Shown piece after piece: positions 1-64,000 of a stretch of DNA of 64,000 nucleotides (positions within the stretch are counted from its first letter, which is position 1; each line of letters opens with the position of its first letter). Below the pieces are notes generated by a model. The model had not been told where the DNA came from, made no database searches, and saw only the letters and a program-made list of their open reading frames with translations. A program made the translations under genes and the position numbers. The DNA lies in NCBI RefSeq assembly GCF_000012885.1, contig NC_007498.2:2946001-3010000 (forward strand), read 5' to 3'. Source of the stretch: Syntrophotalea carbinolica DSM 2380 (GTDB taxonomy: Bacteria > Desulfobacterota > Desulfuromonadia > Desulfuromonadales > Syntrophotaleaceae).

Positions 1-5
1 ACCTA

Positions 6-1553
6 TTATAGTTCTCTGTTGATAGTGCCTTCCCAGGTGGAAACCCTGTCCTGATCACTGAGTTCCTCTGGAGATACCCACTTCGTGGTAACGGTCTTGG
101 TCTGGGTATAGAACTTGACCCCGTCGCGCCCCAGGCAGTGGAGATCGCCGAAGAAGGAGCGCTTATGGCCAGAGAAGGGGAAGAACGCCAAGGGCACCGG
201 AATACCGACGTTGATGCCGACCATGCCACCGTCAGTCCGACGGGCGAATTCCCTGGATTTATGGCCGTCGCGCGTAAAGATCGACGAACCGTTGGCGAAC
301 TCGTTGTTATTCATGATGGTGATGCCTTCTTCGAAGTCTTTAACCCGCTTGATGCTGACTACCGGGCCGAAGATCTCCTCATCGCCAACAACCATATCCG
401 GCTTGACGTTATCGAAGATGGTGGGACCGACGAAGTAGCCCTCTTCGCAGCCTTCGACGACGACTTCGCGACCGTCGAGCACCAGTTCGGCACCTTCTTC
501 AACACCCTTATTGATCATGTCGACAACGAACTTCTTCTGGCCGGCGCTTACCAGGGGACCAAGCTGGGTGGTTTCTTCGTAAGCCGGACCCATGGTCAAT
601 TCCTGGGCATACTTTTTCAGCAGGGCGACGAATTCGTCGGCGATGCAGTCCTCGACAACTACGGTCGGCAGAGCCATGCAGCGCTGACCGGCACAACCGA
701 AAGCCGAGTTGATAATCCGACGCGCAGACCAGTCCAAAGGAGCGTCGCGCAGTACCAGAGCATGGTTCTTGGCCTGGGTCAGGGCTTGCACCCGCTTACC
801 GCTTGCGGCGCCGGCCTGATAGATCTTCAGGCCGACGGGAGTGGAGCCAACAAAGGAGATGCCGCGGATGTCCGGGTGGGACAGCAGGTCAGTCAATTCG
901 TTACGGCTGCAAGTAATCAGATTGACGACGCCTTTGGGCAGGCCGGCTTCGATCAGCAGCTCGAGCAGACGCATGCTGGTCATCGGAACCAGGCTGGCAG
1001 ACTTCAGAACCACGGTGTTGCCGCAAGCAATGGCCAGGGGGATGAACCAGCCAAAGGGAATCATCGCCGGGAAGTTGTAGGGGGCGATGCCGAGAAAAAC
1101 ACCGACCGGCTCACGATAGAGCACCGAGTCGTGCCCGCGAGTAACCTCCATAGTGGAGTGACCCTGCATCTCCAGCGGTGCGGCGACAGCTACTTCGCAG
1201 GCCTCGACGACCTTGTGCACATCGCCGCGGGCTTCATTGAGGTTCTTGCCCATCTCGGTGGCAAGGATGGTGGCCAGCTCATCGAAATGGTCGTTGACCA
1301 GGTCGCGGAATTTGAACAGTATCTGGGTGCGAATCGCGGCCGGCTTGCTCGACCATCCGGGGAAGGCCGCCTTGGCAGACTGTACGGCAGCTTCAACTTC
1401 CTCGGTGGTGCAGCAGGGGGTTTCGGCAATCTGAACCCCGAGACTCGGGTTCATGATGGCCATGTACTTTTCGGTTTTCGAGTCTCTCCACTCGTTGTCG
1501 ATGCAATACTGCAGTCTTTTGATTTCAGGAGCCAGTTCTCTAGCTTCACCCAT
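6..1553 (-). CDS. Aldehyde dehydrogenase, CoA-acylating (methylmalonate-semialdehyde dehydrogenase type)
   Basis: Cytoplasmic NAD-dependent ALDH-superfamily enzyme of 515 aa, the usual MmsA length. The nucleophile is Cys292 in GCAGQRCMALPT, and the NAD-binding GSTPVG motif lies near residue 237. The segment where ordinary ALDHs carry the general-base Glu reads TQAKNHALVL, as in CoA-dependent MMSDH enzymes, so an acyl-CoA product is likely. Given two alcohol dehydrogenases and an AOR nearby, I infer a role in converting an aldehyde (such as acetaldehyde or propanal) to acyl-CoA rather than valine breakdown. The ATG at 1553 is preceded by AAGGGAGA. A copy of the regional upstream element lies about 107 nt before the start. 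Substrate is not readable from sequence. Confidence 0.85.
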   Translation of the reverse strand: MGEARELAPEIKRLQYCIDNEWRDSKTEKYMAIMNPSLGVQIAETPCCTTEEVEAAVQSAKAAFPGWSSKPAAIRTQILFKFRDLVNDHFDELATILATEMGKNLNEARGDVHKVVEACEVAVAAPLEMQGHSTMEVTRGHDSVLYREPVGVFLGIAPYNFPAMIPFGWFIPLAIACGNTVVLKSASLVPMTSMRLLELLIEAGLPKGVVNLITCSRNELTDLLSHPDIRGISFVGSTPVGLKIYQAGAASGKRVQALTQAKNHALVLRDAPLDWSARRIINSAFGCAGQRCMALPTVVVEDCIADEFVALLKKYAQELTMGPAYEETTQLGPLVSAGQKKFVVDMINKGVEEGAELVLDGREVVVEGCEEGYFVGPTIFDNVKPDMVVGDEEIFGPVVSIKRVKDFEEGITIMNNNEFANGSSIFTRDGHKSREFARRTDGGMVGINVGIPVPLAFFPFSGHKRSFFGDLHCLGRDGVKFYTQTKTVTTKWVSPEELSDQDRVSTWEGTINREL

Positions 1554-1653
1554 TGCGGTTCTCCCTTCAGTTTTTGAATATTACCGTCTCGTAGTCACGA
1601 GAGGCTTTCAGGTTTATGTCGCCGACATCCATTGCCGACATCCATACATTCAA

Positions 1654-1670
1654 TTGTTTGGCTATTTTTT
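1654..1670 (-). promoter_or_regulatory. Shared upstream element, copy for the aldehyde dehydrogenase gene
   Basis: In gene orientation the site reads AAATAGCCAAACAATTG. It matches the element found before the other island genes, but at the expected 18-19 nt distance only a poor -35 (TGTCGG) is seen. The promoter core is therefore weak or atypical. Between element and gene lies a direct repeat of GCCGACATCCAT (1621-1644). Confidence 0.6.
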
Positions 1671-1679
1671 TCAACCGAT

Positions 1680-1698
1680 AAAAAACACTCCTAGAGTG
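1680..1698 (-). terminator. Rho-independent terminator of the alcohol dehydrogenase gene
   Basis: On the minus strand a short hairpin CACTC-TAG-GAGTG overlaps the stop codon of the dehydrogenase and runs into TTTTTTATC. It separates this gene from the downstream aldehyde dehydrogenase promoter element. Confidence 0.6.
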
Positions 1699-2854
1699 CT
1701 GCCCGATAAAGCTCGATAATCTCCCCCTTAGAAGGCTTGCGCGGATTGTTGCCCGGGCTGCCGCTGGCGATGGCATCCTCGGCCATCTTCTCTACCACTG
1801 GCTCCAGCTTCTCGCTGGTAACGCCCAGCTCGCTAAGGGTCGGCACTTCCAGCATTCTGATCAAATTCTTAACCCTTTCGGCGCCGACTTTGGCGACCCC
1901 CATGGTGTCCTGACTACCGTTTTCGACCCCCATGGCCCTGGCAATATCAGCATAACGCTGAGGATTACCCTCAAGCGAATAGTCCATGACAACACCCAAC
2001 AGACAGGCGTTGGAAACACCATGGGGTACATGAAAATTGGCGCCAATCGGCCGAGACATGCCATGCACCAGGGCTACGGAGGCATTGGAGAAAGCAATCC
2101 CGGCCTGCAACGAGCCCAACATGGTGTTCGCCCGAGCCTCGCGATTCCGTGGATCGCCCCAAGCCAGGAGCAGGTTCCCGCTGATCAGCTTGATGGCAGA
2201 AAGAGCCAGCACATCGGTCATCGGTTGAGCCTTGACCGAGACGTAGGCTTCGATAGCATGAGTCAGAGCATCTAGCCCGGTAGCGGCGGTCAATTTCCGC
2301 GGCAGATTCAAGGTCAACAGAGGATCGACGATGGCGATCCGCGGCATGAGAAACGGGCTGCCAATCAGCATCTTAACGTCCCGACTCGTATCGGTGATAA
2401 TGGTGAACATGGTGGCTTCGCTGCCTGTACCGGCAGTAGTCGGTACGGCCATCAGTGGCACCCCAGGCACGGTGAACTTGTCCAACCCCATGTAATCTTC
2501 GATCTTGCCGGGGTTGGTTGCCATGATACTGACGGCCTTGGCCGCATCGATGGGGCTGCCGCCACCGCAAGCTACAATGCAATCACACTGCTCTTCTTTG
2601 AGCATCTGCAAACCGGTTTTGACATGCGACAGATCAGGCTCGGAATTCACGCCGTCAAATACGACAACCTCGACACCACTATCGTGCAGAGATTTGACCA
2701 CCGGATCGATAGCGCCGACTTCTGCTAGCACCTTGTCGGTCATCAACAGGGCCTTACGCGCCCCAAGGCGCTTGGCCTCCGGCCCAGTATTGTCAGCGGC
2801 CTCTTCGCCGAAATGAACGGTGGAAGGTGTACGAAACGGACGGGATGGAATCAT
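1691..2854 (-). CDS. Iron-containing alcohol dehydrogenase (group III)
   Basis: NAD(P)-dependent Fe-ADH of 387 aa, full length for the family. The dinucleotide-binding GGGSPIDAAKAV segment and the conserved PTTAGTGSEAT block are present. The metal ligands are in GLDALTHAIEAY (Asp, His) and in the later HGMSRPIGANFHVPHG stretch (two His). It would interconvert a primary alcohol or diol and the aldehyde in the cytoplasm. The start has a strong AAGGAGG eight nt upstream. The gene is monocistronic, with its own element-type promoter and terminator. It differs clearly from the second Fe-ADH at 5.7 kb, so the two are paralogues rather than a recent duplication. Confidence 0.92.
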   Translation of the reverse strand: MIPSRPFRTPSTVHFGEEAADNTGPEAKRLGARKALLMTDKVLAEVGAIDPVVKSLHDSGVEVVVFDGVNSEPDLSHVKTGLQMLKEEQCDCIVACGGGSPIDAAKAVSIMATNPGKIEDYMGLDKFTVPGVPLMAVPTTAGTGSEATMFTIITDTSRDVKMLIGSPFLMPRIAIVDPLLTLNLPRKLTAATGLDALTHAIEAYVSVKAQPMTDVLALSAIKLISGNLLLAWGDPRNREARANTMLGSLQAGIAFSNASVALVHGMSRPIGANFHVPHGVSNACLLGVVMDYSLEGNPQRYADIARAMGVENGSQDTMGVAKVGAERVKNLIRMLEVPTLSELGVTSEKLEPVVEKMAEDAIASGSPGNNPRKPSKGEIIELYRAAL

Positions 2855-2956
2855 GGTTGTGCCTCCTTAATCTGTGTCTACCTGGCCCTCCCGGAACGGC
2901 CAGCTGTGCAACACTATAAAAGCCTGAGACCCGAATAGGTCTTTCTCTTGAGTATA

Positions 2957-3011
2957 TTCTTACAACAACAACCGTGGCGGGTCAAGCAAAATTACAAATA
3001 TATGGCTATTT
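2957..3011 (-). promoter_or_regulatory. Element-type promoter of the alcohol dehydrogenase gene
   Basis: In gene orientation AAATAGCCATATAT (GGCTATTT core at 3004-3011 on the plus strand) is followed after 18 nt by -35 TTGACC (2980-2985), and after a further 17 nt by a weak -10 TAAGAA (2957-2962). The geometry matches the other copies in this window. The leader would be about 96 nt. Confidence 0.65.
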
Positions 3012-3132
3012 ATTTTTATTGCACTAGAATCGCTTAAAATTACAGAGTTTTTTATCTATTAAATTTACCGCCGTTAGAAGCCTATAGTGCATTTCGGAGA
3101 CACGGCCCAGCATTTTTACCCCTTGCAAATGC

Positions 3133-3163
3133 GAACAGGGAGGACACCTGCACCCCCCTGTTC
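3133..3163 (-). terminator. Possible hairpin downstream of the CMD-family gene
   Basis: Inverted repeat GAACAGGG / CCCTGTTC with a 15-nt loop, 38 nt past the stop at 3201. There is no clear T-run after it on the minus strand, so terminator function is uncertain. The rest of 2855-3200 holds the dehydrogenase promoter and AT-rich sequence without a gene. Confidence 0.3.
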
Positions 3164-3200
3164 ATAACTCCGTCTTGTCAAATAGGACCTCAGCTACACT

Positions 3201-3524
3201 TTATGTAAGGCATCCACAGGCAACATCGCCGGCAACGATCTCTGCCCAACCCTCCAGCACATCATGGGTCCAGCAGTCATCGGCACCAGACGCTTCGCGC
3301 ATCACTAGGGCCAGGATATAGGCCAACTCCTGAACCGTAGCACCGGCATCCAGCGCACCCTTGAAATGTTTCAGTACGCAAGGTTTCGAGCGGGCCTTGA
3401 TGGACACGGCGAAACAGATGTACTGATAGGTTTTTTCGTCAATAAAACGCTTTTGCCGATACAACTCATCGGTCTTATCCAGTAATTCTACAAATTCGGG
3501 GAAAAACTTAGCCAACAAACGCAT
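3201..3524 (-). CDS. Carboxymuconolactone decarboxylase (AhpD-like) family protein
   Basis: A 107-aa all-helical CMD/AhpD-type protein. The signature region KARSKPCVLKHFKGALDAG resembles the AhpD CxxC-x3-H motif, but only the second Cys (with the following His) is present; the first position is Ser/Lys. Extra Cys residues occur elsewhere (YICFAV, GADDCWTHD, VACGCLT). It cannot work by the classical CxxC disulfide, so the activity is unknown. AAGGAG precedes the ATG. It is the last gene of a minus-strand set with the DUF190 protein and the membrane protein, which suggests co-transcription. Confidence 0.75.
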   Translation of the reverse strand: MRLLAKFFPEFVELLDKTDELYRQKRFIDEKTYQYICFAVSIKARSKPCVLKHFKGALDAGATVQELAYILALVMREASGADDCWTHDVLEGWAEIVAGDVACGCLT

Positions 3525-3655
3525 ACTTACTCCTTATGGCGAAATACTCAAGCCTGCCCGCCAATAGACTGCGCGAATTTCACCTGAAAAATAACCCCGG
3601 TGCTGCGGCAGCCGAAAACTTGTAAAGCCCTCAGACTAAACACCGGGCCCAGAAA

Positions 3656-3997
3656 CTAAAATTCGCAAACGTTATGCACAACCTCGGCATCCATAGTTAC
3701 CATGGCACCGGCAGTGACCATTTTCTTGAGAATGGGTACCAATTTACCTATCTTTTCTTCGGTATCGATGAACTCGATGACCATGGGCTGACATTTGGAA
3801 ATAGTCAGACTCGGAACAGAAGTCCTGCAGATCTCGCAGCAAAATCCGGATCCTTCGATCCCCCGGAAGACCATGGAACCAGCCAGACCGTGCTCGAAGG
3901 CCTTTTCCACTATGACTTCATAGAGAGGCTTACCTCCCAACTGCTTGGTTTCATTGAGGTAAATTCTCAACAACTTGCCTTTTCCTTCATTGCTCAT
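3656..3997 (-). CDS. DUF190 family PII-like protein
   Basis: The 113-aa protein shows the DUF190 pattern: LRIYLNE at the N-terminus, GKPLYEVIVEKAFEHGLAG, VFRGIEGSG and VIEFIDTEEKIGKLVP. The family has a ferredoxin-like fold related to PII signalling proteins and often sits beside membrane transport genes. This copy is unusually Cys-rich (GFCCEICR, SKCQP, HNVCEF), which could suggest metal or redox sensing. GGGAG lies six nt before the ATG. The neighbouring polytopic membrane protein is the obvious candidate partner, by analogy with PII-transporter pairs; this is inference. Confidence 0.8.
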   Translation of the reverse strand: MSNEGKGKLLRIYLNETKQLGGKPLYEVIVEKAFEHGLAGSMVFRGIEGSGFCCEICRTSVPSLTISKCQPMVIEFIDTEEKIGKLVPILKKMVTAGAMVTMDAEVVHNVCEF

Positions 3998-4109
3998 ATC
4001 GAACTCCCTAAGCTCTTGAATATTTGTTTAAACAACCTAAATTTCACGACGAACTCGGCATTCAGAAAAATTTCTCAACCCATACGCTTCCAAGCTGGAG
4101 CTTAAGCTG

Positions 4110-5099
4110 TTAATTGAAAAACTTGCCGAGGTTCAAAAACTCGGGCTTGAACAATATATTCATTATGAAGGTTGAAAGGGCAATCCCCGCAGCAGGCGGA
4201 TCAAGATGGTTGCTACCGTGGTTGTAGAACATGCGCGCCGTCAACTCTTCGACGAATGCGCCGCCAATACCAAAGATCATGGCCATCACCAGGGAACCGG
4301 TCTGCAGATACCCCCAAGCCCCCATGATAGCCATACAGTGGGTTACCGGAGATTTCTGGGTGGTGCCCTGACCGAAGTTGAGCATGGTCAACATGATAGC
4401 GGAAAGCCCCCAGCAGAAGATCAACGGCGCTACGAAGGCAGCAGCGTCACTCACCATGCCCTGTGCGGCCAACGGCTCCAGGTATTCGCGAAAACCCATG
4501 GCCACACCGCCCGACAACAGGCCCATGCCGGCGCCGAGGGCCAACAGACGGGACGGCGGCGACATCCAACCGACCCAGGAAATGGCGTAGCCATTGGTTT
4601 TCAACCAGCCGTGCTCCCTGATCGACTCCATGTTGCCCCAGGGCGCCTCTTTCTGGAACAGGCCGCGGGCCAACCATATATTGATACAGATCGACAGGGC
4701 CAGCATGTCAAACTCCTTGACCAGGGGAACCTTGCCCAACAGCGGCACGATTACCAGGCCGAAAACGGCCGATACACCGCCAACCACCAGCACGTCCCAT
4801 GAAGTATCGACCAGAGGCGACAGGATATCCTTGGCCGCCCCAGAGGGGTGATTCTTCTTGAAACCGGCGGCGTAGGTCGAAGCAACAACCCCGGCAACAA
4901 AGCCTCCGGTATGGGGTCCGAAGATCGGCCCCAGACCGACCTGCAGCAGCAGAAAATCAGGACCGCCGCCCAGTACTACCAGGCAGCCCAACATGGTCAG
5001 CAGACCACACAGACAGAAAGACCACAGTGCGCCGAGACTGGCACCGAACATGCCGCCCCCGAAGGCCAACAAAATGGCGTTCAAACTCCAGGCATCCAT
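4110..5099 (-). CDS. Polytopic membrane protein of unknown function
   Basis: A 329-aa protein with about eight hydrophobic segments. Gly-rich helices are LAFGGGMFGASLGALWSF at the N-terminus and IMGAWGYLQTGSLVMAMIFGIGGAF near residue 280. Two polar-containing motifs, LGPIFGPHTGGFVAGV and LNFGQGTTQKSPVTHC, sit in comparable places in the two halves and hint at an inverted-repeat carrier fold. I do not recognise a named transporter family with confidence. GGAGG precedes the ATG by seven nt. It is followed by the DUF190 and CMD-family genes on the same strand. A permease controlled by the PII-like neighbour is a reasonable guess only. Confidence 0.6.
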   Translation of the reverse strand: MDAWSLNAILLAFGGGMFGASLGALWSFCLCGLLTMLGCLVVLGGGPDFLLLQVGLGPIFGPHTGGFVAGVVASTYAAGFKKNHPSGAAKDILSPLVDTSWDVLVVGGVSAVFGLVIVPLLGKVPLVKEFDMLALSICINIWLARGLFQKEAPWGNMESIREHGWLKTNGYAISWVGWMSPPSRLLALGAGMGLLSGGVAMGFREYLEPLAAQGMVSDAAAFVAPLIFCWGLSAIMLTMLNFGQGTTQKSPVTHCMAIMGAWGYLQTGSLVMAMIFGIGGAFVEELTARMFYNHGSNHLDPPAAGIALSTFIMNILFKPEFLNLGKFFN

Positions 5100-5256
5100 A
5101 ACTATCCTCCATTTTATGACATCCGTTTATAGCAAGAGCTCCATACAAAAAAGGGTCCTTGCTAAAAAAACAGCCTGTCATCGACTGTGCCAACCACCGT
5201 TCCCACTCAGGCACAGGATGCAAGCTCTTCCACAATCCCCGGCTCGATTATGCTTG

Positions 5257-5557
5257 CTACAAACCGCAAAGGGCTTCGACCTTTTCCCTGACCATCCAGC
5301 CGGAACTGCCTAACTGACGAACAAAGCGCTGCACCAGGGCGATCGCATCCGACCCGCCAAGAACCTTGACAACCGTCGGCTGGCCTCCCGAATTACGATT
5401 ACCCATCGGACGGGAATAAACCCACACCGCTGTCAAACCATAGCCGTCGAGCTCTTTGACCCGGCCGACTATCAACTCGTAAAAAGGCCCGCCCCCCCAT
5501 CAACCCATCGTTCCAGGCATAAACCTTCAGGAGCTCTGCATGTTCCTTCATACGCAT
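5257..5557 (-). pseudogene. Frameshifted small gene (about 99 aa if repaired), function unknown
   Basis: Two overlapping minus-strand frames make one sensible protein if one G is dropped from the G7 tract at about 5496-5502. The N-terminal half runs from MRMKEHAELLKVYAWNDGL into the tract; the C-terminal half runs from GGGPFYELIVGRVKELDGYG to a terminal EALCGL. The start at 5557 has TGAGGAG nine nt upstream. The break could be a true frameshift mutation, a phase-variable or slippery homopolymer, or a base-calling error. No family recognised. It lies between the Fe-ADH terminator and the membrane-protein gene. Confidence 0.55.
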
Positions 5558-5609
5558 ACCCGTTGTGCTCCTCAGTCCAAGGTTCTTTGCAAGCGCCCTC
5601 AAAATAGAA

Positions 5610-5641
5610 GTGGCACCTTCGCACTGTAGCGGAGGTGCCAC
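5610..5641 (-). terminator. Hairpin terminator after the second Fe-ADH
   Basis: Perfect 9-bp stem GTGGCACCT / AGGTGCCAC with additional pairing toward the loop, 14 nt past the dehydrogenase stop codon, followed on the minus strand by TTCTATTTTG. The same GTGGCACC stem core recurs in the hairpin at 9186-9218. Confidence 0.55.
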
Positions 5642-5654
5642 CATTTGATACTAA

Positions 5655-6806
5655 TTACATGGCGTTCTTGAACAGTTGGATAATGTCTTCGACCTTACCG
5701 ACACGCGGGTTGGTACCTGCGTTGCCATCCTGCATGGCCAGCTTGGCCATCGGCTCGAGGTCGGACTCCTTGACGCCCAGATCAGCAAGATGCTGAGGGA
5801 TGCCAACGTCGATGGACAAGCGCACGATGGCATCGATGGCTTTTTCAGCAGCTTCCATCTTGCCGAGGCCGTCGATATTTTCGCCCATAGCTTCAGCAAT
5901 ATCGGCGAATTTCTCGGGGTTGACCATCAGATTGTAGCGTTCGATGTGCGGCAGCAGAACGGCGTTGGCGATGCCGTGAGGCATGTCAAGCAGGCCGCCC
6001 AACTGATGAGCCATGGCGTGAACGTAGCCGAGGCCAGCGTTGTTGAAGGCCATCCCGGCGAGCAGGGAACCGTAAGCCATGCCTTCGCGGGCTTCGAGAT
6101 CTTCGCCGTTGGCCACAGCCCGACGCAGGTATTTGCCGATCAGCTTTATGGCGTGAATAGCCACGGCGTCGGTAGCCGGATTGGCATCTTTGGTCACGTA
6201 ACACTCAACAGCGTGGGTAAGAGCATCCATGCCGGTGGCTGCGGTAAGCCCGGCTGGCTTGGCTACCATCAACTCGGGATCATTGATAGATACTTTGGGC
6301 AGATTGCGCCAGCTCACGATAACAAACTTGACCTTCTTGGCGGTATTGGTGATGACACAGTGGCGAGTAACTTCACTGGCAGTACCTGCGGTCGTGTTCA
6401 CCGCGATAATGGGCGGCAACTCATTGGTCAGCGTCTCAATTCCGGCATAGTCTTCATAAAGATCGCCCTCATGCGTTGCAGCAATGCCAATACCCTTGCC
6501 GCAGTCATGAGAGCTGCCACCGCCAACGGTAACGATCAGATCGCAGTTTTCGGATTTGTAGATTTTCAGACCGGCAGCGACATTGGTATCCTTGGGATTA
6601 GGCTCGACACCATCGTAAACCGCGAATTCAACCCCCGATGAGGTCAGAGTATCTTTTACTTTGGAAACGGGACCGCCCTCGAGCTTGGCAAGAAAACCGT
6701 CACAGACAATGAGCGCCTTGGTACCAAACATCGCAGCCCTGGGACCTGTTTCAGCTACAGTACCGGCACCAATGAAGTTTACCGCGGGACACAAAAAGTC
6801 AGCCAT
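5655..6806 (-). CDS. Iron-containing alcohol dehydrogenase (second paralogue)
   Basis: A 383-aa Fe-ADH. Motifs are GGGSSHDCGKGIGI (dinucleotide site), NTTAGTASEVTRHCVI, and the metal-ligand segments GMDALTHAVECY and HAMAHQLGGLLDMPHG. It belongs to the methanol/1,3-propanediol dehydrogenase-like group and would oxidise a short alcohol or reduce the aldehyde in the cytoplasm. GAAGGAGGAAG precedes the ATG. It is transcribed alone, from a long AT-rich region carrying two copies of the shared upstream element, and ends at a hairpin. Alcohol specificity cannot be read from sequence. Confidence 0.92.
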   Translation of the reverse strand: MADFLCPAVNFIGAGTVAETGPRAAMFGTKALIVCDGFLAKLEGGPVSKVKDTLTSSGVEFAVYDGVEPNPKDTNVAAGLKIYKSENCDLIVTVGGGSSHDCGKGIGIAATHEGDLYEDYAGIETLTNELPPIIAVNTTAGTASEVTRHCVITNTAKKVKFVIVSWRNLPKVSINDPELMVAKPAGLTAATGMDALTHAVECYVTKDANPATDAVAIHAIKLIGKYLRRAVANGEDLEAREGMAYGSLLAGMAFNNAGLGYVHAMAHQLGGLLDMPHGIANAVLLPHIERYNLMVNPEKFADIAEAMGENIDGLGKMEAAEKAIDAIVRLSIDVGIPQHLADLGVKESDLEPMAKLAMQDGNAGTNPRVGKVEDIIQLFKNAM

Positions 6807-6973
6807 TTCTTCCTCCTTCGTTGTTGTAGATATCCGGCCACCAGCACAAGTGGTGGCTCCTCCTCACATTCACTCCAGGCGCTTCTTCCTCTTGTTCCCC
6901 CGAACCGTCGCGACCCCTTCACTGCCACTCAGAAAAAGCCTCCCGTGGAGCACATGCAATCTTTAAAATATTT

Positions 6974-6981
6974 GGCTATTT
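6974..6981 (-). promoter_or_regulatory. Shared upstream element, proximal copy before the second Fe-ADH
   Basis: AAATAGCCAAATATTTT in gene orientation, 114 bp closer to the gene than the promoter-associated copy. No -35/-10 pair is present at the usual distance (the position reads ATGTGC), so it may be an auxiliary or repressing site inside the leader. Confidence 0.5.
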
Positions 6982-7039
6982 GTTTATTTTAAAAAAAATT
7001 TTCCCTGCAAGCTGTGCATCATCAATCCTTCGTATACAA

Positions 7040-7095
7040 TACATACAACAAGGCAAACACCTTTTCAACCAAATTTTTGAATGTTTTGGCTATTT
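7040..7095 (-). promoter_or_regulatory. Element-type promoter of the second Fe-ADH
   Basis: In gene orientation AAATAGCC (7088-7095) is followed after 19 nt by -35 TTGAAA (7063-7068), a 17-nt spacer and -10 TATGTA (7040-7045). The predicted leader is about 225 nt. The spacing agrees with the AOR copy. Confidence 0.7.
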
Positions 7096-7270
7096 TTTTA
7101 AAAACCATTGATTTCATAGAGTTTTCCGGGTCAACTTTTTTTGGAAATGAAACAGGGTTTATAACTAAACCATCCTCTGTGAGGGTCGGAACGCTTTCGG
7201 CCACCCACCTCAATGATGACACTGAAAGAATTGTCAGACCGCTGAAAAACAAGAATTTTCGACTTTGGAC

Positions 7271-7325
7271 AAATAACCAAATATATAATTTATTACTTGA
7301 CTAAGAAAAATGATGCCGATATCTT
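7271..7325 (+). promoter_or_regulatory. Element-type promoter of the porin gene
   Basis: Plus-strand copy AAATAACCAAATATAT (7271-7286) with an A for G change in the core. It is followed after exactly 18 nt by -35 TTGACT (7297-7302), then 17 nt and -10 TATCTT (7320-7325). This is the only copy that faces rightward. Confidence 0.7.
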
Positions 7326-7576
7326 TTATTCACGCCCCCTTCCCCATGTAACACCGTTCTAATCAGGCCTGCCCTCCCCCCAAAATCCCATAAAAATCAA
7401 AGGAGGTCTCAGACGAGAACCCAATGGAGAGGATTGTCCGGAACCGGGTGAATACCGGCTCAGATTGGACCGGCCCCGCCTAAAACAGCCCCGGCAATTC
7501 ATCCCGCATGCATGCGGTTTCTAAGGGAACGGCAAATTTTCAGAACATTACAGTTGAACTTATGTGGAGGTTGGAG
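7326..7576 (+). other. Long porin leader with possible 19-codon leader ORF
   Basis: If transcription starts near 7332 the leader is about 245 nt. It contains an AGGAGG (7401-7406) and a 19-codon ORF at 7424-7483, although the 17-nt gap between them is long for translation initiation. GC-rich inverted repeats (CCGG pairs near 7440-7475) and a perfect palindrome CCGCATGCATGCGG near 7507 also occur. I recognise no known riboswitch class here. Confidence 0.3.
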
Positions 7577-8818
7577 ATGAAAAGATCGATATACCTGCTT
7601 TGCGGTTTATGCTTCAGCGTGTTGCTTTTTACTGCCAGCAGTCAGGCTGCCGTTGTTATCGGTACGGACAGCGGATGGGCATTCAGCACCGACGGCCTGA
7701 TCAATATGTTCGCTGCCTATGAAACCGGGGACGCCAAACCCGACTTCGGTTCGGGCATCAGACGGGGCGGAACCATCGTTGATAACCAGGAAGGTTACCG
7801 GGAACGCATTGGCCTGGTGCCGGGGGTCCTTGCTTTTAATATCAAAGCTCCGACAATGGGGGGGCTCGACATGGCTGCCCGTGTCGGATTTTATCCTACA
7901 TACGATGCCAAAGATGTCGGAAAATCCAAAAACTCCTTTGGCAACCAAATCGATCTTCGCGAAATCTTTTTCACCGTCGATGGTAACTTCGGTCAGATGT
8001 TGATCGGTAAAACGCTCAGTCAGTTCCAAGGCCAGAACCTCCTGACGGATATGACCATCTGGGGCTACGGTGCCCAGGGCGCACTCGACGGCGGCGGCAC
8101 GCCACTGGGGCGTATCGGCTATGGTTATGTCTATCCGCAATTCAATGCCCAGGTGCGCTATACCTCACCGGATCTCTACGGTTTCAAGATTTCGGTGGGC
8201 CTCTATGACCCCAGTGGTATTGCCGGACCTGCAGCCAAAGCGGAAGAAACCAAATTACCGCGTTTTGAAGGCGAGTTATCCTATGCCGGCACCTTTGAAG
8301 GCGGATCCTTCAAAACCTGGCTGTCGGGAGTCTGGCAAGAAGCCGACTTCACATCTGACAGCAGTTTCGATGGCACCGTCGAAGCCAGCGGTATCGCCGG
8401 CGGCATACAGGTCCTTTACAAAGGCTTTGATCTCGTCTTGTCCGGATTCGACAACACGGCCATCGGCTCCGTACTCATGCTTGATACCGATGCCTTGGAT
8501 GCAGCCGGCAAGGAAAGGGACAGTCAGGGCTTCATCGCCCAGTTGATGTACGGTTTTGACAATCGCTTTGGCACAAGCAAATTCGGCGTCAGTTACGGCG
8601 GCAATTACATGGATGAAACATCGAGAGATAAAGCAGATCGCCTGCTCGGAACCGAGGTGCAGATCGAAGAGCAGACACTGTGGGTTTTCGGCATTTATCA
8701 TGATATCAATCCGAACCTCAAGGTTATGACGGAAATCATGTTGACCGAAAACTCCTGGTTTGACGGTGAAGATCAGAATACCGAACTCTTCAGTATCGGC
8801 ACCTTTTTCGTCTGGTAA
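7577..8818 (+). CDS. Outer-membrane beta-barrel porin-like protein
   Basis: A 413-aa protein with a Sec signal peptide (MKRSIYLLCGLCFSVLLFTASSQA, cleavage after the last Ala). Many alternating amphipathic segments typical of a barrel follow, and it ends in an aromatic residue (GTFFVW), the usual outer-membrane sorting signature. The start at 7577 is chosen over an upstream in-frame ATG because TGGAGG lies six nt before it and the signal peptide begins there. Its promoter has the same architecture as those of the alcohol dehydrogenases and AOR. I infer a general porin whose expression accompanies growth on alcohols; a specific substrate cannot be deduced. Confidence 0.75.
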   Translation: MKRSIYLLCGLCFSVLLFTASSQAAVVIGTDSGWAFSTDGLINMFAAYETGDAKPDFGSGIRRGGTIVDNQEGYRERIGLVPGVLAFNIKAPTMGGLDMAARVGFYPTYDAKDVGKSKNSFGNQIDLREIFFTVDGNFGQMLIGKTLSQFQGQNLLTDMTIWGYGAQGALDGGGTPLGRIGYGYVYPQFNAQVRYTSPDLYGFKISVGLYDPSGIAGPAAKAEETKLPRFEGELSYAGTFEGGSFKTWLSGVWQEADFTSDSSFDGTVEASGIAGGIQVLYKGFDLVLSGFDNTAIGSVLMLDTDALDAAGKERDSQGFIAQLMYGFDNRFGTSKFGVSYGGNYMDETSRDKADRLLGTEVQIEEQTLWVFGIYHDINPNLKVMTEIMLTENSWFDGEDQNTELFSIGTFFVW

Positions 8819-8847
8819 CCTTTCACCCTTGCCCAGCCATGGTAATG

Positions 8848-8875
8848 AAAGCCCCTCGAAAATAGAGGGGCTTTT
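8848..8875 (+). terminator. Rho-independent terminator of the porin gene
   Basis: Stem AAGCCCCTC / GAGGGGCTT with loop GAAAATA, ending in TTTT, 30 nt after the stop codon. Confidence 0.85.
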
Positions 8876-9031
8876 CACGTGGCTATCTTCTGCCCTCTGT
8901 TTTCGCTCAGACCATCTCAGCAACTGGCGAGAGCCTTCCATACTTGCGGTTCCTTAGACAGAACAATCCCGCCGAAATGTCAAGCCAGCAACCAGTTTCG
9001 TTATCCTCGTTCAAAACATCCGGATAAAAAA

Positions 9032-9071
9032 CACCCCCCGCACTGCCTAGGAGGTACAGTAACGGGGGGTG
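9032..9071 (-). terminator. Rho-independent terminator of the ThiF-like gene
   Basis: Strong stem CACCCCCCG / CGGGGGGTG, with inner pairing CACTG / CAGTA, and TTTTTTATCC after it on the minus strand. It lies 218 nt past the stop at 9289. Confidence 0.65.
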
Positions 9072-9185
9072 CAATGGGAGTGGTTGGCCCCCATCAAGTG
9101 TATTTGGCCTGACGAATCACTCGGATCGATGCGGCTCATCGTAACGGAAGACTCTGTTCCGTCCGGGCGGGGGAGGGGGAATTGT

Positions 9186-9218
9186 GGCGGTGCCACTTAC
9201 CCGGAAAGTGGCACCGCC
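9186..9218. repeat. Perfect inverted repeat (13-bp stem)
   Basis: GGCGGTGCCACTT and its complement separated by seven bases. The core GTGGCACC is shared with the hairpin at 5610-5641, so this may be a small dispersed hairpin repeat. It lies in the 470-bp gene-free stretch 8819-9288, which otherwise contains only the two terminators. Confidence 0.6.
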
Positions 9219-9288
9219 TGAGAGGAGGCATATAAAGCCACAAGCATGCACCTCTCCCAAAAGCATCAAATTTTCTCTTTCCCCCAGC

Positions 9289-9912
9289 CTAAAGAACGAC
9301 CTCACCCTTGAGCAGCAATTCCAACACGAGATTGGCTTGCATGGCGGCCACCATAGCCACCCTGGGTGCCATGGGCGGGTTTATTGCCACATCGGTTTTT
9401 CCGTCACCACAGACATAAACATGGTCGAAAAGTCTTTTGGCACAAATCTGATTATTTTTTCCATACCCCCCCATACCACTACCCATCACCACCGGCCTCC
9501 CCGGAAATTTCTCGACACAGGTCTCCAGAAATTCCAGTTTGGACTCCACGCTGTCGAAGGCCTCAACCATGATATCGACATCGTCATATATGAGAGGTAT
9601 GTTATCGGCATCGAGAAAAACCTCATGGACTTCAAATTCCGAAAAAGGATTGATACGTTCGAGATTTTCCTTTAATGCGGTGATCTTAAATTGGCCGATC
9701 TGGTCAAGGAAATACTGCTGCCGATTCAAATTATGGGGTTCTACGCGGTCGAAATCAGCGATAACGAGCTTGCCGACCCCTGAACGCGCTAGTGCTACCG
9801 CAATATTTGAACCCAGCCCACCGGCGCCGGCAATCCCCACTTTGGCTTTTTTCAAAATGGGGACAATCGCTAACGGATGCCTTGAGAAAAACTCCTCTTC
9901 CAGAGAATCCAT
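9289..9912 (-). CDS. ThiF/HesA-like adenylyltransferase (sulfur-carrier activating enzyme)
   Basis: E1-like enzyme of about 207 aa with a nucleotide-binding AGAGGLGSNIAVALARSG motif, the DFDRVEPHNLNRQQY segment containing the conserved catalytic Arg, and GMGGYGKNN downstream. Family members adenylate the C-terminal Gly of a ubiquitin-like sulfur carrier. The sulfur-carrier gene at 10.4 kb with its AOR makes a tungsto-pterin cofactor role likely. It is short and lacks the Zn-binding CxxC pairs of MoeB, as in the ThiF family 2 type. The start at 9912 (MDSLEEEF) is preferred because AGAGGAAAAGG lies upstream; the ATG at 9948 has no ribosome site. Confidence 0.8.
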   Translation of the reverse strand: MDSLEEEFFSRHPLAIVPILKKAKVGIAGAGGLGSNIAVALARSGVGKLVIADFDRVEPHNLNRQQYFLDQIGQFKITALKENLERINPFSEFEVHEVFLDADNIPLIYDDVDIMVEAFDSVESKLEFLETCVEKFPGRPVVMGSGMGGYGKNNQICAKRLFDHVYVCGDGKTDVAINPPMAPRVAMVAAMQANLVLELLLKGEVVL

Positions 9913-10104
9913 ATATACAGCCTTTTCCTCTCTGATCTCGCCACACATTATTGAAACGAAACGCCAGAACCGACACGGACAAAAGAAAACCTGCTGTCGC
10001 TAATGATGCCCGCAATACATGGCCAAAAAACCTCCGCCATGGGCCATGCCCGACCCATGGTGGAGTCATCAAATGAGGAAGCGGACGTTCCCGTTGTTGC
10101 TAAC

Positions 10105-10159
10105 AGCATAATTCGGAGAAAAACCAAAGTCAACAAATATTTCATATATATGGCTATTT
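10105..10159 (-). promoter_or_regulatory. Element-type promoter of the ThiF-like gene
   Basis: In gene orientation AAATAGCCATATATAT (GGCTATTT at 10152-10159) is followed after 18 nt by -35 TTGACT (10128-10133), 17 nt, and -10 TATGCT (10105-10110). This is the best-formed copy in the window. The roughly 186-nt leader contains an inverted repeat CTCCGCCATGGG / CCCATGGTGGAG (10032-10065). Confidence 0.75.
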
Positions 10160-10284
10160 AACCTGAATGTCGTCAACCTATGGGATACTTTCGGTTTCCA
10201 CCTTTTATACGAGAGCCTCGCACGGTTGCAGGCAACACGCAAAAATTATCTGCGAAACAATACCTGTCCGGCTGGCCATGCCTT

Positions 10285-10323
10285 ATAAAAATAGCGAAGG
10301 TACGCATTGGGTCGTACCTTCGC
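10285..10323 (-). terminator. Rho-independent terminator of the AOR-sulfur carrier operon
   Basis: Perfect 11-bp stem GCGAAGGTACG / CGTACCTTCGC with an 8-nt loop, followed by TATTTTTAT on the minus strand. Confidence 0.85.
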
Positions 10324-10347
10324 CAAGGAGGCAGGGGAACATGAAAT

Positions 10348-10425
10348 CTCGCAAAGTCCAGCCCCTTGCCCTCAAACCATGCATAGGTACCGGTATATCC
10401 CGGTCCGTTGTCAACTTTTTGCGAG
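10348..10425 (-). other. Candidate structured RNA between the sulfur-carrier gene and terminator
   Basis: A 78-nt segment in the 3' part of the AOR transcript is closed by a perfect 8-bp stem CTCGCAAA / TTTGCGAG. It contains an internal hairpin ACCGG-GATATA-CCGGT. It starts 10 nt after the sulfur-carrier stop codon and ends 24 nt before the terminator stem. No known RNA class recognised; it may be a 3' UTR structure or a small RNA. Confidence 0.35.
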
Positions 10426-10434
10426 CCATGGACC

Positions 10435-10638
10435 TTATCCACCGCCAACGAACGGATACGCTTTAACGATGGCTCCTCTCCGAATATGGAGTTCACAAAA
10501 CTGCTGTTTCTGGATGACCTTACCGTTCACCCGAACCATGACAGTCGCAGGGCTGATATCGTGTAAACGCAGCAATTCGAGGAGTGCGATAGTCTTTCCA
10601 TCAGGAATCCTGTCGGTTTTCAAAACCACCATCGACAT
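10435..10638 (-). CDS. ThiS/MoaD-like sulfur carrier protein
   Basis: A 67-aa ubiquitin-fold protein ending in AYPFVGGG, whose C-terminal Gly-Gly is the site of adenylation and thiocarboxylation. The middle, ATVMVRVNGKVIQKQQF, matches the ThiS/MoaD fold. The start at 10638 is fixed by GGGAGG six nt upstream; longer upstream reading is unlikely. It sits 122 nt downstream of the AOR gene in the same orientation, and the activating enzyme is in the next operon. The expected role is delivering sulfur to the metallopterin of the AOR. The C-terminus carries three Gly residues where two is usual. Confidence 0.8.
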   Translation of the reverse strand: MSMVVLKTDRIPDGKTIALLELLRLHDISPATVMVRVNGKVIQKQQFCELHIRRGAIVKAYPFVGGG

Positions 10639-10681
10639 TGATGCCTCCCTTCGACACTTTGAAATCCCGCCCTCTGCCGGA

Positions 10682-10723
10682 GGCCGGTTTGTCCATCCCT
10701 TATCAGGGCAGAACAAACCGGCC
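10682..10723 (-). other. Intercistronic hairpin between AOR and sulfur carrier
   Basis: Perfect 11-bp stem GGCCGGTTTGT / ACAAACCGGCC with a 20-nt loop that itself can pair (GCCCTGATAAGGG on the minus strand). No T-run follows on the gene strand. An mRNA-stabilising or partial attenuator structure that sets AOR above the carrier is plausible. Confidence 0.5.
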
Positions 10724-10760
10724 CTTTACTTCTCAGCCAGGATTCTCCCGGCAGTTAAAT

Positions 10761-12647
10761 CTACCGCTGGTTTTCCGTGGTGCGCTCTCCCTTGCGGTAT
10801 TCATATTTATCCAGGCTAAGCCGTTTGAGGGTTTCCGGTGTAGGTATGCCCCACTCGTCCCAGCCGCGGGCGCGATAGTAATCGCGCAACATATAGCCCA
10901 GATCGGGCACGTAATCCCCGGAGCCGCCCTGACGGGGGCTGGCAAGTATACGAGGCGGCAGGGTATCGTCCTTACGGCTGACGCCTTCACGGGTATTGAA
11001 CAGACGCTTGAGGTTGAAGATCCGCTCACCGCATTCCAGCCACTGTTCGTTGGTGAAGTCCCAGCCGACGATATGATTGAGGAATTGGGTCATGGGGCCA
11101 ACGGTCATACCGCCGAAGATGGAGAATTTGCAGAGCTTCAGCGAATCCATCATGCTCATGAAATGCTGCTGATCGGCAACGAACTTGCCTTTGCCTTCGT
11201 TGGTGTAAGGAGGCAAAGGCGCATCGTAGCCCAGATCCGCGATATTGAAGCAGCCTTCGCCCTCGAAGTCCTGGTTGTAGGCCTGCATATGACAGGCACC
11301 GCGGTTGGAGGTGGCGTAGGCAACGCCGAGGCCGCCGCGACCGCGCGGATCATGGGCGGGGAACATCATCCCCTTGGTATGAATGGCAAACTCTTCGCTG
11401 GCAGGGCCGACGCGTTTAACGGCTTCAAAAATGCCCTGGGAACAAGGGTCACCGATACCTTTGCGCAAACAGACCTTCTCGAGCATCTCGCACATGGCCA
11501 GGCCGTTACCCCAGGTCATCTCCAGACCGTCGGTATCGCCCTCGTCGATCATGCCATGTTCCCAGGCCTCCATAAGGAAAGAGATAATCCCGGCGGCTTC
11601 GATGGTATCGACACCGTAATCGTTACAAATTTCATTACCCTTACAGATGGCTTCCACATCGTCAACCAGACAGTTGGAGCCGAGCAGGCCGAGGGTTTCG
11701 TACTCGGGACCGCCCCCCTCTTTCATCTTGAAAGCACCCGCGGGAATCTCTACGGTACGACCGCAACCGATCAGGCAACCGCCGCAGTGGTAGCGCTTCT
11801 TGAGAACTGTCTTGGCCAGCTCCTGGCCTGAAACTTTGGCAGCCTTGTCCCAGGTTCCCCATAGCCAGTTCTTGATCGGCAGGTCACCGCAGTCGTTGAA
11901 AATTTCAACGGCGCAGGAGGTGCCGTAAGTGCCGAGCGGTCCGTCGTAGACTTCTTTGGTTTTGGCGCGAATTTCCTTGACCAGCTCTTCATAGGGCTCG
12001 GGTCTGGCGATAGCGACCTTTTTTGACCCTTTACAGGCGATGGCCTTAAGGTTCTTGGAACCCATGACGGCGCCGCCGCCGCCACGACCGGCAGCGCGAC
12101 CTTCCCGGCCATCGGTCATAATAGCGGCAAACTTGACCAATTTTTCTCCGGCTTGGCCGATGGAAATAGCCTGGGAACCTCTGCCCAGTTCTTCCTTGAG
12201 AATCTTATCGGTATCAAAAGTGCCCTTGCCCCACAGCTTATCGGCCTTTTTGATCTGAATATCGTCGTCCACGATGGTGACATATACAGGCTGCTTTGCC
12301 TTGCCCTTGACCATCAAGCCGTCGAGGCCGCAGGACTTGAGGGTCGCGCCCCACTTGCCGCCGCAGTCGGATTCGAGATAAATCCCGGTCAGAGGACCTT
12401 TAGTGATCAGCTCCCAACGACCCGACTGAGCCACCTTGGTACCGACATAAGGACCGGTCATGCAGATCAGGACGTTTTCCGGCCCCAACGGGTCGATACC
12501 GGGCGCGGTGTTTTCATACAGCAACTTAGCACCCAGACCGCTGCCGCCAATATATTTTTTCAGGTCATCTTCACTGGGCTCGATGTATTCCACTGTTTCG
12601 TTGGTCAAATCAATGACCGCGATCTTTTGCCAATAACCACCTAACAT
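10761..12647 (-). CDS. aor: Tungsten-type aldehyde:ferredoxin oxidoreductase
   Basis: AOR of 628 aa, oxidising an aldehyde to the acid with ferredoxin as acceptor in the cytoplasm. The N-terminal AOR domain (from MLGGYWQKIAVIDL) contains GRGGGGAVMGSKNLKAI, a metallopterin-binding segment. The [4Fe-4S] ligands are in CGGCLIGCGR near residue 290, with a further Cys in SLKLCKFSIFGG near the C-terminus. The start at 12647 has AAGGGAGAA upstream; an in-frame ATG at 12689 lacks a site. It is co-transcribed with the ThiS/MoaD-like gene and has an element-type promoter plus a structured leader of about 210 nt. W versus Mo use is inferred from the family and the maturase gene. Confidence 0.93.
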   Translation of the reverse strand: MLGGYWQKIAVIDLTNETVEYIEPSEDDLKKYIGGSGLGAKLLYENTAPGIDPLGPENVLICMTGPYVGTKVAQSGRWELITKGPLTGIYLESDCGGKWGATLKSCGLDGLMVKGKAKQPVYVTIVDDDIQIKKADKLWGKGTFDTDKILKEELGRGSQAISIGQAGEKLVKFAAIMTDGREGRAAGRGGGGAVMGSKNLKAIACKGSKKVAIARPEPYEELVKEIRAKTKEVYDGPLGTYGTSCAVEIFNDCGDLPIKNWLWGTWDKAAKVSGQELAKTVLKKRYHCGGCLIGCGRTVEIPAGAFKMKEGGGPEYETLGLLGSNCLVDDVEAICKGNEICNDYGVDTIEAAGIISFLMEAWEHGMIDEGDTDGLEMTWGNGLAMCEMLEKVCLRKGIGDPCSQGIFEAVKRVGPASEEFAIHTKGMMFPAHDPRGRGGLGVAYATSNRGACHMQAYNQDFEGEGCFNIADLGYDAPLPPYTNEGKGKFVADQQHFMSMMDSLKLCKFSIFGGMTVGPMTQFLNHIVGWDFTNEQWLECGERIFNLKRLFNTREGVSRKDDTLPPRILASPRQGGSGDYVPDLGYMLRDYYRARGWDEWGIPTPETLKRLSLDKYEYRKGERTTENQR

Positions 12648-12691
12648 GTGCTGTTCTCCCTTCCTCAGACGAGGTTGCTCAAAATGCAAAT

Positions 12692-12800
12692 ATCTCCTTT
12701 CCGAAAGGGAGGCTCCGCCGTTTCCAGCGAAACCCTGCCGGCCCGTCAGCCATGAGGTCCATCCTTTTAGGCTTAAGACTCGGAGACGTGTTCTGTACCC
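12692..12800 (-). ncRNA. Candidate Moco/tungsten-cofactor (RF01055-type) riboswitch in the AOR leader
   Basis: On the minus strand CTCCGAG (12779-12785) can pair with CGGAG in GCGGAGCC (12711-12718). Between them lies GTTTC-GCTG-GAAAC, and right after the closing strand comes a hairpin CTCCCTTT-CGG-AAAGGAG (12694-12712). As I recall the Moco RNA class, CTCCGAG pairing with CGGAGCCTCCC is its hallmark, but I could not run a covariance search. The position in an AOR leader, about 45 nt before the start codon, is what a cofactor-sensing element would need. Confidence 0.45.
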
Positions 12801-12865
12801 TCCGCAGAGGAGAGTCCATTTGTACGTTCAGGGGCATAACAGGGATCCAGGGGAATACATTTGGA

Positions 12866-12921
12866 TTAATATAATAGATGCTACATTTTTTCAAGTGAAA
12901 TTTTATATTATTTGGCTATTT
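12866..12921 (-). promoter_or_regulatory. Element-type promoter of the AOR operon
   Basis: In gene orientation AAATAGCCAAATAATAT (GGCTATTT at 12914-12921) is followed after 19 nt by -35 TTGAAA (12889-12894), then 17 nt and TATTAA (12866-12871), or 15 nt and TATATT. The remaining stretch up to 13069 shows no gene. Confidence 0.7.
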
Positions 12922-13069
12922 ATTTTTTATTTAAAAAACTCGCCCACGAACAGCGATCAGATTTCTGCCTTGCCGAGCAGCAAAATGCTCAAAATGACAA
13001 ACAGATCGACTTGTCACCGGATAGCGAACGAGACTATCTCGAAGCGACTGACTTGAGACAACACTGCTG

Positions 13070-14521
13070 CTACTGCAGACACTGCAACAATCCCATGGCC
13101 CACTGACAGGCGCCACACGGTTCATTGCCGGAATAGCAATTTTCCTGAAAGTCTTCCTCCTGCACCAGATTGCAGGGTGCTCCCCAGCAGTTGCTGCAGT
13201 AGGGATAGTCAAACTCTAAAACATTACGGCGAAAAACCTGAAACTCGGTATCGTTCCAGATCTCCAATAGCGGCCGTTCGTTGAGATTACCGAACTCCTT
13301 AACCTTGACCAGCCGGTCCCAGTCGCCGACATAGCATCGATACTGGTGCCAAAGGTAATAACAGGGATGCACCCCACCGTACCAGGAGATGAAAGCCGAG
13401 CCACCAGTGACGAAATCACACCTGCGATCCGCCAAGGGGGTGATAGCCGGCAGTTTGAGTTCGATACCCATTTCATCGGCCACCCTCTGCGCCTCTGCGT
13501 AAACTTCTTCCACTTCGTCTTGCAGTGTCATATCCCGGGTGAGTATTTGCCTGACGTCCACGAAAGTCTCCCGCCGACGCGCCTCGAGCCGCATCTTGTC
13601 GATCAGCTGATTGACCTGGTCAATGCGTGGATCGCCCTCCAGGCCTCCCGATCCTTGCCGTCTCCAAGGAATTTTGGAGGTATTATGGAATCTATAAGAC
13701 GCCACTTCCAGCCCCCCCTGTGTTTTCCGCTTCCAAGGGGTTTGATCGTAAAGATGGATATCCAGGCCCAACTCCGCCAAGCGCTGCTTCCACTCGTTAA
13801 AAATAGCCACTGCTGCCTCGCTGGAGCTGTGGTAGGTGGCCTGTTGCACCGAAGCCGGGGTGTAGGGCAAGGTCTGTGAAACGATGCAGAAATCGGCGCC
13901 GCGCTGCGCCACCCAGCGCACCACATCAGGCAGCTGGCGAAAGTTTTCACGCATGGTGACGAACTCGGCCCCAACCTTCAGCCGGCTGCCCGGTTGGGTT
14001 CGGCGGGCTTCGGACAATACCGCAAAGGCTCGCGCCATATCGCTGAGATTCTCGCCTTCCCGAACCTTGCTGAAAGTTTCCGGCTTCACTCCGTCCACCG
14101 ACAGGCAGATGCGGTCGAGCCCTGCGGCCACCAGCTTGCGGGCAATGGACTTGTCGAGCAGCAGGCCGTTGGACTGAAATCCGATCCAGGCGTCATCAGG
14201 CATTGCCTGGCGGGCTCTAGCAACCCAATCAAGCAGATGCGGGTGCATAAGCGGTTCGCCGATGCCGTTGAGGACCAGGGATTCGAGCCGAGGGAAAGCG
14301 GGTTCGAGGGCGTCGAATAACTCCGGGCGGAGGTCTCCGTCGGTCACCTGGCTGTCCTGCGACTGCTTGACACACATGGGGCAGCGCAGATTGCAGTGGG
14401 TAGTGGTCTCGACGAACAACTTGCTCGGATAATCCCGCAAAGCCGGCTCAGTCTCTGTTCCTTCTGTGCTCACGGCGTTAAACATATGCGTATTTCCCAT
14501 TTGGAAAATTGCCAAAGACAC
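13070..14521 (-). CDS. Radical SAM/SPASM metalloenzyme maturase
   Basis: Radical SAM protein of up to 483 aa. The SAM cluster motif CNLRCPMC lies near residue 43, followed by GEP and SVDG segments of the TIM barrel. The C-terminal third has a dense Cys set (HPCYYLWHQYRC, YPYCSNCWGAPC, NCYSGNEPCGAC) expected to bind auxiliary Fe-S clusters, as in SPASM proteins. It resembles the maturases found beside tungsten AOR genes in Geobacter-type genomes, so an AOR maturation role is inferred. The start is uncertain: ATG at 14521, 14500 and 14485 are in frame, and only weak sites precede them. The element-type promoter would give a leader of about 20 nt for 14521. Confidence 0.8.
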   Translation of the reverse strand: MSLAIFQMGNTHMFNAVSTEGTETEPALRDYPSKLFVETTTHCNLRCPMCVKQSQDSQVTDGDLRPELFDALEPAFPRLESLVLNGIGEPLMHPHLLDWVARARQAMPDDAWIGFQSNGLLLDKSIARKLVAAGLDRICLSVDGVKPETFSKVREGENLSDMARAFAVLSEARRTQPGSRLKVGAEFVTMRENFRQLPDVVRWVAQRGADFCIVSQTLPYTPASVQQATYHSSSEAAVAIFNEWKQRLAELGLDIHLYDQTPWKRKTQGGLEVASYRFHNTSKIPWRRQGSGGLEGDPRIDQVNQLIDKMRLEARRRETFVDVRQILTRDMTLQDEVEEVYAEAQRVADEMGIELKLPAITPLADRRCDFVTGGSAFISWYGGVHPCYYLWHQYRCYVGDWDRLVKVKEFGNLNERPLLEIWNDTEFQVFRRNVLEFDYPYCSNCWGAPCNLVQEEDFQENCYSGNEPCGACQWAMGLLQCLQ

Positions 14522-14548
14522 ATAAAAAGAAGAATCGTCCTGAATAAA

Positions 14549-14603
14549 TATGTATACCAGGCCGAAACATTTTACAAGTTATTTTTAAAATATTTGGCTA
14601 TTT
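14549..14603 (-). promoter_or_regulatory. Element-type promoter of the radical SAM maturase gene
   Basis: In gene orientation AAATAGCCAAATATTTT (GGCTATTT at 14596-14603) is followed after 18 nt by -35 TTGTAA (14572-14577), 17 nt, and -10 TACATA (14549-14554). Confidence 0.7.
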
Positions 14604-14730
14604 TTACAACCGGCCGTTTTCACTGAATTCAGTTATCAAGGATCTTGGCGAGGGCATTATCTCGCAGGGAACGATTTATTGCCGGATACGATATACTGCT
14701 TTTATACTTCCACCATAACAGGAGGTTTTC

Positions 14731-15207
14731 ATGCCCAATCAGGTCAAAACGGTTTCGCAAACGAGGGTCGTACTGGCACAGGTCGCCATGCCCGGAGACG
14801 CGAATCCGGCCGGCAACGTCCACGGTGGCACGATCATGAAACTCATCGACAATGCCGCCGGCGTCGTCGCCATGCGCCATACCCGCCGCAACGTCGTGAC
14901 CGCCTCCATCGACAGGCTTGACTTTCATTACCCTGTCTTCGTCGGCAACCTGATTATCCTAAAAGCCTGCCTCAACCGAGTCGGCAAGACCTCCATGGAG
15001 GTCGGCGTCAGAGTTGAGGCCGAAAATGTCATGACGGGAGAGATTCGGCACACGGCATCTGCCTACCTGACCTTCGTTGCCCTGGATGCCGATGGATATC
15101 CTACAAATGTACCTGAATTGATCAGCGAAACACTGGAAGACAAGCGTCGCCTGGCCGAGGCCGTGGAACGCTACGAGCGTAGAAGATGCACAAACTGCAG
15201 GCGGTGA
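14731..15207 (+). CDS. Acyl-CoA thioesterase, hotdog fold (YciA-like)
   Basis: A 158-aa hotdog-fold thioesterase. The substrate/catalytic segment GNVHGGTIMKLIDNAAGVVAM contains the conserved Asp, and SIDRLDFHYPVFVGN forms the second strand block. It would hydrolyse acyl-CoA to free acid and CoA in the cytoplasm. AGGAGG lies five nt before the ATG. The C-terminus (RYERRRCTNCRR) is basic with two Cys residues and is probably disordered. It stands alone, divergent from the radical SAM maturase, with a DUF362 gene convergent downstream. Confidence 0.85.
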   Translation: MPNQVKTVSQTRVVLAQVAMPGDANPAGNVHGGTIMKLIDNAAGVVAMRHTRRNVVTASIDRLDFHYPVFVGNLIILKACLNRVGKTSMEVGVRVEAENVMTGEIRHTASAYLTFVALDADGYPTNVPELISETLEDKRRLAEAVERYERRRCTNCRR

Positions 15208-15245
15208 AGAAAATAATCATTCGATACGTTGCCCGGTGCAAGGAG

Positions 15246-16037
15246 CTACTTGCCGGCCCTTCCCAGAAGCCCATCGGCCAGCCGGATGTGCTCGACCTGC
15301 TGCCAGGGGATACCAAGCAACTCTGAGCCGGCGGCATCCACCGCCACCGGGTCGAATCCGGCCAGCAGCTTGTCGACGGGGGGCTCGCAGGTCGGTCCGC
15401 CCAGGTGATACTCGGCCAGTCCGACACTGGCGTCGATAAACGCCAGATCCGGCTTGCGATAGCGGTTCAGTTCAAAAATCGATCTATGCATCTGCGCATG
15501 GAAAGCCGATTTTTTCCAGTGTCCGCCCTGCTGGTAATAAGCCGGCGGCGCGACGCCGATCATATTTTTCATACTGAGAGTGACTTCGGCCAGGGAATGA
15601 GCCTTGAGGACCGCCGCGGAGATGACAAAACTGTCCATCACCATTCGTGGCATCATGAAGGTGGGGAAAACCTCGCAGAGCGGATTCTGAAGCTCGACCA
15701 GTTCGGCGTTGTTGAGATCGACCAAATCAACGTCATATCGGCGAGCCAGACGCTCGTAACCGAGACGTTGAAAGATCTCACCGGTACTCAGATCACGGTC
15801 CCCGCTGCCTTCGGCGATGACGATGCGTGCCTTGCTCCAGCGGCGGCAGGCGGCCACCAGCGCTTCGCAGGCAGCCACCGGCAGAGTCACCGGCGGCGGC
15901 GAGGCGTTCACCAGGTTGGGCTTGATGAGGATGCAGGACTGACGGGACAGGAGACCGGGCGCACCGACGGCTTGCAACAAGGAGGGAACCGTCTCCTGGT
16001 AGCTGCTGAAAGGGGTAGCGATACAAGGTTTTTGCAT
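15246..16037 (-). CDS. DUF362 domain protein
   Basis: A 263-aa protein of the DUF362 family. Recognisable blocks are ILIKPNLVNASPPPVTLP, IVIAEGSGDRD, ISAAVLKAHSLAEVTLSMKNMIG, and PDLAFIDASVGLAEYHLGGP with GFDPVAVDAAGSELLG. Many relatives carry a ferredoxin domain; this one has no CxxCxxC motif. The biochemical function of the family is not established. No good ribosome site precedes the ATG at 16037. It is convergent with the thioesterase and lies downstream of the ilvC terminator. Confidence 0.75.
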   Translation of the reverse strand: MQKPCIATPFSSYQETVPSLLQAVGAPGLLSRQSCILIKPNLVNASPPPVTLPVAACEALVAACRRWSKARIVIAEGSGDRDLSTGEIFQRLGYERLARRYDVDLVDLNNAELVELQNPLCEVFPTFMMPRMVMDSFVISAAVLKAHSLAEVTLSMKNMIGVAPPAYYQQGGHWKKSAFHAQMHRSIFELNRYRKPDLAFIDASVGLAEYHLGGPTCEPPVDKLLAGFDPVAVDAAGSELLGIPWQQVEHIRLADGLLGRAGK

Positions 16038-16097
16038 GGCGTCATTTTATCCGGAACCACGCGGCGATGCAAACACCTCTGATCGGGCTGGATGAAA

Positions 16098-16129
16098 AAT
16101 GGGCGGGCTGCAGATGCAGCCCGCCCATT
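16098..16129 (-). terminator. Rho-independent terminator of ilvC
   Basis: Perfect 15-bp stem AATGGGCGGGCTGCA / TGCAGCCCGCCCATT with a 2-nt gap, followed on the minus strand by TTTTCATCC. Confidence 0.85.
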
Positions 16130-16152
16130 GTGTCACATTCGAACGAAAAAGC

Positions 16153-17625
16153 TTAAACGATGGCTTTCATACCCTGCATGGCGGCACGCAGTTCTTCGCC
16201 GACTTCTTCGATCAGATGGCTGCGGATCTCGGCATTGACAGACACCAGGGTGCTGTTATCGACGCTGTTGTCCTTGGCGTCCAGCCCCTTGCCGATAAGA
16301 TCGGTGCCCACCTTTTCCATGAAATCCTGCAGCAGAGGCACGCAGGCATGGGAGAACAGGTAGCAGCCATACTCGGCGGTATCCGAAATAACCCGGTTCA
16401 TCTCATACAGCTTCTTGCGGGCGATGGTATTGGCAATGAGAGGCGTTTCGTGCAGCGACTCGTAGTAGGCGGACTCGGGCTCGATACCGGCGGAAACCAT
16501 GACTTCAAAAGCCAATTCAACGCCGGCCTTGACCATGGCCACCATCAGGATCGCCTTGTCGAAGTATTCCTGCTCGCTGATGTCACCGGCACCTTCGGTT
16601 TGCTCGAAAGCGGTTTTGCCGGTTTCTTCGCGCCAGGTCAGCAGCTTGACATCATCGTTAGCCCAGTCTTCCATCATGGTGCTGGAGAATTCGCCGGACA
16701 GGATGTCGTCCATGTGCTTTTCGAACAGGGGACGCATGATCTCCTTGAGTTCCTCTGCCACCCCGAAAGCCACCAGCTTGGCGGGATTGGAGAGACGGTC
16801 CATCATATTGGTGATGCCGCCGTGCTTGAGAGCCTCGGTAATGGTTTCCCAACCGTACTGGATAAGCTTGACGGCATAAGGTGCGTCGATGCCGTTCTGG
16901 GTCATTTTGTCGAAGCACAGCAGCGCGCCGGCCTGCAGCATGCCGCAGAGGATGGTCTGCTCGCCCATCAGGTCGGATTTGACCTCGGCGACGAAAGACG
17001 ACTCGAGAACCCCGGCACGATCGCCGCCCTGGGCGGAGCACAGCGCCTTGGCGATTTCCAGGCCGTCGCCGTTGGGATCGTTTTCACCGTGCACGGCGAT
17101 CAGGGTCGGCACGCCGAAACCGCGCTTATACTCTTCGCGCACCTCGGAACCGGGGCACTTGGGAGCAACCATGATAACGGTCAGATCCTTGCGAATCTGG
17201 GTACCTTCTTCAACGATATTGAAACCGTGGGCATAGGAAAAGACCGCGCCCTGCTTCATCAACGGCACCACGGTGTTGACCACGTCGGTGTGCTGCTTGT
17301 CGGGAGCGAGGTTCATGACGATATCGGCGGTGGGCAGCATTTCTTCGTAGGTGCCGACGGCAAAGCCGTTTTCCGTCGCGTTGAGATAGGACTGACGTTT
17401 TTCTTCGATAGCCCCTTTGCGCAGGGTGTAGGAGACGTCGAGACCGCTATCGCGCATGTTGAGACCCTGGTTGAGGCCCTGGGCGCCGCAACCGACGATG
17501 ACGATCTTTTTGCCTTTGGCGTATTCGCAACCGTTGGCGAATTCGGAAGCGTCCATAAAACGGCAGGTGCCGAGTTCCTGCAGCTGACGACGAAACGGCA
17601 GCGAGTTGAAATAGTTCTGACCCAT
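16153..17625 (-). CDS. ilvC: Ketol-acid reductoisomerase, class II
   Basis: Converts acetolactate or acetohydroxybutyrate to the dihydroxy acids of branched-chain amino acid synthesis, using NADPH and Mg. The Rossmann motif is [16 protein letters not shown] near residue 37, followed by [12 protein letters not shown]. The 490-aa length, with a duplicated C-terminal helical domain, marks the long class II form typical of enterobacteria; most Desulfuromonadia-like genomes would be expected to carry the short class I form. The start at 17625 has AAGGGAGA upstream. A divergent IlvY-type regulator shares the intergenic region, suggesting inducible control by the substrate as in E. coli. Confidence 0.95.
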
Positions 17626-17684
17626 CGGTATCTCCCTTATGTGCGTTGTTGGAAAAGTAAGAGTATAGGGGACCATACCCGATT

Positions 17685-17737
17685 TTGCCTATTGCGTAAA
17701 TTGATTTATTTAGAATATTGTATTGCACATTACGCAA
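17685..17737. promoter_or_regulatory. Paired IlvY-type operator boxes
   Basis: Two 15-mers, TTGCCTATTGCGTAA (17685-17699) and TTGCACATTACGCAA (17723-17737), share the pattern TTGCnnATnnCGnAA, a LysR T-N11-A type palindrome. They are 38 bp apart in the 124-bp region between ilvC and the divergent regulator, the usual tandem-operator arrangement for IlvY. Confidence 0.65.
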
Positions 17738-17749
17738 CGTGGAGCCGAC

Positions 17750-18649
17750 ATGGACATACGTGAACTGGAAATTTTTCTGACCGTGGCCGAACTGCTGCAC
17801 TTCGGCCGGGCCAGCCAGGCCTGCAACCTCAGCCCTTCGGCCTTGACCCGCACCATTCAACGCCTCGAAGAAGAAGTGGAACGGCCTCTGTTCATACGGG
17901 ACAACCGCCGGGTCGCCTTGTCACCGGCCGGCGAGCAGTTCCGCACTTACGCACGTCGCGCATTGCAGGACTGGCAGGCGTTTCGCGGCACCGTCAAAGG
18001 CAAGGAAACCATCAGCGGCACCCTGTCCATCTACGCGTCCATCACGGCCGTCTACAGCCTGCTGCCACGCCTGCTCGAAGCGTTTCGCAGTGCCCATCGC
18101 GAGGTGCAACTGGAATTGAGCACCGGCGCCGCCGAGCGGGCCGTGGCCCAGGTGCAAAGCGGCGAAATCGACCTGGCCGTGGCGGCATTGCCCGACCGAC
18201 AGCAATCACAGCTCGAGTTTTTGCCCATCATCAACACCCCGCTGTTGTTCATTGCCCCCAAACAGGGCGACCCCGCGCCCCTGCCGGTACGCGACGGCGA
18301 AATCGATCTGCAACGAACCCCACTGGTGTTGCCACAAAAAGGCCTGTCACGCCGGCGCCTCGATCAATGGCTCAAAACCCGACGCATCACCCCCAATATT
18401 TCCTCGGAAGTCTCCGGTAACGAAGCCATCATCGCCATGGTGCGCCTCGGCTGCGGCATCGGCATCGTTCCGGAACTGGTATTGGCGCGCAGCCCGTTTC
18501 GCGACGAAGTGCGCGTTATTGAAGCGGCGCCGCAACTGGCCCCCTACGTGGTCGGACTGTGTTCCACCCGGCGCAATCTGCAGCGTCCGGTGGTACGGGC
18601 TTTCTGGCAACTGGCCGAGGAGCGCTCCGGCGTGAAGGTTGATTTTTAG
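17750..18649 (+). CDS. ilvY: LysR-family regulator, IlvY type
   Basis: A 299-aa LysR regulator. The N-terminal winged HTH is MDIRELEIFLTVAELLHFGRASQA with SPSALTRTIQRLEEE as recognition region; the rest is a periplasmic-binding-protein-like effector domain. The gene is divergent from ilvC, and the two shared boxes between them identify it as IlvY, which activates ilvC in response to acetolactate-type substrates. The start at 17750 is chosen for its GGAG site and because the HTH begins there. The class II ilvC plus ilvY pair is a gammaproteobacterial arrangement, so joint transfer is possible. Confidence 0.85.
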   Translation: MDIRELEIFLTVAELLHFGRASQACNLSPSALTRTIQRLEEEVERPLFIRDNRRVALSPAGEQFRTYARRALQDWQAFRGTVKGKETISGTLSIYASITAVYSLLPRLLEAFRSAHREVQLELSTGAAERAVAQVQSGEIDLAVAALPDRQQSQLEFLPIINTPLLFIAPKQGDPAPLPVRDGEIDLQRTPLVLPQKGLSRRRLDQWLKTRRITPNISSEVSGNEAIIAMVRLGCGIGIVPELVLARSPFRDEVRVIEAAPQLAPYVVGLCSTRRNLQRPVVRAFWQLAEERSGVKVDF

Positions 18650-18708
18650 AGCTAAACGCCAAAGTGTGCCGTTAAGTCACGCGTGCAAGGTCTATTTGGC
18701 AATACTTA

Positions 18709-18832
18709 TCACCACGAAGAGCACGAAGGACACGAAGGAAAAGCTAAAACCAAGATTTTTCAGGTTTAAACAAAAGATCCTGGTTTGTCTTTTAAGTCCT
18801 TCTTCGTGATCTTCGTGTCCTTCGTGGTGAGA
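18709..18832. repeat. Palindromic array of 9-bp CACGAAG units
   Basis: The left arm has three tandem units (CCACGAAG, AGCACGAAG, GACACGAAG). The right arm, from about 18797, is its near-perfect inverted complement ending CTTCGTGGTG. The arms flank an AT-richer centre of about 50 bp. The whole could fold into a long hairpin. It lies between the convergent regulator and aminomutase genes, where it could act as a bidirectional terminator. Similar CACGAAG-type repeats are, to my knowledge, dispersed in several environmental genomes. Confidence 0.7.
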
Positions 18833-18858
18833 TAAAATCAATAACTGGCAAAGACCAT

Positions 18859-19902
18859 TCACATCTCGCCATTGGGAAATTCGATCATTTCACCGGACGG
18901 CGTACGCAGCAGGGCGGTATCGCCAAGCTTCACCAGATACTCCGGCAGCAGGGGAATTTTGCCTTTGCCGCCGGGGGAATCGATGACGTAGTGGGGAACG
19001 GCCAGGCCGGAGATCGGCCCGCGCAAGGCGGCGACGATATCCAGGCCGGTTTCGATGCGGGTACGGAAATGCCCCGTACCGGCCGCCAGATCCATATGGT
19101 GCAGATAATAGGGGCGCACGCGCATTTTCAGCAGGCCTTTGACCAATTGCCGCATCACGGCAGGCGTGTCGTTGACGCCGCGCAGCAGCACGGTCTGATT
19201 ACCCAGGGGCAGGCCGGCATCGGCCAGTCGTCGGCAGGCCTCAAAAGCTTGCGGGGTCAGCTCGCGCGGATGGTTGAAATGGGTATTGAGATACAGAGGA
19301 TGGTAGCGCCGCAGCATGGCGCATAGTTCTTCGGTGATGCGCTGCGGCAGGGTAACGGGCACTCGGCTGCCGATACGGATGATCTCCACGTGGGGAATGG
19401 CGCGCAAGCGCATGAGCAGATGTTCGAGCCGGTCATCTTCCAGCAGCAGCGGATCGCCGCCGGACAGGATCACGTCGCGGACCTGCTCCGTGCGCGCGAC
19501 ATAGTCGATAGCCTCATCGAGATGCCGATCGCTAACCCCCATGGCGGCGCAACCGACCTTGCGTTTGCGGGTGCAGAAACGGCAGTAGACCGCACACTGG
19601 CCGCTGGCCAGCAGCAACACCCGATCGGGATAACGGTGCACCAGCAGCGGCACCGGCGACAGACGTTCCTCGGCAAGGGGATCGGCATCTTCCTGACAGG
19701 GGAGCAATTCGCGCCTGTCGGGTACACACTGCCGCCAGATGGCATCCCCCGGTTTTTCAATGAGATCGAGATAGTAGGGGGTAATCCGCATGGGATAGCG
19801 TTGCACCACCGCATCCAGCTCGCTCATATCCGTACCGAATCGCTCCGCCAGACCGGCGGGAGCGGTCACGCTATCGATCAATTGTCGTTGCCAACTGCTC
19901 AT
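18859..19902 (-). CDS. KamA-family radical SAM lysine 2,3-aminomutase-like protein
   Basis: A 347-aa PLP- and SAM-dependent aminomutase family member. The cluster motif is CAVYCRFCTRKRKVG near residue 105, then LSGGDPLLLEDDRL, and the PLP-binding Lys region DSPGGKGKIPLLPEY near the C-terminus. The family includes lysine 2,3-aminomutase and EpmB, which makes beta-lysine for elongation factor P. The DSPGGKGKIP region looks more KamA-like than EpmB-like. The start at 19902 is chosen over an ATG 42 nt upstream because GGAGG lies about 12 nt before it. The downstream array of CACGAAG repeats probably ends the transcript. Confidence 0.82.
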   Translation of the reverse strand: MSSWQRQLIDSVTAPAGLAERFGTDMSELDAVVQRYPMRITPYYLDLIEKPGDAIWRQCVPDRRELLPCQEDADPLAEERLSPVPLLVHRYPDRVLLLASGQCAVYCRFCTRKRKVGCAAMGVSDRHLDEAIDYVARTEQVRDVILSGGDPLLLEDDRLEHLLMRLRAIPHVEIIRIGSRVPVTLPQRITEELCAMLRRYHPLYLNTHFNHPRELTPQAFEACRRLADAGLPLGNQTVLLRGVNDTPAVMRQLVKGLLKMRVRPYYLHHMDLAAGTGHFRTRIETGLDIVAALRGPISGLAVPHYVIDSPGGKGKIPLLPEYLVKLGDTALLRTPSGEMIEFPNGEM

Positions 19903-19998
19903 AAAAAGTAAAATCCTCCAGCGCGCAGGTTTACCACAGGGCATACGTCAAGTCCATGGTTCCGGTAAACCATGAATGTTTTGACGTTCACTTGCGGC

Positions 19999-21594
19999 TT
20001 ACAGCTTACGGCTGGTTTCAACCTGAAGTTTGGGGCTGAAAAAAAACGCATGGTTGGAGGTAAACAGCGGCGGCGTACGATTGACGATAGCCTTGATAGC
20101 CGGCGTAGCGAGAAGCTCCTGTTGTAAAAAACGGCGCGCGGCTCGTCGCTCCGTGGCATGTTCATCAACGGGCAGGTAGAGATCCAGAGGCGAGGCCCCA
20201 CCAGCGGCATCCGTTGCGGCCAGCGCCGAATGCCGCGGCATGTTCATGATGGCCAGGTTGAGATAATCGATACAGTCGGCATGGTCTTCGAGAAAGGCTT
20301 TGGTCCGGCGGGCCTCGTCCGGACTCTCGCCGGGCGTGCCGAGAAGCACGTACACGTAGGTCGCGATACCCGCCTGCCTGAGCCGCCGCAGCACTTCGGC
20401 AGCGATGGCCAGCCGGGTACCTTTGGCCAGACGATCGAGCACCGCCTGACTGCCGCTTTCCAATCCCAGCTGCAACAGCCGGCAACCGCCACGGGCCAGG
20501 CGTTCGATCAGATCGCCTTGCAGCAATGCCGCTTCAAAACGTACAAACCCGTACCACGACAAGTCGCAAAGCCGATCGGCCTGCGCCGCCAGAGCCTGCA
20601 GGGCGGACGGCGGTATGGCGTTATCGGTCAGGTGGAAATGACGCACCTTCCATCGTTGAGCCAGGCTACGCAGCAACTGCGGCAGTTCATGACCGGGAAA
20701 AGCCTTGTAGGGATGCGTCGGGCTGCTCGCCTCCGGACAAAACAGGCAGCGCGCCCAGTAGCAACCGCGGGAGGCCGTCACCGGCAACACCGGATGGGGG
20801 GACAAGTAGCCGGCGGTGTCGAGGTCGGTAAAATCAGGCTCCAGAGCCAGGGTTGAGCGGTCTTCCAGCAGGTAATCCGCCCGGGATTCCGCTTCCAGCA
20901 GATCGTACAGTGGCTGTTCACCGGGACCGGATACCAGATGATCGAAGACCGGCAGACGCATGCCCGTTTCCCGCAGCGCGGATTGCCAGGAAGTGATCAT
21001 GCCGCCCCCCGCTACCAGAGGTATCCCGGGAAAATGGCGACGTAACAACCCTGCCAGTTCAAAAGCCGGCAAGACCTGGTGGCGATAATTGATGGACAGA
21101 GCCAGCATCCTCGGAGTTTGCCGCTTTATGGCCGGTAACAGCTCGCCGCAAAAATAGGAATGGAACAGGGTCTGCTCCTCGCCGGCAGCCAGGCGATCCA
21201 TATCGGCTTCGGAATATTCGGACAACGCGCCGTGACGATAGTCCCCGAGGGTGAGTCGTTCGCTGCCGGAAACGCCATCATACAGACTCAGAGCATCGTT
21301 CAGGTAACGCACGGCCGTGGCATAACGCGCCGCATGAACAGCAGCAGCCGGCGAGCAGAGAAATGCCAGAGAGGAGTCGACGTGGCGCAGGGCGCGCCGC
21401 AAACGGGTGGATGGCGCAGGGCCGGCCTTGACAGCCAGCGTCTCAGGCCGCAACAGATAACGATAAGCGTCGCGATTGGCATCGACAACGCATACGTTTA
21501 AGCCGCGCGCTTTGAGATGGGCCTGCAACACGGCCAGGCCCAAAGGCGGCTCACCGGCTTTGGCCGCCGGTGGATGGATCAGCAGTACCGACAT
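19999..21594 (-). CDS. B12-binding domain radical SAM protein
   Basis: A 531-aa protein. Residues 1-230 form a cobalamin-binding-like Rossmann domain (VLLIHPPAAKAGEPPLGLAVLQ at the start, LVAGGGMITSW later). Residues 270-470 are the radical SAM barrel, with cluster Cys in GCYWARCLFC, spaced CX4CX2C rather than the common CX3CX2C. LGLESGSQAVLDRLAKG is the SAM-contact block. The C-terminal 60 residues are family-specific. Such enzymes methylate or rearrange unactivated carbon; the substrate here is unknown. It precedes the KamA-like gene on the same strand and starts three nt after the MauE-like stop codon, so co-transcription is likely. Confidence 0.8.
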   Translation of the reverse strand: MSVLLIHPPAAKAGEPPLGLAVLQAHLKARGLNVCVVDANRDAYRYLLRPETLAVKAGPAPSTRLRRALRHVDSSLAFLCSPAAAVHAARYATAVRYLNDALSLYDGVSGSERLTLGDYRHGALSEYSEADMDRLAAGEEQTLFHSYFCGELLPAIKRQTPRMLALSINYRHQVLPAFELAGLLRRHFPGIPLVAGGGMITSWQSALRETGMRLPVFDHLVSGPGEQPLYDLLEAESRADYLLEDRSTLALEPDFTDLDTAGYLSPHPVLPVTASRGCYWARCLFCPEASSPTHPYKAFPGHELPQLLRSLAQRWKVRHFHLTDNAIPPSALQALAAQADRLCDLSWYGFVRFEAALLQGDLIERLARGGCRLLQLGLESGSQAVLDRLAKGTRLAIAAEVLRRLRQAGIATYVYVLLGTPGESPDEARRTKAFLEDHADCIDYLNLAIMNMPRHSALAATDAAGGASPLDLYLPVDEHATERRAARRFLQQELLATPAIKAIVNRTPPLFTSNHAFFFSPKLQVETSRKL

Positions 21595-21597
21595 GGC

Positions 21598-22020
21598 TCA
21601 GGCGCGGCGCCGAACGCTGCCGACAAACGTCACAACCACCAGTACCATGAGTCCGATATCACGCCACAGAGCGGCGGTAACGGACGAATGGGCGCCGGGG
21701 CGAAAACAGCCGCAATCGATATCGAGACCGCGCACCAGCAACGATGACAGCGCCACAATGAATACCAGGTTCAGGCCACCGATAACCAGGCTGGCAGGAC
21801 GCACCTTGCGATTGATAACTAACAACAATCCGGCCAGCATCTCGACAAAAGGCAGGGTGGCCGCCACCAGAAAATTGAGCCGATACGGCATGATCTGGTA
21901 GTTGGCGATCTCCCCGGCAAAACCCGCGGGATCGAAAGCCTTGACCACCCCCGCGTACAGGAACAGCCCTCCCAGCAGCAAACGGCTGACATGGTACAGG
22001 ATAGGCTCGAAACGCTTCAT
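21598..22020 (-). CDS. MauE/DoxX-like integral membrane protein
   Basis: A 140-aa protein with four transmembrane helices (LLLGGLFLYAGVVKAF; FLVAATLPFVEMLAGLLLVI; LVIGGLNLVFIVALSSLL; DIGLMVLVVVTF). The DIDCGCF motif in the third loop is the conserved Cys pair of MauE-type proteins, which are linked to disulfide chemistry. The start overlaps the upstream rhodanese stop codon as ATGA, so translation is coupled. The pairing with a rhodanese suggests thiol or sulfane-sulfur handling at the membrane; the exact role is unknown. Confidence 0.75.
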   Translation of the reverse strand: MKRFEPILYHVSRLLLGGLFLYAGVVKAFDPAGFAGEIANYQIMPYRLNFLVAATLPFVEMLAGLLLVINRKVRPASLVIGGLNLVFIVALSSLLVRGLDIDCGCFRPGAHSSVTAALWRDIGLMVLVVVTFVGSVRRRA

Positions 22021-22529
22021 GGCTGCCCCTCCTCCACCGGCATTCCGGCATCCTGCCACTCCGGCATGCCGCCTTCGAAAACACGGACATCCTTAAAACC
22101 GCTAGCCATCAGACGCTGGGCCAGCAGAAAAGAATCCTCGCAACTGTAACCACTGCAATAGGTAACCACAGAAACATCGACCGGCACCTCGGCGCGGAAA
22201 ACCGCCAGCAGGGATTCCACCTCGCCCCACGGCAAACTGCGCGCCCCCGGCAGATGGCCCTGCAGGTAAAGATCGCCACTGCGGGCATCCAGCAATATGA
22301 TCTCGCCGGCAGTCAGCTCCCGCAATTCCGACAGGGACATAGGCATCGGCAGCAAATCGCTTTCGGTCAAAGTCTCCGAAGGGACAACCGCCCCAGGGGC
22401 CTGCCCCGACCAGATCTGCCACAACAGGCGACCGTTGATGGCCGCTCCAGCCAATGTCGCCAGCAGAACAATCACTACGGCATCGCGCAGCAACTTGGGT
22501 AAGTCCGCGCCTATCAGCCTGTCACTCAT
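22017..22529 (-). CDS. Membrane-anchored rhodanese-domain protein
   Basis: A 170-aa protein: an N-terminal transmembrane helix (AVVIVLLATLAGAAINGRLL, residues 17-36) and a single rhodanese domain (residues 63-165). The active-site loop reads CSGYSCEDS, with the catalytic Cys at the first position, and the substrate-entry motif is GHLPGARSLPW. The domain is predicted to lie on the periplasmic side. It overlaps SlyX by 8 nt at its start and the MauE-like gene by 4 nt at its end, so the three genes form a tight operon. Confidence 0.82.
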   Translation of the reverse strand: MSDRLIGADLPKLLRDAVVIVLLATLAGAAINGRLLWQIWSGQAPGAVVPSETLTESDLLPMPMSLSELRELTAGEIILLDARSGDLYLQGHLPGARSLPWGEVESLLAVFRAEVPVDVSVVTYCSGYSCEDSFLLAQRLMASGFKDVRVFEGGMPEWQDAGMPVEEGQP

Positions 22530-22737
22530 CGGGAGACTCCAGCATTTCAGGCGAAAGGCCTTTGAGCATCTGGCGAAAGGCCATATTCTCCTGCCGCAGC
22601 GCAGTGATAATATCGGCGCTTTCGGTCAGCACCTCGTTCAATTCTTCGAGCTGTCGAGCCTGGTGCGTAAAACGTATCTCCAGTTCGACAATGCGCTCTT
22701 CCAGTTCCGCCAGGCGGTTTTGTTCGGTCTCATTCAT
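22522..22737 (-). CDS. slyX: SlyX family coiled-coil protein
   Basis: A 71-aa coiled-coil protein with heptads through LAELEERIVELEIRFTHQARQLEELNEVL and a short tail ending LKGLSPEMLESPDE, as in SlyX. The family's function is not settled. The start at 22737 (MNETEQNRL) gives the normal family length. No clear ribosome site is present, and an ATG nine nt upstream is an alternative. It is the first gene of the operon with the rhodanese, divergent from the oxidase operon. Confidence 0.78.
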   Translation of the reverse strand: MNETEQNRLAELEERIVELEIRFTHQARQLEELNEVLTESADIITALRQENMAFRQMLKGLSPEMLESPDE

Positions 22738-22792
22738 AAGAAGCATGCTAGCAGAACCCCACCACCGACGCAATAAGTCTGAAAACAGGGCA

Positions 22793-22820
22793 TTGCATAT
22801 AACGGTGGGATCCATATAAT
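22793..22820 (+). promoter_or_regulatory. Sigma70-type promoter of the caa3 oxidase operon
   Basis: TTGCAT (22793-22798), 16-nt spacer, perfect TATAAT (22815-22820). Predicted start near 22827, 76 nt before the Sco start codon. The shared island element is absent here. Confidence 0.6.
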
Positions 22821-22902
22821 GTAAAGGAACCAATAATAACCAGGGCACCGCATGGTGTTCGGACACCAAACCGCCGATACCGATCGGCACGAAGGCCTTT
22901 TC

Positions 22903-23748
22903 ATGAGAAAACTATCCCTACCGCGCCCCCATGGCCGCATTCTTCTGGTAAGCTGTCTTCTAGCGGCTTTTTGTTCCACGCTTGCGCCGTCGCCGGGCCA
23001 CTCCGACACAGGGCACAAACACCATACTCATCGTCAGCCGATGAGGTCCATTCCTGAAGTCGGCCTGGAAGAGCGCATTGGAGCCGTCATCCCCCTGGAG
23101 ACGACGTTTCTGGATGAGCAGGGGCGACCGGTCGAATTATCCGAACTGATCACCGTGCCGACCCTGATCGCGCCGGTCTATTTCAGCTGCCCCAACGTGT
23201 GCAGTTTTCTGCAGGGCAGCCTGGCACAGGTTCTGCCCGACGTTCGCCTGACGCCGGATAAAGACTATCGTGTGCTGTCGATCAGCTTTGACGAACTGGA
23301 AAGCCCGACCGACGCCCGCAAAGCCCGGCAGACATACCGCACGGCCATGAACGCCCCTTACCCCGAGGATGCCTGGCGGTTTCTGACCGGCGACGAGGCC
23401 AGCATCCGGCATCTGCTGGATGCCGCAGGTTACCGTTTCACCCGCCGGGGAGAGGACTTTCTGCACCCGGTGGCGGTCTTCGTGGTAAATCCGGATGGGC
23501 GTATCGTGCGTTATCTGCACGGCACGCGCATGCTGCCCCTCGACGTCACGCTGGCCCTTACCGAAGCGGCCCAGGGACGTCTTGGCGCCACTATCCGCAA
23601 GGTGGTGCAGTTCTGTTTCAGTTACGATCCGGGCGGACGCCGCTACGTTTTCAACCTGTTGCGAGTCAGCGCCGTGGCCGTTATTCTGATGGCTGGAGGA
23701 TTTGCTTTCTACCTGATTTTATCCAGCCGTAAAAAACCGGGAGAATAA
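22903..23748 (+). CDS. sco: SCO1/SenC family copper chaperone
   Basis: A 281-aa thioredoxin-fold protein with an N-terminal signal/anchor (ILLVSCLLAAFCSTLAPSPG), the Cu-binding and redox motif CPNVC at about residue 105, the conserved distal His in FLHPVAVFVV, and a C-terminal transmembrane helix (AVAVILMAGGFAFYLIL). It delivers copper to the CuA site of the subunit II encoded downstream. A His-rich stretch after the signal (HKHHTHRQ) could bind metal. The start at 22903 is chosen for a GAAGG site and the signal sequence. It is the first gene of the oxidase operon. Confidence 0.9.
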   Translation: MRKLSLPRPHGRILLVSCLLAAFCSTLAPSPGHSDTGHKHHTHRQPMRSIPEVGLEERIGAVIPLETTFLDEQGRPVELSELITVPTLIAPVYFSCPNVCSFLQGSLAQVLPDVRLTPDKDYRVLSISFDELESPTDARKARQTYRTAMNAPYPEDAWRFLTGDEASIRHLLDAAGYRFTRRGEDFLHPVAVFVVNPDGRIVRYLHGTRMLPLDVTLALTEAAQGRLGATIRKVVQFCFSYDPGGRRYVFNLLRVSAVAVILMAGGFAFYLILSSRKKPGE

Positions 23749-23756
23749 GGAACAGC

Positions 23757-25388
23757 ATGGGAAAAATCATCCGCATGGGAGAATACTTCAGACGCGGTTT
23801 CCTCGAACCTTCAGGCGACCAACCCTCCTTGTTCGATTGGATATTTTCCACCGACCACAAACGTATCGGCCTGCTCTATCTCTACTCCATCAGTACCTTT
23901 TTTGCCGTCGGCGTGACTTTAGGTCTGCTGATTCGCCTGGAACTGATCGCTCCGGGTAGCACCATTGTCGGGCCCGACACCTACAATGCGCTGTTCACTC
24001 TGCACGGGGTGGTGATGATCTTTCTGTTCATCATCCCTGGAATACCCGCCGCCTTCGGCAACATCCTGCTGCCGTTGCAGATCGGCGCACGGGATGTGGC
24101 TTTTCCGCGGCTGAATCTGTTTTCCTGGTGGCTCTACATCATCGGCGCCAGCATGGCCCTGTCCTCCCTGCTGGGAGGCGGCGGCCCGCCGGACACCGGC
24201 TGGACCTTTTATCTGCCTTTTGCCGGCGAGACCGCCACCAACGTGTCGCTGGCGGTATTTGCCGTCTTTATTCTCGGCTTTTCCTCCATTCTGACCGGCC
24301 TCAACTTTATCACCACAATACATCGGATGCGGGCCCCCGGCATGACCTGGACACGCCTGCCGCTGTTTATCTGGTCGCTGTACGCCACCGCCTGGGTGCA
24401 GGTACTGGCCACACCGATACTCGGCATCACCCTGCTGCTGATTCTGGCCGAGCGGATTCTGGGCCTGGGGCTGTTCGACGCCGCCCGCGGCGGCGACCCG
24501 CTGATGTACCAGCACCTGTTCTGGATTTACTCCCATCCTGCGGTCTACATCATGGTGCTGCCGGCCATGGGAGTGGTATCGGAAATCATCCCGGTCTTTG
24601 CGCGCCGACCGATTTTCGGTTACAAGGCCATCGTCGCCTCGAGTATCGGTATCGCCGCAGCGGGCTCCCTGGTGTGGGGACATCACATGTTCGTCAGCGG
24701 CATGAGCGACACCGCCATCCTGGTCTTTTCCCTGCTGACCTTCATCGTGGCGATCCCCTCGGCGGTCAAGGTGTTCAATTGGGTGGCGACCCTCTACGGC
24801 GGGTCGATCCGCCTCGACGCGCCGATGCTTTTCGCCCTGTCCTTCGTGCTGCTGTTTTCCATCGGAGGCCTGTCGGGGCTGGTGCTGGGCGCCGCGGCCA
24901 CCGATGTGCATGTCCACGATACGCATTTTGTGGTGGCGCATTTTCATTACGTGATGTTCGGTGGCACCGGCTTCGCCTTTTTCGGCGCCCTGCACTACTG
25001 GTTCCCGAAAATTTTCGGGTGCATGTACAATAACCGCCGGGCCACATGGGGCTGGGGCATCATGATCATCGGTTTCAACCTGCTGTACTTCTCCATGATG
25101 CTGGCCGGCCTGCGAGGCATGCCGCGTCGCTACTACGACTACCTGCTTCAATTTTCCCAACTCAATCGTCTGGCGACCTACGGCTCGTGGATTCTGGCAG
25201 TGGGCCTGATGCTCATGGCCGCCAACCTGTTGATTGCCCTGCGGCGCGGCCAATGCGTCGGCGCCAATCCCTGGGAGGCGGCAACCCTTGAGTGGACCGT
25301 AGCATCGCCGCCGCCGACCGAAAATTTCGCGCAACTGCCACAGGTTAGCCATGGCCCGTACGACTTTAAAAAGGCGGGGAAGCCATGA
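23757..25388 (+). CDS. ctaD: Haem-copper oxidase subunit I (A2-type caa3)
   Basis: A 543-aa, twelve-helix catalytic subunit that reduces O2 and pumps protons. The CuB ligand and cross-linked Tyr region reads YSHPAVYIMVLP instead of GHPEVY, so the helix VI Glu is absent and a YSHPAV motif is present, which defines the A2 subfamily. Other ligands are in VWGHHMFVSG (His pair) and HDTHFVVAHFHYV (haem a and a3 His). The N-terminal haem His is in LFTLHGVVM. It overlaps subunit III as ATGA. AGGAACAG precedes the start. No truncation or missing ligand is seen, so the enzyme should be active. Confidence 0.95.
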   Translation: MGKIIRMGEYFRRGFLEPSGDQPSLFDWIFSTDHKRIGLLYLYSISTFFAVGVTLGLLIRLELIAPGSTIVGPDTYNALFTLHGVVMIFLFIIPGIPAAFGNILLPLQIGARDVAFPRLNLFSWWLYIIGASMALSSLLGGGGPPDTGWTFYLPFAGETATNVSLAVFAVFILGFSSILTGLNFITTIHRMRAPGMTWTRLPLFIWSLYATAWVQVLATPILGITLLLILAERILGLGLFDAARGGDPLMYQHLFWIYSHPAVYIMVLPAMGVVSEIIPVFARRPIFGYKAIVASSIGIAAAGSLVWGHHMFVSGMSDTAILVFSLLTFIVAIPSAVKVFNWVATLYGGSIRLDAPMLFALSFVLLFSIGGLSGLVLGAAATDVHVHDTHFVVAHFHYVMFGGTGFAFFGALHYWFPKIFGCMYNNRRATWGWGIMIIGFNLLYFSMMLAGLRGMPRRYYDYLLQFSQLNRLATYGSWILAVGLMLMAANLLIALRRGQCVGANPWEAATLEWTVASPPPTENFAQLPQVSHGPYDFKKAGKP

Positions 25389-25990
25389 ACACATCGGCAC
25401 AGCATCACGATGCGGAAGGCGCACGACTGGGCATGTGGCTGTTCCTGCTCTCCGAGCTGCTGCTGTTCGGCGGACTCTTCGTGCTTTTTGCCGTTTACCT
25501 GCAGCGCTATCCGGACCAGTTTATCGCCGGGGGCAAGCAGTTGAGTCTGGCTTTCGGCGCCGGCAATACCGCTCTGCTGCTGACCAGCAGCCTGACCGTG
25601 GCGCTGGCCCTCGAAGCCCTGCGCCGCAACCGCTACCGTCTCTGCCAGTGGCTGCTGGGCAGTACCATCGGCGCTGCGCTGTGGTTCCTGGTCAACAAGG
25701 GGCTGGAATGGCACGCCAAATTCGAGCACGATCTCTACCCCGGCTCGGTGACATTGCGCCAGGCACCGCCCGGCCATGACACCTTTTTCGGTCTGTACTA
25801 CCTGACCACCGGCCTGCACGGGCTGCACGTGATCATCGGCGGCGTCATCCTGGCATGGGTACTGTGCCTGGTGCGCCAGGGCCGCATAACCGGAACATCC
25901 CCGACCATCCTGGAGAACAGCGCCCTTTACTGGCACCTGGTGGATGTGATCTGGATATTCATTTTTCCTCTGTACTACCTGCTGCTGTAG
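25385..25990 (+). CDS. ctaE: Haem-copper oxidase subunit III
   Basis: A 201-aa membrane protein with five predicted helices. Landmarks are LGMWLFLLSELLLFGGLFVLF at the N-terminus, FGLYYLTTGLHGLHVIIGG with the conserved His pair, and the terminal YWHLVDVIWIFIFPLYYLL, all typical of CoxC/CtaE. It stabilises subunit I and the proton path. It overlaps subunit I by four nt (ATGA), which implies translational coupling. Confidence 0.93.
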   Translation: MNTSAQHHDAEGARLGMWLFLLSELLLFGGLFVLFAVYLQRYPDQFIAGGKQLSLAFGAGNTALLLTSSLTVALALEALRRNRYRLCQWLLGSTIGAALWFLVNKGLEWHAKFEHDLYPGSVTLRQAPPGHDTFFGLYYLTTGLHGLHVIIGGVILAWVLCLVRQGRITGTSPTILENSALYWHLVDVIWIFIFPLYYLLL

Positions 25991-26001
25991 GAGAGTTCAC
26001 C

Positions 26002-26286
26002 GTGCCTGACGACACCCGACATACCGGCGCCATGCGTCAGTTAATCGCGACCTGGGGGCTGCTGCTGTGCCTGACGGCCGCCACCGTCGGCATTTCGCGT
26101 ATTGACCTGGGGGCGGGCAACATCTGGGCGGCCCTCGGCATCGCCACCGGCAAAGCCGCTCTGGTCATCTTCTTTTTCATGCATTTGAAAGAAGAAGGAC
26201 GGGTGATCAAAATCTCGCTGCTGGTCGCCCTTGCAACCCTGGCAACCTTTATCGGCCTGACTTTTTTCGATGTTCTTTATCGCTGA
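26002..26286 (+). CDS. ctaF: Haem-copper oxidase subunit IV (prokaryotic type)
   Basis: A 94-aa protein with three transmembrane helices, including LIATWGLLLCLTAATVGI, and the family signature ALVIFFFMHLKEEGRV. It starts with GTG at 26002 (VPDDTRHTGAMRQ), because GGAGAG lies six nt upstream; the ATG at 26032 would cut into the first helix region. The position between subunits III and II fits the caa3 operon order. Confidence 0.85.
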   Translation: MPDDTRHTGAMRQLIATWGLLLCLTAATVGISRIDLGAGNIWAALGIATGKAALVIFFFMHLKEEGRVIKISLLVALATLATFIGLTFFDVLYR

Positions 26287-26295
26287 GAGGCTTAC

Positions 26296-27252
26296 GTGAC
26301 CCCAACGTGGCTCGATACCGCCGAGGCGGTGGACAAGGTTTTCCTGTATATCTTCGGCATCAGCCTGATACTGCTGGTCCTTATCACCGGTGTCATGGTG
26401 GCGTTTGCCATCCGCTTTCATCGCAGCCGACAACCCCAACCGAAAGAAATCCCAAGCTCCTGTCTGTGGCTGGAAATCACCTGGACCCTGATCCCCACCC
26501 TCATCGTATTGAGCATGTTCTGGTACGGATGGCAGGGCTACCTGTCCCTGACCAACGTACCGCCCGACGCCCTGCCGGTCAAAGCGGTCGCCCGCCAGTG
26601 GTCCTGGAGCTTCGTCTACCCAGGCGGCCGTACCAGTCCCGAACTGGTGGTTCCGGCCGGCCGGCCCGTACGGATCGCCATCGTCTCCGAGGATGTGCTG
26701 CACAGCCTTTATATCCCGGCCTTCCGCATCAAGAAGGACGCGGTGCCGGGGATGACCACCCATGTCTGGTTCCGGGCACCGGAAACCGGCACGTTCGACC
26801 TTTTCTGCACGGAATACTGCGGACTCGCCCATGCCAGCATGATCACCAGCGTCGAGGTGCTGTCCCCCGACGCCTTCGCAGACTGGCTGCAGAAACCGCA
26901 ACCTGAAGCAGGCCTGGCCAAAGGCCGACAACTGCTGGAACAGTACGGCTGTCTGGCCTGCCACTCTCTAGACGACAGTCCCCGGGTCGGACCGAGTTTC
27001 GCGCAGCTTGTCGAAGGGCAAAAGCGGGCTTTCGCACAGCCTCCGGACACATCCCAAAAAGTTGACCGTAATTATGTTCAACGCAGCATTCTCGATCCGG
27101 CAAGCCAGGTGGTGCAGGGCTATGCCGCGGTCATGCCGGCATATGGCGAAAAAATCGGTGAGCAGGACCTGCAGATACTGATCGACTTTCTGCTTCAGAC
27201 GGCCGACAGCTCCGCAGGCGAACAACCCACGGCTACGGAGACGCAGCCATGA
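26296..27252 (+). CDS. ctaC: Haem-copper oxidase subunit II with fused cytochrome c (caa3 type)
   Basis: A 318-aa protein with two N-terminal helices (VFLYIFGISLILLVLITGVM; TLIPTLIVLSMFWYG), then the periplasmic cupredoxin domain carrying CuA ligands in FCTEYCGLAHASM (Cys, Glu, Cys, His, Met) plus the upstream His in EDVLHSLYIPAF. A C-terminal cytochrome c domain has GCLACHS near residue 222 and distal Met candidates in AAVMPAYGE. The fused haem makes this a caa3 oxidase able to accept electrons directly from a complex III. It starts with GTG after GAGAGG. The stop overlaps cyoE. Confidence 0.93.
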   Translation: MTPTWLDTAEAVDKVFLYIFGISLILLVLITGVMVAFAIRFHRSRQPQPKEIPSSCLWLEITWTLIPTLIVLSMFWYGWQGYLSLTNVPPDALPVKAVARQWSWSFVYPGGRTSPELVVPAGRPVRIAIVSEDVLHSLYIPAFRIKKDAVPGMTTHVWFRAPETGTFDLFCTEYCGLAHASMITSVEVLSPDAFADWLQKPQPEAGLAKGRQLLEQYGCLACHSLDDSPRVGPSFAQLVEGQKRAFAQPPDTSQKVDRNYVQRSILDPASQVVQGYAAVMPAYGEKIGEQDLQILIDFLLQTADSSAGEQPTATETQP

Positions 27253-28079
27253 TTCGCACTCTGTTGCGCCTGCCGCTATGCAGCGCAGTGGCAGGCGCAT
27301 CCCTGGCCGGGTACCTGGCGGCCGGCGGAGCGTACGGCGCACGAGCAGCCTGGCTTGGCCTGGGTGTCCTGTCGGCGGCGGCGGGCGCCTCGGTGCTCAA
27401 TCAATGGCAGGAGCGCCACACCGATGCCCGCATGGAGAGAACCCGCTGCCGCCCCCTGGCCAGCGGACGCCTGAAGCCGGCCACCGGTTTGAGCATCGGC
27501 CTCGGCCTGGCGATATCTGGAGCCCTGTTGCTGACCGCTCTGGACCGACGAAGCGGCTTGCTGAGCCTGAGTATTTTCCTGCTCTACCACCTCGTCTACA
27601 CCCCCTTGAAACGCCATACCGTACTGGCTCTGCTGCCCGGCACCCTGTGCGGCGCACTGCCGCTGGCCATCGGCTGGCTGGCGGGCGGCGGTCGCGGGCA
27701 GGACCCCCGGCTGACCTGCATGACCGCCATACTGCTACTATGGCAAATCCCTCACAGCTGGTACATCCTGCTGCAACACCGCCCCGACCTGCGTCGTGCC
27801 GGCCTTTTCCCGGAGCTTCACCTCCTGCCTGTCAAGCGCCTGCGGCAACTGATTTTTGTCTGGATTTTGGCGCTGTCAACCGCTACCCTGTCGCTTCCGG
27901 CCCTTACCATGCCCGACTCCACCACGGTCCGTTGGCTATGCACGGGGCTGGCCACCTGGCCCCTTGTGGCCTTGCGGCCGTTCGCTACCGGAAAAAACCG
28001 GGAACCGATTGCTGGCTGGCAACACAGCACCGGCGTGGTTTTTCTGGGAACGGTTATGGCCCTGCTTCTGTTCCATTGA
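27249..28079 (+). CDS. cyoE: Protoheme IX farnesyltransferase (haem O synthase)
   Basis: A 276-aa UbiA-family prenyltransferase with about eight helices. The prenyl-diphosphate motif NQWQERHTDARMERTRCRPL corresponds to the family NxxxDxxxD block; the usual first Asp positions are partly replaced (QERHTDARM). The second loop reads WQIPHSWYILLQHRPDLRRAG, the typical CyoE signature. It converts haem B to haem O for the oxidase. It starts four nt inside the subunit II gene. No CtaA (haem A synthase) gene is visible in the window. Confidence 0.88.
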   Translation: MIRTLLRLPLCSAVAGASLAGYLAAGGAYGARAAWLGLGVLSAAAGASVLNQWQERHTDARMERTRCRPLASGRLKPATGLSIGLGLAISGALLLTALDRRSGLLSLSIFLLYHLVYTPLKRHTVLALLPGTLCGALPLAIGWLAGGGRGQDPRLTCMTAILLLWQIPHSWYILLQHRPDLRRAGLFPELHLLPVKRLRQLIFVWILALSTATLSLPALTMPDSTTVRWLCTGLATWPLVALRPFATGKNREPIAGWQHSTGVVFLGTVMALLLFH

Positions 28080-28107
28080 TATTGCTATCGACAAGGAGAG
28101 GAACCAC

Positions 28108-28938
28108 ATGCATGCTGCCAAGGAGCGAATGCGCCTTCGCATCTATCTTGCCATATTCTGTTCGGTAATGATTCTGGGTACTGTCGGCTTCATGTTTGCC
28201 GAACACCTTTCGGTTATCGACGCTATCTACTTTACTATTGTGACTATCGCCACGGTGGGCTATGGAGACATCTCGCCGGCAACGGCCGGCGGCAAAGCAC
28301 TGGCTGTTGTTCTCATCGTGACCGGGGTGGGTACTTTTGTCAGCACCCTGGCCGCCGCAACGGAAGTGTTTCTCAATCGTCGGGAATACCAGACCCGGCA
28401 ACAGAAACTGCAAATGATTGTGGGATTGTATTTCAGCGAGGCGGGCTGTGAACTCCTGGCCCACTGTGCTCGCGCCGACTACCAGAGAGGCTTTCTGGAA
28501 CAGAGGTTGGCCATCGACGGCAGCTGGTTGCCCAAAGACTTTACCCGTGCACAGCAGGCCCTGGCCGCCCATGCTTTCGAAATTCAGCAGGGGCGATTCG
28601 ACCTGGACTCTCTGCGGGTTCTTCTCAATAATCAGGGCCCCATGCTGGTGCGGCTGCTTGAAAGTCCCTACCTGCTGGAGCATGAGACCTTTACTGATCT
28701 TCTTCTCGCGACGCTGCACCTCAGGGAAGAGCTCCAGCATCGGCAGGGGTTTTCCCAGTTGCCGGACAGCGATCTCGAGCACCTTGCCGGGGACATACGC
28801 CGCGTTTACCAACTTGCGACAGGCCAGTGGCTCAATTACACCCAGCACCTGCTGAACCACTACCCGTTCCTGTATTCGCTGGCGGTACGCACCAACCCCT
28901 TTGTTTCCGAAGCCTGCCCGCTGGTTCAAGCAAGCTAG
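28108..28938 (+). CDS. Two-helix potassium channel with unknown cytoplasmic domain
   Basis: A 276-aa protein. Residues 8-95 are an ion channel unit: helix IYLAIFCSVMILGTVGFMFA, pore loop and selectivity filter TIATVGYGD, then helix ALAVVLIVTGVGTFVSTLA. The remaining 180 residues are soluble and alpha-helical, with no TrkA/RCK GxGxxG motif; I do not recognise the domain. Sites ACEL, HCARAD and EAC supply a few Cys. AAGGAGAGG precedes the start. It is the last gene after the caa3 operon, 28 nt past cyoE, so a link to membrane potential is possible but unproven. Confidence 0.78.
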   Translation: MHAAKERMRLRIYLAIFCSVMILGTVGFMFAEHLSVIDAIYFTIVTIATVGYGDISPATAGGKALAVVLIVTGVGTFVSTLAAATEVFLNRREYQTRQQKLQMIVGLYFSEAGCELLAHCARADYQRGFLEQRLAIDGSWLPKDFTRAQQALAAHAFEIQQGRFDLDSLRVLLNNQGPMLVRLLESPYLLEHETFTDLLLATLHLREELQHRQGFSQLPDSDLEHLAGDIRRVYQLATGQWLNYTQHLLNHYPFLYSLAVRTNPFVSEACPLVQAS

Positions 28939-28967
28939 TGTGCATCCGGAAACTCAGGATGCACACT
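28937..28967 (+). terminator. Hairpin at the end of the oxidase-channel operon
   Basis: Perfect 11-bp stem AGTGTGCATCC / GGATGCACACT with a 9-nt loop starting at the channel stop codon; TTTTC follows 5 nt later. The gene-free rest (to 29210) shows no further feature. Confidence 0.6.
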
Positions 28968-29210
28968 GCGCAGTTTTCATAAGAGAAATGAGTGATTTTT
29001 CCCAAGGTCAAGAAAATCGAGCACTTGCGCGGAGGTGTAGTTTTTACGCCACATCATGGAGCAGGATGCGCAATGGACAGCCTCCGGCTGCCCGTAGGGC
29101 GAGGGCCAGGGATGGCCCAAGTCACAAGCAAGTGGGAAGATTGACGCAGAGATTGGGGAAAAGGACCGTTTCCGGATGAAAACAAGCTGAGGCAAAGGAA
29201 AACCGCTGGG

Positions 29211-29534
29211 TCAATCGACATCCACCCGTCGGCGCTGCTGCTTACGCTGGGAGCGCATCCGCTTGCCGGTAAGTCGTCGCTCGCGGGCTGCCTTGCCGGG
29301 TTTGGTGGCTATGCGCCGGCGCGGTTTACGCCGCATGGCTTCCAAACGTTGGGCCAAACGCTCAAGCGCATGCTCGATGTTGGCCTGACGGGAACGCCGT
29401 TCGGAAGCGGTCACCGTGATGCCGCTGGGACGATGGTGAATGCGGACGGCCGTTTCGGTCTTGTTCCGATGCTGTCCGCCCGGTCCGCCGGCTTTAAAAA
29501 AGGTGATGTCCAGATCCTGCTTATTGATTGTCAT
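29211..29534 (-). CDS. arfB: RF-1 domain peptidyl-tRNA hydrolase (ArfB-like)
   Basis: A 107-aa ribosome-rescue protein. The release-factor GGQ motif lies in FFKAGGPGGQHRNKTETAV, and the C-terminal third is a long basic tail (RRKPRRRIATKPGKAARERR) that enters the empty mRNA channel in ArfB. It hydrolyses peptidyl-tRNA on stalled ribosomes. It is slightly shorter than E. coli ArfB (about 140 aa). The start at 29534 fits the domain; only a weak purine stretch precedes it. It is divergent from the ACT-domain gene. Confidence 0.85.
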   Translation of the reverse strand: MTINKQDLDITFFKAGGPGGQHRNKTETAVRIHHRPSGITVTASERRSRQANIEHALERLAQRLEAMRRKPRRRIATKPGKAARERRLTGKRMRSQRKQQRRRVDVD

Positions 29535-29618
29535 GACACCGTTCCGTGAAGGGGCTGGCCTTTTCAATCCGGCCATGGTAGAAATTTTTCTTTTATCGAT
29601 ACTTCGGAGGACCGACAT

Positions 29619-30158
29619 ATGAGTCATTTTGCCCTGACCATCATCGGCCGGGACCACCCCGGCATCGTCGCCAAGGTTACGGAAGTTCTCTACCACCTCG
29701 GTTGCAACATCGCAGATTCGAGTTGCACCATTCTGGGTGGGCAATTCGCCATGATCCTGATTATTTCCCACCCCGATCTGCAGGAACAGGCCGAATTCGA
29801 CAACGCCTTTGCCGCCCTCGAAAAAGACGGGCTGTCCGTCTTTCTTCGAAAACTGCAACCCGGCGGAGAAACCGCACCGCAACTCGATGGCGAACTTTGC
29901 ATGATCTCCGTCTATGGTTCCGACAAACCCGGTATCGTCTATCCCGTCGTCAAGGAACTGGGAGATCGTCAGATCAACATCACCGACCTCAATACCAAGC
30001 TGGTCGGCTCCAAACAAAATCCGGTATATGTGATGATGATCGAGGCCGTACTTCCTGTGGGTCTCGAGGTCGAGCAACTGTCCACGGTGCTGAATCGCTT
30101 AAAGCAGGACCTGCAGATCGATATTTCCGTACGCAGCATAACCCCCGTGGAACTCTAA
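29619..30158 (+). CDS. Tandem ACT-domain protein (GcvR-like regulator)
   Basis: A 179-aa protein of two ACT domains: residues 1-85 from SHFALTIIGRDHPGIVAKVTEVL, and 93-179 from CMISVYGSDKPGIVYPVVKEL. There is no DNA-binding domain. Relatives include the glycine cleavage repressor GcvR, which acts by protein-protein contact. CGGAGG precedes the start. It is four nt upstream of the peptide deformylase gene. A GcvH-like protein at 36.5 kb is the only gly-related gene nearby, so the amino acid sensed is not known. Confidence 0.82.
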   Translation: MSHFALTIIGRDHPGIVAKVTEVLYHLGCNIADSSCTILGGQFAMILIISHPDLQEQAEFDNAFAALEKDGLSVFLRKLQPGGETAPQLDGELCMISVYGSDKPGIVYPVVKELGDRQINITDLNTKLVGSKQNPVYVMMIEAVLPVGLEVEQLSTVLNRLKQDLQIDISVRSITPVEL

Positions 30159-30162
30159 GATC

Positions 30163-30666
30163 ATGGCCGTCAAGGACATTCTGCTTTATCCGCATCCTGC
30201 ACTCAAGGAAATTTGCACGCCGGTAACGCAATGCGACGAGAACGTCGATTCTTTGATCCAGGATCTCATCGATACCATGGTGGCCGCCGGCCACTCCGTA
30301 GGCGTCGCCGCCCCCCAGATCGGCATTACACGCCGCGTGGTGGTGGTCGATGTATCCCACAGCAAACTCGGACGTAAGGAAAACCATGGCCTGATCGTCA
30401 TGATCAATCCCGAAATCCTCGAACAGGAGGGGCGCACCGCTTCCCGGGAAGGCTGCATGAGCGTACCCGATTACACCGGCAATGTCACGCGGGCCGAAAG
30501 CGTGGTGGTGCAATATCTCGACCGCAGCGGCAACAAGCAGGTGATCCGCGCCACGGGGTTCGAGGCGATAGCCCTGCAACACGAAATCGATCACCTCGAC
30601 GGGTTGCTGTTTCTGGACCGAGTCTCCAGCCTTAAAACTGATCTTTTCAGACGAAAAAAACGCTGA
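30163..30666 (+). CDS. def: Peptide deformylase
   Basis: A 167-aa metallohydrolase that removes the N-formyl group from new proteins. All three motifs are present: GVAAPQIG, EGCMSVP (metal Cys) and HEIDHLDG (two metal His and catalytic Glu). Full length for the family. It is translationally close to the preceding ACT-domain gene, with the ATG four nt after its stop. Confidence 0.96.
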   Translation: MAVKDILLYPHPALKEICTPVTQCDENVDSLIQDLIDTMVAAGHSVGVAAPQIGITRRVVVVDVSHSKLGRKENHGLIVMINPEILEQEGRTASREGCMSVPDYTGNVTRAESVVVQYLDRSGNKQVIRATGFEAIALQHEIDHLDGLLFLDRVSSLKTDLFRRKKR

Positions 30667-30783
30667 CCGTCCGGTCTTCACGGTAAATATCCCGAACGCC
30701 CCTTCATTGAATACCGAGACCCATTCAGTATACTTTGAGCAAGCTTTCCAGCAGCAACCTTCATTTTTATCCAAGGGGGCAGC

Positions 30784-32310
30784 ATGTTCAGTGGTCACAA
30801 CCGTCCGGCAAGCACCGATGCCGAGCGAATCTGGATAGAGAATGTGCGTCCATCCGACTGGACGAATCCCGAACCAGCCCCCCGATATAATCTGGTGGTG
30901 GTCGGCGCCGGTTCCGCCGGTCTGGTTACGGCTGCGGGTGCCGCCGGCCTCGGTGCACGGGTGGCCCTGATCGAAAAACTCAACATGGGCGGTGACTGCC
31001 TTAATTTCGGGTGCGTCCCCTCCAAGGGCTTGATCCGATGCGGGCGTGCCGTTTCCGCGGCCCGCAACGCCCACCGCTTCGGGGCCACAGGTACCGACAA
31101 GGTCAAAGCCGACTTCACCTCGGCCATGGCCTATATGCAGGAAGTCCGTTCCGCCATCAGTCAGCATGATTCGGCCCGACGCTTCCAACAGGAACTGGGT
31201 GTGGATGTTTTTCTGGGGACGGGCACGTTTGTTTCCCATGACACCCTGACGGTCGACGGAAAACCGTTGAGATTCCGCAAAGCCGCCATCTGCACCGGTG
31301 CCAGAGCCTCTGCGCCTCCCATCCCCGGACTGGAAGAAACCGGCTACCTGACCAACGAAACGGTCTTTTCCCTGAACAAACGACCTTCACGACTGGCCAT
31401 CATCGGTGCCGGTCCCATCGGTTGCGAGTTGGCCCAGGCGTTTGCCCGCCTCGGCAGCCAGGTCACTGTTTTGGAGTACGGCAGTGGCGCACTGCCTCGG
31501 GAAGACCGTGACGCTGCCGCCCTGATCGAGCAGGCCATGATCCGTGAAGGGATCACGCTTTACTTCGACTGCCGCACCAAGCAGATCAGCCGGCAGGGCA
31601 ACACCAGAAACATTGACATGGATCTTCCCGACGGCCCGCGGCATATTGCGGTGGACGACATCCTGGTAGCCGCAGGCCGCACCCCCAACGTGACGGGCCT
31701 GGGTCTTGAAAAAGCCGGAGTCGCCTTCGATCCCAAAACCGGGATCAAGGTCGACAGGCGTCTGCGCACCAGCAACCGCCGCATCTTTGCCGCCGGGGAT
31801 GTCTGCTCGCCCTACAAATTCACCCATACGGCCGATGCCATGGCCCGTATGCTGCTGGCCAACGCCCTGTTTCCCGGTCGGCAGTCAACTTCCTCCATGG
31901 TTATCCCCTGGGTAACCTATACCTCTCCGGAAGTGGCTCACGTGGGGCTCTATGAAGAACAAGCCCGGCAAAAGGGCCTTGCCGTCACCACCCTGACCGT
32001 CCCCCTTGCGGATACCGACCGGGGCCTTATCGATGGCGAAACAGCCGGTTTTGCACGGGTTCACCTCAAAAAGAACAGTGACAAGATCCTCGGTGCGACC
32101 ATCGTCGCCGAACACGCCGGCGAAATGATTGGCGAAATGGCGCTGGCCATTTCCGGCGGACTGGGCCTGGGGGCCATCGGCAGGACCATCCACCCCTACC
32201 CGACCCAGGCGGAAATGATGCGCAAACTGGCCGATGCCTACCAGCGCAACCGCTTGACGCCAAGGATCAAGAAACTCCTTAACATCTGGTTTCGCTGGCA
32301 GTGTCGCTGA
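30784..32310 (+). CDS. FAD-dependent pyridine nucleotide-disulfide oxidoreductase (MerA/Lpd-like)
   Basis: A 508-aa flavoprotein. The FAD-binding motif VVVGAGSAGLVTAAGAAG is at residue 37, and the redox disulfide motif GGDCLNFGCVPSKGLIR (CX4C) at about residue 75. The NAD-binding GAGPIGCELAQAFARLG lies in the middle, and the C-terminal dimer domain ends with the His-Pro segment HPYPTQAEMMRKLAD. The N-terminal 35 residues form an extension. It looks closest to mercuric reductase-like or lipoamide dehydrogenase-like proteins, but the vicinal C-terminal Cys pair of MerA is absent (tail LNIWFRWQCR), so Hg reduction is unlikely. Substrate unknown. Confidence 0.85.
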   Translation: MFSGHNRPASTDAERIWIENVRPSDWTNPEPAPRYNLVVVGAGSAGLVTAAGAAGLGARVALIEKLNMGGDCLNFGCVPSKGLIRCGRAVSAARNAHRFGATGTDKVKADFTSAMAYMQEVRSAISQHDSARRFQQELGVDVFLGTGTFVSHDTLTVDGKPLRFRKAAICTGARASAPPIPGLEETGYLTNETVFSLNKRPSRLAIIGAGPIGCELAQAFARLGSQVTVLEYGSGALPREDRDAAALIEQAMIREGITLYFDCRTKQISRQGNTRNIDMDLPDGPRHIAVDDILVAAGRTPNVTGLGLEKAGVAFDPKTGIKVDRRLRTSNRRIFAAGDVCSPYKFTHTADAMARMLLANALFPGRQSTSSMVIPWVTYTSPEVAHVGLYEEQARQKGLAVTTLTVPLADTDRGLIDGETAGFARVHLKKNSDKILGATIVAEHAGEMIGEMALAISGGLGLGAIGRTIHPYPTQAEMMRKLADAYQRNRLTPRIKKLLNIWFRWQCR

Positions 32311-32382
32311 ACTTATCCCCAGGCAAAGGCGGTTTTTAACAAGTTATCCACACCTGCACCCTTTTGATGTCGAGGAACGGAC

Positions 32383-32793
32383 ATGTCCCCTCTCTCTGAG
32401 CCACAACGCCGACAGCTTGAACAGGCAGCCCGCCAGGCGGCCGAGAAAAGCTACAGCCCCTACAGTCGGTTTGCCGTAGGCGCCGCCTTGCTGGCCGCTG
32501 ACGGCAGCATCGCTACCGGCTGCAACATCGAGAACGCCTCCTACGGCCTGACCCTGTGTGCCGAGCGGGTAGCCATGGCCCGAGCCGTGGCCGACGGGCA
32601 GCGGCATTTTATCGCCCTGCTCCTGTTTACGGCGACAGCACATCCGACCCCGCCTTGCGGCGCCTGCCTGCAGATGCTTGCGGAATTTGCCCCGACATTG
32701 CACATCACGGCGGTATGCGATACCCATTTGACCCTTGAAGGGCCACTTCAGGATTTCCTGCCCCATGCATTCGGAAAGCCGCCTTGCCCCTAA
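32383..32793 (+). CDS. cdd: Cytidine deaminase
   Basis: A 136-aa homotetrameric-type deaminase converting cytidine or deoxycytidine to uridine. The Zn and catalytic motif CAERVAMARAV (Cys, Glu) and PCGAC (two Cys) are present, as is the substrate segment GCNIENASYGLT. It is followed 53 nt later by uridine phosphorylase, so the pair forms a pyrimidine salvage unit. Confidence 0.94.
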   Translation: MSPLSEPQRRQLEQAARQAAEKSYSPYSRFAVGAALLAADGSIATGCNIENASYGLTLCAERVAMARAVADGQRHFIALLLFTATAHPTPPCGACLQMLAEFAPTLHITAVCDTHLTLEGPLQDFLPHAFGKPPCP

Positions 32794-32845
32794 GCCTGTC
32801 ATAACAATATTTGGAACAATCACAACTCTATCCAGGAGACACCGC

Positions 32846-33646
32846 GTGACGGACAATCCCCCCCTTTACCATATTGGTTTTTGTGCCGAGGACCTCGGCC
32901 CCACGCCACCGACCACCGCCCTGCTGTGCGGCGCACCGGAGCGCGCCAGGCAAATCGCCATGGCCAGCGAGGGTGTGTCCTGCCAGAAAACACTATCCGA
33001 AAACCGTGGACTGAACAGTTACCTGCTGACCCTCGACACCGGCCAACCCCTGCTGGCGGCCACCAGCGGCATGGGGGCCCCCTCCTTGAGCATTGTGGTC
33101 AACGAACTGTACAGCGTCGGGATCCGCCGCATAATCCGGGTCGGGACCTGCGGCTCCATCCAGGAACATGTCAAGGTCGGCAGCGTGGTCATCTCTTATG
33201 CCGCTCTGTGTCGCCAGGGAGCCGCCAACGATATCGCGCCTGTCGAATATCCCGCGGCAGCTGATCCCTATATCAGCGTGGCCCTGGGCAACGCAGCCGC
33301 CCGGCTGCATATCGACCACCACCTGGGGCTGACCGCTTCCGTCGACTCCTTTTATGAGGGCCAGGAACGCGTCGACACATCCGCCAACCGCTATCTGATG
33401 CGCCAGCTGCAGGGTATCACCGAAGAATATCGCCGCTTGAATATTCTCAATTATGAAATGGAAGCCGGCACTCTGTTTAAAATGGCAGGTGTCTACGGAT
33501 TTTCTGCAGGATGCGTCTGCGGAGTACTGGCCGGACGTACCGCCAGCGAAGCGATCGATGGGAAGCTTAAGGACCAGGCCCAGAGCAATGCCATACGGGT
33601 CGCTCTGGAAGCCGTTCGCCATCTGGAAAACCACATGCCGGCATGA
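32846..33646 (+). CDS. udp: Uridine phosphorylase
   Basis: A 266-aa nucleoside phosphorylase (PNP_UDP_1 family) splitting uridine to uracil and ribose-1-phosphate. Phosphate and substrate motifs are CGAPERARQIA, VGTCGSIQEHVKVGSVV and the NYEMEAGTLFKMAG segment that contacts ribose. It starts with GTG at 32846: AGGAGA lies six nt before, and the family N-terminus (YHIGFCAEDLG) follows directly. An upstream in-frame ATG inside cdd is unlikely. The neighbour cdd supplies its substrate. Confidence 0.9.
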   Translation: MTDNPPLYHIGFCAEDLGPTPPTTALLCGAPERARQIAMASEGVSCQKTLSENRGLNSYLLTLDTGQPLLAATSGMGAPSLSIVVNELYSVGIRRIIRVGTCGSIQEHVKVGSVVISYAALCRQGAANDIAPVEYPAAADPYISVALGNAAARLHIDHHLGLTASVDSFYEGQERVDTSANRYLMRQLQGITEEYRRLNILNYEMEAGTLFKMAGVYGFSAGCVCGVLAGRTASEAIDGKLKDQAQSNAIRVALEAVRHLENHMPA

Positions 33647-33661
33647 GGCTTTCCACCCCGT

Positions 33662-35491
33662 CTAGAAAATCGTAGCACATTCCCCGGCAGCCTGGTCATA
33701 ACCAGGATCGCTCGCTTCGCTGAGCACGAGCTGATCGCGACCACCTTCTTTGGCTTCATACATGGCGCTATCGGCCCGCGCGATAAGATCATCGGCATGT
33801 TCTCCTGGGAAATACTCGGCCACTCCGACACTTAACGTCACCAATGAAATCAAGCTTTCCTTTTCATGTTCCTGCCATTGCAGCAAGGTGCCCTGGAGGC
33901 GCGTATAAATGTCGACGGCCGTCTGGAAATCACCGCCCGGCAAAATGACCGCAAACTCTTCCCCACCATAGCGGCAGGCCACGTCCTTTTCACGGATCAC
34001 AGACCCTATCATTTGCCCCAATTGTCGCAACACCTGATCTCCCTGGAGATGCCCGTAGCGATCGTTGAACAGCTTGAAATTGTCTATATCCATCATCATC
34101 AGGGTAAAAGATTGGTTCAACGGCTCCGCGCACTGAATCGCAAGATCCAGTTGAGTGCGAAAATACCGCATATTGAACAATCCGGTCAAAGCATCGGTAA
34201 ACGCCAATTCCATGTGTCGCCGTTCCGACACCCGCAAAACTTCGCGCTCGTGCTGCAAAGCTTTTACACTGTCACCCAAGGCACAGGCCAACAATCCTAT
34301 ACCCGCTATGCCCCCAACCTCGTACAGGTAGGAAAACCCGGGTCGACAGGATAAACAGCCACCTAGAACAAGAACATGCACAACACCGATGGCGCCCGCA
34401 GCAACACTGGCGATGAATATAAAACGGGCCCGCCGGTTGCCTCTGCTCCAGGCTATCAAACTGGCACCCGCCATAACGGCAACAGCCATGCTCGCTACCC
34501 CGATATAGGCCATCTCGAACATAAGAGAGGCACCCCCAAGCGCCAACAACAGAAGACACCCTCCTTGCAGCATAAAAAACAGCAACAAGCGGTCAACAAT
34601 CCGGTCGGCAGCGTGCAAAAAACATCGTGCGAAGCACCCGGAAAAACAGAAAGCTCCGCCGAGCGCCAACAGAGCCAGGCGATGCACCATAGCCGCCGGC
34701 AAAGCGAGCAGGTACTCCGAGCTCAAAGGCTGAATAAAAAGAAAAAATCCCCCAAACGATAAAGCCGCCAGGGAATGCCATGCATAACTGCGCTCACGCA
34801 ATGCAACGAACATGATCAGGCTATAAACGGACAGGGCCAGGAAAATCCCCAGAATGATGCCGAAACGCAGCATTTTGCGTGTCACCTGCTCCTGGTAAGC
34901 CTTCATGGTCGTAATCACGGGCGACAGCACCAGGCTGGACAATGGAACCACGCGTATATACAAGGTTTGGGGGGTGGCCGTAAGTTCGGGTAAATAAAAT
35001 GCCGAATGGCAGCCGGGTCTCGATACGCGGCCCGGAAAGCCGCATTGGGAAGACTGCGACGAAATCTTTTTGATCTTCGCCGCGGCGCCGGGCCCTTGCG
35101 ATACGACATAGACCTGCACATTTCGGACAAAGGGCCGCCCCAGATCGAACACCCACACAAACGGTGATCCTTCGGCACCTCCATGGGGCCCGATTGAGGT
35201 GTTGACTTCCAACCGCAGCCAATACACAGCGTCGGTCATCCCCAGATTGAGCATCTCCCCCTGTATCGGCGCGAAAGCGGCAGCAGAAACGGGATTCACA
35301 AGTTGCTCTATAGACCGGTCCCCCGCGGGATCTTCGAGAATCCCCATATAAGGAGCGACCTTCCTCACGGGCCTGCTCTTTTCCAGGCTCAGAACCTTGG
35401 CGCGGACGGGCAAGGCATGCCCCAGAAGCATGCAAATGCTCAACAGTATCCATACCATTCCTTGCTGTGAGGCCTTCGTCTTAAACGACAT
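33662..35491 (-). CDS. 7TMR-DISM diguanylate cyclase (GGDEF)
   Basis: A 609-aa membrane signalling protein. A signal peptide (MVWILLSICMLLGHALPVRA) leads to a periplasmic 7TMR-DISM extracellular domain (about 40-200), seven transmembrane helices (about 200-400) and a cytoplasmic GGDEF domain (about 430-595). The active site reads RYGGEEFAVIL, a functional GGEEF variant; the DIDNFKLFND motif supplies the metal Asp. It should make c-di-GMP in response to a periplasmic ligand, likely a carbohydrate in this family. The start at 35491 is preferred since the signal peptide begins there, though the ribosome site is weak. It is convergent with udp. Confidence 0.88.
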   Translation of the reverse strand: MSFKTKASQQGMVWILLSICMLLGHALPVRAKVLSLEKSRPVRKVAPYMGILEDPAGDRSIEQLVNPVSAAAFAPIQGEMLNLGMTDAVYWLRLEVNTSIGPHGGAEGSPFVWVFDLGRPFVRNVQVYVVSQGPGAAAKIKKISSQSSQCGFPGRVSRPGCHSAFYLPELTATPQTLYIRVVPLSSLVLSPVITTMKAYQEQVTRKMLRFGIILGIFLALSVYSLIMFVALRERSYAWHSLAALSFGGFFLFIQPLSSEYLLALPAAMVHRLALLALGGAFCFSGCFARCFLHAADRIVDRLLLFFMLQGGCLLLLALGGASLMFEMAYIGVASMAVAVMAGASLIAWSRGNRRARFIFIASVAAGAIGVVHVLVLGGCLSCRPGFSYLYEVGGIAGIGLLACALGDSVKALQHEREVLRVSERRHMELAFTDALTGLFNMRYFRTQLDLAIQCAEPLNQSFTLMMMDIDNFKLFNDRYGHLQGDQVLRQLGQMIGSVIREKDVACRYGGEEFAVILPGGDFQTAVDIYTRLQGTLLQWQEHEKESLISLVTLSVGVAEYFPGEHADDLIARADSAMYEAKEGGRDQLVLSEASDPGYDQAAGECATIF

Positions 35492-35864
35492 ATGTCTGCA
35501 ACTCGTGCTCCGCCCTGCTGTTTTGGTGAAACCGCCACCTGCCGACATGTATTCCATAAGCTTCCGGACTGGCAGCCGTTTTCCCCAGACGACAAAACCT
35601 GAACTCAAAACCTAATCCCCCCATCGGCCCCACCGGGCAAACCGCATGCGATTGCACCGCTCGGCGCCGATTGTAAGAAACAAGCCATAACTCATTGTTC
35701 ATTAGATACCTTTCAAATGAAAACTTTACCCTGTTTTTTAAATTTATCAACATTAGATTCCTGCCACAGTGAACCTACAGCAACATTGCCCCCCTCCTCC
35801 CCTTGACAATGGGGTGGTGAATGTCTACATTAGGATCGAAATCAGATATACGGAGGTTTTCCCA
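35492..35864. other. Gene-free stretch, nothing recognised
   Basis: Divergent region between the GGDEF gene and the FmdB-like gene. It holds AT-rich segments near 35700-35760 that could be promoters but no convincing hexamer pair, RNA gene or repeat. Confidence 0.4.
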
Positions 35865-36122
35865 ATGCCCATTTACGAATACCAATGCGATGCATGCGGC
35901 TTGATTTTTGAAGCCCGTCAGAAATTTTCCGATGAGCCTTTGAGCCAGTGCCAGAAATGTGGCGGCTCGGTGCAGAAGCTTATTTCCCAATCAGCGTTCA
36001 CCCTCAAAGGGGGAGGCTGGTACCAACAGGGTTACTCGTCCAGCAGCAAACCTGCTGCCTGCAGTTCAGGTAGCCCGGCAGCAAGCTGTGGCGGCTGTCC
36101 CAAGGCAGCCAGCAACGGTTAA
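35865..36122 (+). CDS. FmdB-type zinc-ribbon protein
   Basis: An 84-aa protein whose first 45 residues match the FmdB regulatory zinc ribbon: MPIYEYQCDACGLIFE and CQKCGGSVQKLIS supply the two CxxC pairs. The Ser- and Cys-rich tail (CSSGSPAASCGGCPKA) is low complexity and may bind metal too. CGGAGG precedes the start. Function is not established for most family members; it is followed by its own terminator. Confidence 0.88.
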   Translation: MPIYEYQCDACGLIFEARQKFSDEPLSQCQKCGGSVQKLISQSAFTLKGGGWYQQGYSSSSKPAACSSGSPAASCGGCPKAASNG

Positions 36123-36158
36123 AAAAAAGCGCCCCCCGGCAATCCGGAGGGCGCTTTT
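36123..36158 (+). terminator. Rho-independent terminator of the FmdB-like gene
   Basis: AAAAGCGCCC and GGGCGCTTTT form a stem with a CCGG inner pair and small loop directly after the stop codon. The A- and T-runs on both sides let it work in both directions. The following stretch to 36498 has no recognisable gene. Confidence 0.85.
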
Positions 36159-36498
36159 CAGTTAAGCGCTTCACGGCACATTTTTACGGTACCCGGCATC
36201 CTGCCCCCAGCACCACTTTTCTCCCTGCGTTTTCCATCACGGCACGGGCTTGCCCGTTCTGCATCGACAACTCGCCACAACCGGGCAAGCGAGCCCTCGC
36301 CATAAAGAAGGTATCCAAGAGTGCTCCGGCCTTTACAAGCCACCATCTTTTCCGTATATTTCGCTAAAATCGGGTCGGTTGTGCAACACGGCTTTCATCC
36401 GACGCCGGTCATCGCCAACGGCTGGCCAAACCAAGCACACAGAAGACGCAACGATTCCCGACAGTCGCAGGGAAACGATGCCGTCTACAGGGGGGCAC

Positions 36499-36885
36499 AT
36501 GTTCTTTCCGGAAGAATTGCTCTACAACGAGGACCATGTCTGGATCGAAGAAGATGGAGAACAAGTCACTATCGGCATCACCGAATCTCTTCAGGATGAT
36601 GTCGAGGAGATCCTATCCATCGAAATGCCGGACGTCGAAACGGAACTTGAACTGGGAGATACCCTGGTGACGATCGAACTGCGCCAGGGGATGCTGGAGA
36701 TCTACGCCCCTCTTTCGGGGGAAATCGTTGAGATCAACAAGGATCTCTCCGACTCACCCGAATGGCTGATGTCTTCGCCCTATGAAGATGGCTGGATCAT
36801 CCGCATGAAATTAACCCGTCCGGAAGAAATAGACGACCTGATGGATGCGGATGATTATACGGAGTTCGTGCAGGGAGACCTATAG
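36499..36885 (+). CDS. GcvH-like lipoyl-domain protein lacking the lipoyl lysine
   Basis: A 128-aa protein of the glycine cleavage H family by fold: NEDHVWIEEDGEQVTIGIT at the start, then LGDTLVTIELRQGMLEIYAP and LSGEIVEINKDLSDSPEWL. In true GcvH the hairpin reads ESVKAxSDIYAP with the lipoylated Lys; here the aligned residues are ELRQGMLEIYAP, so Gln replaces Lys and no lipoylation is possible at that site. The ATG at 36499 has AGGGGGG upstream. There are no gcvT or gcvP genes nearby. It may be a structural, regulatory or repurposed GcvH paralogue; the reaction is unknown. Confidence 0.8.
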   Translation: MFFPEELLYNEDHVWIEEDGEQVTIGITESLQDDVEEILSIEMPDVETELELGDTLVTIELRQGMLEIYAPLSGEIVEINKDLSDSPEWLMSSPYEDGWIIRMKLTRPEEIDDLMDADDYTEFVQGDL

Positions 36886-36927
36886 ATAGATCCCTCCCAT
36901 GCAGGGTGGCGAATCAAAAACAAAAAC

Positions 36928-37746
36928 TTACCTTCCGGTTATATTGCGGGATACGCCATTGCCGGAAAGCCTGTATTGAAAATAGGCCATAATGGTAAGC
37001 TGATCCTTGGCATAGGATGAGGGAAGGTTTCCGTAAGACGCGCCGCGATAGACAGCGGCGATCGCTTCCCGATCAAGGGTGGGATACCCGGAGCTTTCCA
37101 GCGGTTCGACCGCATCGACACTGCCATCCTGATTGATGACGATCCTAAGCAGACAGACACCGGACTGGCCGCGTTCGGCTGCCGCGCGGGGATAGTTCCA
37201 GACCTGATAGATATTATCGCGAAAGCGCTTAAAAAAGGATGACAACAGGTCCTTTTCCGTATCGAGCCATACCGCCTCGCCTTCTTCCACATCCTCGCGA
37301 TATTTACGAGCCCATCCCTCCCGCAATCGTTGCTGCGTCGTCTGCGGCAAACCAAGATCGAGAGGGGCGGGCGAAACAGCCCCCGTATCTCCCGGCCGCT
37401 TGCGCTCGACTGGTGCTGCCGCAGGAGGCGGAGCCGCTACCGTCGGTAGCGGTTGACGGTCCTCGGGAGCATCCCCCCTGGGCGCGGTTTCCCGCGGCAC
37501 CACCTGGTCGCGGGGCGCAAGTCTTTTGGCCGGCTTTCGGCGCGGTTGCGTTACAGGCTGTGCGGGCATATCGACTTCGCGCGGCCGTTGCTGTGGCGGT
37601 CGCACTTCCACCACCACGGGTTTCTTGACGGAAGGTGCCACCAGCAGATCATCCGCAGGCAACAGGTACAGCAACAGCGCATGCAACAGCAGAGACAAAA
37701 CGGCGAAGGCAGCCAGAAGAATGTCTTGACGGGAAGAGGGACTCAT
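36928..37746 (-). CDS. TonB family energy-transducing protein
   Basis: A 272-aa protein with the TonB layout: an N-terminal transmembrane helix (ILLAAFAVLSLLLHALLLYLL), a Pro- and Arg-rich periplasmic spacer (about 45-145), and a C-terminal TonB domain from NIYQVWNYPRAAAERGQSG to the YFQYRL end, with the conserved YP and SGYPTLDREA. It couples the proton gradient to outer-membrane receptors. No ExbB or ExbD genes lie beside it. The start at 37746 is chosen for its AAAGGA site; a GTG 18 nt upstream is also in frame. Confidence 0.85.
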   Translation of the reverse strand: MSPSSRQDILLAAFAVLSLLLHALLLYLLPADDLLVAPSVKKPVVVEVRPPQQRPREVDMPAQPVTQPRRKPAKRLAPRDQVVPRETAPRGDAPEDRQPLPTVAAPPPAAAPVERKRPGDTGAVSPAPLDLGLPQTTQQRLREGWARKYREDVEEGEAVWLDTEKDLLSSFFKRFRDNIYQVWNYPRAAAERGQSGVCLLRIVINQDGSVDAVEPLESSGYPTLDREAIAAVYRGASYGNLPSSYAKDQLTIMAYFQYRLSGNGVSRNITGR

Positions 37747-37976
37747 CGTGTCCTTTGATTCCACCTTGGATGCTGTCTGCTTTGATCGCCATTGCGCACT
37801 CGAATTAATCGAAGACCGATTAACCGCAAGTACTTTCGATCCATACCGAAGCTCGACAGTCCCTCAGTGAAATGATTATTTTTTTAAGCCATTATACATG
37901 AACCCCAGCGCTTTTGGCCAGATCAGAATCCCAGCCTTCAAGACATCCGGAAGCTGGACAATAATCCGAAAAGAGG

Positions 37977-38005
37977 TTGACCCCCCTGGGGGCATACAGT
38001 ATAAA
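37977..38005 (+). promoter_or_regulatory. Sigma70-type promoter of pta
   Basis: TTGACC (37977-37982), exactly 17 nt, then TATAAA (38000-38005). The spacer contains a CCCCCTGGGGG palindrome that could be a regulator site. Predicted leader about 35 nt. Confidence 0.65.
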
Positions 38006-38045
38006 TGAGGCGCCCATACATTCTACATCCGAAGGAGGATTCCTG

Positions 38046-39047
38046 ATGCATTTAGCCGATCAAATCAAAGCCAAAGCCCGCGAAAACCGCCAAGTTGTCG
38101 TATTGCCCGAAGGCTACGACGACCGTATGATCCAGGCTGCCGGCCCCATCGTTAAAGACAACCTCGCGGACGTTGTGCTGCTTGGCGAGCCCGCTGCCTT
38201 GCAGGCCAAAGCCACGGAACTCGGTGTATCCCTCGAAGGCGTCACCCTGCTCGACCCTAAAAGTGCTCCCCAGCTCGACACCTATGCCGACGAACTGGTC
38301 GAAATCCGGAAGAAAAAAGGGCTGTCCAAAGATGACGCATTGAAACTTCTGACCGCCGATGACAACCTGTTTTTCGCCACCATGATGGTACGTCAAGGTG
38401 ATGCCGGCGGATGTGTTGCCGGCGCCTACAACACCACTGGCAACGTACTGCGCGCTGCGTTCCAGGTCATTGGCCCTGCACCCGGCATGAAAACCGTATC
38501 GTCCTGCTTTATCATGGTAACCAAGACCCCGGAATTCGGCGAAAACGGTGCTCTGATTTTTGCTGACTGCGGCGTCAACCCCAATCCTGACGCAGCTGCC
38601 CTTGCGGAAATCGCCGTTTCATCGGCTCAAAGCTGCAAAAGCTTCCTCGGTGCCGAGGCCCGCGTAGCGATGCTGTCCTTTTCCACCAAAGGCAGCGCAA
38701 AGCATGAAGACCCGGACAAGGTCATTGCGGCCCTTGCAATCGCTAAGGAAAAAGCCCCTGAGCTGCAGATCGATGGCGAGTTGCAGGCCGACGCCGCCCT
38801 GGTACCCGCAGTAGGCAACAGCAAAGCTCCCGGCTCAAACGTCGCCGGCAAAGCCAACACTCTGGTTTTCCCCGATCTCGATGCCGGCAACATTGCTTAC
38901 AAACTTGTTCAGCGTCTGGCCAAAGCCGAAGCTTTCGGACCTATCATTCAGGGACTAGCCAAACCGGTCAACGACCTGTCCCGCGGCTGCTCGGTGGATG
39001 ACATCATCAGCGTTACCGCTATCACTGCGGTTCAAGCCCAAGGCTAA
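38046..39047 (+). CDS. pta: Phosphate acetyltransferase
   Basis: A 333-aa short-form Pta that interconverts acetyl-CoA and acetyl phosphate. Family blocks are [16 protein letters not shown] at the start, [57 protein letters not shown] and the C-terminal [24 protein letters not shown]. The start at 38046 has GAAGGAGG upstream. It is convergent with ackA, with a shared bidirectional terminator; together they form acetate and ATP from acetyl-CoA, the energy-yielding step expected after ethanol or acetaldehyde oxidation in the island at 1-15 kb. Confidence 0.95.
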
Positions 39048-39125
39048 TCGCACAGAACATTTACTGTCACATTCTAAAATAAGTCTCCCAGGTGTAAACT
39101 TATTTCAGGACGGGACACACGACCC

Positions 39126-39162
39126 AAAAAAGGCCGGTGGAATTTATCCACCGGCCTTTTTA
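39126..39162. terminator. Bidirectional terminator between pta and ackA
   Basis: AAAAAAGGCCGGTGG and CCACCGGCCTTTTT form a 10-bp GC-rich stem with flanking A and T runs, serving both convergent genes. Confidence 0.88.
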
Positions 39163-39183
39163 CGTGCGATTTCTTTTTTCGAT

Positions 39184-40449
39184 TTACTTGCGCTCGTAGT
39201 CCTTGGACTTGAAGCTGTAATCGAAGCTCATGTGGTCGCTGTAGGTGTTTTCCAGGATACCGACCACGTCTTCGGTGAAGACCAGTTCTTCGTCGGTGGG
39301 GATGACAAACACCTTGACCGGGGAATCGGGAGTGGAGATCTCCACTTCGGCTTTCTTGGTGCGGGTCTTGAGGTTGAGTTCCTTGTTGATCTTGATACCC
39401 AGCGCCTCGAGCCCTTCCAGAGCATCCTGACGGATTTCCGCGCCCATTTCACCAACACCGGCGGTAAAGACGATGGCGTCGACCTTGCCGAGAGCAGCCA
39501 TGTAAGCACCGATGTACTTCTTGATGCGATAGGCTTCGATATCGTTGGCCAGCTTGCAACGCTTGTCGCCGGCCTTGACCCCTTCGCCGATATCGCGGCG
39601 GTCGGTGTACTTGCCGGTGATGCCGAGAAGACCGGACTTTTTGTTCAGCAGGCTGTCCATCTCCTTGGCGGTGTAGCCTTCGCGCTCCATGATGAAGGTC
39701 GGGATCGCGGGGTCGATATCGCCGCAACGGGTACCCATAACGGCACCTTCGAGGGGGGTCAGACCCATGCTGGTATCGACGCAGACGCCGCCGCGGATGG
39801 CCGCATGGGAAGCACCGTTACCGATGTGCAGGGTGATGATGTTGCAGTCTTTGGCATCCTTGCCGAGCAGCACGGCGGCACGCTTGGACACGTAGAGGTG
39901 CGAAGTGCCGTGGAAACCGTAACGACGCACGCTGTGCTTTTCGTACCACTCGTAAGGCAGCGGATACATGTACGCTTCCTCGGGCATGGTCTGATGGAAA
40001 GCGGTGTCGAAAATAGCCACATGGGGAACATCGGGCAGAACTTTCTGGGCTGCCACGATGCCCATGATGTTGGGCGGATTGTGCAGAGGAGCCAGGTGCT
40101 GAACGTCCTTGATCCCCTGGAGAACTTCCTCGTCGATCAGAACGGAGCTGGCGAACTTCTCCCCGCCGTGGACAACACGGTGACCAACGGCCGAGATTTC
40201 GCTCATGGACTTAACCACGCCGACCTTCGCGTCGGACAGGGTCTTGATGATCAATTCGATGGCCACGGTGTGATCGGGGCAATCGTGCTCACTTTTGTAG
40301 TCTTCCCGTCCGGGAACCTCGTGAGAAATGAAGGAGTCACCGATGCCGACCCTTTCGACAACACCCTTGGCGATTACTTCACGGCGTTCCCAGCTGTACA
40401 GCTGATATTTTACGGACGAGCTTCCGCAGTTCAAAGCGAGAATATCCAT
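39184..40449 (-). CDS. ackA: Acetate kinase
   Basis: A 421-aa acetokinase that makes ATP and acetate from acetyl phosphate. It starts with MDILALNCGSSSVKY (phosphate loop), and the middle carries HRVVHGGEKF, VAIFDTAFHQTMP and RYGFHGTSHLYV; the nucleotide segment is TLHIGNGASHAAIRGG, followed by DTSMGLTPLEGAVMGTR. All family signatures are intact. AGGAGG lies 12 nt before the start. It is transcribed toward pta, an unusual convergent arrangement since the two are commonly in one operon. Confidence 0.96.
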   Translation of the reverse strand: MDILALNCGSSSVKYQLYSWERREVIAKGVVERVGIGDSFISHEVPGREDYKSEHDCPDHTVAIELIIKTLSDAKVGVVKSMSEISAVGHRVVHGGEKFASSVLIDEEVLQGIKDVQHLAPLHNPPNIMGIVAAQKVLPDVPHVAIFDTAFHQTMPEEAYMYPLPYEWYEKHSVRRYGFHGTSHLYVSKRAAVLLGKDAKDCNIITLHIGNGASHAAIRGGVCVDTSMGLTPLEGAVMGTRCGDIDPAIPTFIMEREGYTAKEMDSLLNKKSGLLGITGKYTDRRDIGEGVKAGDKRCKLANDIEAYRIKKYIGAYMAALGKVDAIVFTAGVGEMGAEIRQDALEGLEALGIKINKELNLKTRTKKAEVEISTPDSPVKVFVIPTDEELVFTEDVVGILENTYSDHMSFDYSFKSKDYERK

Positions 40450-40624
40450 AGAAATTAACGTGCCTCCTCTTTAAATGTGTTACGGGCGGAAAGGCCGGCC
40501 CCCTTCCGCCCATCTGTCAGGCTAGTCAAACGCATAGATACTATAAGATGCCCTCTATAAATGCAAGGCCTTTGTCCTGGATGTCGTTTACACCACTATG
40601 TGAGTTCTTTTACATCTTTTGGGG

Positions 40625-40654
40625 TGGACAAGCTATAAAAAGGTGTTGTAGAAT
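40625..40654 (+). promoter_or_regulatory. Possible promoter of the ferredoxin gene
   Basis: TGGACA (40625-40630), 18-nt spacer and TAGAAT (40649-40654), about 50 nt upstream of the ribosome site. Confidence 0.45.
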
Positions 40655-40713
40655 CCGCAGCAGAATTAACAAGGGAAGAAGAAAGTGATTTTAAAGCAAA
40701 GGAGGTGAATACC

Positions 40714-40884
40714 TTGGCCCATACCATCACTGAAGATTGCATCAACTGCGGTGCTTGTGACGACAGCTGCCCTCTCGGCGCTATCGAAGAAAAAGGTGAC
40801 GCCCGCGTTATCGACGCTGACGCCTGCACCGACTGTGGCGCCTGTGTTGACAGCTGCCCCGTAGACGCTATCAAAGCGGACTAA
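40714..40884 (+). CDS. fdx: 2[4Fe-4S] ferredoxin
   Basis: A 56-aa clostridial-type ferredoxin with two CX2CX2CX3C motifs: CINCGACDDSCP and CTDCGACVDSCP. It begins with TTG at 40714, read as MAHTITEDC, because a near-perfect AAAGGAGGTGA ends seven nt before; no ATG is in frame. It is acidic and cytoplasmic, a plausible electron acceptor for the AOR at 11 kb. It has its own promoter and terminator, which suggests strong monocistronic expression. Confidence 0.92.
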   Translation: MAHTITEDCINCGACDDSCPLGAIEEKGDARVIDADACTDCGACVDSCPVDAIKAD

Positions 40885-40900
40885 TCCAGCAAGACCATTG

Positions 40901-40943
40901 TATAGCGGGAGAAACCTGTAACGGATTCTCCCGCTATATTTTT
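40901..40943 (+). terminator. Rho-independent terminator of the ferredoxin gene
   Basis: Stem TATAGCGGGAGAA / TTCTCCCGCTATA with a 12-nt loop and TTTTT tail. Confidence 0.85.
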
Positions 40944-40984
40944 ACAAACCTCCGCACCATCCTGCCAAAGACAGCGAGGCAAGC

Positions 40985-41167
40985 ATGCCCGGTTTCTGGG
41001 AACTCGTTCTGCTCCTCATCATCTGCCTGTTGTTGTTCGGTGCCCGCCGATTGCCGGAAATAGGCGCCAGCCTGGGCAAAGGTCTGTCGAATTTCCAACA
41101 CAGCCTGCGCGGCAACAAGGACAAAGACTCCCCCGACGATTCGAACCCCCCGCAAGATAAACACTGA
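40985..41167 (+). CDS. tatA: Twin-arginine translocase subunit TatA/E
   Basis: A 60-aa protein: one N-terminal helix (FWELVLLLIICLLLFGARRLP), the FGARRLPEIGASLGKGLSNF hinge and amphipathic helix, and an acidic disordered tail. It forms the pore of the Tat system for folded, cofactor-bearing proteins; the ActB-like protein at 46.2 kb has a Tat-type signal. No tatB or tatC gene is adjacent. Confidence 0.9.
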   Translation: MPGFWELVLLLIICLLLFGARRLPEIGASLGKGLSNFQHSLRGNKDKDSPDDSNPPQDKH

Positions 41168-41319
41168 AGCCGGGAAACCACTTAGCACAAGCGCGATACC
41201 CTGCCACCGATCGGCGGCAAAAAAAAGAGCCGCACCCAAGTGCAGCTCCACGATTCAAGTTACCTTTTGCTCTGGCCCCAGCCGGTGCTTCGTCACCAAG
41301 CCGCCTTGCCCGGCAATCC

Positions 41320-42573
41320 CTAACGGGAAGCGGGCTTGGAATCGACAACCTCGACCGAAAATTCACTCAAGCCGGGCGGCAAATTGCGAAACACAACGGT
41401 AAAGGGAATGGACTTGCCCGCAGGCACGTTGAGGTTGCTCAGAGAATCTCCGAATTGATTATTCATCTGTTCGACAATGCGCTCAAAAGGCATGCCCTGC
41501 AACTCGTCGGCTGCCAGGGGGTTACCGCAGAATGCCGTCTGCTGCAACAAGGTTCTACCTGCACCGTCGAACAGCAAACCCTTGACCGCCACCGCAGAAC
41601 GTGGCCCCCGGTACTCGTTAATCGCTTCGCCCTGAATAACGAATAAACGCCCGGCCTTTTTGCTGTCCAGGAAAAAACCCTTCAATTTCTCCGTCCGGAT
41701 CTGACCTTCCGACACAGCCGCACCGCCGTCAAGATGCAACAAGGATCGCACTTTGTTCACATCCAGCACGCCCTTTTGCCAGGCAAAATAGCCCCCACCG
41801 GCAAGTCCCCCCAAAATCAGGAAAAACAACAGAGCCAAACCTTTATGACCCGACTTGCGCGCCTTGGGTACTTTTTGCGGCGGAGGCAACTCCCCCAAAT
41901 CATTTTCATCCAGGGACTGTTCGCCGAACAAATCCTCATCGCCGGACATCATACCGTCATCATTCAACAGCGAATCGTTCGAGACCGACGCGTCGTCGGT
42001 CGTTTCACCGGTGAAGGCAAAGGACATGGAGTCGGCGGTCTGTTTGGTTTTTTCCTCCGCAAAAATCGCAGAGGCGGCCTCATCCCCCTTTGGGGCATCC
42101 TCTCCCATGGAGAACTCATCGCCCATGGAAAAGTCATCGCCCTCCTCGAAGGAGGGCTCATCTTCGAAGCTGAACGCTGCATCCGAATCTTCCGCATCCC
42201 CGAAAAGGCCGTCCGACTCCTCCCCGAAGTCGGCACCTAAGGCATCGAAATCGAATTCATCGGAGAACTCTTCCTCAAAGGCCGTATCGCTTGCATCGCC
42301 GGCGGCATCCGGCTCGGCTGCAAAATCGAACTCGTGAAACGCAACCCCGCCCTGCCCGGAAACATCCTGCCGGGTTTCGGTATGATCATCGGCAAAGTTC
42401 GGTTCCGTTGGCAAAGCAGGTTCCGCCGCTGGTTCGAAGGATGGTTCCGCCGGGGAGGGCTTTACCGTAAAAATCTTCTGGCATTTGGAACAACGGACTT
42501 TGGTACCGCCCGGCTTCAACTTTTCATCCGCCAGGCGAAACCGACTGGCACAGTCAGGACATTGCACAATCAT
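41320..42573 (-). CDS. Zinc-ribbon and DUF3426 domain membrane protein
   Basis: A 417-aa protein. Residues 1-40 are an MJ0042-type zinc ribbon (CPDCASRF and CSKCQKIFTV). Residues 45-240 are very acidic and low complexity, with repeated DEFSMGED-like segments. A transmembrane helix (GLALLFFLILGGLAGGGYFAW) follows, and the C-terminal 130 residues are a DUF3426 domain. The architecture is typical of deltaproteobacterial genomes; function unknown. The start overlaps the hpt stop codon as ATGA, so the two are translationally coupled. Confidence 0.85.
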   Translation of the reverse strand: MIVQCPDCASRFRLADEKLKPGGTKVRCSKCQKIFTVKPSPAEPSFEPAAEPALPTEPNFADDHTETRQDVSGQGGVAFHEFDFAAEPDAAGDASDTAFEEEFSDEFDFDALGADFGEESDGLFGDAEDSDAAFSFEDEPSFEEGDDFSMGDEFSMGEDAPKGDEAASAIFAEEKTKQTADSMSFAFTGETTDDASVSNDSLLNDDGMMSGDEDLFGEQSLDENDLGELPPPQKVPKARKSGHKGLALLFFLILGGLAGGGYFAWQKGVLDVNKVRSLLHLDGGAAVSEGQIRTEKLKGFFLDSKKAGRLFVIQGEAINEYRGPRSAVAVKGLLFDGAGRTLLQQTAFCGNPLAADELQGMPFERIVEQMNNQFGDSLSNLNVPAGKSIPFTVVFRNLPPGLSEFSVEVVDSKPASR

Positions 42574-43121
42574 ATCGGCCTCTCCTCATCGACAGGGGGC
42601 GCATCTTCAAGCACATACAAATCCGGCAGTTCTCGATACTTCTCCTGATAATCGAGCCCATAACCGACAACAAAACCATCATCCAGTGCCAGACCTATAT
42701 AATCGGCCTCGATATCAACCCGGCGATCCACCCGTTTGTCCAGCAAGGTGCAAATCTTCAGAGACCGCGGCTTACGATCGAGAAGCCTATGATACAGAGT
42801 CTGCAATGTATATCCGGTATCGACAATATCCTCAACGATGACTACATCCCGATCCGTAACGGAAAATTCGAGATCTTTGCGCATCTCGACCACCCCCGAG
42901 GAGATTGTTTCGCAGCCATAGCTGGCCAAACGAACGAAATCCACCACCACCGGGCAGGTAAGGGTCCGAACCAGATCGGCAAAAAATAAAAAGGAGCCTT
43001 TCAATACACAGACCAGCAAAATTTCCCGACCAGCGTAATCGCGGTTGATTTCGCTTCCCAACCTGCGCACCTGCTCGGCAATCTGGTCGCGCGTATACAG
43101 AATTTTAAGAGAGTCTAACAT
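42570..43121 (-). CDS. hpt: Hypoxanthine phosphoribosyltransferase
   Basis: A 183-aa purine salvage enzyme making IMP or GMP from the base and PRPP. The PRPP-binding loop is VVIVEDIVDTGYTL; the flexible loop carries VDFVRLASYG, and the base-binding end is LDDGFVVGYGLDYQEKYRELPDL. The start at 43121 is a plain ATG after TTGGAACTGGTT. It is the first gene of a two-gene unit with the zinc-ribbon/DUF3426 gene. The 281 bp before the next gene (43122-43402) contain nothing recognised. Confidence 0.93.
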   Translation of the reverse strand: MLDSLKILYTRDQIAEQVRRLGSEINRDYAGREILLVCVLKGSFLFFADLVRTLTCPVVVDFVRLASYGCETISSGVVEMRKDLEFSVTDRDVVIVEDIVDTGYTLQTLYHRLLDRKPRSLKICTLLDKRVDRRVDIEADYIGLALDDGFVVGYGLDYQEKYRELPDLYVLEDAPPVDEERPI

Positions 43122-43402
43122 AACCAGTTCCAAATCAAATGAACACCGCTTTCAAGTCCGCAATGTATAACAACACTCCACTGGACTGTCAATCCTAATG
43201 CCCCCGCCTGTTATAAATATCGGACTGATCGTCCCTCATACCGGATGGTCGCCGACACGGCCGAATGGAGATTTTACCAAAAGCTTCGCATGCGCTGTGA
43301 AAGGGTGGTTTGAAAGGTTAAATAATGCTATATAAGTCTGACACCGATTGGATTACCGTACCGACGATCGGGACTCGAATGTTTTCACCATGGAGGTCGT
43401 TC

Positions 43403-44101
43403 ATGAAAAACCTGTTCGCGCTGTCTTCTGCGCTGCTCTTACTTTTCGGCTTTTTCTGCCCGGCTCTGGCCGCTCCGCAACTGGTTACACCTCAACCGGC
43501 CTTTCATTTCGGAACCATCGCCGAGGGGGATAAAGTCCATCACGTTTTCACCTTCACCAATCAGGGAGATCAACCCCTCATCATCAACCGGGTGCGATCC
43601 ACCTGCGGTTGCACAGGCACCCTGCTGTCCCAAAAAGAAATCCCGCCTGGAGAGTCGGGAGAGATCAAGACCGTTTTCAACTCCAGCGGCATGCGGGGTC
43701 CGATCGTCAAATGGATCCATGTATACAGCAACGACCCCATAAACCCCAAAGTGCGGCTGCAGATCAATGGTGTCGTCCAGCCGGAAATCGACTTCACCCC
43801 CAGACGTCTGCGCCTTACCGGTATGGAACCGGGGAAAAAACACGAAGCGCTGGTCACCCTGACCAACAATAGCGAGCAGCCCATTTTTCTGTCGCATCTG
43901 ACCACGACACCCGCCGTTCTTTCCGCCCGTCTATCCGAAACCAGACTGGAACCCGGCGGTACCGCAAACATCAAAATCAGTTTTGAGATCCCGGCCGGCA
44001 AAACCCACCAGAATGGATATATAAGCCTTAAAACCAGCAGTCCACGCACACCGAAAATACGCATCCCTGTCTTCGGCGTTGGGCACGCCCAGACCCGCTA
44101 A
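43403..44101 (+). CDS. Exported DUF1573 domain protein
   Basis: A 232-aa exported protein. The signal peptide is MKNLFALSSALLLLFGFFCPALA. Residues 30-125 form a DUF1573 Ig-like domain (FGTIAEGDKVHHVFTFTNQG, STCGCTGTLLS, VYSNDPINP); a second beta-sandwich follows to the end. The CGC pair in the first domain could form a disulfide or bind metal. The family's function is unknown. TGGAGG precedes the start at 43403, chosen for its signal peptide. The next 288 bp contain no gene. Confidence 0.82.
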   Translation: MKNLFALSSALLLLFGFFCPALAAPQLVTPQPAFHFGTIAEGDKVHHVFTFTNQGDQPLIINRVRSTCGCTGTLLSQKEIPPGESGEIKTVFNSSGMRGPIVKWIHVYSNDPINPKVRLQINGVVQPEIDFTPRRLRLTGMEPGKKHEALVTLTNNSEQPIFLSHLTTTPAVLSARLSETRLEPGGTANIKISFEIPAGKTHQNGYISLKTSSPRTPKIRIPVFGVGHAQTR

Positions 44102-44389
44102 CGGTCTGCGCCGCTTACCTGGACATGTAGATTTACCGGCGCCAGTCCTCTGCCCAACGGACGATGGGCAGACAAAGAGCCCCCGGTCCCGAATCAAAAT
44201 TACCGTCATTGTACTGCACTGCATTGCCGCCACACATCCTGTAAGGAGAAATTATTTACCCCCCGGTATCGACTTGGCCATTTGCAATCCAGGGGGAATA
44301 TGTTTGAATTTTCATGAACCGTCAGACTCGTCAGTCCCGGTTGCCGTGTGCACATTGTGTGCATGCCTCACAACGCTTGCGAGTAGACT

Positions 44390-45649
44390 ATGTTGCCAGA
44401 AATACAAACCCATCTTTTGCAGCTCAAATGGCTCCTGATTCTGCTGATCGCACTGGTGTGCCCGCTGCTGGCCCTGATGCTGGGCGGCACCACTGTCTCC
44501 CTCGCCAGTGCGGGTCTGAATCGAAGAGCCGGCCTCAAAAAGCCGCCGGCCTGGGTCAACGCCCTGCTTAAACGAGCAAATCCTTCTGCGGAGCACGACA
44601 CCCTCGTTGTCCTGACGGTGATCGCCAGCCTGCTCCTGGTAAAAATAATCTATCGGCCACACCTTTTTTCCAATGCGGCCTGGGCCGGGCTGATCATTGC
44701 CCTTACCATGGGCCTGGGGTTGATGGTCGCCTGCCGCTACAAACTGGTCAGCCACCGTCCGCCGAACCGGACAGTCCTGGCGGCCGGCATGCTAGGCGTC
44801 CTGCTGGTTACGGCTTGCTGTTTGGTACTGTCCTGCACCGAAAGCCTGCTGTTAACCCCCGAATACTGGCCTTTTTTACCCCGTTTACCCTATTTGTTTT
44901 TGTCCTGGCATGGATTGGTACGCTTCGTTGAGTTCCTGCTGCTGACCGGCGCGATTACCGGCAACGCCCTGCTCTTTTCGAGGGCCACTCCCCCTCCCGC
45001 ACCGGACCCCATCAACCCTGCGGACCACATCGCCAAACGTATCGGGTTCGGCCTGATTCTGGGCTCTCTGCTTTTGTGGCCACTGGCCCTTTGCCTCGAT
45101 ATGACCATCATCCCTTCTCTGGCGCTCAGCCGTTTGCTTTCGGGCCTATCCATATTATCGGTTGCGCTTGCCGGTTTGGCCGCCGTGCTGCTGGTAACCA
45201 TTCGATGCCGTTCATTCTACGCCCCGCGATTTTTTTTCGTTATCGTCGTCCTTTTGTTCTGGTGCTGGGCCTTCATGGGACATACGGCCAGGGAGCGGAT
45301 CCTCGTACCGGTGGCTGTCGCAGGGCTGGCCATCGCACCTTCAGCAGCAACAACCCAACCCCAACCGGCCACCCCGGTCAAGCCCATGGCCCCGGCGGTA
45401 ACGGACATTTCCGGCCAGCGCCTCTTCGAGCAAAAATGCAGCGTCTGCCATCGCTTTGACCAGCGTGTCGTGGGCCCGCCGCTGAATAGCGTTATTCCGG
45501 ATTACCGCAAAACGCCCGATGCGTTGGCCGCGTTTCTGCTGCAACCCGTGAAACGCAATCCCGACTATCCGGCCATGCCCAATCTCGGGCTGACAACCGC
45601 CCAGGCACAAGCCCTCGCCGACTATCTGTTCCGGTACGCATCTCCATGA
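44390..45649 (+). CDS. Polytopic membrane protein with C-terminal cytochrome c domain
   Basis: A 419-aa protein. About eight transmembrane helices occupy residues 10-300 (for example WLLILLIALVCPLLALMLGG and FFFVIVVLLFWCWAFMGHT). A Pro-rich linker leads to a monohaem cytochrome c domain (residues 335-419) with CSVCHRF and a likely distal Met in NPDYPAMPNLG. It is the first gene of the alternative complex III operon, eight nt before the multihaem gene, and the haem domain may replace the monohaem ActE subunit, which is otherwise missing. I do not recognise the membrane domain family. Confidence 0.72.
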   Translation: MLPEIQTHLLQLKWLLILLIALVCPLLALMLGGTTVSLASAGLNRRAGLKKPPAWVNALLKRANPSAEHDTLVVLTVIASLLLVKIIYRPHLFSNAAWAGLIIALTMGLGLMVACRYKLVSHRPPNRTVLAAGMLGVLLVTACCLVLSCTESLLLTPEYWPFLPRLPYLFLSWHGLVRFVEFLLLTGAITGNALLFSRATPPPAPDPINPADHIAKRIGFGLILGSLLLWPLALCLDMTIIPSLALSRLLSGLSILSVALAGLAAVLLVTIRCRSFYAPRFFFVIVVLLFWCWAFMGHTARERILVPVAVAGLAIAPSAATTQPQPATPVKPMAPAVTDISGQRLFEQKCSVCHRFDQRVVGPPLNSVIPDYRKTPDALAAFLLQPVKRNPDYPAMPNLGLTTAQAQALADYLFRYASP

Positions 45650-45656
45650 GGCTGCG

Positions 45657-46202
45657 ATGAGCGACACGGTTCCCAAAAATTCCAGGCCATGGCTCAAGAG
45701 ACTGTTTAGCCTGGCATTGCTATGCTATTTCATCTTGTTCGCACTGTTGATCGCAGCAGCGGGGCTTTGGAGGGGAGCTTTTGCCGGCCCCCGACAGCAA
45801 CCTGTCGCATTTCCCCACACGGTTCACGCCGGCAAGCTTGGTCTGGCCTGTGATTTCTGCCACGACGGAGTAAAACAGGGGAGCAACGCCGGGGCACCGG
45901 CCCTGTCGCTATGCCTTTCCTGCCATCGTTCCATCGCAACCGAGCGCCCCGAAATCAAAAAACTGCTGGACTATGAACGCCGCAAGGAAGCCATTCGCTG
46001 GGAGCGGTTGCACAACCTGCCGCCGTTTATTCACTTCACACATCAGCGCCATATTCAGGCCGATCTACCCTGCACCACCTGCCACGGCGCTGTTGAACAG
46101 ATGTCCGAAGTGCGCCGGGTGCGCTCGTTGAAAATGGGATGGTGCGTATCCTGCCATCGTTCCAGGGGAGTTTCACGCGACTGCGCAACCTGCCATAGAT
46201 AG
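45657..46202 (+). CDS. actA: Multihaem cytochrome c subunit of alternative complex III (ActA-like)
   Basis: A 181-aa membrane-anchored cytochrome with one N-terminal helix (LFSLALLCYFILFALLIAAAGLW) and five haem-binding CxxCH motifs: CDFCH, CLSCH, CTTCH, CVSCH and CATCH. Canonical ActA is a pentahaem cytochrome, so the count agrees. It would carry electrons from the Fe-S chain of ActB to the terminal acceptor. The C-terminus ends right at the last haem (CATCHR). It is followed 12 nt later by the ActB-like gene. Confidence 0.85.
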   Translation: MSDTVPKNSRPWLKRLFSLALLCYFILFALLIAAAGLWRGAFAGPRQQPVAFPHTVHAGKLGLACDFCHDGVKQGSNAGAPALSLCLSCHRSIATERPEIKKLLDYERRKEAIRWERLHNLPPFIHFTHQRHIQADLPCTTCHGAVEQMSEVRRVRSLKMGWCVSCHRSRGVSRDCATCHR

Positions 46203-46214
46203 GATGGATCGAAC

Positions 46215-48977
46215 ATGGATCGAAGGAAATTCCTACAGATCATGGGCCTGGTATCAGGCGCCACCCTGCTGTCATCCTGCGGCTCGGACCGCAACCAGAA
46301 AGAGTTGATTTCCTATCTGGTGCCGCCCGAAGATGGCGTGCGCCCCGGAACCTCCGCCTGGCGCGTCTCCACCTGCAGCGAATGTCCGGCCCATTGCGGC
46401 ATCATGATACGCCTGCGGGAAAAACGTGCCGTCAAACTCGAGGGTCTCCCCGATCATCCCATCAACCGCGGCGCACTGTGCATGCGGGGACAGGCAGCCT
46501 TATGGCGGCTGTATCATCCCGAGCGCCTGCGCACGCCGCTGCTACGCAAAGGAAACGATTATCAGGCCGTTAGCTGGGAGGTCGCCCTGGAGCACATAGT
46601 CCAGGCCATGTCGGACCGGCAGCGGAGCCATATGCTGCTGAGCGGTGCGACGACCGGTAGCCTGGCCGCCTTGCAGGAACAGTTTGTCGCCGCCTGTAAG
46701 GTCACGCGCCTGCCGGAATTCGAACTCTTCAGTCACGCCGCCCTGCGCCAGGCCTATCAACTATTGTATGGGCGTTCCACCCTGCCGTATTTTCGCATCG
46801 AGGATGCGGACCTGCTGCTCAGCGTCGGCGCGGACCTGCTGGAAACCTTCAGCAGCCCGGCGGGTTATGCGCAAAAGTTATCCGAAGCGCGACGCGACCA
46901 TGACCTGCACTGGTGCCACATCGAACCTCATCTGTCCCTCACAGGGGCCAACGCCGATCAACGCCTGAGCATCAAACCCGCCGGCGAACCGGCCCTGTTG
47001 CTGTGGTTGCTGCAGACCCTGGTCGACAACCGGCATATGCCTGCGGCAATCCGCGCGGCCCTGCCAAAAATATCCCTGAGCCAAGCGGGCCACGCCACAG
47101 GCCTGCCGCCCTCCAGGCTGACCCGGCTTGCCGAATCGCTGAAAAAAGCCCGCAGGCCCCTGCTTATTGTCGGCGGCATCGCCACCGGCCACCAGGCTGG
47201 TCAGCAGACGGCCCTGTTCGGTTGCCTGCTGCAACGGTTGCTGGCTGAACCCTGGCGGGGCATCGACTTCGCGCGAGCGGATAAACCAGACCGAACCGGC
47301 GATCTGCGCGACCTGCAGACCTTGAACCAGGCCCTGCAACGGGACGAAGTCGGCATGCTGTTAATCAGCCGGGCCGATCCCCTGCGCCATGCGCCACCCG
47401 ATTGGCAACTGGCCGACAACCTGCGTCGTGCAAGATTGAGCGTGGCGATGGCCGATATGCACGATGCCACCACCCGCGCCGTCGATCTGATCCTGCCGTT
47501 GACCCACAGTTTTGAACGCTGGGATGATGCCGAGCCGCGCAACGGCGTGTACAGCCTCATCCAACCGGGCATGACGCCCCTCTACGATACGCGCACCGAA
47601 GGCGATATCCTGTTGCAATTGCAGCGCCGCCTGACCGGTCAAAGCGCCACCGACAGCTACGAGTCTTTTTTGCAGCAACGCTGGCGCGAGCAGTTCTCAA
47701 CCGCCGAACTGCGCAGTTTTTTGCGACAGGGCTTCGTAACCACAGACACCTCACGTACCTCCACCCCTTTGCGCATCGAGCGCACCGTCGCCGCTCTGCG
47801 AAACAGCACCTTGCCCGAGACGCTGCCGACTCCGGCGCTCGTCATCACGGGCTCCATCCGCAGCTTCGACGGCCGCAGCGCCGCGTTGTCCCTGCTTAAC
47901 GAAATACCCGATCCTCTCACCACCGTCACCCACGGCACATGGGTCGCCCTGTCGCCCCGCTGTGCACAAAAGTACGGCGTTGCCGATGGCGACCAGCTGC
48001 GCCTGACACACGGCGATTTTCACCTGACGCTTCCGGCCCGACTGCAGCAGGGATTGCCGGACGACGTGTTCAGCCTGCCCGTCGATTGCCTGCCGGCCGG
48101 TTTACCGGATTTTGATCCGGCCACCGGCGAGGCCCTGCGGACCATCGGCCCGGTAAAGGCTCGGCGGGTCGGCAAAAAAATCCCCCTGCCGATTCTAAGC
48201 GGATCTCCTTCCCAGCAAGGGCGCGGCATCATCCCCAGGCCGATCCATCACGACAAAGGTCATCACGCCGAACACCGTTCCCTCTACCCGGAACCGGCCT
48301 ACCGCGAATACCGCTGGGCGATGGCCATCGATCTGCGACAATGCATCGGATGCGGAGCCTGTGTCGCCTCCTGCTATGTGGAAAACAGCGTACCGGTGGT
48401 CGGCCGCAAGGATCATCTCAAAGGGCGGGAGATGTCATGGTTGCGCGTCGAGCCATTTTACAGCGACCAGGGACAGATCTCCTTTATCCCCATGCTCTGC
48501 CAGCACTGCGACTATGCGCCCTGCGAGCCCGTATGTCCGGTATATGCGTCCTATCACAACCCCGAAGGACTCAACGTGCAGGTTTACAATCGCTGCGTCG
48601 GCACCCGCTACTGCAGCAACAACTGCCCCTACAAGGTGCGACGCTTCAACTGGTGGGAGCATATATGGGCTCCGCCCCTGGAAAAAATGCACAACCCCGA
48701 TCTGGCGCCACGCACCAGGGGCATGATGGAAAAATGCACTTTTTGCATCCAGCGCATCCGAGCCGCCCACGAAATTGCCGGCAAGGAAAACCGCCGCATC
48801 CGCGACGGCGAGGTGACCCCGGCCTGCGCCCAGAGCTGCCCGACCGCCGCCATCACCTTCGGCAACCGCCTCGACCCCGGATCCGCCGTGGCCCGCATGA
48901 TCGAAAGCCCCCGCGCCTATCAGGTATTCGAGGGGCTCGGCACCAAGCCCGCGGTCTATTATTTGCGTCCCGATTAA
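46215..48977 (+). CDS. actB: Alternative complex III Fe-S/molybdopterin-like subunit (ActB)
   Basis: A 920-aa fusion. The N-terminus MDRRKFLQIMGLVSGATLLSSC combines a Tat-type RRKFLQ with a lipobox-like Cys. Residues 35-650 resemble a molybdopterin oxidoreductase, and 690-920 carry four ferredoxin-type motifs (CIGCGACVASC, CQHCDYAPCEPVCP, CVGTRYCSNNCPY, CTFCIQ with CAQSCP). ActB passes electrons from quinol to cytochrome without its own Mo cofactor. Here the N-terminal CSECPAHC plus GALCMRG could hold an additional [4Fe-4S] cluster. It lies between ActA- and ActC-like genes. Confidence 0.88.
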   Translation: MDRRKFLQIMGLVSGATLLSSCGSDRNQKELISYLVPPEDGVRPGTSAWRVSTCSECPAHCGIMIRLREKRAVKLEGLPDHPINRGALCMRGQAALWRLYHPERLRTPLLRKGNDYQAVSWEVALEHIVQAMSDRQRSHMLLSGATTGSLAALQEQFVAACKVTRLPEFELFSHAALRQAYQLLYGRSTLPYFRIEDADLLLSVGADLLETFSSPAGYAQKLSEARRDHDLHWCHIEPHLSLTGANADQRLSIKPAGEPALLLWLLQTLVDNRHMPAAIRAALPKISLSQAGHATGLPPSRLTRLAESLKKARRPLLIVGGIATGHQAGQQTALFGCLLQRLLAEPWRGIDFARADKPDRTGDLRDLQTLNQALQRDEVGMLLISRADPLRHAPPDWQLADNLRRARLSVAMADMHDATTRAVDLILPLTHSFERWDDAEPRNGVYSLIQPGMTPLYDTRTEGDILLQLQRRLTGQSATDSYESFLQQRWREQFSTAELRSFLRQGFVTTDTSRTSTPLRIERTVAALRNSTLPETLPTPALVITGSIRSFDGRSAALSLLNEIPDPLTTVTHGTWVALSPRCAQKYGVADGDQLRLTHGDFHLTLPARLQQGLPDDVFSLPVDCLPAGLPDFDPATGEALRTIGPVKARRVGKKIPLPILSGSPSQQGRGIIPRPIHHDKGHHAEHRSLYPEPAYREYRWAMAIDLRQCIGCGACVASCYVENSVPVVGRKDHLKGREMSWLRVEPFYSDQGQISFIPMLCQHCDYAPCEPVCPVYASYHNPEGLNVQVYNRCVGTRYCSNNCPYKVRRFNWWEHIWAPPLEKMHNPDLAPRTRGMMEKCTFCIQRIRAAHEIAGKENRRIRDGEVTPACAQSCPTAAITFGNRLDPGSAVARMIESPRAYQVFEGLGTKPAVYYLRPD

Positions 48978-49011
48978 GTGCGCTTCAAAAAGCTACAGGG
49001 AAACGGTCTTT

Positions 49012-50304
49012 ATGAACAACAACGTACCCATGCCACAGGTTGAAACCGATGTACTTGCCGCCATGCGCCGCCCCCGTCTTGCGTGGCTCGGCAGTCTGGC
49101 GCTTGCGGGCCTGCTGTTTGCCGGCGGACTGGCCTTATGGGCTTACCAGATCAGATACGGCATGGGCGTGGCCGGCATCACCCACCCTGTCGGCTGGGGC
49201 GTCTACATTACCGACTTCGTATTCTGGGTCGGCATCGCCCACAGCGGCACCCTGATCTCGGCAGTGCTGTACATTTTTCGGGCGCGCTTCCGCACCAGCT
49301 TCAACCGCGCCGCCGAAGCCATGACCATTTTCGCCCTGATGGTGGCGGGCCTGTTCCCCCTCATTCACCTGGGCCGGGTCTGGGTTTTCTACTACCTCTT
49401 TCCCTATCCCAACCAACGCCAGCTCTGGATCAACTTCCGTTCGCCGCTGGTCTGGGACGTATTTGCGGTCTCCACCTATTTCCTGGTGAGCCTGGTGTTT
49501 TTCTATGTCGGACTGATGCCCGACCTGGCCATCGTCGCCCGCCATCGTAGCGGCTGGATCGGGCGTGCCTACCGTGCCCTGTCTCTGGGATGGACCGGCA
49601 GTTTGAGACAATGGCGGCATTACGCCCGTCTGTACATGTTCCTGGCTGCCTTCGCCACGCCGCTGGTGGCTTCGGTGCATTCCATCGTATCCTGGGATTT
49701 CGCCGTCAGCATCATACCCGGCTGGCACACCACGATTTTCGCCCCTTATTTTGTCGCGGGGGCCATTTTATCCGGCACCGCCATGGTCCTGACCCTGGTC
49801 ATCCCCATGCGCCGCATGCTTCACCTGGAAAAACATATCCCCGTCGACCATATCGAAGCCATCGCCAAGATCCTCCTGCTGACCTCGCTGATCGTCGGAT
49901 TTTCCTATGTGATCGAGCACGGCATGGCCTTCTACGGCACCAATCTGTTTGAGATGGAACAGTTCCGGTTCCGGGCATTGGGGCATTACCGCCTGCTGTT
50001 CTGGATCATGATCATCTGCAACGCCCTGCTGCCCCTGCTGTTGTTCGTAGGTCGCCTGCGCCGCAACCTCGTGTTTCTGTTTGTGCTGAGCCTGCTGGTC
50101 AACGTCGGCATGTGGCTGGAACGCTTCGTCATTGTGGTGTGTTCCCTGGCCCGCGACTTCGACCCTTACAACTGGGGCAACTACCTGCCTTCGCCGGTGG
50201 AGATCGGTATTACCCTGGGCAGTTTCGGGTTGTTTTTTGCGGCTTTTCTGGTTTTCGTCAAGACCCTCCCGGTGCTTTCCATCACCGAACTGAAGGAGCG
50301 TTGA
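49012..50304 (+). CDS. actC: NrfD-like quinol-binding membrane subunit (ActC)
   Basis: A 430-aa membrane protein with ten predicted helices of the NrfD/PsrC family. Recognisable parts are AGITHPVGWGVYITDFVFWVGIAHSGTLIS near residue 55, PLVASVHSIVSWDFAVSIIPGWHTT in the middle and WLERFVIVVCSLARDFDPYNWGNY near the end. It oxidises menaquinol and may pump protons. Its start is 34 nt after the ActB stop; ActD follows after one nt. Confidence 0.9.
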   Translation: MNNNVPMPQVETDVLAAMRRPRLAWLGSLALAGLLFAGGLALWAYQIRYGMGVAGITHPVGWGVYITDFVFWVGIAHSGTLISAVLYIFRARFRTSFNRAAEAMTIFALMVAGLFPLIHLGRVWVFYYLFPYPNQRQLWINFRSPLVWDVFAVSTYFLVSLVFFYVGLMPDLAIVARHRSGWIGRAYRALSLGWTGSLRQWRHYARLYMFLAAFATPLVASVHSIVSWDFAVSIIPGWHTTIFAPYFVAGAILSGTAMVLTLVIPMRRMLHLEKHIPVDHIEAIAKILLLTSLIVGFSYVIEHGMAFYGTNLFEMEQFRFRALGHYRLLFWIMIICNALLPLLLFVGRLRRNLVFLFVLSLLVNVGMWLERFVIVVCSLARDFDPYNWGNYLPSPVEIGITLGSFGLFFAAFLVFVKTLPVLSITELKER

Positions 50305-50305
50305 C

Positions 50306-50743
50306 ATGCCACGGCAACTGTTCTTCGATACACCGGAAGCTTTTCTGCAGGAACTGCGTGCTCAATTGGCGTCCGGCGTACCGCGCCGGTGTCTGCAGGT
50401 CCACCTGCCCTACCACCTGCATGAAGTCGAGGAGCTGCTCATCGGCCGCCCGAGTCGGCTGCGCTATTTCGCGCTGACCGGTGGGCTGGCAGGCTTCGGC
50501 GGCGGATTTTTGCTGGCGTTGCTGACCTCCATCGACTGGCCCGTCATTACCGGCGGCAAGCCTATCGTCTCGGTACCGCCGTTTCTGCTCGTCGGCTACC
50601 TGATGACCATTCTGATCGGATCGCTGTCCTGCTTCGCCGGATTTTTATGGCTGGCGCGCCTGCCGAGTCCCGAAATTCTGCTGGCCGGGCAGCCGTTTGA
50701 ATCACGATTTGTGCTTTCCATCCAAGATGAGGATGCGACATGA
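50306..50743 (+). CDS. actD: DUF3341 membrane subunit of alternative complex III (ActD)
   Basis: A 145-aa protein with two helices (LTGGLAGFGGGFLLALLTSI; FLLVGYLMTILIGSLSCFAGFLWLARL) and a soluble N-terminal part (VHLPYHLHEVEELL), matching the ActD/DUF3341 layout. The stop overlaps the next start (ATGA), consistent with an obligate complex. The ending SRFVLSIQDED is typical of the family. Confidence 0.85.
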   Translation: MPRQLFFDTPEAFLQELRAQLASGVPRRCLQVHLPYHLHEVEELLIGRPSRLRYFALTGGLAGFGGGFLLALLTSIDWPVITGGKPIVSVPPFLLVGYLMTILIGSLSCFAGFLWLARLPSPEILLAGQPFESRFVLSIQDEDAT

Positions 50744-51780
50744 CTTCCATGGTGCTCAACAAAGCCGGCATCTATGCCCTGCTGATCATTGCGGCCCTGC
50801 TCATCGGTCTGACCGAGTTTGGACTGTCGGGCGAACCCGGTGCGCTGTTGCTGACCCTGCTGTTCTGGTCCAGCGTTGCCCAGGGCTGCATCGCTCTGGT
50901 CGCCGTCTGCGAACTGGTACGAGCCCGCTGGATCGCCGCCCTGCGTCAGGAACTGTTGTCCCTCTACCCGCTGCTTCTGCTGTTGCCGCTGCTTTTTTTA
51001 TTTTTCTGGCCGCAACTCGACCTTTATCCCTGGACCGAGCATCCCACACTGTGGCTGAACAAGCCTTTCTTCATGACTCGCAATCTGGCGCTGCTACTGG
51101 CCGTGTTTTTCTCCGGCCGCGATCTGGCTCGCCGTTCCCTTGCACGCCAGCCGGCAGGCGCGTCAGCCGTCATTTACCTGCTGTTGTTTGTTGTCAGCCA
51201 GTCACTGGCCGCCTTTGACTGGCTCATGTCGCTGATCTGGCCATGGATCAGCACCCTGCTGGGCTTTTATTTTTTTACCGAATCCCTGTATGCCGCAGCG
51301 GCCGTCAGCGGGATATTGATGTTGCTCTACCACAAACGCAAAAACCGGGAAAACAACCTCTGCGCATCAAAAAATCTGCGTGATGTAAGTCTGTTGCTGT
51401 TCGGCTTCAGCGTGTTGTGGTGCGGCTTGTATTTCGCTCAGTTCCTGCTGTTATGGTACGGTAATCTCCCCGAGGAAGCCGGCTATATCCTCGACCTCAT
51501 AGCCGCCAGCCCGGGCCGTGAATTAGCCTGGTTGTTCCCTCTGGGTTTGTTTCTGGCTCCCTTTATCCTGCTGCTGGCCGCTGCCGTCAAACAAAACCGC
51601 TACATGGTCGCCGCGGTCGCCGCGACCATGCTGGCAGGCTTGTATATTGAACGGCTGTGGCTGGTTCTACCGACCATTCCGCTGCATGGCGGCGCCCTGC
51701 TGTTCTACAATCTGCTGGTAATCGCCGCCATGCTGGTAATGCTGCACAGCAGCACCCATATCTCCCCTGACACCGAATGA
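50740..51780 (+). CDS. actF: Second quinone-subunit-like membrane protein (ActF)
   Basis: A 346-aa membrane protein with about ten helices. It resembles the ActF subunit of alternative complex III by size and place: the N-terminal region is GIYALLIIAALLIGLTEFGL, and the middle has SQSLAAFDWLMSLIWPWISTLLGFYFF, with the DWxMS block seen in ActC/ActF-type proteins. Sequence is more diverged than ActC, so the call rests partly on gene order. It is the last gene of the operon, followed by tRNA-Arg. Confidence 0.75.
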   Translation: MTSMVLNKAGIYALLIIAALLIGLTEFGLSGEPGALLLTLLFWSSVAQGCIALVAVCELVRARWIAALRQELLSLYPLLLLLPLLFLFFWPQLDLYPWTEHPTLWLNKPFFMTRNLALLLAVFFSGRDLARRSLARQPAGASAVIYLLLFVVSQSLAAFDWLMSLIWPWISTLLGFYFFTESLYAAAAVSGILMLLYHKRKNRENNLCASKNLRDVSLLLFGFSVLWCGLYFAQFLLLWYGNLPEEAGYILDLIAASPGRELAWLFPLGLFLAPFILLLAAAVKQNRYMVAAVAATMLAGLYIERLWLVLPTIPLHGGALLFYNLLVIAAMLVMLHSSTHISPDTE

Positions 51781-51844
51781 AACGCATGAGACTACAATTT
51801 GCCATTGCAATTTTTCCAGGGATGCGTTATACAGTTGAGTCCGC

Positions 51845-51921
<77 letters not shown>

Positions 51922-51931
51922 TAAAAAAATC

Positions 51932-51966
51932 AAAGGGTTACGCCATCGGCGTAACCCTTTTTTATT
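51932..51966 (+). terminator. Rho-independent terminator of the tRNA gene
   Basis: Stem AAAGGGTTACGCC / GGCGTAACCCTTT with a 3-nt loop and T6 tail. Confidence 0.9.
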
Positions 51967-52118
51967 GTCCGGCATTCCGCTTCATTTATATCTTACTTTC
52001 CATCTCGACACTCCCTTCAAAGGACCTATCTGGACATCCAGCCGCCTATATCGGATAATTATAGAAGTTTTCCGTTCTAAACATCTTTCCCAGAAGCGCC
52101 AACATAGAGGAGATGCCC

Positions 52119-52643
52119 ATGTTAAGCGAAAAACTGCTGGATGCCCTGAACGAACAGATGAAAAACGAATTTTATTCGGCTTATCTGTACAAGGCCATGG
52201 CAGCCTATTTCGAGGCCGAGGACCTGCCGGGCTTTGCGCACTGGATGAAACTGCAGGCCCTGGAAGAATTGTGTCATGGGGAAAAATTTTTCAACTATAT
52301 CTGCGAGGCCGGCGGTCGTGCCGTATTGCGCGCCATCGATGCGCCGCAGGCCGATTACGACTCCCCGCTGGCAGTGGTTGACTTCTCCCTCAAACACGAG
52401 CAATTTGTCAGCGAGCGCATCAACCAGCTCATGAGCCTGGCCAAGCAGGAAGGCAACCACGCCACCGAAATCTTTTTACAATGGTTTGTGACCGAACAGG
52501 TCGAAGAAGAAGCCAGCTTCGGACTGGTATTGAAAAAACTGCAAAGACTGGCCGGAGACGGTCGCGGGCTTATGATGCTGGATCAGGAGATGGGACAACG
52601 CACCTTCGCACCGCCCGCCGGCATGAATATTACCGGGGTATGA
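52119..52643 (+). CDS. ftnA: Non-haem ferritin
   Basis: A 174-aa four-helix ferritin that oxidises and stores iron. Ferroxidase ligands appear in MKNEFYSAYLYKAMAAYF (first Glu), LQALEELCHGEKFF (Glu, Glu, His), and QWFVTEQVEEEASF (Glu, Gln). The start at 52119 is chosen over an ATG six nt upstream because the latter abuts the GAGGAG site. The terminal part RTFAPPAGMNITGV is unstructured. It is a monocistronic gene with a strong bidirectional terminator. Confidence 0.93.
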   Translation: MLSEKLLDALNEQMKNEFYSAYLYKAMAAYFEAEDLPGFAHWMKLQALEELCHGEKFFNYICEAGGRAVLRAIDAPQADYDSPLAVVDFSLKHEQFVSERINQLMSLAKQEGNHATEIFLQWFVTEQVEEEASFGLVLKKLQRLAGDGRGLMMLDQEMGQRTFAPPAGMNITGV

Positions 52644-52669
52644 TAACAATAGACTCTGAGCTGTAAGCG

Positions 52670-52704
52670 AAAGGCCCGTGCGGAAGGTTTGCACGGGCCT
52701 TTTG
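52670..52704. terminator. Bidirectional terminator between ferritin and the lipoprotein gene
   Basis: Stem AAAGGCCCGTGC / GCACGGGCCTTTT with a 9-nt loop, flanked by A and T runs. Confidence 0.85.
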
Positions 52705-52713
52705 ATTTCCGAA

Positions 52714-53127
52714 TTACTCTGCATTGGAGAAGGCAGCCCGCGCACCCTGCAGATCTCCGAGCCGGGTACGGGCCTCGCCGATAATCCGCCAGTTCTGCGC
52801 CCGCAGGGCCGCATCACCGGCCGCGAGGGTATTCGACTTGGCCGCGAGGTTTTCCGCCTGGCGGTATTGTCCCTGGGCCAGCCTCACGCGGGCCAGTTCC
52901 TGCCAGAGCAACGGATTTCGCGCTTCGATGCGCAAGGCGCGCTCCAGAAGGACGCTGGCCTCGGGCAACCGCCCCCCCGCACTCTGAACCCGGGCCTTGT
53001 TAAGCAAAGCCGCGACAGCCGTGTTGGAAGACGGCGCAGCGGATGGCGGTTCCTGCTGCAGACCGGTACAGCCCGCGAACAGCAGCATAACAGCCAGACA
53101 TGCCCACAGAAAAACGATCTTGGTCAT
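52714..53127 (-). CDS. TPR-like lipoprotein
   Basis: A 137-aa lipoprotein: signal peptide MTKIVFLWACLAVMLLFAGC with lipobox LFAGC, then two to three TPR-like helical repeats (GRLPEASVLLERALRIEARN; GQYRQAENLAAKSNTLAAGD). It starts inside the PBP1b stop codon (ATGA) and has AAAGGA upstream, so it is co-translated with that gene. The pairing suggests a periplasmic partner or regulator of the peptidoglycan synthase, analogous to LpoB; this is inference from position. Confidence 0.75.
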   Translation of the reverse strand: MTKIVFLWACLAVMLLFAGCTGLQQEPPSAAPSSNTAVAALLNKARVQSAGGRLPEASVLLERALRIEARNPLLWQELARVRLAQGQYRQAENLAAKSNTLAAGDAALRAQNWRIIGEARTRLGDLQGARAAFSNAE

Positions 53128-55427
53128 TGAAAGATCCTTTTGAACCAGTTCTTGATGGAATTTTCCACCGAGCGGGGGCCGCACGGTGCGCTTTCGGTGG
53201 GCGCCGACCCCACAATAAAAGGCAATTCAACGGCATCGGGGCATCCGCCATCGCTGAGCAGCCCCGATGGCGGATCGATCCACACATGTTCAACATTCTC
53301 CGGCCGGGATAGCAGCAGGGGTTCCGGATTCAAGGCCAGCATAAGGTCTGCCCAGATGCCCATGGCCCCGCTGGCGCCGGTAAGTCCCGTCGATTCATTA
53401 TCGTCCCGTCCGACCCAGACCACCCCGAGACGATCCCCGGTAAAACCGGCGAACCAGCTGTCGCGATAATCATCGGTGGTGCCGGTTTTACCGGCAACAT
53501 CCAGCGTGGGCGACAGACGGTTATACAATCCCTGAGCCGTGCCCTCATGCGCCACCGCCTGCAGGGCCGTAGTCAGCAAATAGTTCGATCCCGGCTCGAT
53601 AACCTGTTCCACATTGAGGGGATAGCGCTGCAGGGGCTCGCCCTCCGCCGTCAGCACTTCGCGAATGGCATGCAGCGGGGTGCGAAAACCGCCACTGGCC
53701 ATGCACTGGTAAACCTGGGCAATCTCCAGGGGAGAAAGGTCGTTGGCCCCGAGCAGACTGGAGGCAAAAGCGGTCATCTCCCGCTCCACGCCCAAGCGTC
53801 TCAGATTATCCATGACCGAGTCCACCCCCAGAGTCAGGCCGAGCCTGGCCGTCGATACGTTATAGGAATGCATCAGCGCCGCCCGCAGCGGCACCTTACC
53901 GTGAAAACGCTTGTCGTAATTCTGCGGTCGCCACGGCTCTGTTCCCGCTTGTTTAAGAACCAGGGGACTGTCGTCCAGCAGGGTTGCCAGGGTATATTGC
54001 GACGGGCGCTGTAAGGCGGTAAGAAAAACCACCGGCTTGATCAGCGAACCGATGGGACGCCGTGCATCGAGAACCCGGTTGAATCCTTCGAAGCGCGGGT
54101 CGCGTCCACCGACACAGGCCTGCACCTCGGCATTCTGAGTGGCGGTCACCACCACAGCCCCCTGCAAACTCCCGGCAGGCATCCGGCGAACGGTCTCCAG
54201 TCGCGTCAACCGTTCCTGCAGAGCCTTTTCCGCCACGCGCTGCACCCCGGGATCGAGAGTGGTAAAAATCTGCAAACCTTCCGAACGCAGATCTTCATCC
54301 CGGTAATCGCGCTGCAACTGACGATGCACCAATCCCAGGAATGCCGGATACGGAGATGTTCCGCGGGGCGGTCTGTCAACCACACCCAGAGGATCGGCTT
54401 TGGCCGCAGCGCATTGCTGTTCGGTAATGAAACCGGCTTCAACCATCTGGGACAACACCAGATTACGCCGCTCCAGGGCGCGTTTGGGGTGATGGCGCGG
54501 GCTGTAATAAGCCGGCCCCTTCAGCATGCCCACCAGCAGGGCCCCCTCGCTCAGACCAAGATGGGGCAACGGCTTATCGAAAAAATAGGAACTGGCCAGG
54601 CCGAAGCCATGAATGGCCCGGTTGCCGTCCTGCCCCAGATACACTTCATTGAGGTAAGTCTCGAGAATCTCCTCCTTGCTGTAATGCATCTCAAGCAGAA
54701 CAGCCATAACCATTTCGGTCACTTTGCGACGAATCGTGCGCTCGGCGCTCAGATAAAAATTCTTCACCAATTGCTGCGTCAGGGTACTGCCGCCTTGTAC
54801 ACTTTTGCCGCTGACCGTCATGACCAGGGCCCGGGCAATACCGCGGGGGTCGATGCCATGGTGCCGATAAAAGCGGCGATCCTCCACGGCGATCAGCGCC
54901 TCGACCACCGATGGCGGGACCTCGTCCAGTTTGATCAGGACCCGGTCTTCGTTCTCCCCGGGGTAAATCCCTCCGATCAGGGCCGGATCCAGGCGCAGCA
55001 GATCCAGATCATTTGAAACGACGCGATCCTGCAACCCCACCACCTGGCCATCGGCAAAACGTACGGTGCAGCTTGTCGACTCCTGGGGGCCGTCGCCAAA
55101 AGTGAAAGCACGACTCACCAGATCAAGCCCCTGTCCGCGCCAGCGATAGGTGCCGGGCTCTTGTGCCGCGGCGGTCTGCCGGTACCCGAGCAGGGCAAGC
55201 TCGGCTGTAAGTTCCGATATGTTGAGTTCAAGCCCCGGATAAATTTCCAACGGCCGGGCATAAACCCTGGCCGGCAAGGCGAACCTTTTGCCCTCAAAAC
55301 GTCCCCGCACGGCGAAGTCGAGGTAGACGGTATAAACGATGGCGGCAAACACCCCAACCAGGGCCATGCTCACAAAAAGCTTGATTTTGTTGATTTTGAT
55401 TTTTTTAGTCTTGCGTTTGGCCATAAT
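53124..55427 (-). CDS. mrcB: Penicillin-binding protein 1b (bifunctional peptidoglycan synthase)
   Basis: A 767-aa inner-membrane enzyme. A basic cytoplasmic tail and one helix (LFVSMALVGVFAAIVYTVYL) lead to a UB2H-like region, a GT51 glycosyltransferase (EDRRFYRHHGIDPRGIARA, then GGSTLTQQLVKNFYLS) and a transpeptidase with SxxK in RPIGSLIKP, SYNVS, and KTGTTDDYRDSWF. Both activities look intact. The start at 55427 is the likely one, but an ATG 33 nt upstream is also in frame. The downstream lipoprotein overlaps by four nt. Confidence 0.93.
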   Translation of the reverse strand: MMAKRKTKKIKINKIKLFVSMALVGVFAAIVYTVYLDFAVRGRFEGKRFALPARVYARPLEIYPGLELNISELTAELALLGYRQTAAAQEPGTYRWRGQGLDLVSRAFTFGDGPQESTSCTVRFADGQVVGLQDRVVSNDLDLLRLDPALIGGIYPGENEDRVLIKLDEVPPSVVEALIAVEDRRFYRHHGIDPRGIARALVMTVSGKSVQGGSTLTQQLVKNFYLSAERTIRRKVTEMVMAVLLEMHYSKEEILETYLNEVYLGQDGNRAIHGFGLASSYFFDKPLPHLGLSEGALLVGMLKGPAYYSPRHHPKRALERRNLVLSQMVEAGFITEQQCAAAKADPLGVVDRPPRGTSPYPAFLGLVHRQLQRDYRDEDLRSEGLQIFTTLDPGVQRVAEKALQERLTRLETVRRMPAGSLQGAVVVTATQNAEVQACVGGRDPRFEGFNRVLDARRPIGSLIKPVVFLTALQRPSQYTLATLLDDSPLVLKQAGTEPWRPQNYDKRFHGKVPLRAALMHSYNVSTARLGLTLGVDSVMDNLRRLGVEREMTAFASSLLGANDLSPLEIAQVYQCMASGGFRTPLHAIREVLTAEGEPLQRYPLNVEQVIEPGSNYLLTTALQAVAHEGTAQGLYNRLSPTLDVAGKTGTTDDYRDSWFAGFTGDRLGVVWVGRDDNESTGLTGASGAMGIWADLMLALNPEPLLLSRPENVEHVWIDPPSGLLSDGGCPDAVELPFIVGSAPTESAPCGPRSVENSIKNWFKRIFQ

Positions 55428-56027
55428 CCGCGCAGAGCTCCAAAAGAGTGAAACCAGCATGGTCCGATAAATAGTAAGATCCTCATAATAACCATAATGA
55501 AGCTTTTCAACAAGGTTAGCGACTCATACAAGGTATTTCCGTCCATGCATTCCGGTTCGAGAATCCCCCGTTTGCGTCAACGCCCCCATCCTCCATGGAT
55601 AATTGCAAGAAATGCCCCATTATCGCATCCACGATTACAGACAGTCTTAAATACGGTTTGCGAACGGTTTTTGCATAAAACATACAGATCGGAAAATTCT
55701 TCGTGATTGTGTCAGACCTCCGGCGCACGGCATGGCAAGCGAATACTGTGCATGTCGATCCGTTGATGACATCCACAGAGAAAATTGCTATGCTCACCAA
55801 CCTTAGAAATATCTGAAATACAAACTTTTTTCGTCATCAAAGGTGACAGCATGTGCAATCTTCCGGTTGTGGCCGCAGTGCCGAGGTCCCGTGTTTGACA
55901 GCTGCCGGCGTGACACCGTTTTGAACTTTTCACCTGACAAGAGCCTTTGCTCATGTACCGCCGGCGGTACATCCGGTTACATTCCTGCCGCCTTGCGGCA
56001 AGCCGGACACTGCGGAGACAACACCTG
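55428..56027. other. 600-bp intergenic region with a 20-bp palindrome
   Basis: No gene is convincing here. The perfect palindrome ATGTACCGCC-GGCGGTACAT occupies 55953-55972, followed by a small hairpin TGCCGC-CTT-GCGGCA, shortly before the GGDEF-EAL gene. These could be an operator and a leader hairpin. Confidence 0.4.
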
Positions 56028-59000
56028 ATGGACAATGTCTTTCTTGCCCTGATTCAAAACGCCGCCCTGCTGCTCGCCATGGCATTCATCTACGATATGA
56101 TGACCAGCCGCTATCGCCTCAAGCACCGGCTGATCGTACAGATCTGCGTTGGCATATCCCTCGGCCTGCTCAGTATCATCCTCATGCTCTCTCCCTGGCA
56201 GTACATCCCAGGCATTGTTTTCGATACCCGCTCGGTGCTGTTGGGGATATCGGGGCTGTTTTTCGGGGCTGTCGCCACCAGCGTGGCCATGCTCATGGCC
56301 GCCGCCTTTCGCCTCTTCCAGGGCGGGGCCGCCGCCTGGATCGGGGTGGGCGTCATCTTTGCCTCGGGGATCGTGGGCATCTACTGGAAATACCGAAACC
56401 GAAAATCGGCCGAACAACTCACCTGGTGGCAGCTCTACGGTTTCGGCGTGCTCGTGCATCTCATCATGCTGGCCTTCATGTTGCTGCTGCCCTGGCAGAC
56501 CGCGTTTCGCGTTTTGCATCATATCTCCCTGCCTGTCCTTCTTATCTACCCTCTGGCTACCGCCATGCTCGGTTCCCTGATGCTCAAACGTCAACGCCGA
56601 GACCAGATATCCAAAGCCCTGCAGACCAGCGAGGAACGGCTGCGGATGGCCCTCAAGGCGTCCAAGCAGGGCCTCTACGATCTCAACGTGCAATCCGGCA
56701 ATATGATCGTCAATGCCGAATATGCCCTGATCCTCGGCTACGATCCCCAGAACTTTCGCGAGACCAACGGGGACTGGATAGCACGCATGCACCCCGAGGA
56801 CCGGTCGGCGGTACTGGCGGTTTACCGCAATTATCTTGCCGGCAAAACAGAGGAATTCCGTGCCGAATTCCGCCAGCGGACGCGCTGCGGGCAATGGAAA
56901 TGGGTGCTGTCCATGGGCAAGATCGTCGAGCGGGATACCCACGGGCAGCCGTTGCGCATGCTCGGAACCTTTTCCGATATCACCGAACGCCGCCAGTCCG
57001 AGGAACAGACCCGCAAAGCGGAAAGGGAAAAAGCCGACCTGCTCGAAGAAGCCCAGCAGGCTCGCCTGACTTTGCAACGTCTGTTCGAAGAACAAACCCT
57101 GGCCTCGGCGGAAATCGAGCGTACGTCACGTCTACTGGCAGAGGTTCTCAACGCGGCGTCCGAAGTATCCATTATTGCCACCGATCCGCGAGGAATCATT
57201 ACCGTCTTCAATCGCGGGGCGGAAAAGATGCTGGGCTACTCAGCCGAAGAAATGGTCGGCAGAGAAACGCCCACGGTATTTCACCTGGCATCGGAACTGC
57301 AAACCCGCTATACGGAACTCGGCGCCGACCGCGGCACGCCTATCAAGGATTTTGCCGACTACATGGCCCACGCCACCACCGCTGACGCCGAACATCGCGA
57401 ATGGACATATACAAGCAAACAGGGCGAACACATTTCGGTGTCTCTGGTCATTACCGCCATGCGCTCCCCCGCTCATGGAATTGTCGGCTACCTCGGCATC
57501 GCCCAGGACATCACGGAACGCAAGCGCCAGGAAAATACTTTGCGCAAACTCTCCCAGGTGGTGGAGCAAAGTCCGACGGCCGTCATACTGACCGACCCGC
57601 AGGGGAACATCGAATATGCCAACCCCAAATTCACCCAGATCACCGGCTATTCCCTGACGGAGGTCCATGGCAAAAACCCCCGCCTGCTCAAATCCGGTGA
57701 AACATCCGCCGAGGAATACCGCGATCTATGGACGACCATCACAGCGGGCAGGGAGTGGCATGGCGAATTTCATAACAAACGTAAAGACGGATCTCTTTTC
57801 TGGGAGCATGCCTCCATCTCCCCGGTGCGCAACGACGCGGGCGACATCAGCCATTTCCTGGCCATCAAAGAAGACATCACCGACCGCAAACGCTACGAGG
57901 AGCAACTGCAGCACCTGGCCACCCACGACAACCTGACCGGCCTGGCCAACAGAGCCTTGCTGCAGGATAGACTTGAGCAATCGATCCTGTTCGCCAAACG
58001 CTCGGGGCGATTGGTAGCCGCCCTGCTGCTCGATCTCGACCGCTTCAAAATCATCAACGACAGCCTTGGTCACAGTTTTGGCGACAGGCTGCTGCAGATT
58101 GCGGCGGACCGGTTGCGGGAATCCGTGCGTGGAGCCGATACCGTTGCGCGTCTGGGCGGGGACGAATTCGTTATTCTGCTGGCCGAGGTGGCCAATGAAG
58201 AGGACGTGGGCAAGGTGGCAAAAAAAATCCTCGACAGAATTACGGCACCGTTTCAGATTGCCGATCGCGAGATCACTGTCACGGCAAGTTTGGGCATCAG
58301 CATCTACCCGCAGGATGGCGAAGACGAGGAAACCCTGATCCGCAATGCCGATATCGCCATGTACCAGGCCAAGGAGGAAGGAAACGCCTTCCGCCTCTAC
58401 GCGCCGGAGATGAATATCGTTGTTCATGAAGCCATGGAGATGGAAACGGACCTGCGCCGGGCCCTGGATCGTGGCGAGTTACTGTTGCATTATCAACCCA
58501 AGATCGACCTGGATAGCGGTAAAATCACCGGAGCGGAAGCTCTGGTGCGATGGCAACACCCGGTACGCGGCATGATTGCGCCCGGGATGTTCATCCCCCT
58601 GGCGGAAGAAACCGGCCTTATCCTGCCGATCGGAGAGTGGGTTCTGGAAAACATCTGTTTACAGATAAAAAGCTGGCAAACCCAGGGATTCCCCCTCGTC
58701 CCCATCGCTGCGAACCTGTCGGCGCGCCAGTTCCGTAACGATGAGCTGATCGCCACCATACAGCGGATTCTGCAGGACACCGGCCTTCCTCCGCATCTGC
58801 TCGAACTGGAATTGACCGAGAGCATGATCATGCGCAACGTTCAGACCGCGGCGGAAACCATGCAGGAATTAAACGCCCTCGGCGTCAGTCTGGCCCTGGA
58901 TGATTTCGGTACCGGATATTCATCCCTGAATTACCTGCGGCGGTTTCCCGTTGACTGTCTCAAGATCGATCGCTCTTTTATCAGCGATGTCGCGGACGAT

Positions 59001-59213
59001 CCCAGTGCAGCGGCCGTTGCCACCAGCATCATCGCCATCGCCCACAGCCTGGGCCTGCAGGCCGTGGCGGAAGGTGTGGAAACCGAAGAACAACTCGAAT
59101 TTTTGCGCCAATGCGCCTGCGACAGCTATCAGGGATATCTTTACAGCGCCCCCCTCGCCGTCGAGGAATTTACGGCCATGCTGCGCCAGGAGTCTACGCG
59201 CACCGCCCCCTGA
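56028..59213 (+). CDS. 5TMR-LYT, PAS, GGDEF and EAL signalling protein
   Basis: A 1061-aa c-di-GMP enzyme. Residues 5-185 are a 5TMR-LYT sensor region with about six helices; PAS-PAC domains follow at about 190-330, 370-500 and 500-630, with a coiled coil near 335-370. The GGDEF domain (about 645-800) has an intact RLGGDEFVIL, and the EAL domain (about 815-1050) an intact AEALVRWQHP plus DDFGTGYSSLNYL. Both synthesis and breakdown look possible; which dominates cannot be read. The ATG at 56028 is chosen since the sensor helices start there. Confidence 0.92.
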   Translation: MDNVFLALIQNAALLLAMAFIYDMMTSRYRLKHRLIVQICVGISLGLLSIILMLSPWQYIPGIVFDTRSVLLGISGLFFGAVATSVAMLMAAAFRLFQGGAAAWIGVGVIFASGIVGIYWKYRNRKSAEQLTWWQLYGFGVLVHLIMLAFMLLLPWQTAFRVLHHISLPVLLIYPLATAMLGSLMLKRQRRDQISKALQTSEERLRMALKASKQGLYDLNVQSGNMIVNAEYALILGYDPQNFRETNGDWIARMHPEDRSAVLAVYRNYLAGKTEEFRAEFRQRTRCGQWKWVLSMGKIVERDTHGQPLRMLGTFSDITERRQSEEQTRKAEREKADLLEEAQQARLTLQRLFEEQTLASAEIERTSRLLAEVLNAASEVSIIATDPRGIITVFNRGAEKMLGYSAEEMVGRETPTVFHLASELQTRYTELGADRGTPIKDFADYMAHATTADAEHREWTYTSKQGEHISVSLVITAMRSPAHGIVGYLGIAQDITERKRQENTLRKLSQVVEQSPTAVILTDPQGNIEYANPKFTQITGYSLTEVHGKNPRLLKSGETSAEEYRDLWTTITAGREWHGEFHNKRKDGSLFWEHASISPVRNDAGDISHFLAIKEDITDRKRYEEQLQHLATHDNLTGLANRALLQDRLEQSILFAKRSGRLVAALLLDLDRFKIINDSLGHSFGDRLLQIAADRLRESVRGADTVARLGGDEFVILLAEVANEEDVGKVAKKILDRITAPFQIADREITVTASLGISIYPQDGEDEETLIRNADIAMYQAKEEGNAFRLYAPEMNIVVHEAMEMETDLRRALDRGELLLHYQPKIDLDSGKITGAEALVRWQHPVRGMIAPGMFIPLAEETGLILPIGEWVLENICLQIKSWQTQGFPLVPIAANLSARQFRNDELIATIQRILQDTGLPPHLLELELTESMIMRNVQTAAETMQELNALGVSLALDDFGTGYSSLNYLRRFPVDCLKIDRSFISDVADDPSAAAVATSIIAIAHSLGLQAVAEGVETEEQLEFLRQCACDSYQGYLYSAPLAVEEFTAMLRQESTRTAP

Positions 59214-59217
59214 TGCC

Positions 59218-59466
59218 TCACGCTCCGGCCAGAATCTCCAACGCCAGATAGGGAACAAGATTGAACACGATGAAGAAGATCTTGAACACACCGATAAATG
59301 CGTAGAGCACTACGTTGAAGGATTCGCGCGGCAGGGAAAACAACCTGCCGTGCAAGCGGTAAATCCAATCGCCGGCAAACGCGCACATCAAAGCCGAGAA
59401 GATCAGGAGAATACCGTTAATAATGGTACACCACATGAAAAACTCCCGAACGATGGATACTGTCAT
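59218..59466 (-). CDS. Small DUF6868-type membrane protein
   Basis: An 82-aa protein with two transmembrane helices (FMWCTIINGILLIFSALMCAF; VVLYAFIGVFKIFFIVFNLVPY) linked by the conserved DWIYRLHGRLFSLPRESFNVV loop. The FNLVPYLALEIL end matches the family. Function unknown. It is tail to tail with the GGDEF-EAL gene, five nt apart. Confidence 0.75.
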   Translation of the reverse strand: MTVSIVREFFMWCTIINGILLIFSALMCAFAGDWIYRLHGRLFSLPRESFNVVLYAFIGVFKIFFIVFNLVPYLALEILAGA

Positions 59467-59847
59467 GGTCGACCTCCCCGTTGATAAAGCGGATACGTGC
59501 CCCTACCTGTTCAGTATAGCCTAGAAGGCTGTCGGACTATCCATGATCCTTCCCCACGCCTCACCGCGCAGAACCTTTACCTGTCCGAAAAACCGCCGGA
59601 CATGGCCATTTCCTGCACATTACCTTCTGCAAATCAGGCTGCGCCCCGGGCAAACCTGCGGCAAAAATGTATACAACCTCGGACACCAAACTTTACTTTG
59701 AAAACAAAGACGGTTTTGTTAATATCGATTGGTTTGTCTGTTCGAATCGGTATGTCTTATACGCCGAATCGCCTCAGCCTGGAATAAAGCCTGGCGGAAA
59801 CGGGCCTTGGTACCGTTGTGAAAACAGCCGCAGAAGGAGACTGAGTT
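59467..59847. other. Gene-free stretch, nothing recognised
   Basis: Divergent region between the small membrane protein and the Na/Pi transporter gene. AT-rich at 59690-59760; no convincing promoter pair, RNA gene or repeat is seen. Confidence 0.4.
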
Positions 59848-61521
59848 TTGCTATTCGTCCAAATCCTTATCGAAACCATTGGCGGCCTGGGACTGTTTGT
59901 CCTGGGCATGAAAACCATGACCGAGGGGCTGCAGATGGCGGCAGGGCCCCGTATCAAAAAAATCCTTTGTGCCCTGTCGGCCAATCGCGTTATCGGTTGC
60001 GCAACGGGAGCCCTGGTTACGGCCATGGTGCAATCGTCTTCGGCAACCACGGTTATGCTCATCGGCTTTGTCAGTGCCGGCCTGCTTTCGCTGCATCAGG
60101 CGGTGGGTGTGATACTGGGGGCCAACATCGGCACCACCATGACCTCGCAGCTGATCGCCTTTAAACTGTCGAGTCTATCCCTCCCTGCCATCGCCATTGG
60201 CGTGTGCATGAAGTTTTTCGCCAAACAGAAAAAGTATAAATATGCCGGAGAAGTCATCCTGGGTTTCGGTCTGCTCTTCTTAGGCATGGAAACCATGAAA
60301 CACGGCCTGAAACCCTTGCGTACCGACCCGACTTTTCTGTCCTTCTTCACCCGCTTCGACCCCAGCACCATGGGCGGCCTGCTGCTCTGCGTTCTGACCG
60401 GCGCGTTATTAACCATGGCCGTCCAGTCTTCCTCGGCAACGGTAGGCCTTACCATGACCATGGCGACGCAGGGCCTGCTGACCTTTCCGGCGGCGATTGC
60501 GCTGGTTCTGGGAGAAAACATCGGCACCACCATTACCGCCGAGCTGGCCACCATTGGCACCACCAACATCGAAGCGCATCGGGCGGCGCGCGCCCACACC
60601 ATGTTCAACGTCATCGGGGTCACGATCATGGTGCTTATTTTCCCCCATTTCGTCACCTTTATAGAAAAGATCACCATGATGTCGGGGGTACCCGCTCCGG
60701 ACACCCTGGTCAACAGCGAATTCGTCTATGTGCCTCGTTACCTTGCCAACGGCCATACGCTGTTCAATATTACCAACGCTCTGGTCTTTTTGCTGTTCCT
60801 GCCGGCACTGGTCAAGGTGGCGATCAGACTGTCACCGGCAAAAAAGGAATCGCTGGATGCCGAGCCGGTTCCCGAGTTCAATGATTTCTACGACGAATCC
60901 CCCATCGCCGCCCTGACCCAGGTACGCAGCGAAATTCTGAAGATGGCCAAGAAAGCCCGCCAAACCCTGAACAATGTCATTCCGGCCATCAAACACCGCG
61001 ACCCCGACATGATGACGGGATGGAAAGCCCAGGAGAAGTGGCTCGATCAGGCCCGCAAGGAAATCACCCACTACCTGATGAAGATCTACCAACTGGAGAT
61101 CAATGAGGAATCGGCCAAGGAAATCCACAGTTTCTTCCGCATGGCCAACAATTTCGAAAAAATCGGTGATGCCGTGGAGCACCTGGCGCATTTGTCGGAA
61201 AAACTCTTCGAAAACAAACTGCTTTTTTCCGATGAATCGGTTAAGGATCTGGAAGAAATGTCCAAACGCGTACTGGCGTTTCTCGACCTGATCATCGAAC
61301 AACTGCAGGCCCCCGACGACACCTTCATGCAAACGGCCTCCAGACACGAAACCGGCATCAATCTGCAATTCAACAAAATGCGCATGGAAAAGATCCAGCG
61401 CTTGCAGGAGCGCAACTGCTCCATCGAACCGGGACTATGGTACATCGATATCATGGCCTATCTCGAACGCATCGGTGGTTATTGCTTCAATATAGCCCAG
61501 GCCATTGCCGGCCAGAAATAA
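59848..61521 (+). CDS. Na/Pi cotransporter family protein with PhoU-like domain
   Basis: A 557-aa membrane protein. It has two inverted QSSS transport motifs, TAMVQSSSATTVMLIGF near residue 55 and TMAVQSSSATVGLTMTM near residue 190, each followed by a GANIGTT or GENIGTT motif. The C-terminal 180 residues are a cytoplasmic PhoU-like helical domain (MANNFEKIGDAVEHLA). It resembles NptA/YjbB-type phosphate carriers. It starts with TTG at 59848 since GAAGGAGA lies eight nt upstream. It is followed by its own terminator. Confidence 0.88.
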   Translation: MLFVQILIETIGGLGLFVLGMKTMTEGLQMAAGPRIKKILCALSANRVIGCATGALVTAMVQSSSATTVMLIGFVSAGLLSLHQAVGVILGANIGTTMTSQLIAFKLSSLSLPAIAIGVCMKFFAKQKKYKYAGEVILGFGLLFLGMETMKHGLKPLRTDPTFLSFFTRFDPSTMGGLLLCVLTGALLTMAVQSSSATVGLTMTMATQGLLTFPAAIALVLGENIGTTITAELATIGTTNIEAHRAARAHTMFNVIGVTIMVLIFPHFVTFIEKITMMSGVPAPDTLVNSEFVYVPRYLANGHTLFNITNALVFLLFLPALVKVAIRLSPAKKESLDAEPVPEFNDFYDESPIAALTQVRSEILKMAKKARQTLNNVIPAIKHRDPDMMTGWKAQEKWLDQARKEITHYLMKIYQLEINEESAKEIHSFFRMANNFEKIGDAVEHLAHLSEKLFENKLLFSDESVKDLEEMSKRVLAFLDLIIEQLQAPDDTFMQTASRHETGINLQFNKMRMEKIQRLQERNCSIEPGLWYIDIMAYLERIGGYCFNIAQAIAGQK

Positions 61522-61606
61522 GACGGCGGCATTTCCGGTACCATACGGGGACCCCGCCCCTCAGAAACCACTCCCTTTTATCGAAATCACTCTATAGAAC
61601 GTATGC

Positions 61607-61644
61607 GAGCCGCCAAATCCATGAGATTTGGCGGCTCGTTTGTT
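61607..61644 (+). terminator. Rho-independent terminator of the Na/Pi transporter gene
   Basis: Perfect 13-bp stem GAGCCGCCAAATC / GATTTGGCGGCTC with a 5-nt loop, then GTTTGTTT. Confidence 0.85.
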
Positions 61645-61717
61645 TATCCGTATTTCTTTTAACGCCCCAACTTTATTTTCAAAAATTATATGTCATGCAT
61701 AAAAATAGAAAAGATAA

Positions 61718-61873
61718 CTACCCTAAATGGAGGTTGGCGCTACGAGCGCGGTTGGAAATGATGGTCGAGTCGATGACCTCGCCGCAACAGATACATTTCC
61801 AGGCCTCAAAAGCGCGAACATAGTCATAAAACTTTTCCGTATACATCTTGGCTTTACACTTGGGACATTTCAT
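61718..61873 (-). CDS. Tiny zinc-ribbon protein (51 aa)
   Basis: A small gene read from ATG at 61873 with GGAGG eight nt upstream. The protein starts MKCPKCKAKMYTEKFYDYV and continues AWKCICCGEVID, giving two CxxC pairs, the second as CICC. The tail (SNRARSANLHLG) is basic. Similar small zinc ribbons recur in Geobacter-type genomes, as I recall them; no function is known. It is convergent with the Na/Pi gene. Confidence 0.75.
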   Translation of the reverse strand: MKCPKCKAKMYTEKFYDYVRAFEAWKCICCGEVIDSTIISNRARSANLHLG

Positions 61874-62278
61874 TGTTTAGTCCTCCATGGTTGTCATGAT
61901 AATCATCGAAAGCGATGGTTTTTAATCACTTGTTGCCATGGATACTTTCACCATACATGCCAAAAGACGATGCGGACCAAGAAAAAGAACGGATTTATTT
62001 TTTCTTTTAAAATCGGACACTTAGACAGCACCTCAGGTTTTTTGAGAAGGAAGGAGGGAAAAGGGCCTTTTTCGAGAACGCCATTTTATTGACGCACATT
62101 CAAGGTAAAATCCGACGAATGGTGCGAAGCGAAGATCCGCTTTATATCGTTACCGGCCAGATGATTATAAAGGTGTTTTATTTTTCAAGCATTTAAGGGC
62201 TCACATGGCATGCCCACAGGAGGCCGCCGTAAATTTGGCGCCCTCCCGGACGGGCGCGTCATTAAAATGGCGAAACCG
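61874..62278. other. Gene-free stretch, nothing recognised
   Basis: AT-rich sequence upstream of the tiny zinc-ribbon gene, probably holding its promoter. No RNA gene, repeat or supported ORF is seen. Confidence 0.35.
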
Positions 62279-62758
62279 TTAAGCGATGGAGACAATCTCA
62301 TATTCCCGACCGACATCGCCGGCAATCTCGACCAGATCGCCGCACTGTTTGCCGAGTAATGCTTTTCCGAGGGGGGACGCAGGCGTGATAACCATGACCT
62401 CCCGCTTGCCGAACGACAGACGCAGACCACCCGCCGCCGGGCCGAGAAAAAGCCATCTTCGTTGCCCCTCTTCATCCTCCAACTGCACCAGGGCCGTCTG
62501 GCGAATCGGCGAATTTTCGGAAAACCGCTGCAAGGTCAATTGCCGAAATGCCTGCAAAGCGTGACGTATTTCCTGGGCGCGGTTGGCATACCCCTGGGCG
62601 AGATAGGAGGCTTCCAGTCCCAGGGTGGCATATTTGTTATCGGGGATATTCTCTTCATGAGTGGCGGTGGCATGCGCAGTCTTCGCAGCCTGTAACTGCG
62701 CGGCATAGTCGTCTTCCAAACGGGAAATAATCCGCGTGAGAAGGGCATCTTTGTCCAT
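62279..62758 (-). CDS. GreA/GreB-like transcription factor
   Basis: A 159-aa protein. Residues 1-80 form a helical hairpin (ALLTRIISRLEDDYAAQLQAAK and YLAQGYANRAQEIRHALQAF), and residues 85-159 an FKBP-like C-terminal domain with VMVITPASPLGKALLGKQCGDLVEI, typical of Gre factors. The tip of the hairpin has THEENIPDNKYATLGLE rather than the classic acidic pair, so cleavage-stimulating activity is uncertain. The start at 62758 has no strong ribosome site. It is divergent from the Crp/Fnr gene. Confidence 0.75.
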   Translation of the reverse strand: MDKDALLTRIISRLEDDYAAQLQAAKTAHATATHEENIPDNKYATLGLEASYLAQGYANRAQEIRHALQAFRQLTLQRFSENSPIRQTALVQLEDEEGQRRWLFLGPAAGGLRLSFGKREVMVITPASPLGKALLGKQCGDLVEIAGDVGREYEIVSIA

Positions 62759-63088
62759 GATCAACTCATAGGTTAGGGAGGTTTTCAGATAAACCGAAGC
62801 TACCGGACAGCCCCAGCGATCTTCCGGTAAAGGCATGCGCCGCACAAGTCCTGATCTTTACAGGAGATGAACCAGCCCGCTAGAAACGGCGCGGCCGATC
62901 TCGCACGATCCGCCGATCCCCTTAATGCCGGAGAAGCGGCTGATACTTTTTGGCCAACATGCATGCCGAGTTTCCAGATGCACCCTAACCCAGTTGCGCA
63001 TCCTGTCAATGGAAAACTGCCTCTTGGAGAACAATCTAATCTCGGGTATCTTTATATTTCGATCTTTCGGGAAGAATGGAGCTCTGCC
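62759..63088. other. Divergent regulatory region, no gene supported
   Basis: 330 bp between the Gre-like gene and the Crp/Fnr gene. Promoters for both must be here, but I could not identify a convincing hexamer pair or a Crp/Fnr palindrome. Confidence 0.35.
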
Positions 63089-63757
63089 ATGGAACGACAA
63101 AAAGCCATCAATCAATTTCTGGTCCGTTTTTTCGGGTCCAGTGAACCGGACCTGTATGAACTCATCGACGGAATCAGCGTATTCCAAAAACGGCGACGTA
63201 AGGAAGTGTTGTTTCTGGAGGGGGAAGAGGGGCATGCCGTGCACTTTTTACTGCACGGACGCGTCAAACTCTACCGTGCCAATGAGGAAGGCAAAGAAGC
63301 GGTCATCCGGTTTGTGCAGCCGGGCGAGTTTTTTGCGGAAATCCTGCTCGATCTGCAAAACCGCTACCCGGTTAACGCCATGACGCTGGAGGATTGCTCG
63401 CTGTTGCTCATCGATGTCCACAAACTGTTCGGTCGCCTGCAACAGGCGCCGGACCTGGCCATGCATCTGGTGGGCACCCTGTCCCAACGTCTGATTTTTA
63501 TGCTCAAGCGTGTGGAACAACTGGCGATCGTCGATATTCGGGAACGTTTTATGGGCTACCTCAGAGCCCTGGATGAAAAACACCGTACCGGCGTAGTGCA
63601 ACTTCCGGCTCCCAAGCGCGAAATCGCTCTGCTGCTCGGGACCACTCCGGAAACTTTTTCCCGCTTGCTGAAGAAACTCTCGGAAGAAGAGGTCATCCGG
63701 GTCAGCGGAAAATCGATTCAACTGCTGGCAGGGTTCCATCGCAAAACGGGTAATTAA
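63089..63757 (+). CDS. Crp/Fnr-family transcriptional regulator
   Basis: A 222-aa regulator. Residues 20-130 are a cyclic-nucleotide-binding-like beta roll (VLFLEGEEGHAVHFLLHGRVKLY; PGEFFAEILL), then the long dimer helix, and a winged HTH with REIALLLGTTPETFSRLLKKL as recognition helix region. There is no N-terminal Cys cluster (a single Cys, EDCSLLLID), so it is not an oxygen-sensing FNR; the effector is unknown. The start at 63089 has GGAG eight nt upstream. Confidence 0.88.
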   Translation: MERQKAINQFLVRFFGSSEPDLYELIDGISVFQKRRRKEVLFLEGEEGHAVHFLLHGRVKLYRANEEGKEAVIRFVQPGEFFAEILLDLQNRYPVNAMTLEDCSLLLIDVHKLFGRLQQAPDLAMHLVGTLSQRLIFMLKRVEQLAIVDIRERFMGYLRALDEKHRTGVVQLPAPKREIALLLGTTPETFSRLLKKLSEEEVIRVSGKSIQLLAGFHRKTGN

Positions 63758-63788
63758 GCGCTCTCCCGGGTTTAGCCGAGAACCGGTT

Positions 63789-64000
63789 CTATGCTCCGGT
63801 CAACCGGGCAAAGCGGGCCAGCAGGCCTGCACTGATCGGGGTTTCCTGCACGCCCGCGAGCAGCGTCCCGATATCAAACCCATCATCCAGCAAGGCCCCG
63901 GCATCCTGGGCGATGTAGGAACGCATGATGCGGGCATCGAATTCGGGGTGAAATTGCACCCCCCAGGCGTATTCGCGATAGGCAACGGCATGGTGCGGCT
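63789..64000 (-). CDS. Class I glutamine amidotransferase-like protein (partial, 3' end)
   Basis: Only the last 70 residues are in the window; the 5' part runs off the right edge. The visible segment contains AVAYREYAWGVQFHPEFD, with the catalytic His (FHPE) and Glu of class I GATases, then a helical tail (MRSYIAQDAGALLDDGFDIG) ending LARFARLTGA. It resembles GuaA-type GMP synthase-like amidotransferases. The function of the whole protein cannot be judged from this fragment. Confidence 0.8.
   Translation of the reverse strand, partial: PHHAVAYREYAWGVQFHPEFDARIMRSYIAQDAGALLDDGFDIGTLLAGVQETPISAGLLARFARLTGA

Follow-up and report, generated by a model that had tools for sequence, protein, structure and literature searches.

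The genome of Syntrophotalea carbinolica DSM 2380 holds a single GcvH gene, and this gene has lost the lysine that carries lipoate in glycine cleavage H-proteins. We found it in the window, the whole 64,000-nucleotide stretch of contig NC_007498.2 that was analysed, at the place where related genomes have a complete glycine cleavage (gcv) operon. The H-protein is known as a carrier, and its function is that of its lipoyl arm. Our favoured reading, to which we give a fair degree of confidence, is that the gene is the leftover of an operon deletion, coding for an H-protein that is dead as a carrier and reused as a putative non-covalent adaptor or regulator. The genomic origin of the gene, the lack of the other glycine cleavage genes in this genome and the loss of the lysine throughout the family are directly supported. 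With its attachment site gone and the rest under selection, and with gcvH outliving its own operon, the protein suggests a role of the H-protein beyond glycine cleavage.

The open reading frame is unbroken and encodes 128 amino acids, in agreement with the preliminary description, which had called the gene intact. It is probably Pcar_2540, judged from the neighbouring locus tags. The product matched the Pfam GCV_H profile (PF01597) at 4e-33 and 114.3 bits, above the gathering score (cut-off 22.2), and passed the NCBIfam subfamily model NF002270 (122.6 vs 117); it stayed just under the cut-off of the equivalog TIGR00527 (111.0 vs 115.85) and far under that of NF045810, GcvH_rel_desulf (43 vs 150). 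Two relatives of the same family fell on either side of the TIGR00527 cut-off, L015 under it (115.6, with a short N-terminus) and L014 over it (122.1). Since the lysine-less proteins of the family still pass the GcvH subfamily model, our results correct the automatic annotation.

The AlphaFold2 model, for which the input was a 47-sequence alignment of the window and locus proteins, reached a pLDDT of 90.7; an earlier model from 10 sequences (pLDDT 68.4) was set aside. Its top solved structure was the E. coli H-protein complexed with T-protein (3a8i_E; Z 22.2, rmsd 1.3, 127 residues aligned), and the nearest solved relatives of the protein were H-proteins. The protein is thus predicted to have the H-protein fold, as had been supposed from the letters. 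A strong ribosome site had been claimed as well; the likely site is G-rich and near-consensus, though so close to the start codon that we do not regard it as especially strong.

Features of the window, with gcvH genes of other genomes in the last two lines. Locus tags of the TonB, pta and acetate kinase genes are those given in the available part of PMC3543383.
Feature	Position	Strand	Basis or remark
Dihydrolipoamide-dehydrogenase-like flavoprotein with GGDCLNFGCVPSK stretch	30784..32310	+	probably the proposed partner of LarG
FmdB-type zinc-ribbon protein; borders the order's ancestral gcv operon on the upstream side	35865..36122	+	profile search, gene order
AGGGGGG, likely ribosome-binding site	36489..36495	+	read from sequence; about 3 nt before ATG
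GcvH homologue without lipoyl lysine, 128 aa, sole GcvH of the genome	36499..36885	+	profile search, predicted structure
Former lipoyl hairpin ELRQGMLEIYAP, residues 60-71	36676..36711	+	alignment
Codon 63, CAG (Gln), at the lipoyl-lysine position	36685..36687	+	sequence, alignment
TonB-like protein (Pcar_2541); borders the ancestral gcv operon on the downstream side	36928..37764	-	profile search, gene order
Phosphate acetyltransferase pta (Pcar_2542), conserved downstream flank	38046..39047	+	profile search, gene order
Acetate kinase (Pcar_2543), conserved downstream flank	39184..40449	-	profile search, gene order
Lysine-less gcvH at a folD-tonB-pta locus of another family, L254 (G086:C120)	16092-16487		seen in one MAG only
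Lysine-keeping orphan gcvH genes L130, L256, L257, L258 and L259 (G125, G127, G100, G102 and G099, in that order)			ancestral locus

The S. carbinolica genome is complete (a single contig of 3,665,893 bp), and profile searches of the whole genome returned one GcvH place (PF01597), no GCV_T and no GDC-P. The remark that no other glycine cleavage genes are nearby therefore holds genome-wide, and the genome paper (PMC3543383), in the part available to us, also gives the system as missing from the organism. The organism belongs to a family of 14 genomes (f1, Syntrophotaleaceae by inference), where GDC-P was above the cut-off in 0/14 genomes (G001 had a sub-threshold match of 22.2 bits) and GCV_T in one. 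That one match, in G007, is incomplete and lies close to the end of a contig (G007:C14:42-380); the genome is 84% complete and otherwise without the system, and the match may be contamination or another aminomethyltransferase. The gcvH gene itself was present in 10 of the 14 genomes and occupied 11 places; G002 has two copies, one of them identical to the G003 copy, hence ten distinct proteins. Three of the genomes without it (G005, G007, G010) are 78-86% complete. The fourth, G001, is 100% complete and has no GcvH, with FmdB and tonB nearly adjoining, so the gene is dispensable in the family. Other lineages, e.g. f7, gave no GcvH match either.

The hairpin of the protein reads E60-L-R-Q63-G-M-L-E-I-Y-A-P, and Q63 lines up without a gap with the lipoyl lysine of GcvH, which upholds the replacement by glutamine given in the preliminary description; no further lysine was found in the hairpin. 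A lipoyl-accepting lysine was missing from all ten distinct f1 proteins, the residue being Gln in four, Asn in four and Arg in two. Gln is the state of the genus and Asn or Arg that of the sister genera: the absence of lysine is the conserved part, while the change to glutamine itself does not extend beyond the genus. We reject a strain-level mutation or a sequencing error, since the loss is common to three genera. Outside f1 the lysine was present at 97 of the 98 GcvH places in the order, at 30/30 places in 15 genomes from other families of the class (Geobacterales by inference), and in all 72 loci L048-L119 from a GTDB contig scan (best 80 of 395, eight of them the family's own). A search of 277 genomes of the class gave scores of 217-225 bits for the f1 proteins and of 163 at most for anything else, so no further clade member was found in those genomes. 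We found no description of a lysine-less GcvH family in the open-access literature.

As far as the alignment tells, a lipoyl group cannot be attached to the protein at the canonical position. A group might still be carried on a different residue or be bound in the former lipoyl cleft, as the overall fold is predicted to be kept, but we consider this very unlikely: there is no cysteine anywhere in the protein, and the sole lysine that is invariant in the family, K104, lies in a different strand of the fold, outside the hairpin, at a site that is mostly Lys or Arg in canonical GcvH.

The substitution rates point to constraint on the lysine-less gene. We obtained dN/dS values of 0.067-0.199 over 13 distinct informative within-genus pairs (Nei-Gojobori); several dS values were near saturation, and the g4 pairs, with dS of 0.21-0.83, gave 0.091-0.199. 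None of the 11 f1 places contained an internal stop, and the ten distinct proteins are all intact, which agrees with the earlier view of a functional gene and not a decayed one. Constraint was laid out differently along the protein in the two groups. The mean entropy of residues 59-66 was 1.60 in the ten lysine-less proteins and 0.09 in random canonical sets of ten drawn from the 98 non-f1 places in the order, and this stretch ranked 2 of 114 windows in variability in the former vs 112 of 114 in the latter; E60 was kept in 7/10 f1 proteins.

Several residues that are nearly universal in canonical GcvH (n=109, one broken order sequence excluded) were replaced in 10/10 f1 proteins: A31 (109/109 canonical) by Leu, G36 (106/109) by Glu, Ala or Gln, F/Y40 (105/109) by Ser, Val or Thr, and S66 (105/109) by a hydrophobic residue, while N91 (109/109) was gone in 9/10. 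New invariant residues have appeared in turn: W89 was found in 10/10 f1 proteins and 0/109 canonical ones, and S86, L90, E110, D113 and G126, each present in 10/10 f1 proteins, are variable or often absent in the canonical set. Glu14 was also lost (Leu in six and Val in four f1 proteins), which is a correlation only. Judged by these sequence comparisons, selection on the lysine-less GcvH is purifying but inverted, with the lipoyl hairpin among the most variable stretches, and the pattern looks like a reassignment of function rather than a relaxation throughout. The gene could instead be a slowly decaying relic without present function, in line with the long stem of the f1 clade (0.54) and the outright loss in G001; the low dN/dS, the 11 places free of stops, the newly invariant sites (e.g. 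W89, D113) and the repeated sparing of gcvH while the operon vanished make this improbable.

Gene order gave the origin of the gene. Malonomonas rubra (L065) has the arrangement FmdB-folD-metV-metF-gcvT-gcvH-gcvPA-gcvPB-tonB-pta, with the lysine kept in GcvH and tonB on the opposite strand. The gcv genes lay downstream of FmdB and folD in all 14 further non-f1 loci of the order that were compared (L184-L197), with a few exceptions in the other genes: L187 and L197 are without metV/metF, tonB and pta are inverted in L192, and no pta was found at the L193 locus. The f1 loci (the window, L040, L041, L045, L046, L198, L199) read FmdB-gcvH-tonB-pta, so that the neighbours of gcvH are the flanks of the gcv operon in the relatives. 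We searched the window and six relatives for remnants of gcvT, gcvPA and gcvPB and found none; the best match (E 0.056) was read as chance. The gene is the operon's own gcvH, still in place, the orthologue left after the loss of gcvT, gcvPA and gcvPB: it is the sole GcvH and it stands at the site of the ancestral operon. It had been described as a paralogue, which we correct here. A functional tie to the act genes or to tonB/pta was not supported, the position of gcvH being inherited from the gcv operon. Locus L045 has an extra putative aminopeptidase gene (PF10023, 6740-7867) between FmdB and gcvH, and broken pieces only were seen at the matching place of L046 (7323-7994).

In the phylogenetic analysis a single branch, with 100/100 support, set the lysine-less f1 proteins apart from the rest; in other sets its support was 99/98 and 100/98. 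In a single tree, with other families of the class added, the f1 clade grouped weakly (90/75) with their lysine-keeping second GcvH, which is linked to accBC. Both stems are long and gene order points the other way, so we put this grouping down to long-branch attraction; the tree by itself does not decide between the two.

Orphan gcvH genes were also found in other lineages. A GDC-P match lay within 3.5 kb at 91 of the 98 non-f1 places, and seven places were without one. One of these (G063) is on a 3.3-kb contig with gcvT adjoining, which indicates an assembly break; the other six (G125, G127, G099, G100, G102, G086) have an orphan gcvH at the ancestral locus, without gcvT, gcvPA or gcvPB there. 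The order is FmdB-folD-metV-metF-gcvH-tonB-pta in G125 and G127 (family f18), FmdB-folD-gcvH-tonB-pta in G099, G100 and G102 (family f9), and folD-gcvH-tonB-pta, up to the contig end, in G086 (f9, one MAG). The orphan gcvH of G102 is identical to L053, a Pelovirga terrestris record. No GCV_T or GDC-P match was obtained in G125. In each of the remaining five genomes a further gcv operon that includes a gcvH lies elsewhere, so that glycine cleavage does not depend on the orphan in five of the six.

The lysine was kept in five of the six orphans, for which a lipoyl-dependent second role is possible. The sixth, that of G086, has Asn instead (hairpin HAANSVADVY), and E60, A31, F40 and N91 are changed too. 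At 4/98 non-f1 places, all of them orphans and representing few independent events, site 14 was not Glu (Val in G125 and G127, Gln in G100 and G102); Glu14 was kept in G086 and G099. By the AU test, a single clade of f1 and G086 is compatible with the data (p 0.393). From taxonomy, and with folD kept in G086, we infer that the lysine was probably lost there independently of the loss in f1.

The loss of gcvT, gcvPA and gcvPB with gcvH spared was therefore seen in four genome groups (f1; G125/G127; G099/G100/G102; G086). As gcvT lies upstream of gcvH and gcvPA/gcvPB downstream, every orphan case needs losses on both sides, and the repeated sparing suggests selection to keep gcvH. The purifying selection, the inverted conservation and the occurrence of gcvH alone at the same locus elsewhere have direct support in these data.

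A function has already been proposed for a protein of this region. The available part of PMC3543383 presents LarG as a 'lipoyl carrier protein', a disulfide electron carrier near act genes and a dihydrolipoamide dehydrogenase. LarG (Aklujkar et al. 2012) is almost certainly our gene, because the genome has only one GcvH, and the window does contain act-like genes from about 44.4 kb as well as the flavoprotein listed above. Nevertheless, a lipoylated cytoplasmic carrier that is reduced by Act and reoxidised by the nearby dihydrolipoamide dehydrogenase is a highly unlikely identity for the product. The residue that is lipoylated in canonical proteins is missing from the hairpin in 10/10 f1 proteins, which contradicts the published lipoyl-LarG proposal, and neither L041 nor L199 showed the flavoprotein gene in the corresponding position. 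The place near pta/ack was inherited from the gcv operon, thus the nearness to the act genes is no evidence of a shared function.

We also considered [FeFe]-hydrogenase maturation. Aminomethyl-lipoyl-H-protein is the source of the bridging ligand and acts with HydF in vitro, according to the available parts of PMC12752695 and PMC11736057, and three [FeFe]-hydrogenases are reported for P. carbinolicus in that of PMC3543383. HydF (TIGR03918) was above the cut-off in 18 of 136 genomes of the order, namely 13/14 f1 genomes and 5/122 others, one of the five non-f1 genes carrying internal stops. These data would fit a lysine-less GcvH that docks HydF (or HydE/HydA) as a scaffold without delivering an aminomethyl group, so that a different donor would supply the bridging ligand. 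We find such a scaffold unlikely, since G001 has HydF and no GcvH at all, 0/6 of the other orphan-gcvH genomes have HydF above the cut-off, the co-occurrence comes from one clade (about one event), and aminomethyl-lipoyl cannot be carried without the lysine. The first two of these observations weaken the idea that gcvH is kept because of HydF. The f1 bacteria are natural cases in which the known lipoyl-H-protein route of maturation is closed, from which an involvement of the lysine-less GcvH does not follow. Having HydF and three hydrogenases (available part of PMC3543383) and no GcvT, GcvP or lipoylatable GcvH, S. carbinolica provides a natural test of the need for aminomethyl-lipoyl-H-protein.

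Returning to the reuse of a carrier-dead H-protein, we propose the following history. The f1 ancestor would have had a normal FmdB-folD-metV-metF-gcvT-gcvH-gcvPA-gcvPB-tonB-pta locus, of which everything between FmdB and tonB save gcvH was presumably deleted, ending glycine cleavage. In the leftover H-protein the lipoyl lysine would then have given way to Q, N or R, with the loss of conserved residues around it as well, while selection may have held the fold and the new invariant residues (L31, S86, W89, L90, E110, D113, G126). The predicted fold, together with these residues, points to a binding protein. It would carry no group and would bind non-covalently to an enzyme, acting as its adaptor or regulator. 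More tentatively, and with the balance almost even, the GcvH of the order may have a second, lipoate-free job, and f1 bacteria may mature their [FeFe]-hydrogenases without lipoyl-H-protein; as the lysine was discarded in both f1 and G086, the second job, if real, needs no lipoate.

The likeliest candidate partners would be enzymes that act on H-protein or lipoyl domains and that the cell still has: the lipoyl synthase AcoS/LipA, the octanoyltransferase LipB, the dihydrolipoamide dehydrogenase and the E2 of acetoin dehydrogenase. The S. carbinolica genome has one LplA/LipB-type gene, and according to the available part of PMC3543383 lipoate comes from LipB and AcoS alone and goes to acetoin dehydrogenase. 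Features by which lipoate enzymes recognise their substrates are not conserved in f1, with E60 in only some of the proteins and a hypervariable hairpin. This counts against LipB or LipA as the partner and suggests that the hairpin has ceased to be recognised by the lipoylating enzymes.

The protein was compared with known GcvH-type systems. It shares the predicted fold of GcvH (PF01597, NF002270/TIGR00527) and is an orthologue by gene order; unlike canonical GcvH, it has no lipoyl lysine, its hairpin is hypervariable and its genome is without GcvT or GcvP. The chlamydial TIGR03077 (not_gcvH) is a GcvH homologue that occurs without the other parts of the glycine cleavage system, and our protein is not a member (68.0 bits vs a cut-off of 144.05). 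GcvH-L of Streptococcus pyogenes (5a35) belongs to a macrodomain-sirtuin operon and is lipoylated; it is GcvH-like, and its fold matched our predicted model with Z 16.1. LbpA of the sHdr sulfur-oxidation system is likewise GcvH-like with a role outside glycine cleavage, but it has a strictly conserved lysine and, except in some archaea, two conserved cysteines (available part of PMC6067878), neither of which is present in our protein.

The second GcvH of other families of the class (L148-L162, Geobacterales by inference) also lies away from the gcv operon and has also lost E14 and F40. It differs in keeping the lysine (15/15) and, where looked at, in its accBC locus. Directly upstream of the second GcvH in L178, L179 and L181 is an accC-like biotin carboxylase gene, with an MqnA-like gene downstream (the next gene in L178 and L181); the Pfam check of this neighbourhood covered L178 only. 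A partial ORF reading gave a similar neighbourhood in L180, L182 and L183. The second GcvH was present in all 15 genomes searched, with EARK (14) or DGRK (1) as the lysine context and E14 changed to V, L, I or F.
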